A program made the translations under genes and the position numbers. The notes under the pieces are model-generated. The model saw nothing but the letters and a program-made list of their open reading frames with translations, was not told the DNA's origin and made no database searches. A stretch of 29,043 bases of DNA from a virus, in the IMG/VR virus record IMGVR_UViG_3300037070_004748, positions 1 through 29,043 of that record; one strand, given 5' to 3'. Position 1 is the stretch's first letter. Every line of letters begins with the position of its first letter. This document shows, piece by piece, positions 1 through 29,043 of this stretch.

Positions 1-365
1 AAAATCTCGTCAAAGTTCAAGCCCTGAATCCCTACAATGCCGTTTAGGTTGATGGCTTTGCCATCTGGCTTGAGCTGCGACTCATCCCATGTCGATTCGT
101 CCCAGCCGCCGCCATCCTCCTCAGCGTCGTCATCACGCGGAAAAACAAATGTAGGGTCGAGTAGTTGGGCAATCGAGTAGCGTTGGCGGTACTCTTTACG
201 GTCGCCAACGCTGACCTCCTCGCGCTCCTGGAGCATGTTTTCGACCAGCGTGCCAAAGGTGGTTACGGCATTGTCGAGCATCCAGGCGGCCAGGGCGTTC
301 TCTTCGCCAAAGATTTCACTCGGCAGCTTGTGGTAGCTGGTCGCCTTCCTCCACAACCGCCACAT
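1..365 (-). CDS. Tail assembly chaperone second product (T-like), 3' end cut by window edge
   Basis: An open frame runs from ATG at 365 to the left edge without a stop. The start region reads MWRLWRKATSYHKLPSEIFG, followed by a conserved-looking helical stretch and an acidic Gly-rich tail. It overlaps the end of the upstream chaperone gene (stop at 316-318) in another frame. Two overlapping frames between the major tail protein and the expected tape measure gene is the classic G/GT tail chaperone layout of siphophages. The Y-x-x-L-P-S-E start resembles the T part of such pairs (family knowledge). It could be translated alone from the ATG or as a frameshift extension of the upstream gene. No strong ribosome binding site precedes the ATG, which mildly favours frameshifting or coupling. 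The coding nature is clear; the role is inferred from position. Confidence 0.6.
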   Translation of the reverse strand, partial: MWRLWRKATSYHKLPSEIFGEENALAAWMLDNAVTTFGTLVENMLQEREEVSVGDRKEYRQRYSIAQLLDPTFVFPRDDDAEEDGGGWDESTWDESQLKPDGKAINLNGIVGIQGLNFDEI

Positions 366-780
366 CTCTCGCCTGTTCGAGACGAAAAGTAATCAATAAT
401 TCGGCACCACCCAGGGCCAGGCGGAATATCCACTTTTTTTCCCCAATCGTTAATTCCTCGACCGGCGTACCGTCAGCAATGCTCTTGTCCACGATGCGGT
501 CTATGGCATCGACGTAGGCGAGCGCCTCTTCTGTGCTGGGCAGCTCTGTTGTCAAAAACGCACGCGCCGCCGCATCCTGCCCTTCGTAAAGAGACTTGAG
601 CAGCATCGGCGTGAGGATGTCGGGGCAGTCACCATCACGCAGAAGCATGTGTGGCTCCAGGGCGCGCACGCGCACCGTGCGCCCGCTGGGCAGCGTCTGC
701 TCCCAACCGTCGCGGCGCATGATCTTCATTTTGTCGCCAAATTCCTGCTCGTCGCCGTTACTTGGTGCGTGACCATTCAT
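316..780 (-). CDS. Tail assembly chaperone (G-like)
   Basis: A 154-aa, mostly helical, acidic protein that follows the major tail protein gene after a 2-nt gap. Size, position (after the major tail protein and before the presumed tape measure gene) and an out-of-frame overlapping partner gene fit the tail assembly chaperone that binds the tape measure protein during tail polymerisation. There is no strong Shine-Dalgarno sequence, so translation is probably coupled to the upstream gene. No diagnostic motif is visible; the assignment rests on synteny. The N-terminal region includes the GWEQTLPSGRTVRVRAL stretch, typical of small phage proteins that adopt a beta hairpin before a helical domain. 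Confidence 0.6.
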   Translation of the reverse strand: MNGHAPSNGDEQEFGDKMKIMRRDGWEQTLPSGRTVRVRALEPHMLLRDGDCPDILTPMLLKSLYEGQDAAARAFLTTELPSTEEALAYVDAIDRIVDKSIADGTPVEELTIGEKKWIFRLALGGAELLITFRLEQARDVAVVEEGDQLPQAAE

Positions 781-782
781 GG

Positions 783-1325
783 CTAGGTGGTCGCCAGCGG
801 CAGCGCCAGGGGGTGGTAGACGTTGTAATGGCGCAGGCGTAACATACCGTTAATGTTGCCTTCCTGCACGCCCTGGAAGTCCGCCTGCGGAATGAGATAG
901 CTATCGACGGCGGCGTTGAGCTGCAAGTTGCCAGCCAGCTTGGCCTTGGGCAACAGGAAGTGCAAATCACCCAAACCGCCGCTGCCTACGATATGGCCGA
1001 CGATGGCAATGTAGGGCACGTTGTCGGCGTCGGACACCTTGAGGTCATAGTAGTTGGCGTTGCTGACCAGCGTGCCGCCCAGCCACATGTCCAGCACGTT
1101 GAGGTCAATGGAAGCTTCCTGAATCGACAACGTGGCCGATACCATCGTGGTGTATCTATCCAAGACAACATCATCGCCGCGCAGCTCGTCTGATTCGACG
1201 ACCCAGGCCAGGTTGGCGCCACGCGCCCCCGTGATGGGGTAGAGCGGCCCATAGCTGTTTTCAGCGGTCCACGTGGCCATACTTAATCCACGGACACCTC
1301 GGTGATAACTGATTAACGCAGGCAT
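783..1325 (-). CDS. Major tail (tube) protein
   Basis: A 180-aa beta-rich protein. It fits the size and composition of siphophage tail tube proteins: many short beta-type segments, a region around residues 60-85 (VSATLSIQEASIDLNVLDMW), few cysteines. It sits directly between the putative tail terminator and the tail chaperone pair, which is the standard place. GGGAG lies upstream of the ATG at 1325. An internal ATG at codon 16 (MATWTAENS) is an alternative start, giving 165 aa. The role is capsid-distal polymerisation into the tail tube. Identification is by synteny and overall character, not by a catalytic motif. Confidence 0.65.
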   Translation of the reverse strand: MPALISYHRGVRGLSMATWTAENSYGPLYPITGARGANLAWVVESDELRGDDVVLDRYTTMVSATLSIQEASIDLNVLDMWLGGTLVSNANYYDLKVSDADNVPYIAIVGHIVGSGGLGDLHFLLPKAKLAGNLQLNAAVDSYLIPQADFQGVQEGNINGMLRLRHYNVYHPLALPLATT

Positions 1326-1344
1326 ATTCTTTCTCCCTTTTTAG

Positions 1345-1803
1345 TTACGTTGGCATCATCACAAACGGCACCACATAATCGACGCGCTCCATGCTCGCAT
1401 CCTGTAAAGCGCCCGTATCCCGTTGGCGGGATAGCGTATTGGCTAGGTAAATCTCAAAGCTATCGGGCAGTACGGCCCCTTGCAGGAGGCGATAGATGAT
1501 TGGCTTGGCGGCGTCGATGGCCGTATAGGTCGTATCCTGATACAACCAAAGCTCGCAGACCTGATTCCCGCTGGTGACTTGCCCCGCCGTGTCGCCCGCC
1601 TCAAAGGTGGGGATGTCGCCGCGCTGCTTGACGATGGCGCAGGGCAAAAGATAGCCGTCCGGGTCAAAGGCGGCGGGCGTGCTGTCCCGCGTAATGCCCG
1701 CAGGACCCAGGTCGCCATAGACATAGAGGCCGCCGCTGAGGGTAGCCATCAGGCCGCTATCGCCTTGCAGGATGGCGGCAATTTCAGATTCGCGACTCGG
1801 CAT
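1345..1803 (-). CDS. Tail terminator / tail completion protein
   Basis: A 152-aa protein beginning MPSRESEIAAILQGDSGLMATLSGG and continuing with short beta strands. This is the usual form of small phage proteins that cap the tail tube and join it to the head (SPP1 gp17/lambda gpU type, by family knowledge). It lies immediately upstream of the major tail protein and overlaps the end of the glycosyltransferase gene by about 20 nt, so translation is probably coupled. The function is inferred from gene order: connectors, [cassette], this gene, major tail protein, chaperones. Confidence 0.55.
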   Translation of the reverse strand: MPSRESEIAAILQGDSGLMATLSGGLYVYGDLGPAGITRDSTPAAFDPDGYLLPCAIVKQRGDIPTFEAGDTAGQVTSGNQVCELWLYQDTTYTAIDAAKPIIYRLLQGAVLPDSFEIYLANTLSRQRDTGALQDASMERVDYVVPFVMMPT

Positions 1804-2863
1804 AAGCTGCTTCTTTCCATACGTTCAGCACACCGCTGGCGAATTCATGCCACGAGTAGAGTTGGCGCGCCGCCTGCGCCTTGGCCGCTAATGTCTTAGC
1901 GTAGCTTTCCCAATCGCTGGCAACCTCACGTAAGACCTGCGCCAATTCGCCTGTATCCACCTGCGCCCACTCGCCCAGTTCCTTGCCGGCGTATTTCGGC
2001 GTATCTCGCCAGCCCGCCTTGACAAGCGTGTAAGGAAGCGCAACGCCCCACCTTTCCAACTCGTCGGCAGTGCCGCTCCAGGCGGTGGTCAGCGCCAACC
2101 CTCCACTCGCAGCAAATTCCCTGGGCAGTAGCCCAAATCCTTCGCCGCAGTGGGCGTTGATGAGCACATCAGCGCGTAGATACAACTGATAGAGTTCCGC
2201 CTCGCTGAGGTCGGCCTGAATCGTTTCGATGTTGGGATTGGTAAAGTTCAGGCCGGTTCTGGGCTTGCGGCTTTTGAGGATGAGCTTATAGCGTGGGTCA
2301 TCACCAAAGGCGCGTAGAAACGCCTGTAGCGCCATGTGGCCGCCCTTGCGCTCCCCTCTATCGATAAAGGTCAGAAACGTCAAACCCTTACAGGGCATGC
2401 CTTGCGGCTTTTCTGGCCTTTCCTGGTAGCGGTAGATGTCGCCGATGCCCAAGGGCACGACATGAATCGGCGCATGTACACCGCTCCCAACAAAGACCTC
2501 CGCGCAAAACCGGCTCGGCACAATCACAGCATCGCAGGCATTGAGCGGCGTAACCCAATCGTCCTCGGACCCTTGCGCATCCGCCGGCAGACGCGTACTC
2601 TCAAACATCGTGATGGCTACATGCGGCCCTTGCCGCAGGCGCTGACCGTGATAGGCAAAGGTGTCCACCGGCCCCAGCACGATGCCCCCTGCGGGCGTGT
2701 CAGCGTGAGCACGCGCCATCTGCGGAGATGGGCCATAGAGGTCTACCTCGACACCCAGGCGAGCGAGATGGCGCACAAGTTGCAGCCCAATCAGGCCGTA
2801 GGATTCCCATGGATCAAGCGTCACGGGCACGTAGAAGGGTAGGCTGCCTAAAGCTTCCACCAC
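1784..2863 (-). CDS. GT4-like glycosyltransferase
   Basis: About 359 aa. Two Rossmann-like halves are visible. The N-terminal half includes LIGLQLVRHLARLGVEVDLYG and VIVPSRFCAEVF. The C-terminal half includes a FLTFIDRGERKGGHMALQAF block and the donor-binding EGFGLLPREFAASGG segment (E-x7-E), typical of family 4 GT-B glycosyltransferases that use nucleotide sugars. The frame extends to a GTG at 2881, but a perfect GGAGGT six bases before the GTG at 2863 favours that start. It overlaps the methyltransferase upstream and the tail terminator downstream. Sitting inside the head-tail operon, it may glycosylate a virion or host-surface component; the acceptor is unknown. A copy of the 12-bp repeat (2384-2395) encodes the MPCKG segment between the two domains. 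Confidence 0.8.
   Translation of the reverse strand: MVEALGSLPFYVPVTLDPWESYGLIGLQLVRHLARLGVEVDLYGPSPQMARAHADTPAGGIVLGPVDTFAYHGQRLRQGPHVAITMFESTRLPADAQGSEDDWVTPLNACDAVIVPSRFCAEVFVGSGVHAPIHVVPLGIGDIYRYQERPEKPQGMPCKGLTFLTFIDRGERKGGHMALQAFLRAFGDDPRYKLILKSRKPRTGLNFTNPNIETIQADLSEAELYQLYLRADVLINAHCGEGFGLLPREFAASGGLALTTAWSGTADELERWGVALPYTLVKAGWRDTPKYAGKELGEWAQVDTGELAQVLREVASDWESYAKTLAAKAQAARQLYSWHEFASGVLNVWKEAAYAESRI
2384..2395 (-). repeat. 12-bp interspersed palindrome, copy 1
   Basis: Exact CCCTGTAAGGGT on the minus strand, inside the glycosyltransferase gene (encodes P-C-K-G). With flanks it shares the 19-mer GGCATGCCCTGTAAGGGTT with the copy at 22987. Confidence 0.85.
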
Positions 2864-3489
2864 TGTTCCACCTCCCCCCACATGTACATATAGACCGTGT
2901 TAGCATAGGCCGTAGGCCAGTTGTACGCGCGCCGCGGTGCAACACCGCGGATCTGCTCCCACCCGTGCGCTACCACATCCGTTTTATCCATGCGCCAGAT
3001 GATGTCTGCGTCAAGCGATCCGCGCTCAATTAGCCTATCAAGCCACGGTCCGCCGCCCACCCAGGCCGGTTGCCCGTAAGGCAGCGTGACAAAGAGCAAA
3101 CCTTCCGGCTTGCGCCAGGCCCGAAGGCGTTCTAATGCGGCGCGGAACTCATCCTCTTCGCGCAGATGATCCAGCGTCGAGATGCACACGATGAGGTCAA
3201 ACTGCGCCCTGGGGGCTCCCGGCGGCTCCCACGTCAATACATCGGCATTGATGACACCCGCATACGGCTCAAACAAATCCACGCACACATGCCCGTCGCT
3301 AGGCCAGCCCGGACGGTAATGGGGCAAAACGGCCCCCACTTCCAACACCGCACCGTCATGCTTGCGTGCATGGCAGAGCAGCGAAAGCGCCACCGGCACT
3401 TCCACCGCACGCTCATTTAGACGCGTGCAGTTGTACTCACTATCGGCATATTCAAAGCTCCTGCCTGATAGAGTAAAGCAACTATTCAC
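2848..3489 (-). CDS. Class I SAM-dependent methyltransferase
   Basis: A 213-aa Rossmann-fold methyltransferase. A motif I-like block VLEVGAVLPHYRP, an acidic strand end VCVDLFEPY, INADVLTWEPP, then FDLIVCISTLDHLREEDE and GLLFVTLPYGQPAW follow the order of motifs I to VI. The start is a GTG at 3489 overlapping the previous stop (GTGA), with GAGG upstream. It is translationally linked to the glycosyltransferase, so the two may act on the same glycan or protein. The target cannot be read from sequence; sugar O-methylation is one plausible role. There is no DNA methyltransferase motif (no D/N-PP-Y/F), so a DNA target is unlikely. Confidence 0.7.
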   Translation of the reverse strand: MNSCFTLSGRSFEYADSEYNCTRLNERAVEVPVALSLLCHARKHDGAVLEVGAVLPHYRPGWPSDGHVCVDLFEPYAGVINADVLTWEPPGAPRAQFDLIVCISTLDHLREEDEFRAALERLRAWRKPEGLLFVTLPYGQPAWVGGGPWLDRLIERGSLDADIIWRMDKTDVVAHGWEQIRGVAPRRAYNWPTAYANTVYMYMWGEVEQWWKL

Positions 3490-3761
3490 GCGTCCTCTTC
3501 GCCCTCTGTGGGCGGCTCATCAAACGTTTCCGTCTCAACCGTTTCGGTGGTGGCGCTCACGGCGTCGGCGGGCAACTGTGGATCCTTGACCTGCTCCAAA
3601 TTGCCGTCTAGGATAGCCTGCTCGACGGCGGGCGTTCTGGCCACCTTGACCACCTCGCCGTCACCGAACACCGTTACTTCGCCGTCTGGGTGCGCCTCGT
3701 TCTGCTCGGCAAAGGCAAGCTTGCCGTCTAGTGATACGGCTGTCACATGGATGACTTCCAT
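3486..3761 (-). CDS. Small acidic hypothetical protein
   Basis: A 91-aa protein starting MEVIHVTAVSLDGKLAF. The ATG at 3761 is chosen over longer in-frame options because AAGGAA sits just upstream. The N-terminal half looks like a small beta domain (SLDGKLAF, DGEVTVFGDGEVVKVAR). The C-terminal third is Thr/Glu-rich and probably disordered. It heads the methyltransferase/glycosyltransferase cassette and overlaps the methyltransferase start. An exposed Ser/Thr-rich tail next to a glycosyltransferase could be a modification acceptor, but that is speculation. No family is recognised. Confidence 0.6.
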   Translation of the reverse strand: MEVIHVTAVSLDGKLAFAEQNEAHPDGEVTVFGDGEVVKVARTPAVEQAILDGNLEQVKDPQLPADAVSATTETVETETFDEPPTEGEEDA

Positions 3762-3791
3762 TGATGATTCCTTCCGTTCTATCCTACGCCG

Positions 3792-3800
3792 TGGTATAAT
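3792..3800 (+). promoter_or_regulatory. Extended -10 promoter for the HNH gene
   Basis: TGGTATAAT is a consensus TATAAT with the TGn extension. The -35 region is poor (TTCCGT at 3772-3777, 17-bp spacing), as allowed for extended -10 promoters. It lies in the divergent gap between the minus-strand acidic gene and the plus-strand HNH gene, about 85 bp before the GTG start. Confidence 0.6.
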
Positions 3801-3885
3801 TGAACGAGTAGAAACCAATACAAGTAGCCGAGCGGCGCTGCAAACGCCCCCGGCTTTGGCCGATAGTCCAAAGGAGACTAACGAC

Positions 3886-4677
3886 GTGACAAAGCATACC
3901 CCAAGCCCATTCCAACCCCAACTTCCCTTCACCGACACAGGCCCAAACCCAAGCGGTCTGTGTATGTGCGGCTGTGGACAGCCAACCCAAATAGCCGACA
4001 AGAATCACACGAGGTCGGGAACCATTAAGGGGCAATACCGCCTCTATGTCGTTGGTCACAATCCCAAGAAGCGAAAAGAGCAGCCCGGCGAAAAGCCTTG
4101 CGGTTATTGCGCCTGTGGTTGTGGCACGCCGATCTATCCCAGTAATCATCCAAGCAGGCAGAGCCGGTTCGCCAATGCACATACAGGGCGATGGCTGAAC
4201 TTGACCGCCGAGCAACGCTTCTGGGCAAAGGTGGACAAGCGCGGCCCTGATGAATGTTGGCAGTGGACTGCAGGCACAGCCGGATGGGGATATGGCAGTA
4301 TGGGCGTAGGGAGTAGACATGACGGTCACATTGCCGCTCACCGCTTTAGTTGGCAATTGCATCATGGTCCTATCCCTGACGGTCTTTGGGTACTTCACAA
4401 ATGCGATAATCCACCTTGCGTCAATCCCTCTCATTTGTTTCTCGGCACTCATACCGACAACATGATCGACATGAACGCAAAGGGAAGGGGTAATCACATC
4501 GAAAAGGGATTGCCAGGCGAACAGAATTACTTCGCACGACTGACCGAACCGCATGTGATTGAGATTCGCCGCCTTCATACGGAAGGCACGCGGCAGCGCG
4601 ACATAGCCGACAAGTTCGGCGTCTGCTTGGCAACCGTATCGAATATCATTGCACGTCGTACCTGGAGTCATATTTAA
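3886..4677 (+). CDS. Free-standing HNH homing endonuclease with double zinc-ribbon N-terminus
   Basis: 263 aa; the GTG start at 3886 is preceded by AAGGAGA. Order of parts: two Cys-rich modules of the form C-x-C-G-C-G-x-P (near residues 26-31 and 67-73); an HNH nuclease core (ECWQWTAG, AAHRFSW, VLHKCDNPPCVNPSHLFLGT with its His and metal-linked Cys residues, then TDNMIDM); and a C-terminal helix-turn-helix (LTEPHVIEIRRLH, RDIADKFGV, SNIIARRTWSHI). This is the known layout of phage HNH homing enzymes. It is the only plus-strand gene within the structural operon, between the connector and the acidic gene, with its own promoter and a structured leader. The same Cys module recurs in the HNH gene at 23.2-24.0 kb, and the same HTH in the one at 28.5 kb. 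Confidence 0.88.
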   Translation: MTKHTPSPFQPQLPFTDTGPNPSGLCMCGCGQPTQIADKNHTRSGTIKGQYRLYVVGHNPKKRKEQPGEKPCGYCACGCGTPIYPSNHPSRQSRFANAHTGRWLNLTAEQRFWAKVDKRGPDECWQWTAGTAGWGYGSMGVGSRHDGHIAAHRFSWQLHHGPIPDGLWVLHKCDNPPCVNPSHLFLGTHTDNMIDMNAKGRGNHIEKGLPGEQNYFARLTEPHVIEIRRLHTEGTRQRDIADKFGVCLATVSNIIARRTWSHI

Positions 4678-4682
4678 CTTGC

Positions 4683-5036
4683 TCATCCGGTAGCGATCCC
4701 GATTCCCTGGATCTCGCCAAGCTGCAAGATGATGTCTACGATGGTGTAAGCGTCGCCGCCATAGTTAAAGCGATAGGCCTCTTTGATGTCACTGTCCGGT
4801 AGTGAAGGATGCCCGCGCACGCCATAGATAATCACGTTCATACGCGGCGCCGCCCCCGCTGCGCTGCTGGCGAGAGTCGCCCGGTTATCCACTTCCAATC
4901 TCACGGTCTGCGCAGGTAGGGTCGAGCCATTGGCGCGCTTAAAGACAACGCTTGTCGGTTTTTCGCCAATGCGTCTGGCAGCATCCTGGGCGCGTTGGGC
5001 GATGCGTTTGGCGTAGATGGGCGAGGTCGGAATCAT
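4683..5036 (-). CDS. Head-tail connector / head closure protein
   Basis: A 117-aa small beta-rich protein with VRLEVDNRATLASSA, MNVIIYGVRGHPSLPDSDIKE and a YTIVDIILQLGEIQGIGIATG ending. This resembles head-closure or neck proteins that follow the adaptor gene in siphophages (family knowledge). It overlaps the adaptor gene's stop by 4 nt. Downstream, the operon is interrupted by the plus-strand HNH gene. The assignment is from size, strand pattern and position. Confidence 0.5.
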   Translation of the reverse strand: MIPTSPIYAKRIAQRAQDAARRIGEKPTSVVFKRANGSTLPAQTVRLEVDNRATLASSAAGAAPRMNVIIYGVRGHPSLPDSDIKEAYRFNYGGDAYTIVDIILQLGEIQGIGIATG

Positions 5037-5446
5037 GATGGCCTTGATATATCCCAGCGCCCAGCGCCGCCCGGAAATTCCTTGTAGCGCGGCGGCTTGC
5101 GCACCGAATGGCCGCTAAAGACGCTGCCCGCTTCATCGACCGCCGCCGCGCTGATAGCGCTCTTCAATGCACCGTTCCACTTGTCGAGCAACTTGCCGTA
5201 GTGGTCAAAGAGCTGGCTCGCCTTCTCGGTCGAGTTGTTCTGCGTGTAATCGGTTGATGTCACGGCAGCGGCGTACAACTGCTCAAGCACAATCACACGC
5301 GCCGCGGCGTCAACAGTAGCCGCGGCGGTGTAGAGTGAGCCTGCGCGCTCGTAGGCGTCCTCGATCTGCTCATCCGGCAGGCTTAGCGTATCGTCAGGCG
5401 CAAAGCCCACATCCATGCGAAACCTTTGGTTAACGGTATAGGCCAT
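5033..5446 (-). CDS. Head-tail connector (adaptor) protein
   Basis: A 137-aa helical protein starting MAYTVNQRFRMDVGF. The ATG at 5446 has a textbook AAGGAG seven bases upstream, so longer in-frame starts are rejected. Helices around EQIEDAYERAGSLYTAAATVDAAARVIVLEQL fit the small helical adaptor that binds the portal ring. It follows the major capsid gene directly. Confidence 0.5.
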   Translation of the reverse strand: MAYTVNQRFRMDVGFAPDDTLSLPDEQIEDAYERAGSLYTAAATVDAAARVIVLEQLYAAAVTSTDYTQNNSTEKASQLFDHYGKLLDKWNGALKSAISAAAVDEAGSVFSGHSVRKPPRYKEFPGGAGRWDISRPS

Positions 5447-5454
5447 AAATCTCC

Positions 5455-6489
5455 TTACGCCACAGGCAAAGTTATCTCTTCCACCATTCGCAATGGATTG
5501 CAATATATGCCGTAGTAGCTATCCCAGATCGATTGAGTTAAGAATCTACTGATGTCTCGCTCCATACCTTCATTCTGGAGTGACTGCTTCTCAAACGAGA
5601 TCGCATCCTGCCCCCGGTACTGCTGGCTAATCAAATACGCCTTGCCGGTCGCCACGCCGGGATAGGTGGTCGTCTTGAAGCCGCGTGTGCCTGTCCAGCC
5701 GTCGTAGGCGATGATGTTGCGGATGGCAGCCAGTACACTTGGTGTCTGGCGGGCAAGGCCTTGTTGAGCGACTGGCGTCATGGCGCGTTCAAAGGTCATG
5801 CTGTTGCCCGTCGCCACCAGCAGCGTATACGGCCCGCGCCGTGGGTTGGTAGCGTCGGCTGACGCGTGGGCGATGGCCGCCTCTATCGTCAGCAGATAAC
5901 TGTCGGCAAGGCCCTGCGTACCCGTCACGGCTGCCGTCTTGTTGGAGGCAGGGTAGGTGGGCGTGGTTGTGTAGTTGATGATGGGGCTTAGATGCAGATG
6001 GTTGAGAAGGGCGTTGTGCGCCACCCCCATCTGCCGCTCAAAGATAGGCACGCTCCAGAACTCGTTAAACATCACGAGGTCTTTGGAGTATTCCAAGCCT
6101 GTCGCCCAATGGCGAATGGGCACGGTATACTGGCCGGAGGCGATGCCGCTAAACTTCACCTCGCCGCCCTCAAAGACTTCCTCAAAGACGACGCCGCCCG
6201 GCCCCATCGTGTTGACGGTGACGTTTTTGGGCAGCGAGGCGTCTGAGACGGTTTCATAGACCGGCGTGTAAACGATGGGTTCTTCGTCACGCCCGGCGTC
6301 AATCTCATAACGTTGGCGGTCAACCCATTGCGACCCGAAGCTGTCTGTGCCCACGAACTCATAGACGCGGTGCCCACCGGCCTGCTCGCTGACCTGGCGC
6401 ATGTGATCCTGCAAGCGCAAGTTGGGCGGGAACTCTGCTTTTGCCCTGGTTTTGGTAAGGGCGGCCTTGCTGTAGATTTGGATATTCAT
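5455..6489 (-). CDS. Major capsid protein (HK97-fold)
   Basis: A 344-aa protein in the standard slot after protease/scaffold and decoration genes and before the connectors. Features expected for the fold are seen: an N-terminal charged arm; an E-loop-like region followed by YTVPIRHWATGLEYSKDLVMFNEF; a long spine helix region (SYLLTIEAAIAHASADATN); and the A-domain-like YTLLVATGNSMTFERAM...IAYDGWTG and KAYLISQQYRGQ strands. The ATG at 6489 is preceded by GGGAGG. The conserved style matches large-family phage capsid proteins that bind a separate decoration protein. Confidence 0.8.
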   Translation of the reverse strand: MNIQIYSKAALTKTRAKAEFPPNLRLQDHMRQVSEQAGGHRVYEFVGTDSFGSQWVDRQRYEIDAGRDEEPIVYTPVYETVSDASLPKNVTVNTMGPGGVVFEEVFEGGEVKFSGIASGQYTVPIRHWATGLEYSKDLVMFNEFWSVPIFERQMGVAHNALLNHLHLSPIINYTTTPTYPASNKTAAVTGTQGLADSYLLTIEAAIAHASADATNPRRGPYTLLVATGNSMTFERAMTPVAQQGLARQTPSVLAAIRNIIAYDGWTGTRGFKTTTYPGVATGKAYLISQQYRGQDAISFEKQSLQNEGMERDISRFLTQSIWDSYYGIYCNPLRMVEEITLPVA

Positions 6490-6500
6490 AGATGCCTCCC

Positions 6501-6881
6501 TTAACTCGCCAGCGCGTTGTGCGCCAGCATAATGCCCGTGACCATGTTACTGGCCGACTTGGCGGCTGTGGCCTTAAAGAGCGCCAGCTTGCCCGCGCCT
6601 GCCGCTACGGTGTAGGCGGCGTCCTGCGGTGTATGGCCGGTGACGGTCGCGATGGTGACAAAGACAGTATCGCCCTTCACAACCCCTAAGGCGGCGGGCA
6701 CAAGGAACTGGTATTCGCGGTCATCGCAGATCAGGGCGATGGTTTCGCCAATCGCGCCGTTCTCGCCGGCAATCCCCAGCCAGCCTTCCACCACCGCCAC
6801 TTGCCCCTTGACCACCGCCGCGGTGAGGGTGACGTTGACGGCCTTGCCATCACTTTCAAATCTTGTATCTCCGACAGCCAT
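6501..6881 (-). CDS. Capsid decoration/stabilising protein (DUF2190-like)
   Basis: A 126-aa all-beta, Ala/Gly/Val-rich protein. The repeated pattern VKGQVAVVEGWLGIAG, GETIALICDDREYQFLVP, VVKGDTVFVT, AGKLALFKATAAKSAS, GIMLAHNA is typical of the DUF2190 or lambda gpD-like proteins encoded just upstream of the capsid gene. It has a strong AAGGAG site. It is likely added to the outside of the expanded capsid. Confidence 0.7.
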   Translation of the reverse strand: MAVGDTRFESDGKAVNVTLTAAVVKGQVAVVEGWLGIAGENGAIGETIALICDDREYQFLVPAALGVVKGDTVFVTIATVTGHTPQDAAYTVAAGAGKLALFKATAAKSASNMVTGIMLAHNALAS

Positions 6882-6883
6882 GA

Positions 6884-8017
6884 TTAATTCTCCTTGTCAG
6901 GGTACTTAAAGAATTGGGTACCCCCATTTTGCGGTTGGACGATTGTGCGCTGCGGTGGACCCATCGTGGTCTGCACGTAGCCTCTAAGCAGCTCGGTCAC
7001 CGGCCCGGAGGCGGCGATTTCGCTGTAGGCGGCTTCGACTTCCTGCGCCGTCTGCGGGTTGCGGGCGCGCACCATCTCCACCACCATCGCCCGCACCGGC
7101 TCGACCTTAATGCCCTTGTCGGGGTCGGCGGCCAGTTCGGTAATACGCGTGGCAATGGCGGCCTTGGCTTGCGTCGCTTTGGCCTCTTGCAATTCACGAA
7201 CCAGCGTTGCTAAATCGGCTTTGTCGTCCACGCCGAGCGTACTGCGCAACTCCTGCACAACCGCCACTTCAGGCGGAATAGCCACTTCGGAGAGAATCGC
7301 CTCGCGCACGCTCTTGGGTAAGAGGCGCGCATCTTCGGCGCTCATCTCATTGATTATTTGTAGTTTGTCCATAATTGGCTCCTGTTCTTGTTCGGTACCG
7401 GGGCGTAGCCCACGTTCTGTTTCGGATTCCACCATCTCGCTCGTCAAGTGAGGAATCACACTAAGTTCCGGCACACCAGCCCTGTCGGTGGGCGCTAAGT
7501 CGATCTGGTTAAGACGCAGCGTCTTGGCATCCATGCGGTAGGCTTTCAGGGACTCGTCCCATTCACCGGCGGCATAGGCATCTATTGAGGTGGCAATTGA
7601 TTTGCCGCTGGCTTTGTAGCGGCGAACACGTTCGCGCGCCTCGCCAATCAGATAGGCTTTGCCCCAAATCATGCCGTCGCTGTCACGCGCAGCCCCGACC
7701 CAGTGCAGGCTTTCACGCGGAAAAGCGGTTGAGCGTTCGGCGGCTGATAAGTGCCCCATCAGCCCAATCGGTTTGCTGTCCAGCGTTTGTTTCATCACCT
7801 CCAGCGCAAAAGCCTCATCGTAATAGCGGTTGTTGCCCGATTTCACATTCGGCTTTGCGATAGGGAGCGTGACAAAGACAGGTTCCGTGTCGCCGTCAAT
7901 CAGCGCGGCATAGTCCACATCAGCCGAGATGGGCACGTTGGGATAACTGCCGCGCAGTTCCGCAACCACCATCACGTCGGTAAAATCGCCGCTAAATTCG
8001 GTTAATTCACCTGGCAT
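6884..8017 (-). CDS. Prohead protease fused to scaffold
   Basis: 377 aa with AGGAGG upstream of the ATG at 8017. Residues about 20-215 look like an assemblin-type serine protease: GLMGHLSAAE carries a candidate catalytic His (about 89) and GKSIATSIDAYA a candidate Ser (about 144). The rest is charged, helical and Ala/Glu-rich (DLATLVRELQEAKATQAKAAIATRI), typical of a scaffold. It ends next to the decoration protein gene. The protease would cut the scaffold and capsid arms during maturation. An internal start (see 7370-7385) could give the scaffold alone. Confidence 0.75.
   Translation of the reverse strand: MPGELTEFSGDFTDVMVVAELRGSYPNVPISADVDYAALIDGDTEPVFVTLPIAKPNVKSGNNRYYDEAFALEVMKQTLDSKPIGLMGHLSAAERSTAFPRESLHWVGAARDSDGMIWGKAYLIGEARERVRRYKASGKSIATSIDAYAAGEWDESLKAYRMDAKTLRLNQIDLAPTDRAGVPELSVIPHLTSEMVESETERGLRPGTEQEQEPIMDKLQIINEMSAEDARLLPKSVREAILSEVAIPPEVAVVQELRSTLGVDDKADLATLVRELQEAKATQAKAAIATRITELAADPDKGIKVEPVRAMVVEMVRARNPQTAQEVEAAYSEIAASGPVTELLRGYVQTTMGPPQRTIVQPQNGGTQFFKYPDKEN
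7370..7385 (-). promoter_or_regulatory. Internal ribosome binding site and ATG for a nested scaffold
   Basis: CAGGAG lies about eight bases before an in-frame ATG (7372-7370) that starts MDKLQIINEMSAEDARL, exactly at the change from protease domain to scaffold-like helices. It would yield a 162-aa scaffold sharing the fused gene's C-terminus, as in lambda C/Nu3. Confidence 0.5.
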
Positions 8018-8028
8018 GATGGCCCTCC

Positions 8029-8439
8029 TCAGTTGGGACGGCGTGAACCAACGGGCTTTGTGCCTTCTTCGGTATCGGTGCGTAGCACAGCCGTTTGGCC
8101 AGATGGCTGCTCGGCGTCGCCCTCCTGGCTATCCGGTTCTGCTTCCGGCGGCTCAGGCACTTTGACCACCGGCGCATTGGCGATTGCCTCCGCTTGCTGG
8201 GCGGCGAGTTGCTCATCCGTCACTTCTTCTGCGGGCGGCTCTGGCTGCGGTACGGCCACAACGGGCGCATTGGCAATCGCCTCCTGCTGCGCTTTGGTCA
8301 ACTGCGGCTGGGTTTCCTGATGGGCTTGCCCGGCGCCACGGAGGTTCGCGCGCTGTTCTTCGCTCCGCGTGCGTTCTCGTTCACGTTGACGTTCCCGTTC
8401 TCGTTCGTCATCCTCTGCGGTCTGGCGTGTGTCTGCCAT
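8029..8439 (-). CDS. Low-complexity charged hypothetical protein
   Basis: 136 aa. The N-terminal third is an Arg/Glu-repeat helix (ERERERQRERERTRSEEQR). A duplicated module follows, QxEAIANAPVVxVPxPE, around residues 50-70 and 82-102, then an acidic tail. It is predicted to be largely disordered. AAGGGGG lies upstream of the ATG. It is the first gene after the terminator at 8.52-8.56 kb and precedes the protease/scaffold gene. No family is recognised; a minor scaffold or capsid-associated role is possible from position only. Confidence 0.6.
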   Translation of the reverse strand: MADTRQTAEDDERERERQRERERTRSEEQRANLRGAGQAHQETQPQLTKAQQEAIANAPVVAVPQPEPPAEEVTDEQLAAQQAEAIANAPVVKVPEPPEAEPDSQEGDAEQPSGQTAVLRTDTEEGTKPVGSRRPN

Positions 8440-8519
8440 CCTGTACCCCCTTCATTTGGAAATAGAACGTAAGCGATAAAGTGTGCCGGCTAGAGGCCAT
8501 AAGACCTGGAGCCAAAAGC

Positions 8520-8562
8520 AAAATAAAAAACGCCCTACGGCCATTGCTGGCTCGTAGGGCGT
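8520..8562 (-). terminator. Rho-independent terminator (minus strand)
   Basis: A perfect 10-bp stem (8530-8539 with 8553-8562) closes a 13-nt loop. On the minus strand it is followed by TTTTTTATTTTG. It separates the packaging/portal/MuF group from the downstream capsid genes, so the latter may need their own promoter or read-through. The 8440-8520 gap holds no clear promoter. Confidence 0.8.
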
Positions 8563-8595
8563 CATGCGCCTCTAGAATATTTAATTGGGTATATC

Positions 8596-8793
8596 CTACT
8601 CTATATCTGTTTTCATTTCAAGGACTTGCACATATTCCCGCAAATCAAAGTAGGCAATCAGATCACGGTCGCTACGCCGTATCTCTAAGAGCAGCCGCCG
8701 CACATCCAGACGGGCGCACAGCTTGCCTTGCTCGTCACGCAATTCCGTCCAGGTGATTGATTCGGCTTGTTGCATGACGATATGCCCACTCAT
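8596..8793 (-). CDS. Small hypothetical protein
   Basis: 65 aa, MSGHIVMQQAESITW...KTDIE, with charged helices (RLDVRRLLLEIRRSDRDLIAYFDLREY). It overlaps the MuF-like gene's end by 4 nt and ends just before the terminator. It reads like a small phage protein with a Gln/Glu-rich start, but no family is recognised. Confidence 0.55.
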   Translation of the reverse strand: MSGHIVMQQAESITWTELRDEQGKLCARLDVRRLLLEIRRSDRDLIAYFDLREYVQVLEMKTDIE

Positions 8794-9479
8794 ACGGGTA
8801 TAGCCTGCCCCGAACGGGACGGGGGGGGCTCCGCAACTTGTACCTCACGCCGTTCCAGCGAACATCTACAATGCGTTCCACAAACAGAGCCTTGGCCCGG
8901 CAATGGTAGCGTGCCCAGCGGTTGCCAACCCATTGCAAAGTAAGCGACACAATCCTTGCAATGCTCGCTGGCGCCCAACCGCCTACGCTCTTCCAACTGC
9001 ACACCGCGTACGTTGGCCGCTTGACGGTTGGCCTCGCGTTCCTGCGTCAGGAAATTGATACGCGCGCTGCCGGCATAGCCCTGGATGCGGTTAAGCGCCT
9101 GCGGCAATGTGACCTCACCTCTTGCAATGCCTTCAGCCAGATTGCTCATGCGCTTATAGTCCTCGCGCAAGAGTGCGCCCGTACGGCCATACGCTGCGCT
9201 GTCCAGTTTCTCGATACCACCACTGCCCAATGCCGCGTTCTGCAAGTGCAAGCGCCGCATCTCATCACGCATGATGCTCTGGTAAGCCACCGGCGATAAC
9301 TGCTTCTCATAAAGCGCCGTGGTCAGTTCGCCCATGCGCCGCTCGGCAGCTACTATCTGCCCATCCAACAAATCCAGGATACGCCCCCGGCTCACAAACT
9401 GTCCGCGTGAAGTGTCCCTATAGCGCGCCACACGCGTATCGTAGGTATACCCTGGCAGGATCGTGTCAGCGCGTGGCAT
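8790..9479 (-). CDS. MuF-like minor head protein
   Basis: A 229-aa protein two genes after the portal gene. The N-terminal half is a long helix-rich region starting YDTRVARYRDTSRGQFVSR. The C-terminal part has the Cys/His cluster seen in MuF/SPP1 gp7-type proteins: HCKDCVAYFAMGWQPLGTLP then VCGTHCRCSLERREV. These proteins bind the portal and travel inside the head (family knowledge). A run of eight G (8822-8829, plus strand) lies near the 3' end. No toxin domain is fused here. Confidence 0.75.
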   Translation of the reverse strand: MPRADTILPGYTYDTRVARYRDTSRGQFVSRGRILDLLDGQIVAAERRMGELTTALYEKQLSPVAYQSIMRDEMRRLHLQNAALGSGGIEKLDSAAYGRTGALLREDYKRMSNLAEGIARGEVTLPQALNRIQGYAGSARINFLTQEREANRQAANVRGVQLEERRRLGASEHCKDCVAYFAMGWQPLGTLPLPGQGSVCGTHCRCSLERREVQVAEPPPSRSGQAIPV

Positions 9480-9762
9480 TTACAGACCTGGCGTCCAAAA
9501 TTCTTTTGTACTGCAAAGCTATGTGTTCGCTTGCGTAGAAGTCGGTTCTGGCATCCTGTACAAGCGCAGGGTCGGCAACGTTCTGCTCCAAGAGTTCAGC
9601 CGGCAGGATATAGGTCTGCGGATCAGCGTTTTGTGGCAGCCGCTTCAGCGCAAAGGCGACGGCGGCCTGGGCGTTGGCTAGACTGACGCCACATCCGACC
9701 ATCGCGCGCACTTGACGCTCCGCCCACTTATCGTTTGCGGTCCGCAGGACATCGTTAGACAT
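9466..9762 (-). CDS. Hypothetical protein between portal and MuF-like gene
   Basis: 98 aa from the ATG at 9762 (MSNDVLRTANDKWAERQVR); GGAGA lies seven bases upstream. A second ATG two codons earlier is possible. It overlaps the portal gene's end and the MuF-like gene's start, so it is tightly coupled to head genes. It is mainly helical with one Cys. No family is recognised. Confidence 0.55.
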   Translation of the reverse strand: MSNDVLRTANDKWAERQVRAMVGCGVSLANAQAAVAFALKRLPQNADPQTYILPAELLEQNVADPALVQDARTDFYASEHIALQYKRILDARSVNATR

Positions 9763-11323
9763 AGCCATTCTCCGCAATGATATGCGCAGCCGCCTCGACA
9801 ATGGCGGCGACCTCGTTGGATGTCATTTCGTTAACGCCGCTGTCGTCCTCATTGGATACAGGTGCTCCCATAGCGCCATCCTCTGGGCGCTCATCTTCCT
9901 CGTCCTGTGGTTGACGCGGCGTGCCAATGGCAAGTGCCGTTTCCCGCCGTTGTTCCTTTTCTTCTTCAGCCGCCTCTAGCACGGCGTCAATATCTTCCAC
10001 CTCCACAGGAGCCAGCATCAGCGCCGTGCGTTTGTCAAGCAGGCCCGCTTGCACCGCCCACACAATCGTGTCGAGCGTGAGCCGCCCATCCTGCGTCAAC
10101 TTGCGCCATTGTAGGCTGGGCGTCTGGCTAGTCACGCCCGGCATGATGAGCGACTGGTAAGCTAATACAATCTCGCTCACCTGCGTCAGCCAATCCTTGG
10201 CATCGCTCTGCTGTCCCTCGATGAAGCGTTCAAAGACGGGCATCTGCGTTTCAGCGCTCGCTTTGGATGAACTGATGGCGTTGCCCATCACAAACTCTGG
10301 GATTTCGGCGTGCTCCAGGAACAGGTAAAACAGAATCTCCAGGATGTTGACGACATCGGCGCTAAAGTTGCCGGGGCTTTTGTACTCAAAGTTAGCGCCG
10401 GCGGCGACGATGATTTCCTTGAGGTCAATATCCACCGTGCGCAGGTCTGCGCTTGTGCCGTCCGGCAAATTGTAGGATGTGCTGCGCATATACTTGTTCT
10501 TGAACGCCTTGAGGTTTTCAACGCTGTCAAAGGTTAAGAGCGGCGTGGGCCTGCCCTGGTAAATGTTGCCTTCAATCGCCGCATCCAAGACCTCACCGTA
10601 GCGGTGCATGAGCGAAAGCAGCGCTTCGGCCTCGGCATGGCCAAAGGTCTGCCCGGCGTCGGCATTGTTGGCGATGAGCACGATGGGCAACATGCCCCCC
10701 CCCGTGTCGGGGTGAACTAAGAGGTTGGGATAGGTCGTCACCTCACGGTCAATGCCGTTCACCTGCACGCGGTGGATGCGGCGGTCGATGGTGTATTCGT
10801 CCACCAAGGTCATGCGCTCAATTGTCTGCGGGTGCTGCAGCGTTTGCGTCACGCGCCAGCCGTTGATGACGCTGTAGTCGGCTGGGTCTACAATCGGATC
10901 CACGCAGTCGGGAGCGAGTAGCGTAACGGTCAGATCGCTGTTGATGACGACAAAGGCGTCTCCCTGCTTTTTAGAGGAGCGGTAGCCTTGCAGGATATGT
11001 GGGTGCCGTTCGGCCCACCATTGTTCCAGCGCCTCTTGGCTTGGCTCATCCTCGCAGCGCCACTGCGGAGCGCGCCCCAATACCCATGAGGCCAACTTGC
11101 CGACTAAAGGCTTTATGAACAGTCCCGATAATTCCAGCCCCACCGCTTGACCATAATAAGCTCTGCGCCAAAACCCGTAATCGCTACGCTGCCAGCTATT
11201 GACGGGCGGCTGGTAAGAGCTACTCGAACGGCGCGTGGTGCTGCGCATCGTGCCGGGTAGCGGGTCAGAGGCAATCGTCAGGTATTCGCGTATGCGCTTT
11301 ACAAGTCTACTGAATGGATTCAC
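9755..11323 (-). CDS. Portal protein
   Basis: 522 aa, GTG start overlapping the terminase stop (GTGA), with AAGGGGGAG upstream. Portal-type segments are seen: VGKLASWVLGRAPQWRCE near the start, HPHILQGYRSSKKQGDAFVVIN, a stem and wing region with QTIERMTLVDEYTI, and the late helical ILEILFYLFLEHAEIPEFVMGNA followed by KASAETQMPVFERFIEGQQSDAKDWL, typical of the crown-side helices of SPP1-like portals. It forms the DNA entry ring. A nine-C run (10695-10703, plus strand) codes for Gly here. Confidence 0.85.
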   Translation of the reverse strand: MNPFSRLVKRIREYLTIASDPLPGTMRSTTRRSSSSYQPPVNSWQRSDYGFWRRAYYGQAVGLELSGLFIKPLVGKLASWVLGRAPQWRCEDEPSQEALEQWWAERHPHILQGYRSSKKQGDAFVVINSDLTVTLLAPDCVDPIVDPADYSVINGWRVTQTLQHPQTIERMTLVDEYTIDRRIHRVQVNGIDREVTTYPNLLVHPDTGGGMLPIVLIANNADAGQTFGHAEAEALLSLMHRYGEVLDAAIEGNIYQGRPTPLLTFDSVENLKAFKNKYMRSTSYNLPDGTSADLRTVDIDLKEIIVAAGANFEYKSPGNFSADVVNILEILFYLFLEHAEIPEFVMGNAISSSKASAETQMPVFERFIEGQQSDAKDWLTQVSEIVLAYQSLIMPGVTSQTPSLQWRKLTQDGRLTLDTIVWAVQAGLLDKRTALMLAPVEVEDIDAVLEAAEEEKEQRRETALAIGTPRQPQDEEDERPEDGAMGAPVSNEDDSGVNEMTSNEVAAIVEAAAHIIAENGYV

Positions 11324-12846
11324 AATCTCCCCCTTCTTACCTGTGGTCTACCACCACGGCCTGCTACGTGAAACTGCATGGTTGGCGCCGCATCTTCGAT
11401 AGACTCTGCTCTACCCACTTGCGCCAGCGCATAGCTGTCCGCCCTATCGTCGTGCATCCCATCCGGCGCACGCAACTTGCTACCGTCGATACTGGCCAGT
11501 TGCGTGTAGGATGCGAAGCTGTGCAGAATCTTTGTTCGCCCTGTAAGGGTCTCACTTTGCACATTTTGCCGGAAATGGTCCGCACACTCGGTATAGAGCA
11601 GCGTCTTGCCTAAGCTGCTACTCATCCAGCCCACCTTTCCGTCATGGCCGCGCAAGAGTGACACATGGTCGGCGTGTTCTGCGACCCATTGGATGACCGC
11701 GTGCCCATGATTGTTGCGCTCGATCATGGCCGGCGCATCCCAGTAATAGCGGCTGATGGCGGCGATGTAGGCGGCGAAGGTACTTGGCTCAAACTTGCCG
11801 GCCAGAACCGCACACTCTTCGCCTGTGGCCACATCCACCACGGTCAGCGCACTATCGTCGCTGGTGGGGTTGCCCTCGGCGGGGTCACAGCCAATCACGT
11901 AGCCAATGGGGTTGCCGCCATAGAGTTGCGGCGGCATGTAGATTTCAAGGCCGGGGATAGACGGTGCATCATCCACCAACATTGGCGTCAATTCCTCGTA
12001 ACAGGCTTCAATCCACATGGGCGATATGCGCTTGTCAAGGCTGCGTGCGGCCAGAGCTTCTGTCGGTGACGCAGGATATTCGCCCCACATATCGTCAAGT
12101 GCGCCCGTGGTGGCAAACGTCTCCAGCTTTTGTTGCTCATACCAGTCAGAGGTGCGACTGGGACGTGCGTGCCAAGGCAAAAAGACCGGCTGCCATTCAC
12201 TGCCCTGTTTAGCTGACCTGAATATCCTCTTGAAGCGGCTTTCCGGCAAATCCTTGTTGGCGCTGGAGATAAGCCACATACGCCCACCGGCATCGATAGC
12301 GGGCTTGACGGCACTGAGCAGCGCAGGAAGATCGGGCTGGAAATCGGCCTCATCTACCATCGCCAAACTGAAGGTGTATTGTCGCCCGCCGTTGGTGGCA
12401 AAGGCCATCGCCGTAGAGCCGTTGCCCAGTTGCCAGCGCGTCTTGTTGTCCTCACGCGCATACCCTGTATGCATCCACGCAGGCAGGCGCGCATACATGC
12501 CCTTGAGGCGGATGTCGAGTAATTCCTGCGCATCCTCTTCACGGCGGCTGAAGATGCCGACCGTAGCGATGGGGTAGAAGACCATGCGCCACAGGGCAAA
12601 GGCCAGGCAGAGCCACGTCAGCCCAAGTTGGCGCGCCTTGAGTACAATCACCTGCCGGTTCTCTTGCAGCTCGCAGAGCACATCGCGCTGCGCAGGCCAT
12701 AGCTCAAAAGGCCGCCACGTCTCATCGGTGGCGTTGAGAATCTGCACATGGCGGTCGATGAAATAGGCGACTGAGGCCTTACAGTGATGCCACTCAGCCG
12801 GTCTCTCCGCCAGAAGTTGACGCTGACTCAGAATGTGCCGCACCAT
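11320..12846 (-). CDS. Terminase large subunit
   Basis: About 508 aa. The packaging ATPase is shown by VIVLKARQLGLTW (Walker A-like, Lys near residue 70), SLAMVDEADF (Walker B, D-E near 165) and LISSANKD (coupling motif). The nuclease domain has GCDPAEGNPTSDDSALTVVD with its metal-binding Asp. The frame extends to an ATG at 12945, but that overlaps TerS by about 150 nt; the ATG at 12846 with AAGGGA upstream is preferred. A 12-bp repeat copy (11539-11550) encodes TLTGR in the nuclease region near the C-terminus. Confidence 0.9.
   Translation of the reverse strand: MVRHILSQRQLLAERPAEWHHCKASVAYFIDRHVQILNATDETWRPFELWPAQRDVLCELQENRQVIVLKARQLGLTWLCLAFALWRMVFYPIATVGIFSRREEDAQELLDIRLKGMYARLPAWMHTGYAREDNKTRWQLGNGSTAMAFATNGGRQYTFSLAMVDEADFQPDLPALLSAVKPAIDAGGRMWLISSANKDLPESRFKRIFRSAKQGSEWQPVFLPWHARPSRTSDWYEQQKLETFATTGALDDMWGEYPASPTEALAARSLDKRISPMWIEACYEELTPMLVDDAPSIPGLEIYMPPQLYGGNPIGYVIGCDPAEGNPTSDDSALTVVDVATGEECAVLAGKFEPSTFAAYIAAISRYYWDAPAMIERNNHGHAVIQWVAEHADHVSLLRGHDGKVGWMSSSLGKTLLYTECADHFRQNVQSETLTGRTKILHSFASYTQLASIDGSKLRAPDGMHDDRADSYALAQVGRAESIEDAAPTMQFHVAGRGGRPQVRRGRL
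11539..11550 (+). repeat. 12-bp interspersed palindrome, copy 2
   Basis: Exact CCCTGTAAGGGT; on the coding strand it reads as Thr-Leu-Thr-Gly in the terminase. It shares GTTCGCCCTGTAAGGGTC with the copy at 27605. Confidence 0.85.
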
Positions 12847-13420
12847 TTGACGCTTCCCTTGCGTTGTCAAGTTCTGCAAGGGATCTGGCAAGTAAGGCGT
12901 CGAGGGCTGCCCCTGATAGGTTGTTGATGTTGTCTGTCGGTTCATCGGTCGCTAATCTCTGTAACTTGCTGGCGTCTAAGGAAACGCGTGACAAGCCGGT
13001 CACATCAAAACTGAGCGTGATCACTTCACGGTCGGGCGCACCATCGCGGCCCTGAATAAAGCTGCGCTGCGAGTGGATGAACTGCGTTGCCGACGGCAGC
13101 GCCTGCGCTACCAAATCATGCAAGGCATCGCCGCGCGCCCACTCACGTTCGCGCATGGCCCGCCTGCGCTCCTCCCACAAGAGGCGGTCTTGCTCGGCTA
13201 GATGCTGGTCGTAGACCGCTGCACGCGCTACCCACTCATAAGTAGATGACCAGGTGTACCAATGGCGCGGTGCAATTTGGGCGCGGTTTCCACGCGTATT
13301 CCCCGCGCTTTCTCTCCAGGCGGCGTCGATGCCCCGCTCACGAATCGGCATCTGGTAATAGACGGCAAAGGCCGCGTATGCTTTGGCTGTTTCGGCTTCG
13401 AGCTTATCCCAGGCTGCCAC
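12794..13420 (-). CDS. Terminase small subunit
   Basis: 208 aa, GTG start, just upstream of and overlapping TerL. The N-terminal half has WRESAGNTR...APRHWYTWSSTYEWVARAAVYDQHLAEQDR, a pattern common in phage TerS-like DNA-recognition proteins; a long charged helix follows (EERRRAMREREWARGD). The C-terminal part is Ser/Ala-rich and acidic. It should bind the packaging site and recruit TerL. The adjacent upstream methyltransferases are not part of packaging. Confidence 0.65.
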   Translation of the reverse strand: MAAWDKLEAETAKAYAAFAVYYQMPIRERGIDAAWRESAGNTRGNRAQIAPRHWYTWSSTYEWVARAAVYDQHLAEQDRLLWEERRRAMREREWARGDALHDLVAQALPSATQFIHSQRSFIQGRDGAPDREVITLSFDVTGLSRVSLDASKLQRLATDEPTDNINNLSGAALDALLARSLAELDNAREASNGAAHSESASTSGGETG

Positions 13421-13422
13421 AC

Positions 13423-14217
13423 TTACGCACCCTCTAGCACAGCATTAGCCACCAGCTCAGGCGTGACGCCAATCCCCGCAAAGCGTTCGAGGATGACGGC
13501 GCAATAGGCTGGACTTATCTCGATCATATAAGCTCGTCTACCTAAATTCTGACAAGCTACACCTGTAGTCCCACTACCGGCGAAGGGGTCGTAGACAATT
13601 GCGTTTGGCCGCGCACTGTTCTCGATCATGCCTGTTACCAACTCTACCGGCTTCATAGTCGGGTGCTCATCGCTGTTGCGCGGCTTGTCGATCTCAAAGA
13701 CGCTGTGTTTCGTGTGGTCATCCACAAAGAAATGCGCCCCGTTCTCAATCCAGCCATACAAAATTAGTTCGTGCCGATAATGGTAATCGCAACGCCCGAT
13801 CACAAATTGATTCTTTACCCAGACCAACGAATGCTTATAGCTGAATCCCGAAGCCGCCACTGCCGCAATGAAATGGGGCAGTAGCGTGCCCGCCGGGCAC
13901 GCTACGTAAACCGACGCGCCTTTTTCAGCGTGCGCCACCGCAAGCGAAAGCGCACAGGTCGCCAACTTCTCAGTATCGGCTTCGTTCATGTGGTCATGCT
14001 CGATTGCCGTTTGATTGCTATTCCCACGATTGAGAGCATTAAGAAACTCATTTTTGTCAGCGTAGCTCACCCCATACGGCGGATCTGTCCATACGCAACG
14101 AATACGCTCCCCCCCCATCACCCTCGCCACCACCGCCGCATCGGTACAGTCGCCGCAGATGAGGCGATGCTGGTACTGGATGACCGGCTCGAAGCTGTGG
14201 CCGCAGTCACATTTCAT
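13423..14217 (-). CDS. DNA methyltransferase (beta-class, N4-C/N6-A)
   Basis: 264 aa. The N-terminal zinc-type knuckle CDCGHSFEP...HRLICGDCTD is followed by the catalytic TDPPYGVSY, and SAM motif I appears late as DPFAGSGTTGVACQNLGR; DPPY before FxGxG is the beta-class order. The end reads AYMIEISPAYCAVILERF. It overlaps the second methyltransferase by 4 nt (ATGA). It is a paralogue of that gene: both ends match while the middle, which should set the target sequence, differs. Likely roles are self-protection from host restriction or marking DNA for packaging or replication. Confidence 0.88.
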   Translation of the reverse strand: MKCDCGHSFEPVIQYQHRLICGDCTDAAVVARVMGGERIRCVWTDPPYGVSYADKNEFLNALNRGNSNQTAIEHDHMNEADTEKLATCALSLAVAHAEKGASVYVACPAGTLLPHFIAAVAASGFSYKHSLVWVKNQFVIGRCDYHYRHELILYGWIENGAHFFVDDHTKHSVFEIDKPRNSDEHPTMKPVELVTGMIENSARPNAIVYDPFAGSGTTGVACQNLGRRAYMIEISPAYCAVILERFAGIGVTPELVANAVLEGA

Positions 14218-14897
14218 GGCAGCACCTCGACCGTCTTATGCGTGGCTGTCACGTAACGCTCCAGGGCAACGGCGACATAGGCGGGCGAGATTTCGATGGC
14301 TCGGCACTTGCGGCCCAAATTCTCGCAGGCAATCAGCGTTGTGCCAGAACCAGAAAATGGGTCGAGTACGATGGCCCGCGGGTTGGGTGTCATTCGCTCG
14401 ACCAGCCAAGACCATACATTGAGCGGCTTCGACACAGGGTGATCATCTTCGCCCTTGCGATCGGCGACCGCCACATAACTGCTATCACGTCGCCCCTTGC
14501 CCGCCTTCAAATAAGGGTCGCTGCCGTAATAGAGAATCGGATTGGCCCCGACAAAGCCCCAAGGGCCGCTGCTGGTTGATGCGGGATGCACCCACGCGCC
14601 CACCCACGACGGCCGCGGATAATCCCACATGGCAGGTACGCCAGGCGTCAAAGCCATTGGCCCCATTTGTAAGGCAATCGGCATAAAGGCATCAATCAGG
14701 TCTGTCACATTCCCCGCTGTATCGTCAAAGTCGCTGTATTCCACGCCCACCCCATATGGCGGGTCAGTCACGACGCAATCAGCTTTGTCGCTCCCCATCA
14801 GCCGCACGACCGCATCGCCATCTGTGCAATCGCCGCACAGCAGCCGGTGGTCGTAGCATACCTTTGGCGTAAATTCATGCCCGCAATTACAGATCAT
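14214..14897 (-). CDS. DNA methyltransferase, paralogue of the adjacent gene
   Basis: 227 aa with the same plan: CNCGHEFTP...HRLLCGDCTD, then TDPPYGVGVEYSDFDD, then DPFSGSGTTLIACENLGRKC and AIEISPAYVAVALERY. It is shorter in the central target-recognition part than its neighbour. It overlaps the ParB-like gene by 11 nt. HRLLCGDCTD is the junction sequence usually found inside single-chain ParB-methylase fusions, here at the start of a separate protein. Confidence 0.88.
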   Translation of the reverse strand: MICNCGHEFTPKVCYDHRLLCGDCTDGDAVVRLMGSDKADCVVTDPPYGVGVEYSDFDDTAGNVTDLIDAFMPIALQMGPMALTPGVPAMWDYPRPSWVGAWVHPASTSSGPWGFVGANPILYYGSDPYLKAGKGRRDSSYVAVADRKGEDDHPVSKPLNVWSWLVERMTPNPRAIVLDPFSGSGTTLIACENLGRKCRAIEISPAYVAVALERYVTATHKTVEVLP

Positions 14898-15462
14898 GGC
14901 GTTTCCCGCATTTCGGGCAGATCGTATGCTTGCCCATGCCCCAGAGCTGTCCTGATTGAGTTGACCATTTCACTTGCAACTCAGCCGCCCTGTCCACTTG
15001 CGGCTCGGCATCCACCACCGGCTTCGGATTGACCAGCCTAAGCAACTGCTCAAGCTCCTGCGCCGAATAGCCCGCCGCCTCGACCAGTAGCGGCTCTTTG
15101 GCCTGCAACTCTTCGAGGATAGCCGCTAGTTGCGCCTGGTCAGGGTCAGATTGCCGCGCCAGTTCGTTGTCGGCAACGACGTAGGCTAACGCTTGCGCCT
15201 CGGTCAGATGGTCTTGCACATCGGCGCGGATAGAGTCCCAACCAAGCGACTTCGCCGCCAGAACGACGCCATGCCCCGCCAGGATGGTATTGTGCCAAGT
15301 GACGATGCTGCGTACCTGGCCAAAGGTTGACAGGCTCTTGGCAATCCTAGCGATTTGGGCATCGCTGTGCTGGTTATAGTTGCGGTTGTGCGGTTGCAAT
15401 TCCGCTAACGGTATGCTTGCACTGGAAGTGTCTTGCGTGGTAATCACTTTCTCACTTTCCAT
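14887..15462 (-). CDS. ParB/Srx-like nuclease-domain protein
   Basis: 191 aa. ParB-type segments: SIPLAELQPHNRNYNQHSDAQIARIAKSL, FGQVRSIVTWHNTILAGHGVVLAAKSLGW (the GHG box), then a helical AYVVADNELARQSDPD region. The end is QLWGMGKHTICPKCGKRHDL, a Cys2 knuckle. Phage proteins of this type usually continue directly into a DNA methylase; here the chain stops and two methylases follow as separate overlapping genes. It probably acts with them, perhaps as the DNA-binding or guiding part. Confidence 0.8.
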   Translation of the reverse strand: MESEKVITTQDTSSASIPLAELQPHNRNYNQHSDAQIARIAKSLSTFGQVRSIVTWHNTILAGHGVVLAAKSLGWDSIRADVQDHLTEAQALAYVVADNELARQSDPDQAQLAAILEELQAKEPLLVEAAGYSAQELEQLLRLVNPKPVVDAEPQVDRAAELQVKWSTQSGQLWGMGKHTICPKCGKRHDL

Positions 15463-15463
15463 C

Positions 15464-15628
15464 TCACGACAACGCCACCCACAGCAGCGCGCTGGCCACC
15501 ACGACCCAGGCCACGGTCATGGCAAAGAAGTGCGCCTGTGGCTCTTGATGCTTCGTCAGTTCCACAAAGCCCAGCGCGGCGGTACAGACCACCATGAGCC
15601 AGGCAATGTCGCCGTTAGCGATGGTCAT
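15464..15628 (-). CDS. Small two-helix membrane protein (holin candidate)
   Basis: 54 aa. Two hydrophobic stretches are visible: IAWLMVVCTAALGFVEL and FFAMTVAWVVVASALLW, joined by a polar turn with LTKHQEPQAH. The stop lies one base before the ATG of the ParB-like gene. There is no strong ribosome site. Its size and topology fit a class II holin and it lies in the lysis region, two genes after the lysin and its lipoprotein neighbour. Confidence 0.55.
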   Translation of the reverse strand: MTIANGDIAWLMVVCTAALGFVELTKHQEPQAHFFAMTVAWVVVASALLWVALS

Positions 15629-15643
15629 TTGTAGAGCCGCCAA

Positions 15644-15910
15644 TCATTTTAGAAGTTGCATCCCCACATGACGACCAATAGAACCACCCAAAAAGCCAGC
15701 CCAAAAAGGGTGGGGGGGCATGACAAAACCCATACCACTCAGCAGGTTAAACTGCCGCACGATAATGATCAGGATGACGAGCGCGACGAGAACGGTGATG
15801 ACGACGCGCACCGGCTCCGGCAATGGGATTTGGGCCAACGCCCAAAAAACGACGTAACAGATTAGCGCAATGATGATGATGGCAATCAGCAGACCTAACA
15901 GACCAGACAT
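15644..15910 (-). CDS. Two-TM membrane protein (holin-like)
   Basis: 88 aa with AAGGAGG before the ATG. Strongly hydrophobic segments are LLGLLIAIIIIALICYVVFWAL and VVITVLVALVILIIIV, separated by QIPLPEPVR. The IPLPEP hairpin between two helices is typical of a small membrane family often found in phages and bacteria (Thivi_2564-like, from memory). The C-terminal segment has a Gly-rich GFLGGSIGRHVG. It is a candidate holin or antiholin next to the 54-aa protein. Confidence 0.65.
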   Translation of the reverse strand: MSGLLGLLIAIIIIALICYVVFWALAQIPLPEPVRVVITVLVALVILIIIVRQFNLLSGMGFVMPPHPFWAGFLGGSIGRHVGMQLLK

Positions 15911-15953
15911 AATTCCTCCTTCTCACGCAGTGGTGCCCAAAGGGCTCCCAAGC

Positions 15954-16382
15954 TCAACGCAAGGCAGGCCGAAACCCTGCATTCAACGCACTTTGTTCGT
16001 CGCAAAACCATTGCTCCCCGCGCTCAGGGTCTATGACTGTACGATCATAGGAGGCGCTACCTGGGGAGTGCAGGATTTTCTCGCCGCGTGCGTTTATATT
16101 TCCTTTCAGGAGGCATTCTGGGGCGGGTGTCGCTTCCATCGTTGCCTCAATTACGGCATCCTCAATCGCAACCGCCGTGGCGTCAGGCGTTGCAATAGGC
16201 TGCGCGCCCGGGGGGCTCCCGACAAGCTCTTCCACAGGCGCTTCGGCCGGCGGCGTGATCCAGTGCAACTCTGCCAATCCTTGCCCTGTAAGGGTCTCAG
16301 GGTCGAAATCTGTACGTAGCAGACAGCCCGCCAGCGTCAGCATGATAACGACGCTCACAAGTACCAGTACGATTCTTTGCAA
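15954..16382 (-). CDS. Lipoprotein with C-terminal sunset-like domain
   Basis: 142 aa. The best start is a TTG at 16382, six bases after a perfect AAGGAGG; longer in-frame starts lack such a site. It begins QRIVLVLVSVVIMLTLAGC, a lipobox with Cys at about residue 19. A Pro/Ala-rich linker follows, then ECLLKGNINARGEKI...YDRTVIDPERGEQWFCDEQSALNAGF, which matches the small sunset-type domain (C-x-I-K-G-N, YDRT.I, G-E-R/Q-W-F-C) seen in Gram-positive surface proteins. It would be anchored outside the cytoplasmic membrane. A role in lysis or superinfection exclusion is possible. A 12-bp repeat copy encodes TLTGQ just after the lipobox. Confidence 0.75.
   Translation of the reverse strand: MQRIVLVLVSVVIMLTLAGCLLRTDFDPETLTGQGLAELHWITPPAEAPVEELVGSPPGAQPIATPDATAVAIEDAVIEATMEATPAPECLLKGNINARGEKILHSPGSASYDRTVIDPERGEQWFCDEQSALNAGFRPALR
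16284..16295 (+). repeat. 12-bp interspersed palindrome, copy 3
   Basis: Exact CCCTGTAAGGGT in the lipoprotein gene (coding strand gives T-L-T-G-Q). It shares CTTGCCCTGTAAGGGTC with the copy at 17140. Confidence 0.85.
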
Positions 16383-16392
16383 AATAGCCTCC

Positions 16393-18519
16393 TTAAAGTT
16401 GAAGATGATAGAAAGCCGCCCACGTTCTTGGATCGACTCTACCCTTCCGCATGGGACAATCTTCGCGGTAACTGCCATCCTTGTTGATTAGGCGTACCGA
16501 CAGATGAAGATGGACGCCCGTACTGTTGCCAGTCGTGCCAAGCAAGGCAATGGTCTGTCCGGCTGTCACCACTTGCCCCACGCTCACCTCGCTCTGCTGT
16601 GCGTGCGCGTAGAGGGTTGTCGCACCCTTTGCGTCATGCGCTACTTCCACAAAGTTGCCATAGCCTGGCGCATCAAAAGCAGCGCGTATTACCACGCCAT
16701 CTGCCATGCTCCGAATCGGCTTGCCTGCGGGCAAGCCGCCAAAGTCCGTCCCATCGTGACCAGGCATCTCGAACTGCGCGTAGGCTTGCGGGTTCTGGTA
16801 GAAATCCTGCGTGATGACGCTGCCCTCTAATGGATGCACCAGGCCGCCAGGAAGCAAGGGCGGGGCGGGCAATGTAGGTGACAGGATGGTTGCGGCGGCG
16901 TCTCCCACATAATCCCCCGATACCCAGCCGTCTATGACATGTAGCCAGCCGCCTTGCTCATCGTCGTGCAGAACCGTGCTACCTACGCGCAGCGTGCCAA
17001 GCACAGCGGTGTCCGTACTTGGCCCTGCCCTCATGTTGAGTCCGGCCGGTGCGATCACTATGCCCGTCTCAATTTCTCCCGTGGGGGGGAAGGGAGGTAT
17101 TGGCGGCTCAACGGGTTCAGGCTTGTGGCTTAACTCTTGCCCTGTAAGGGTCCACTCAAAATAGTAGGCGGTATGAATGTTCCAATCGGGCTGTTCGATA
17201 CTGCCTAGCCCGCAGCCGTCTATCACATCGCCGCTGTAACCTTCGATACGGATGCCGTAGGCGGGCGCAGTATTGTACATGGCAAAGTCAAGCGAGTATT
17301 CGGCGGGCAAGCCCTTTGACGCCAGCCACGGGTCAGACTTGCGTTCTGTGTTCTTGGTTTCATTGCCATTGATGAAGGTCACAGGTACGCCGATGGCGAG
17401 ATTGCCGTTCTCATCCAGCAGCCTGACAAAGATGTTGACCCGCCCTTGCGCTTCTTCTTCGTTAAACCAGCGGCCCACGGTGACACGGGGCATGATCTCG
17501 CTGGGCACAAGGGCGGGTTGCAGGGTGCAGCCGCGTACGTTGAGCCGTTCGTCCCAATCCAGGATACGGGAATCAGGCGGCGGCGTAATGGCACCCGGAG
17601 GGTTCCCGGGTTGTGGTGGATCTGGCGGATTAGGTGTCGTGGGTGGCAAAGCCACGTCCACAGAGTAGCCCAAGTTACACGCCGCCTTAAAGTCATCCAC
17701 CACGCCGTTCTTCGACTCAATTCCCCATTTGTCGCCCGCTACGTTTTGCCACCTATACAGCGCAACACAGTGAATCTTGCGTATATTGCCTTTGGCGTTA
17801 TGGGAATTGATTTCGGCAAAAGCGTTTTGCACCCAGCCGCTATTGGCGTCACGCCAGGTTTCGTCTTGGTCACATTCCGTGATGAAAGCGGGCAGATTCA
17901 GCGGGTATTTGTTGGTTTCCCAAATGGCGTTGAGCTGGTCTAGATAGGTGCGAAAGTGCCAGTACCAACCCTCTACCTTTTGGTCGGAGTAAATCAGATC
18001 GGCGTTGGTTCCATGTGTATACGAGTGCAGCGAAAAGCCATCACACTTGGCAATGTTCACCAACATCATGCGATAGTAGTGAAGCCAGTCGCCCGCCTGC
18101 TGATTCCACGGCGCAACGGCGGCGGCCATGACACGCACGGGTCTGCCTGTGTTGCGGATGGCGGTATAGCAGAGGTTAAAGCACTTGGCATATTGTTCCG
18201 GCGTGATTTGTTGGCCGTGCGGCCATTCCTGGGCATGGTTGGGTTCATTGCCAATCATCACCCAATCAATGCCGGGACTGTTCGTCACGAAGCCGGCGCA
18301 TTTCTGGGCAAACTCATCATAGCGGTCACTGGTCGGGATAGTGCCGCTGGAGCCGTACCCCCAGTTGAGCCGCACAATGTTACGAAAGCCCATCGCCACG
18401 AAACGGGAGTAGTCGCCTTTGCCTGAATGCTCTAAGGCTTCGGTATGGACAATCCAACCAGGCTTGTCGCCGAAAGCCCACTCGCCGCCCGGGTCGTGCA
18501 TTGCCGCAATCATTGTCAT
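16393..18519 (-). CDS. Multidomain lysin: glycoside hydrolase, Ig-like, SH3b, M23 peptidase
   Basis: 708 aa. Residues 1-290 form a GH-A-like hydrolase: WVMIGNEPNH (acid/base Glu92) and FITECDQDE (nucleophile Glu215). A Pro-rich linker (291-315) leads to a beta-sandwich domain (about 325-458, with NIFVRLLDENGNLAIGVPVTF). A second Pro-rich linker follows, then an SH3b domain (486-540, GLNMRAGPSTDTAVLG). A third linker leads to an M23 metallopeptidase (560-690) with the zinc motifs HDGTD (His588, Asp592) and HLH (670, 672). It thus cuts both glycan and peptide targets, with a wall-binding module between. No signal peptide is seen, so export would rely on a holin or virion delivery. It overlaps the TM/coiled-coil gene (ATGA). 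A 12-bp repeat encodes TLTG at 457-460, at a domain edge. Confidence 0.85.
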   Translation of the reverse strand: MTMIAAMHDPGGEWAFGDKPGWIVHTEALEHSGKGDYSRFVAMGFRNIVRLNWGYGSSGTIPTSDRYDEFAQKCAGFVTNSPGIDWVMIGNEPNHAQEWPHGQQITPEQYAKCFNLCYTAIRNTGRPVRVMAAAVAPWNQQAGDWLHYYRMMLVNIAKCDGFSLHSYTHGTNADLIYSDQKVEGWYWHFRTYLDQLNAIWETNKYPLNLPAFITECDQDETWRDANSGWVQNAFAEINSHNAKGNIRKIHCVALYRWQNVAGDKWGIESKNGVVDDFKAACNLGYSVDVALPPTTPNPPDPPQPGNPPGAITPPPDSRILDWDERLNVRGCTLQPALVPSEIMPRVTVGRWFNEEEAQGRVNIFVRLLDENGNLAIGVPVTFINGNETKNTERKSDPWLASKGLPAEYSLDFAMYNTAPAYGIRIEGYSGDVIDGCGLGSIEQPDWNIHTAYYFEWTLTGQELSHKPEPVEPPIPPFPPTGEIETGIVIAPAGLNMRAGPSTDTAVLGTLRVGSTVLHDDEQGGWLHVIDGWVSGDYVGDAAATILSPTLPAPPLLPGGLVHPLEGSVITQDFYQNPQAYAQFEMPGHDGTDFGGLPAGKPIRSMADGVVIRAAFDAPGYGNFVEVAHDAKGATTLYAHAQQSEVSVGQVVTAGQTIALLGTTGNSTGVHLHLSVRLINKDGSYREDCPMRKGRVDPRTWAAFYHLQL
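17140..17151 (+). repeat. 12-bp interspersed palindrome, copy 4
   Basis: Exact CCCTGTAAGGGT in the lysin gene at the junction of the Ig-like domain and linker 2 (T-L-T-G-Q on the coding strand). Confidence 0.85.
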
Positions 18520-18734
18520 ACGGACAACTCCGCTTCCCGCCGCGCCAAATCACGTGCGTGAATCAAGTCCAGTTGCAATATTTCAATCGCCTGTCGCAAA
18601 TCTTCCACGTGGCGGTCGTGCGCTTCGTTCAGCCTGTCCATGGCGCTGATGTTGGTGCGAAACTGCACATAAAGCGCAATCCCGGCAATCGATGTGTAGC
18701 CGAGCAAGAGGCTGATCCACGGCCAGTCAATCAC
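18516..18734 (-). CDS. N-terminal TM plus coiled-coil protein (spanin- or XhlA-like)
   Basis: 72 aa from a GTG start. One membrane helix (WISLLLGYTSIAGIALYVQF) is followed by a charged coiled coil (MDRLNEAHDRHVEDLRQAIEILQLDLIHARDLARREAEL). This is the shape of i-spanins in diderm hosts and of small lysis accessory proteins in monoderms. It lies directly before the lysin gene with a 4-nt overlap, which supports a lysis role. Confidence 0.6.
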   Translation of the reverse strand: MIDWPWISLLLGYTSIAGIALYVQFRTNISAMDRLNEAHDRHVEDLRQAIEILQLDLIHARDLARREAELSV

Positions 18735-18735
18735 G

Positions 18736-18819
18736 TTACGGCCGCTCCATCATGCAGAAGTGCGCCAGGATGCCGCCGAGCAGGGCCAGCGCCAGGTAGA
18801 AGATGGACTCAGCGGTCAT
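18736..18819 (-). CDS. Possible 27-aa membrane peptide
   Basis: ATG at 18819 lies inside the end of the DUF262-like gene; the stop is one base before the next gene's GTG. It encodes MTAESIFYLALALLGGILAHF... with one hydrophobic helix and a short basic end. It fills the gap perfectly and would be translationally coupled. It is very short, so uncertain. Confidence 0.4.
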   Translation of the reverse strand: MTAESIFYLALALLGGILAHFCMMERP

Positions 18820-20059
18820 CCGAAACATCCTTGTCGCCACGTTGGAGATTGAGCATGGCAGGCTCCAGGAAAACATCGTCACTTTCTCCGTGAGTGGCGA
18901 TAGGGTGGACATGACTTATGTGCATCCCAGGCGGCGTATTTCGGGTGTTCCGTGACTTGCGCTTCCACTTGTCTACTTCATGGACATCGCAGCCAAGTCC
19001 CTTGCTGTACAGCTCAAAATCTTTGATTCGACTCAAGCCGCATACGGTGGTACGGCGTCCATCCTTGAAATTGGGAAACACTACACTCCCCTCGCATCGC
19101 TGCAAGAACTTAGCTAGAAATATCTTCCACGGCTCGATTGGTATCTCGTTATTCCTGCGCCAAATCGCCGCATCCAGCAGCCAACGTGCAACGGTTTCAT
19201 TGAAGGGATACCTAGTCATCTTGAGTTCTTCATCAAAAGTCCAACGAAACATCTCGATTTCACTGGCAACTAGGGTTTCAAACCGCTTGAGCGCCGAGTC
19301 AACTTGACTCGGATGGGCAGTCTTAAAATAAGTTGCCATAAGAAATTCGATGGCGATGCTATCGGGAACGTGTGAGCTATAGTTGGTCTGAGCTATCGGG
19401 TAGGATTTCAGCGCCTTTTCATCGGTTACTAGGCGATAAAAGAGCGAAACGCTGTGCCGTTCCTGTTTATGAATTGTCGGACGTGACTTGCTCGGCTTTG
19501 TCCTCAACCGCAATAGACTGGACTTAACAATGTTGATGAGTTGCTCATAGCGGGACTCCCATACCACCTTCCAGTCTGGGAGATTCGTGAGGAAACCTCG
19601 ATAGTATTCGCGCGCAGTTGGCACAGTGCCGCGGTTGATGTCCTGAAAATCGCGCCATGCTTCTGCAAGGTTGTTATATCGGCGATGCTGGCGCGTAACC
19701 ACGATGGCGCGGAACAGATTTTCTACTTGGGTCGCGTGGGCAAACTCGTACTTAACCGGGTCTTTGAGCATGTCAACGCAAGTGCTTAACCGCTGCAATC
19801 CATCATTGAGATAAAGCGTGAGATCGCCGGTGTCATTAAGCTGATAGGTCGCAAATACACCGATGGGATCGCGCTCCTCTTGCCATCGCCTTGCGTAGTC
19901 CTTGGATTTCGCAACCTCCCAAACAAACTCACGTTGATGAGGAGCAGGAACCAAGCGATTTTCACGAAAATCGGCGACCATCTCCCAAAGATTGACCGAG
20001 CTATCGCCTATGGGATGCAACCGCTGGCGCAGAGAATCGAAACTCAATCGTCCTTCCAT
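18809..20059 (-). CDS. DUF262-like protein with HNH-like C-terminus
   Basis: 416 aa. The N-terminal third has the ParB-related DUF262 signature: LVPAPHQREFVWE (Arg near 43), then YLNDGLQRLSTCVDML (D-G-x-Q-R-x-x-T near 86-93). The middle is helical. The C-terminus has GMHISHVHPIATHGESDD...EPAMLNLQRGDKD, resembling a His-Asn HNH core. DUF262 plus a nuclease tail is the plan of GmrSD/BrxU-type DNA-targeting restriction enzymes; single phage homologues also occur with unknown roles. It overlaps the Dam-like gene by 15 nt, so it is co-expressed with a methyltransferase. Its AT content looks higher than that of its neighbours, hinting at a separate origin. Confidence 0.65.
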   Translation of the reverse strand: MEGRLSFDSLRQRLHPIGDSSVNLWEMVADFRENRLVPAPHQREFVWEVAKSKDYARRWQEERDPIGVFATYQLNDTGDLTLYLNDGLQRLSTCVDMLKDPVKYEFAHATQVENLFRAIVVTRQHRRYNNLAEAWRDFQDINRGTVPTAREYYRGFLTNLPDWKVVWESRYEQLINIVKSSLLRLRTKPSKSRPTIHKQERHSVSLFYRLVTDEKALKSYPIAQTNYSSHVPDSIAIEFLMATYFKTAHPSQVDSALKRFETLVASEIEMFRWTFDEELKMTRYPFNETVARWLLDAAIWRRNNEIPIEPWKIFLAKFLQRCEGSVVFPNFKDGRRTTVCGLSRIKDFELYSKGLGCDVHEVDKWKRKSRNTRNTPPGMHISHVHPIATHGESDDVFLEPAMLNLQRGDKDVSDDR

Positions 20060-21099
20060 GCTGCACCTCCAACGCCGAGGGTCAAACCAAACTCACTAAA
20101 GTTACTTGGATTCTTCGACACGCCTGCATGGATAATCACGCTGCCAAATGGCGATTGATCGTCCGTAACGCCATTGCTGGAAATGAACTTGATGTAGTGG
20201 TCTGTAAAAGTCAGACTCAGGGCATGGTCACGAATCAGGCGTTGCACCTTTGGATGGCGCAAGTGAATCAGGGCAAGCAATACGCACGCCTGTACCGTGC
20301 GCCCGGCTGCGATCTCGCCGCATAGCTTGTCCATCCACAGCGGCACTTGTGATCGTTGGTGGCCGCCGGTATAGGGCGGATTGAGCCAGACGTTGCCGTG
20401 CCATTCCTGCGCCAAGCCATCGTCAGCAGCGGTATAAAATAGCGGCGCTTTGACAAGTTGGTTGGCGGCGTCGTGACTTGCTGGGTCCAGGTCAATGCTA
20501 CCCATCACGCGCCGCGCCGCCTCTATATATTTGGCAGGCGTGTACCATTCATTCGACTCGGAAGAGCGGAAGCGCACATCTTCCGGCATCCCTTCTTCCG
20601 CCCGAATCGTGCGGAGAACAGCATTGCGCGTCACGTCGCCATCGTATGCCGCCGCTACTTTGTCGTAGAGTTCAGGTAGACGATACTTGTGAGGAATCAA
20701 CTTGCGATAGCGGACAATTGAAACATGACTTACGCCAACCTCATCCCTGAATTGCGATTTAGGGCTAACTTCAGTACCCGCGCGTACTGAAGTTATATCC
20801 CGTCGCATCCCCTGATTGTCGTCATTCTCGTCATGCAGTTCGGCTGTACGCGCATCCAAACCAAGTGACCAAATCATTAACTTGCGTTTAGTTTCGTCGC
20901 GTTCGGCAATCGCTTCGGGCGTATCGGCACGGCGTACATCCATTGCCTCGCACATCAGCCGCAACTCAACAGCAAAGCGTCTAGCACTAGGGCCATCCTC
21001 AATCTTTTCGATGATGGCCAGTCCCTGCTCCAACGGCAGCGTCAGGGCGTTTTGTCCGTGATAGACCAACTCATCACGTTTGGATGGGAAGCCGTTCAT
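20044..21099 (-). CDS. Phage Dam-like DNA N6-adenine methyltransferase
   Basis: About 351 aa from the ATG at 21099, which overlaps the upstream stop (ATGA). The N-terminal half is helical with FRDEVGVSHVSIVRYRKL, an HTH-like segment. The C-terminal half is the phage Dam family: EWYTPAKYIEAARRVMGSIDLDPASHDAAN, then WLNPPYTGG (catalytic NPPY). The order and sequence fit the N-6-adenine methyltransferase family found in many phages. Role: probable protection from restriction or epigenetic control. The HTH part could give extra DNA specificity. Confidence 0.85.
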   Translation of the reverse strand: MNGFPSKRDELVYHGQNALTLPLEQGLAIIEKIEDGPSARRFAVELRLMCEAMDVRRADTPEAIAERDETKRKLMIWSLGLDARTAELHDENDDNQGMRRDITSVRAGTEVSPKSQFRDEVGVSHVSIVRYRKLIPHKYRLPELYDKVAAAYDGDVTRNAVLRTIRAEEGMPEDVRFRSSESNEWYTPAKYIEAARRVMGSIDLDPASHDAANQLVKAPLFYTAADDGLAQEWHGNVWLNPPYTGGHQRSQVPLWMDKLCGEIAAGRTVQACVLLALIHLRHPKVQRLIRDHALSLTFTDHYIKFISSNGVTDDQSPFGSVIIHAGVSKNPSNFSEFGLTLGVGGAAWKDD

Positions 21100-21371
21100 T
21101 CCGCCACCCCCTCCCGTGCCACCACCCGCACGATCACAGGCCGCTGCAACTCCACGCTCAGGGCGCGGCAGATCGTAAACACGTGGACATCGAGCCAATC
21201 CGCATAACGCACAACAATTAGGCGATAGACCGGCTTGCCCCCTTCACGCTCGTCGGTTTTCTCTAGCGTGCTGCCTTCCAGCCAATCGCTCAGTTGCGGG
21301 TTCACAAACAGGAAGTCCGTTTGGATGCGTTCCCACACCGAGTCAAGTCTTACTGAATCGAGCGTGGTCAT
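21096..21371 (-). CDS. Small hypothetical protein
   Basis: 91 aa starting MTTLDSVRLDSVWERIQTDF. The ATG at 21371 overlaps the previous stop (ATGA) with GGGAG upstream. It mixes a helical start with beta-type RLIVVRYADWLDVHVF. No family is recognised. It is coupled at both ends. Confidence 0.6.
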   Translation of the reverse strand: MTTLDSVRLDSVWERIQTDFLFVNPQLSDWLEGSTLEKTDEREGGKPVYRLIVVRYADWLDVHVFTICRALSVELQRPVIVRVVAREGVAE

Positions 21372-21616
21372 TTCTTTTGCTCCCACATCAGATAGCGCAC
21401 GTAGTTCTCGCACCGTTTGGCAAGAGCGCCCCGCTCCGGCGTCAAACGCTTTTCGATGTGTTTGCGGACGCGCTCCGGTGTCCAGCCATAGCGATGGAGT
21501 ATTTTCATCCTGTCCGCAAGCCGGGGATGATACAGATCAAGCCAGTCCACTTCGTCCTTGTACAAGTCGGCGTCAAATTCTTCTTCCACTTCTTCTTCGG
21601 TAAGCTGCGCTGCCAT
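21368..21616 (-). CDS. Small acidic helical hypothetical protein
   Basis: 82 aa from the ATG at 21616, chosen because AAGGAGA precedes it. The start is strongly acidic (TEEEVEEEFDADLYKDEVDW), followed by a basic helical part (RVRKHIEKRLTPERGALAKRC) with an HTH-like GWTPERVRKHIE. It is the first gene after the terminator at 21.66-21.69 kb. No function assigned. Confidence 0.6.
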   Translation of the reverse strand: MAAQLTEEEVEEEFDADLYKDEVDWLDLYHPRLADRMKILHRYGWTPERVRKHIEKRLTPERGALAKRCENYVRYLMWEQKK

Positions 21617-21660
21617 GGTGATTTCTCCTTTCGGTAGAGGCGCAATCCCTGCGCCAATAA

Positions 21661-21691
21661 CAAAAAAAACCACCAAGATTAATCTTGGTGG
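21661..21691 (-). terminator. Strong rho-independent terminator (minus strand)
   Basis: A 22-bp perfect palindrome (21670-21691; stem CCACCAAGA) is followed on the minus strand by eight T. It ends the single-gene unit 21715-21903. The opposite strand has no T run, so it acts in one direction. Confidence 0.88.
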
Positions 21692-21714
21692 CGGGTCTGT
21701 GGGACGTAGCCGGT

Positions 21715-21903
21715 TTATTTAGTTTCCACTTTAATCGGATCGCTGATGCGCTTGGGCTGGGCCTCAACTCGCATCTGCGCCAGGCCTACATTGATGATGA
21801 CCGTACCGACATCACCATCCGCATAAAAGCGCACCAGCGCAGCGTGTACCAACTCCAGCGTGTCAGCAATGGCCTGTTCCGTGGCCCGTTGCTTGTCGAG
21901 CAT
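21715..21903 (-). CDS. Small hypothetical protein in its own transcription unit
   Basis: 62 aa, MLDKQRATEQAIADTLELVH...VGTVIINVGLAQMRVEAQPKRISDPIKVE. GAGGGA lies six bases before the ATG. A consensus-like promoter lies immediately upstream and a strong terminator immediately downstream, unlike any neighbour. No family is recognised; the end is Lys/Pro-rich. Confidence 0.6.
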   Translation of the reverse strand: MLDKQRATEQAIADTLELVHAALVRFYADGDVGTVIINVGLAQMRVEAQPKRISDPIKVETK

Positions 21904-21930
21904 AGAGTCCCTCGCTATGGGATAGCTCTA

Positions 21931-21959
21931 AGAATAGACCCGTCGTCCTACTATGTCAA
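21931..21959 (-). promoter_or_regulatory. Sigma70-type promoter (minus strand)
   Basis: TTGACA (21959-21954) and TATTCT (21936-21931) with a 17-bp spacer lie in a 65-bp intergenic gap. It would start transcription about 20 bp before the 62-aa gene. Confidence 0.7.
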
Positions 21960-21968
21960 CCAGTATGG

Positions 21969-22208
21969 TTATTGTGGCCCGCCAAGCGTTTTGTCGAGGT
22001 CAAAGAGCGGCAGCCAAGTAGGTTCCTGTACCGTCTTAATCTTGCCGGTCGAAAAGTTGAAACTGACCCAGCGGCTGTCATCTTCAAGAAAGTAGTAATG
22101 CGAACGTAAATCACTACGTTGGCGAGACCCTTCCGTGCGCTGCCAGGCGTCATAACGGTGAAGTCTTTGGCGTATCCACTTGGGCGTGACGTAGATGGCT
22201 AAAGTCAT
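21969..22208 (-). CDS. Small hypothetical protein
   Basis: 79 aa, basic first half (TPKWIRQRLHRYDAWQRTEGSRQRSDLRS) then YYFLEDDSRWVSFNFSTGKIKTVQEP. Its ATG overlaps the upstream stop (ATGA). It is the last gene before the promoter at 21.93 kb. Unrecognised. Confidence 0.55.
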   Translation of the reverse strand: MTLAIYVTPKWIRQRLHRYDAWQRTEGSRQRSDLRSHYYFLEDDSRWVSFNFSTGKIKTVQEPTWLPLFDLDKTLGGPQ

Positions 22209-22411
22209 TTCTCCGGCTCCTCCTCCTCCAACTCGGCAATGCGTGCTTCGTATTCGTCGCGCATCAGCCCCAGTAGGTACGCTACCGTGTTTTGTACTGC
22301 CGCCATGTAAGCGCGGTCCCCCCTGTAAGGGTCAGGATGAATAATGTCCTCTGCCACTTGTTTAATTCGCTCATCATCCCACAGTGGCTGCAACGGTTGT
22401 GGCTCAGTCAT
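22205..22411 (-). CDS. Small hypothetical protein
   Basis: 68 aa, acidic helical protein ending in EARIAELEEEEPEK. Translation starts from GAGGAG encoded in the last codons of the upstream gene. A 12-bp repeat copy at 22321 encodes DPYRG in the middle. Unrecognised. Confidence 0.55.
   Translation of the reverse strand: MTEPQPLQPLWDDERIKQVAEDIIHPDPYRGDRAYMAAVQNTVAYLLGLMRDEYEARIAELEEEEPEK
22321..22332 (+). repeat. 12-bp interspersed palindrome, copy 5
   Basis: Exact CCCTGTAAGGGT inside the 68-aa gene; read as D-P-Y-R on the coding strand, the same frame as the copy at 27605. Confidence 0.85.
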
Positions 22412-22431
22412 TTGGGCAGCTCCTCTTGCAT
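22407..22431 (-). repeat. 25-bp gene-junction direct repeat, copy a
   Basis: 23 of 25 bases match 22595-22619. It encodes the MQEELPK ending of one gene and carries the GAGGAG site and start codon of the next. Confidence 0.7.
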
Positions 22432-22599
22432 ACCAGAATCCTCCCTTGCCAGGGCAGCTCGCAATTCGTCAAGTACGCCGACTGTCGTCAGCACAAAAAG
22501 TATATCCGATTCCGAGAAACCGGCCTTATGCGCCTCGATGATCCAGGCAAACCAGTTGGTGACGATAAAGTGCTTTCCGCCTGTTGGTGAAGTCGTCAC
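22408..22599 (-). CDS. Small hypothetical protein ending in MQEELPK
   Basis: 63 aa from a GTG at 22599 that overlaps the upstream stop (GTGA), with GGAGGAG eight bases before it. Reads VTTSPTGGKHFIVTNWFAWI...GFSESDILFVLTTVGVLDEL. It shares its last seven residues with the gene upstream because of the duplicated junction. Unrecognised. Confidence 0.5.
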   Translation of the reverse strand: MTTSPTGGKHFIVTNWFAWIIEAHKAGFSESDILFVLTTVGVLDELRAALAREDSGMQEELPK

Positions 22600-22619
22600 T
22601 TGGGCAGCTCCTCCTGCAT
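22595..22619 (-). repeat. 25-bp gene-junction direct repeat, copy b
   Basis: Partner of 22407-22431; gives the MQEELPK end of the 65-aa gene and the ribosome site of the 63-aa gene. Confidence 0.7.
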
Positions 22620-22793
22620 AACTAAGATAATCTCCCTTGCCGCCTCCGCCGATTCGCACAGCCTGAAATCCTGCCACCTAGCGCCGCGCTTGACTCTGCG
22701 CCGCTGGATCCTTACAGGACAAGCGTGGCGGTCATCGTCCGGGCTAATGCGGTACATCCACTCCGTATTGCCGCGGTGGATCTCCAGCGTCAT
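22596..22793 (-). CDS. Small hypothetical protein
   Basis: 65 aa from the ATG at 22793 with AAGGAG six bases upstream. MTLEIHRGNTEWMYRISPDDD is beta-type and is followed by basic RIQRRRVKRGARW. A decayed 12-bp repeat copy (22710-22718) lies inside. It overlaps the previous gene by 50 nt in another frame. Unrecognised. Confidence 0.5.
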   Translation of the reverse strand: MTLEIHRGNTEWMYRISPDDDRHACPVRIQRRRVKRGARWQDFRLCESAEAAREIILVMQEELPK

Positions 22794-22965
22794 GTGAATC
22801 TCCTTCGTGCATCTCAATTAAGGGGACGAATCGGCCCCGGTATTTATCTCGGTGCAGCACGCTGTCATTGTGCGACATGTACACGTAGCCCGAATCGTCA
22901 ATCTCGCAAAGTAGCGGCATTGCGCCAGGAAAAGGATAGAAGTGAAAAGGCAAAACTTTAATCAC
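22744..22965 (-). CDS. Small hypothetical protein
   Basis: 73 aa from a GTG at 22965 that overlaps the upstream stop (GTGA). Reads [34 protein letters not shown], a short beta-rich domain, with an HDAGDPP ending. Unrecognised. Confidence 0.45.
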   Translation of the reverse strand: MIKVLPFHFYPFPGAMPLLCEIDDSGYVYMSHNDSVLHRDKYRGRFVPLIEMHEGDSHDAGDPPRQYGVDVPH

Positions 22966-23222
22966 GTTGGTCCCCCCTGAGGCATGCCCTGTAAGGGTTC
23001 CCGAAGGGTCACCTCGCAATACTCCAGACGGACCCAGGTTCCGTCAAAGGATTCGATTCTAAAAGAATGCTGACGCCCCAACATCATCACGGCCAGTTGC
23101 TTCTGCGTGCCGTGCCACTGGTAACAGACGCACACCGGCTCATCGACGCACACGCGCTGCGTGCCGCGGATGCGTCTGTGGCCGGAAAAGAACCAATACC
23201 CCTCTCCAGGTGGTTTGCTCAT
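22962..23222 (-). CDS. Small hypothetical protein
   Basis: 86 aa, ATG overlapping the HNH stop (ATGA). Cys/Trp-rich [25 protein letters not shown], then [18 protein letters not shown], suggesting a small beta barrel. The last residues ([10 protein letters not shown]) come from a 12-bp repeat copy and its flank. Unrecognised. Confidence 0.5.
22987..22998 (+). repeat. 12-bp interspersed palindrome, copy 6
   Basis: Exact CCCTGTAAGGGT at the 3' end of the 86-aa gene; shares a 19-mer with the copy at 2384. Its flank resembles the decayed copy at 24594. Confidence 0.85.
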
Positions 23223-24037
23223 GACTCACCTGGAAAATTCAGCCAAGCAAACTCACCATGTAGTTCTTTGGCCGCAGCGTCATAGGCACGCGCCGCATCT
23301 TCCGCCGTATCAAAGACGCCAAGACGCTTACGAATACCATTCATCCGAATCACAGCGCGCCATCTGGAGTTGCGCTTGTCCATTTCAATGCCCTTGTAAC
23401 CACTTTTATTACTCTTGGTAGCTCCACGATTACAAAGATTCTCTCCTGGTGTGGCAGGACGTAAGTTGCAGCGCCGGTTGTCTAATCCGTCACCGTTGAT
23501 ATGGTCAACGACTAACTGCGGGGCAATATCAAGAATTTCCCTGTGCATACTAACAATCCCCCTCTTTCCATCAGATGCAGATCGCAGGTTACGCACCGCA
23601 TACCAGTGACGACCGTTCGAATCAGCAAACCATAACCATTGCGACAACCACTCGTAATCCGCATCGTCAACGAGCGCATACTTCCCTTGCGTCAGTTGTA
23701 TCGCTCTGGTTCCTAGAGGCAATGGCAGTTCTACAAAAGGTTCGCGCGGCTTGGCCGCAACACTGTGCCCGCTGATAAACCGAACGGGTTCGCCTTTGAC
23801 CCATCCGCGACGCCTTGCAGTTTTCCGAGCAAGGGGTGCGGGATTCCCGCAGCCACACATACACAGGCCGCTTGGATTGGGTGGTTCTGGAATCGGACCC
23901 TTAGCGTTATTGTGACCAGGAAGAAATCTGGAGGGTTCACCTCTGAATCGGCCCATCGCCGTGTCGGTAACACGCACAAGATTTGTCTTCTGCCCACAGC
24001 CACACTCGCAGAAGCCTTCGGTCGGTGGTGGCGTCAT
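23219..24037 (-). CDS. HNH homing endonuclease with double Cys module and AP2 domain
   Basis: 272 aa. The first 90 residues hold two C-x-C-G-C-G modules ([12 protein letters not shown] and [12 protein letters not shown]), each followed by G-x-P-x-R-F-x-x-G-H. Next is an HNH_3-type nuclease: [49 protein letters not shown]-terminal AP2-like DNA-binding part follows: [42 protein letters not shown]. This is a common homing-enzyme plan. It lies on the same strand as, and is coupled to, the early genes, unlike the HNH gene at 3.9 kb. Confidence 0.9.
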
Positions 24038-24039
24038 GG

Positions 24040-25095
24040 CTAATGCCCCAAACTGTAACGCTTGCGCGGCGTATTGTCCTGGTAATCGTCGGGTTTATAG
24101 CTGCGCTTTCTTTCTCCGGGTACGCTGCGTAATTTGCCTACCTCCGCCTGAAATTCCTCTAAATCCGGACGCTTCTTCTTCTTCTGCCAACGCCAATCCA
24201 AGGCCCATACCTCGCCCATAAAACGCTCCAGTTCCTCGCAGGTATAATCCGCCGCCATCAGTTTCCTGACCGCGGCGGCCACTTGCACTTGGCTTTTGAC
24301 GGAAAGTGTCTTGTAGTCCCATCCCAGAATTTCACAGACGGCTCGGTATAAGAGCTGTCCGGGCTTCAAGGTAGATTCATCTATTGCATCATCGTCGGGC
24401 AAGGGGGGGGCGGCGCAGCCGCTCTCTCCCCCTTCTTCTTCTTTCTCTTGATCTTTAACTTGCTCTTGCTCTTTAGGGTGGACTTCATCCACCAAATCGT
24501 GGATTTCGTCCTGGACTTCATCCTGGAGTAACTCCATGACTTCATCCATGACTTCATCCAGTTCTTTGTCATGCTTGTTCCCTACGGGACATGCCTGTAA
24601 GGAACCAAAGGGTGGATTGCCTACAATGAATTCAGGCTCCCTTTGGCTATCCTCCGACGGCGGCGCTTTGACCTGTTTGGGCTTTTTGGGCGTCTGACTG
24701 GGCGGTTTTCGATGGGCAGGATACAGCGGCCCATCCGTACCGTCACGCGCAAAGCCTGGTGGTGGTGGAAAGCGTGAGGGTCGTTCACGATCATAATGGG
24801 GAAGCCGATTGTTCTTGGCAAAGCCAGGGAAAAACAGCGCCGGCCCTTCGGGCGTATTAAAAGGAATCACTAGCCCGACCGCAACCCATTCATCAATGAA
24901 GGTTTGCGTTTGTCCATATAGATCATCCCGCGTGGGATGTGTTCGACTAAACAGCAGGCCCGGCTTACCTGTTATCATGCCGTCCCGATCCAGATGCGGA
25001 ATCGTTTTCAAAAAAACATACTCGGCCATGACCGAAATTCGAGCCAGTCTGTCATCATCCGCAATGGATGTATTTACAAATCTGCCACTTGCCAT
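24040..25095 (-). CDS. Putative replication initiation / replisome organiser protein
   Basis: 351 aa with GAGGAG before the ATG. The N-terminal 110 residues ([36 protein letters not shown]...) look like the winged-helix start of phage replisome organisers ([18 protein letters not shown]). A Pro/Lys-rich linker leads to an acidic segment with repeated DEVM/DEVQ units, then a helical C-terminal domain ([17 protein letters not shown]...[17 protein letters not shown]) and a basic tail. It heads the minus-strand chain after the small lysogeny-side genes, a usual place for such a gene. The function is inferred from family style. Confidence 0.6.
24481..24559 (-). repeat. Tandem GACTTCATCC repeats encoding DEV units
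   Basis: GACTTCATCC occurs at 24481, 24514, 24538 and 24550, the last two in a 12-bp tandem. It encodes the acidic DEVM/DEVQ/DEVH stretch of the replication protein linker. Confidence 0.7.
24594..24602 (+). repeat. Decayed 12-bp palindrome copy
   Basis: CCTGTAAGG with a CATG-side flank like that of the 22987 copy; the outer bases have changed. A similar core, CCTTACAGG, lies at 22710-22718. Confidence 0.5.
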
Positions 25096-25120
25096 GCTAC
25101 AATCTCCTCATGTTTGTTTA

Positions 25121-25159
25121 GCTCCACATGCCGCCCTGCTACGGTTCGGTATGTGGAGC
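25121..25159. promoter_or_regulatory. Inverted repeat upstream of the replication gene
   Basis: Arms 25121-25132 and 25148-25159 pair at 11 of 12 positions around a 15-nt loop. It has no T run, so it is not an intrinsic terminator. It lies 26 bp before the replication gene and could be an operator or a 5' leader stem. Confidence 0.5.
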
Positions 25160-25166
25160 GATTTAA

Positions 25167-25268
25167 TTACCAATTCCTTCGTCCCCACAGGACGGTCAGC
25201 CCTACCAAAAACGCCATCAGTACAATCAGCGCCAGCCCCACGTACCAGTCGCCGGGATATACATTCAA
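25167..25268 (-). CDS. 33-aa single-helix membrane peptide
   Basis: A TTG start overlaps the upstream stop (TTGA). The product reads NVYPGDWYVGLALIVLM followed by AFLVGLTVLWGRRNW: one membrane helix with a basic aromatic end, a typical membrane-anchor pattern. It is short but fills the gap and is coupled to the upstream gene. Confidence 0.45.
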   Translation of the reverse strand: MNVYPGDWYVGLALIVLMAFLVGLTVLWGRRNW

Positions 25269-25537
25269 GGGCAGCCGCCATCATGTGATTCCCGCTCACG
25301 GTAGTTCAGCAGCTCGTGCAGTTTGATGAGCCGCCGTGATGCTTCATACATGGCCTCGTTGATATGCCGCTGAATCTTGGCATCGTTCGGGCTGCAATTG
25401 CCGATAGATCGCAAATGATCCAAACCCGCCTGCTCGCTCTCGATCAATTCAGTTAAGGTCATTTTCCAACTCCCTTTGCCGACTCCTCTACGTTTCATCA
25501 AGCTAAGTAAATCTTGCTGCGTGTTCATGATGGGCAT
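25265..25537 (-). CDS. Small hypothetical protein, first gene of the minus-strand chain
   Basis: 90 aa from the ATG at 25537 (MPIMNTQQDLLSLMKRRGVG), with AGGAAGAGG upstream. A longer TTG-start form would run through the AT-rich repeat block at 25561-25604, so it is rejected. It is helical (KMTLTELIESEQAGLDHL, KIQRHINEAMYEASRRLIKLHEL). It is divergent from the integrase; a regulatory role is possible but not shown. Confidence 0.5.
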   Translation of the reverse strand: MPIMNTQQDLLSLMKRRGVGKGSWKMTLTELIESEQAGLDHLRSIGNCSPNDAKIQRHINEAMYEASRRLIKLHELLNYRERESHDGGCP

Positions 25538-25560
25538 CAATGCCTCTTCCTTTATGATGC

Positions 25561-25604
25561 GTGCAAATTCCGAGCAAAATTCGTACAAATTGCGTGCAAT
25601 ATGG
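25561..25604. repeat. Four 11-bp iterated sites (RNRCAAAWT-like)
   Basis: GTGCAAATT, GAGCAAAATT, GTACAAATT and GTGCAATAT follow one another at about 11-bp spacing, one helical turn, between the 90-aa gene and the integrase. This looks like an operator array or integrase arm sites. The last copy is imperfect. Confidence 0.45.
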
Positions 25605-25732
25605 GCTTGTCGCCCCCGCGCCGTGTTATCATCGTGCGTCTAGTAATACCCGCCTAACCTTTCCCTCGTCTGCGCTCTCAAGCGCAACTGCGCGCGATCA
25701 CCCCTTTACCTAGCCGAAAGGAAAAACCTGCG

Positions 25733-26647
25733 GTGAAGAACGCACGCGAACACCTCGAAAAGTTCATTTCGTCCAAGAGCGCAGCCGGCAAAGCTGAACG
25801 AACGCTGCGCTGGTATGCCGACTTGCTTGGGACATACCTGGACTTTGCCGAAGCAAACGGCCTCTCATGGTGGCATACAGAAAGCATCGAACGCTTCCAG
25901 GCGGAGTTGTGGCAGCGCGGCTTTAAGCCAAACTCAGTGGACTGTTACTACCGAGCGATTCGCGCCTGGTGCAATTGGCTCATTAAACGCAAGATCATGC
26001 CGGCACCGTCGCCGATGGAAGCGTTGGAACGACCCGCCCGCCCCAGTGACCCTGTACCCTTCGTCACGCTGCCGGAGTTCACAAAGCTCCTGCATTCCAT
26101 CAAAGGCGAGGAATGGTCGGATCATCGTGACCGCTGTCTGCTATTGCTGATGTACTGGTCTGGTCTGCGCGTGGCCGAGGTGATTGGTCTACGCGTGGCG
26201 GATGTCGATGTGGCGAAGCGACTGGTGACGGTACGGCGAGGCAAAGGCGGTAAGTCCCGCCTCGTTCCCTGCGCGCCCGACCTGGGTGTAACAATTCTGG
26301 CGTATCTGCTGGCCCGGCCAGGCGTCGTGGGTGATGTACTGTTTGTCTCTAACGATGGCTATGGGGGCGTACGTGGCGCTTTGAGCGTGGATGGTCTGCG
26401 ACAAATGCTGCGCCGCCGCTGCGAGGCCGCCGGGCTGCGCTATATGCACCCGCATCTGTTCCGACATGGCTTCGCTATGCTGTTTTTGAATGCGGGGATG
26501 CAACTCAGCGCCGTAAGCGCCGCAATGGGGCATAGTTCACAGCAGATTACCACCGATATCTACGCGCGTTGGCTGAGTGACGGACTGTGCCGTGAATACG
26601 AAACGGCCAGGATGCGGGCAACCTCCCCGACCACCCACTTAGTTTGA
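25733..26647 (+). CDS. Tyrosine integrase/recombinase
   Basis: 304 aa from a GTG start with AAAGGA upstream. The N-terminal SAM-like core-binding domain (about 1-95) contains FISSKSAAGKAERTLRWYADLL. The catalytic domain has SGLRVAEV (Arg146), RRGKGGKSR (Lys near 171-174), HPHLFRHGFA (His241, Arg244), GHSS (His267) and DIYARW (Tyr277), the full catalytic set. It has an XerC/D-like size and lacks the extra N-terminal arm-binding domain of lambda Int. The putative att site lies 70-100 bp downstream. It makes the phage temperate, or it resolves replicon multimers. Confidence 0.93.
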   Translation: MKNAREHLEKFISSKSAAGKAERTLRWYADLLGTYLDFAEANGLSWWHTESIERFQAELWQRGFKPNSVDCYYRAIRAWCNWLIKRKIMPAPSPMEALERPARPSDPVPFVTLPEFTKLLHSIKGEEWSDHRDRCLLLLMYWSGLRVAEVIGLRVADVDVAKRLVTVRRGKGGKSRLVPCAPDLGVTILAYLLARPGVVGDVLFVSNDGYGGVRGALSVDGLRQMLRRRCEAAGLRYMHPHLFRHGFAMLFLNAGMQLSAVSAAMGHSSQQITTDIYARWLSDGLCREYETARMRATSPTTHLV

Positions 26648-26663
26648 TTCTGACCCAGACCGT

Positions 26664-26768
26664 TTAATGACTGAGCAGACGGAGTGGGGTTCATGCCAGT
26701 TCGCATAACTCTGGAGCAGAGAGTTGGGGTTCGAGTCCCTGCCCCCCAGCCTAAGCATATTAATGACT
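26664..26768. other. Putative attP with tRNA 3'-end-like core
   Basis: 26723-26750 reads like a T-arm plus acceptor 3' strand (GGGGTTCGAGTCCC followed by six C), the usual attachment core for tRNA-targeting integrases. No matching tRNA 5' half, D-arm or anticodon arm is present upstream, so it is a fragment. Direct repeats TTAATGACT at 26664 and 26760 flank it. Position just after the integrase supports attP. Confidence 0.5.
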
Positions 26769-26830
26769 ACTTGTTAATGTGCCAGCGTCTTGTCACAGGC
26801 GGCAAACCATTAGACAAGATGCGCCAAAAG

Positions 26831-26864
26831 AAATGCTCTGGCTCCGGCTGGAGCATTTTTGTTA
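26831..26864 (+). terminator. Bidirectional terminator between integrase and RHH gene
   Basis: A stem AATGCTC/GAGCATT encloses a GC-rich loop. It is followed by TTTTTGTT on the plus strand and by TTCTTTTGG on the minus strand. It ends the integrase transcript and probably the RHH transcript. Confidence 0.75.
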
Positions 26865-26896
26865 CCCCTCGCCGGTGGCCGTGTTGTCTTTATGGG

Positions 26897-27091
26897 TTAC
26901 GCCATTGCTCCGGCGAGGGTCAATTCTTTTCCCCGTGGCTCGATTACAAACGCTGGGCGCTTTTCGCTTAGATAGTTCAAAGCAAACAAGATGAGCTTTG
27001 AGCGATCCATGCGATAATCGTCGGCCAGTTCCGCTAGGAATTTATCTTCTTCTTCGTCTAACCGCAACTGAAAATATCGGCTTTTTGCCAT
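26897..27091 (-). CDS. Ribbon-helix-helix transcription regulator
   Basis: 64 aa, MAKSRYFQLRLDEEEDKFLAELADDYRMDRSKLILFALNYLSEKRP. A short basic beta strand (YFQLRL) followed by two helices is the Arc/CopG/MetJ fold. AAAGGAGGT lies before the ATG. It sits beside a divergent promoter with a large inverted repeat, so it very likely represses its own promoter and the opposite one. The end EPRGKELTLAGAMA is probably a flexible tail. It could be the lysogeny switch or a maintenance regulator. Confidence 0.8.
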   Translation of the reverse strand: MAKSRYFQLRLDEEEDKFLAELADDYRMDRSKLILFALNYLSEKRPAFVIEPRGKELTLAGAMA

Positions 27092-27124
27092 TGCCTAGAC
27101 CTCCTTTCGTGATGTCTAACGACA

Positions 27125-27153
27125 AGTATATCATGCTGTCATTACACTGTCAA
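27125..27153 (-). promoter_or_regulatory. Promoter of the RHH gene
   Basis: TTGACA (27153-27148) and TATACT (27130-27125) with exactly 17 bp between. The -35 is inside the left arm of the inverted repeat. Confidence 0.8.
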
Positions 27154-27195
27154 TAACGTAAATTGTCTATATTGACTATTGACACTGTAATGACA
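27137..27195. promoter_or_regulatory. 19-bp inverted repeat operator
   Basis: Arms 27137-27155 and 27177-27195 match at 18 of 19 positions with 21 bp between. Each arm covers one -35 box and part of its spacer, ideal for repression by the adjacent RHH protein. TGACA sub-sites recur within each arm at 11-bp spacing. Confidence 0.75.
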
Positions 27196-27207
27196 ACGTG
27201 CTATACT
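27179..27207 (+). promoter_or_regulatory. Divergent plus-strand promoter
   Basis: TTGACA (27179-27184) and TATACT (27202-27207) with exactly 17 bp between; a near mirror image of the RHH promoter. Drives the small plus-strand genes. Hairpins 27214-27229 and 27235-27250 follow in the leader. Confidence 0.82.
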
Positions 27208-27272
27208 ATATTCACAGGCAAGCGCCTGTACCCGCCAGGGGGATACCTGGAGAGCCTGAAAGGGGCCACAAT

Positions 27273-27443
27273 ATGTTTACTCACACTTCTTATACCCAGG
27301 CAGTTACCTGGGCCAAGCGCCACCCGGATGTTGTTTGCGTCATTGACGCCGGGCAAGGCTGGGTCGGCAAACTCTGGTTCTCCAGCCGTTGGGGCCGGAT
27401 GGTCCACGAGTCTTACAACCCGCAAGGGATGTTGGTCATCTAG
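27273..27443 (+). CDS. Small hypothetical protein
   Basis: 56 aa, MFTHTSYTQAVTWAKRHPDV...GWVGKLWFSSRWGRMVHESYNPQG. AAAGGGG lies eight bases before the ATG. It is the first gene after the plus-strand promoter. It is Trp-rich with a beta-type end. Unrecognised; immediate-early position suggests a control or host-takeover role, which is inference. Confidence 0.55.
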   Translation: MFTHTSYTQAVTWAKRHPDVVCVIDAGQGWVGKLWFSSRWGRMVHESYNPQGMLVI

Positions 27444-27448
27444 CCGAA

Positions 27449-27539
27449 ACGCCTTCGGGCGTCTGGTGCAAATAGCACCACTGATGAGGCTTAAACAAAT
27501 AAAAAAGTGCCGCAGCGTCTAGTCCACGCCCGGCTCATC
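27449..27539 (+). ncRNA. Structured leader A (three hairpins)
   Basis: Hairpin 1 is ACGCC-TTCG-GGCGT (27449-27462). Hairpin 2 is TGGTGC/GCACCA (27464-27480). Hairpin 3 has paired blocks GCCG/CGGC and GCGT/ACGC (27509-27534), closed further out by GATGAG/CTCATC. Hairpin 3 is related to element B at 27841-27870. An A6 run precedes it, so on the minus strand it could act as a terminator. Confidence 0.5.
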
Positions 27540-27561
27540 CAAGAAAGAGGAAACTTCTAAA

Positions 27562-27816
27562 ATGACGACAACCAATCAAGGCGAATCGGAAATGAATGCC
27601 GCCGACCCTTACAGGGCGAACCTAAGAGCCAAAATTACGAGCATCATTGGCGGCATGAAAGTCGGGGAAACAAAGCGTTTCCGTTCCGGCGCTGAGGTTC
27701 ATCGTAATCATTACAATCATTTTGGATATGATGTAGTTTCTCCCGACGGCGACACCTCTGCATCTGGCATATCCAAAGACCGAGCTATCGATCTTGTTCT
27801 CGATGGGTATCGCTAA
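27562..27816 (+). CDS. Small hypothetical protein
   Basis: 84 aa, MTTTNQGESEMNAADPYRANLRAKITSIIGGMKVGETKRFRSGAEVHRNHYNHFGYDVV. AGAGGA lies upstream; a second ATG at 27592 is possible. The core looks like a small alpha/beta domain. A 12-bp repeat copy encodes DPYR. Unrecognised. Confidence 0.6.
   Translation: MTTTNQGESEMNAADPYRANLRAKITSIIGGMKVGETKRFRSGAEVHRNHYNHFGYDVVSPDGDTSASGISKDRAIDLVLDGYR
27605..27616 (-). repeat. 12-bp interspersed palindrome, copy 7
   Basis: Exact ACCCTTACAGGG on the plus (coding) strand, read as D-P-Y-R; the only copy in a plus-strand gene. Shares 18 bp with the copy at 11539. Confidence 0.85.
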
Positions 27817-27824
27817 AATTCAGT

Positions 27825-27870
27825 TAGCACCAACAAAAAAGTGAGGCGGCGTCCAGTCAACGCCCCTCAC
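27825..27870 (+). ncRNA. Structured leader B
   Basis: Stem GTGAGG + GGCGT (one bulged C) pairs with ACGCC + CCTCAC (27841-27870) around a 7-nt loop. It shares TAGCACC, the A6-GTG lead and GCGTCyAGTCmACGC with element A, while the outer stem differs in a pairing-preserving way. 27871-27922 shows nothing else but a purine-rich stretch. Confidence 0.5.
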
Positions 27871-27922
27871 CCGGCCAATCATCACCTCCACCTATTTCGG
27901 GGAAGAAAGTAAGAATTAGCAA

Positions 27923-28180
27923 GTGTCAATTTTAGCACAATCACCTAATCATTACCAACAGCGCGCCCACGCCACCCGTGCCGCACGCCAGGCCGCTGGC
28001 CGTTATCCGACCAGGGCACATAAGGCGGCCTTCGCCAAGATGATTCAGCGCGGTGGTTTACGCAGCTTGACGGCGGATGAATGTGAAATCTTAGCCACTC
28101 ATCCGCAGCTCACCTTCTCGCAGCGGGCGACGATGGTCGAAATGGCCGCAGAGCGTCGCACAGAAAGCGATGTGCGCTAA
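27923..28180 (+). CDS. Small hypothetical protein
   Basis: 85 aa from a GTG, MSILAQSPNHYQQRAHATRAARQAAGRYP. It is basic and helical, with CEILATHPQLTFSQRATMVEMAAERR at the end. The ribosome site is weak. Unrecognised; the basic charge would suit nucleic-acid binding. Confidence 0.5.
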   Translation: MSILAQSPNHYQQRAHATRAARQAAGRYPTRAHKAAFAKMIQRGGLRSLTADECEILATHPQLTFSQRATMVEMAAERRTESDVR

Positions 28181-28235
28181 CATGGCCGCCATTCGTATGA
28201 TTATTTGTGGCAAAATACGCGCAGGGGAAATCTAC

Positions 28236-28484
28236 ATGCGCGTCGCTCCACGCACGACAGAAGAAGCCGTGGCCGCCATCCAGTACGGCCGTATGCTATT
28301 CGAGTCTGGCCAAAGCCGCACCCATTGTCACAACCAGCTTGAGATGTCAGGCTATGACGAGGCCGAAGCGGACTGTGTTGCTGCATTGACCCCGTTGCAA
28401 GACGCAAGCGTAGACTATGAGGCGGAAGCTTCCGATTACGAAGATTATATGGAAGAAGTTGCTTGGATACGGGGAGGATGCTGA
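28236..28484 (+). CDS. Small acidic hypothetical protein
   Basis: 82 aa from the ATG at 28236, chosen for AGGGGA eight bases upstream; a longer frame reaches 28170. Reads MRVAPRTTEEAVAAIQYGRMLFESG, with an acidic end (YEAEASDYEDYMEEVAW). It overlaps the HNH gene start (ATGA). Unrecognised; the acidic helical end could mimic DNA, a speculation. Confidence 0.5.
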   Translation: MRVAPRTTEEAVAAIQYGRMLFESGQSRTHCHNQLEMSGYDEAEADCVAALTPLQDASVDYEAEASDYEDYMEEVAWIRGGC

Positions 28485-29043
28485 TGACCGACAATCAGCC
28501 GCCCGAAGAATGGCGAGATGTGCCAGGGTATGAGGGGCGTTACCAGGTATCGAATATCGGGCGCGTCCGCTCTTGGGTAAACAATGTAGGGAATCGACGA
28601 AAAGAACCAAAGGCGCTTCGCCTGAACACGCGACGAGGATATGCCACAATTTGGCTGAGTTGGTTTGGGCAAGGAAAGCGCTACTTGGTGCATAGGCTTG
28701 TTGCCTCGGCATTTATGGAAAAGCCCCGGCCCGACCAACAGATTAACCATATCAACGGAATTAAGAACGACAACACTGTCGGCAACCTAGAGTGGGTAAC
28801 GGCAAGTGAGAATGTTCAACATGCAGTTGCAGTATTAGGCGCTCAATCCTGGCAACAGGGAGAAAATCATCCCCGGGCGAAACTCACATATGCCCAGGTG
28901 GATGAGATTCGATTGGCTCTATTGCGGGGCGAAAGCGGCGCGGAAATTGCAAGGCGCTACGGTGTACACAAAGATACCATATCGTACATTAGACGGGGTA
29001 AGAGTTGGGGAGTGATGCCATTACCGCGTGCCGATAGAGGCGA
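28484..29043 (+). CDS. NUMOD4/HNH homing endonuclease, cut by the right edge
   Basis: The frame is open from ATG 28484 to the window end (at least 186 aa). Order: NUMOD4 (EEWRDVPGYEGRYQVSNIGRVRSW), HNH (LVHRLVASAFMEKP, INHINGIKNDNTVGNLEWVTASENVQHA), and a C-terminal HTH (AKLTYAQVDEIRLALLRG, AEIARRYGVHKDTISYIRRGKSWG). It is a textbook phage homing enzyme. Its HTH matches that of the HNH gene at 3.9-4.7 kb in pattern. Confidence 0.92.
   Translation, partial: MTDNQPPEEWRDVPGYEGRYQVSNIGRVRSWVNNVGNRRKEPKALRLNTRRGYATIWLSWFGQGKRYLVHRLVASAFMEKPRPDQQINHINGIKNDNTVGNLEWVTASENVQHAVAVLGAQSWQQGENHPRAKLTYAQVDEIRLALLRGESGAEIARRYGVHKDTISYIRRGKSWGVMPLPRADRG

Follow-up and report, generated by a model that had tools for sequence, protein, structure and literature searches.

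A predicted compact type II hammerhead ribozyme and a duplicated hairpin in the leaders of early genes of a temperate phage

The window analysed here (29,043 nt) covers a linear IMG/VR record from end to end, and the record belongs to a temperate phage. The integrase gene (positions 25733-26647, assigned by family search) is separated from a convergent repressor-like gene by a terminator-like hairpin with T5 (26816-26862); the repressor-like gene itself (26897-27091, minus strand) has a weak ribbon-helix-helix (RHH) match. Next to it lies an inverted repeat (27125-27207; 31-nt arms, 87%), which holds two divergent promoters of the sigma-70 type, both TTGACA-17-TATACT. One of them (27179-27207, plus strand) faces the ribozyme operon, and the other (27153-27125, minus strand) faces the RHH repressor-like gene. 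Their hexamers are identical, match the consensus in 11 of 12 positions, and are accompanied by TG ahead of the second hexamer. An Rfam match to mir-2733 at the same positions (27125-27207) was rejected, being the promoter palindrome and no microRNA.

Rightward from the promoter, the order is ORF1, the ribozyme, hairpin A, ORF2, hairpin B, ORF3, ORF4 and an HNH gene. ORF1 (27274-27443, plus strand) is a small early gene of ∼56 amino acids, whose probable start at 27274 has AAAGGGG upstream and whose TAG stop codon (27441-27443) shares bases with the beginning of ribozyme stem II. ORF2 (27562-27816, plus strand, 84 amino acids) has an AGAGG ribosome-binding site just upstream, and its ATG lies 70 nt beyond the end of the ribozyme. 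It is followed by ORF3 (27923-28180, plus strand, 85 amino acids), likewise a small early gene. The HNH gene (28484-29041, plus strand; Pfam and PHROGs) occupies the right end of the window; two further HNH-like ORFs with CxCGCGxP repeats, at 3784-4677 (plus) and 23219-24037 (minus), were recognized by eye only. Searches with ORF1 to ORF4 gave no accepted family, and no relatives of ORF2 and ORF3 were found. Among 50,697 phage records there was no near DNA match to the window, and a host search of genome contigs by means of the integrase gave one distant match only, which pinned down no host. Elsewhere in the window, strong intrinsic terminators of the minus strand, each a hairpin followed by T6-T8, are located at 8531 and 21670, just past the ends of minus-strand ORFs.

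Positions 27442-27491 of the plus strand appear to encode a complete type II hammerhead ribozyme, a self-cutting RNA with all core bases and three stems intact; an independent covariance model, the Rfam RF02276 model and the minimum free energy (MFE) fold all point to it. The conserved core, comprising CUGANGA, GAAA and the UH at the cleavage site, is present in full, as are the three stems around it (4, 5 and 6 bp), of which stem II is the open one. The RNA segments run AGCC GAAA CGCC UUCG GGCG U C / UGGUGC AAAUA GCACCA CUGAUGA GGCU, with the predicted cut at the slash. Stem II (27442-27445/27488-27491, AGCC/GGCU, 4 bp) encloses the GAAA motif (27446-27449), the closed stem III of 5 bp with its UUCG loop (27449-27453/27458-27462), the closed stem I of 6 bp with its 5-nt loop AAAUA (27464-27469/27475-27480) and the CUGAUGA motif (CTGATGA in the DNA, 27481-27487). 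The bases T27462 and C27463 (C17) satisfy the UH requirement, and from the core position and established hammerhead chemistry self-cleavage is predicted after C17, between 27463 and 27464, where the RNA would be expected to be cut in the cell. The first-pass annotation had described two extra hairpins before hairpin A. Both exist, but they are not accessory to it; they correspond to stems III and I of the hammerhead, which that annotation had not recognized. The TAGCACC that opens element A (27473-27539) of that annotation is the 3' half of ribozyme stem I, and the same letters occur in B without a ribozyme.

Folded in isolation, the ribozyme stretch adopts exactly the hammerhead as its MFE structure (-19.1 kcal/mol). 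Model R1, a covariance model trained on 34 phage hammerheads other than that of the window, detects 27442-27491 at 58.1 bits (E 2.9e-17), and this is its sole match in the 29-kb window. The Rfam model of type II hammerheads, RF02276, applied to 76 nt, gives 23.6 bits (E 0.0027), which is below the gathering score of 37 bits, a curation cut-off and no defining biochemical feature. An Rfam search of the window at gathering level gave no match. In a 3.5-kb search with a clan filter, a weak Hammerhead_3 match was obtained, but it represents a mis-closed fold that borrows hairpin A, and positions 27425-27500 alone are assigned to type II. A pseudoknot between loop I and the tail after stem II is common, but not universal, in type II hammerheads and hence not defining; it is absent from the window copy, in which the longest match is 2 bases.

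The wider set of phage hammerheads was assembled by scanning IMG/VR with a pattern for stem-II-closed hammerheads, which gave at least 120 stretches, in which a hammerhead detector recognized at least 162 well-formed hammerheads in at least 108 loci, the window counted in. Model R1 derives from an alignment (A1) of 34 compact hammerheads among the matches listed. In this alignment, 99.2% of the cells are paired, a percentage that is partly built in, since the detector demands pairing, whereas the variety of pair types is not; both-side changes occur in 12 of the 16 pairs, and the covariation score is 0.708 (versus 0.157 for shuffles). Among the 13 closest hammerheads in the matches listed, window included, 9 of 14 pairs show both-side changes. 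The strong, family-wide covariation at this locus, as judged from these alignments, thus sits in the hammerhead directly upstream of hairpin A and not in the A/B hairpins.

Two sorts of phage type II hammerheads, with long and short stem I, respectively, were distinguished among the matches listed (IMG/VR loci L006-L125). In the long-stem-I sort, a loop I-tail pseudoknot of at least 4 bases can form in 76 of 99 copies among the matches listed, versus 21 of 99 with a shuffled tail. The compact, short-stem-I sort, in contrast, lacks the pseudoknot (3 of 70 among the matches listed, the same as with shuffled tails), and it is to this sort that the window hammerhead belongs by its sequence. The compact sort mostly escapes the RF02276 cut-off: in 11 loci rich in compact hammerheads R1 finds 35, of which only 4 pass the Rfam gathering level. 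One phage contig (L015:174-5156, minus strand) carries 11 compact hammerheads within ∼5 kb.

Seven viral records encode a terminase 51-100% identical to that of the window; the record with the 100% identical terminase is an 11.9-kb fragment. One relative (G004, locus L129; terminase 57% identical) carries ten type II hammerheads among small ORFs (C1:1162-5844, minus strand), on the strand opposite the late genes, like that of the window, and most of them score under the Rfam cut-off. The single copy in the window versus ten in this relative, together with a score under the Rfam cut-off, could suggest that the window hammerhead is a decayed, inactive relic. Such a relic is quite improbable, however, for a sequence that has lost no core base and none of its three stems, and whose 58.1 bits exceed the scores of all ten copies of the relative.

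The layout around the ribozyme was compared in a census of 169 phage hammerheads among the matches listed. The stop codon of the preceding ORF falls within -12 to +4 of stem II in 125 of 163 of them (control 6.5%), and a ribosome-binding site with a start codon follows within 100 nt in 145 of 159 (median 25), in both cases among the matches listed. No sense-strand intrinsic terminator was detected in the next 110 nt in any of 165 phage hammerheads among the matches listed, so that transcription is expected to continue past the ribozyme, which should cleave the message between the genes.

Downstream of the ribozyme, a direct repeat of 37 nt (27495-27531 and 27829-27865; 81% identical, 30 of 37 matches) contains two related hairpins of 30 nt. 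Hairpin A (27507-27536) has A6 ahead of it on the plus strand, which is T6 after the stem on the minus strand; hairpin B (27841-27870) has no ribozyme in front. The best of 200 Markov-1 simulations of the region reached 27 matches, so the repeat is beyond chance. The related hairpins noted earlier before consecutive small genes are indeed present. The compensating stem changes proposed in the same annotation were also recovered. A and B differ at eight positions. Two of these are loop positions, and the six stem differences all keep or improve pairing in B. Two pairs are changed on both sides (27510/27533 from C-G in A to A-T in B, and 27511/27532 from C-G to G-C), while two mismatches of A (T.T and A.C) are pairs in B. 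When eight random changes are made to A, the 11 pairs of B are attained with p = 0.0005; in the opposite direction, from B to the 9 pairs of A, the value is p = 0.10, and the two copies therefore constitute moderate covariation evidence only.

To see whether A and B belong to a conserved RNA family, phage loci were searched with a covariance model, as the first-pass annotation had suggested, and no further members with paired changes were found. Outside the window, the model of A and B had no match in 0.96 Mb of phage loci from 100 sources. Nine phage records, either related or carrying hammerheads, likewise contained none, bar one 14-bit match in G006, which lies inside a tape-measure-like gene and was rejected. 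Exact and loosened patterns of the hairpins gave four matches in IMG/VR, about the chance expectation and apparently all within genes, and a further IMG/VR pattern scan gave none. A conserved leader RNA family is thus not supported by these sequence searches, and A and B appear instead to be a local hairpin repeat found only in this phage, unrelated or loosely related to the ribozyme. The view that hairpin A generally accompanies hammerheads was rejected as well, since other members are lacking in the 0.96 Mb of phage loci; against such a role counts, in addition, that an antisense terminator follows within 110 nt in just 2 of 165 phage hammerheads among the matches listed. Hairpin B was likewise rejected as a ribozyme relic: it has TAGCACCA in common, but stems II and III are gone, and R1 finds no second copy.

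The initial proposal, made from the sequence, that the leaders of successive early genes contain RNA structure is supported by the ribozyme and the hairpins, and the role of the latter may be sought on either strand. As plus-strand leader RNAs, for example protein-binding or nut-like elements, A and B would control each small gene; their occurrence in two copies before consecutive genes, the changes that preserve the stem, with two pairs altered on both sides, and a repeat beyond chance are consistent with such a role. The pairing constraint, however, is equally expected of minus-strand terminators, the A6 adjoining both stems suits the minus strand, and the searches described above yielded no more members, all of which make a leader element unlikely. 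With no more than two copies, both in a single genome, the evidence for covariation is thin and does not distinguish the relevant strand.

Intrinsic terminators of leftward transcripts, which would shield the region of the divergent promoters and the repressor from antisense RNA, are the favoured reading, at slightly under an even chance, with an idle duplication taking up the remainder. Like intrinsic (Rho-independent) terminators in general, both A and B have on the minus strand a G+C-rich stem with T6 directly after it, a format shared with the minus-strand terminators of the window at 8531 and 21670. Only six runs of A6 or longer occur in the 29 kb, two of them at A and B and two at these terminators. 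Hairpin B, with a minus-strand score of d = 34.7 (threshold d > 0), ranks third by score among the distinct sites of the window, after 8531 and 21670. The terminator alternative offered by the first-pass annotation is thus better supported for B than the conserved family is, but A is borderline, scoring 24.8 only with its outermost pair closed and -36.6 with the inner stem alone; the closing pair lies beyond the T.T mismatch near the base. Unlike typical terminators, moreover, neither hairpin coincides with a minus-strand gene end, and a nearby minus-strand promoter candidate (27958-27929) matches in 9 of 12 positions only, no better than shuffles.

A connection between hairpin A and the ribozyme was also considered. 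In the whole leader, AGCCG (27442-27446) can pair with CGGCU (27531-27535) instead of forming stem II, and this alternative dominates the predicted full-leader ensemble (0.75 versus 0.16 for stem II, with an advantage of 1.1 kcal/mol). Hairpin A, beside the ribozyme, contains the CGGCU partner, whereas B, without a ribozyme, lacks it. It could be imagined that the 3' strand of A takes AGCCG from stem II and stops cleavage when the ribozyme is slow or A is opened. Five-base complementarity is frequent by chance, however, and the arrangement is kept in no relative. Nascent RNAs ending at 27492-27508 are, furthermore, predicted to fold as the hammerhead, which is complete ∼45 nt before its CGGCU partner is made, so that the ribozyme probably cuts first. 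These points make a switch of this kind very improbable. The chance is slighter still that, as such a model would allow, cutting of the early mRNA is controlled by a factor acting on hairpin A, be it a protein, a ribosome or an antisense RNA with its end at A; if true, the operon in the lysogeny region would contain a hammerhead under natural regulation.

Cutting of the early mRNA by the hammerhead, together with A and B most likely acting as terminators of leftward RNA, is jointly quite probably the best explanation of the locus. A rightward early transcript starting at ∼27214 would read ORF1, the hammerhead (27442-27491), ORF2, ORF3 and the HNH gene. The hammerhead would fold once made and cut between 27463 and 27464. 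The ORF1 mRNA would then end ∼20 nt past its stop codon, with the stable UUCG-capped stem III and a 2',3'-cyclic phosphate, and the ORF2 mRNA would start 98 nt ahead of the ATG, carrying a 5'-hydroxyl and the hairpin of stem I. The cut would split the first early message from the remainder of the operon and may thereby give the two parts separate rates of decay and translation; the two new ends may also shield the mRNA from decay. Hairpins A and B, as a duplicated intergenic repeat, would most likely act as intrinsic terminators of leftward (antisense) RNA.

Hammerheads are already known from phages, and the window ribozyme is a further copy of a known class. Type II hammerheads (RF02276; Perreault et al. 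2011, PMC3088659) have in common with it the CUGAUGA, GAAA and UC core, with stems I and III closed and stem II open. The window ribozyme resembles them in its phage origin near an integrase and in its intergenic placement, and differs in being a compact copy of 50 nt with a 6-bp stem I and a 5-nt loop, without the pseudoknot. Perreault et al. (2011) proposed that prophage hammerhead clusters process transcripts into gene-length mRNAs, the same role as suggested here; three of these clusters showed cleavage in vitro, and a triple array did so in E. coli (PMC3088659). In the prophage clusters that flank single genes (Agrobacterium ardA, Azorhizobium and Clostridium scindens; PMC3088659), the ribozyme likewise lies between successive genes of one transcript, whereas the window record has one copy, and its flanking genes are without a known family. 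In the haloviruses HF1 and HF2, the 5' end mapped at the cleavage site of HHphage lies upstream of an early gene (PMC3088659), and the likeness extends to a hammerhead placed upstream of an early gene within a polycistronic early transcript. HHphage has, however, a variant hammerhead structure and precedes a helicase start codon by 13 nt, in contrast to the canonical core of the window copy, 70 nt before a gene without family.

In this locus, a predicted self-cleaving ribozyme can be assigned an exact position within the early operon of a phage: it separates the first and second genes that follow a divergent promoter. The stop-ribozyme-start layout, with no terminator following, argues that prokaryotic hammerheads cut polycistronic messages. 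Together with its relatives, the window ribozyme suggests that compact, pseudoknot-free type II hammerheads are a common form of punctuation in phage operons.
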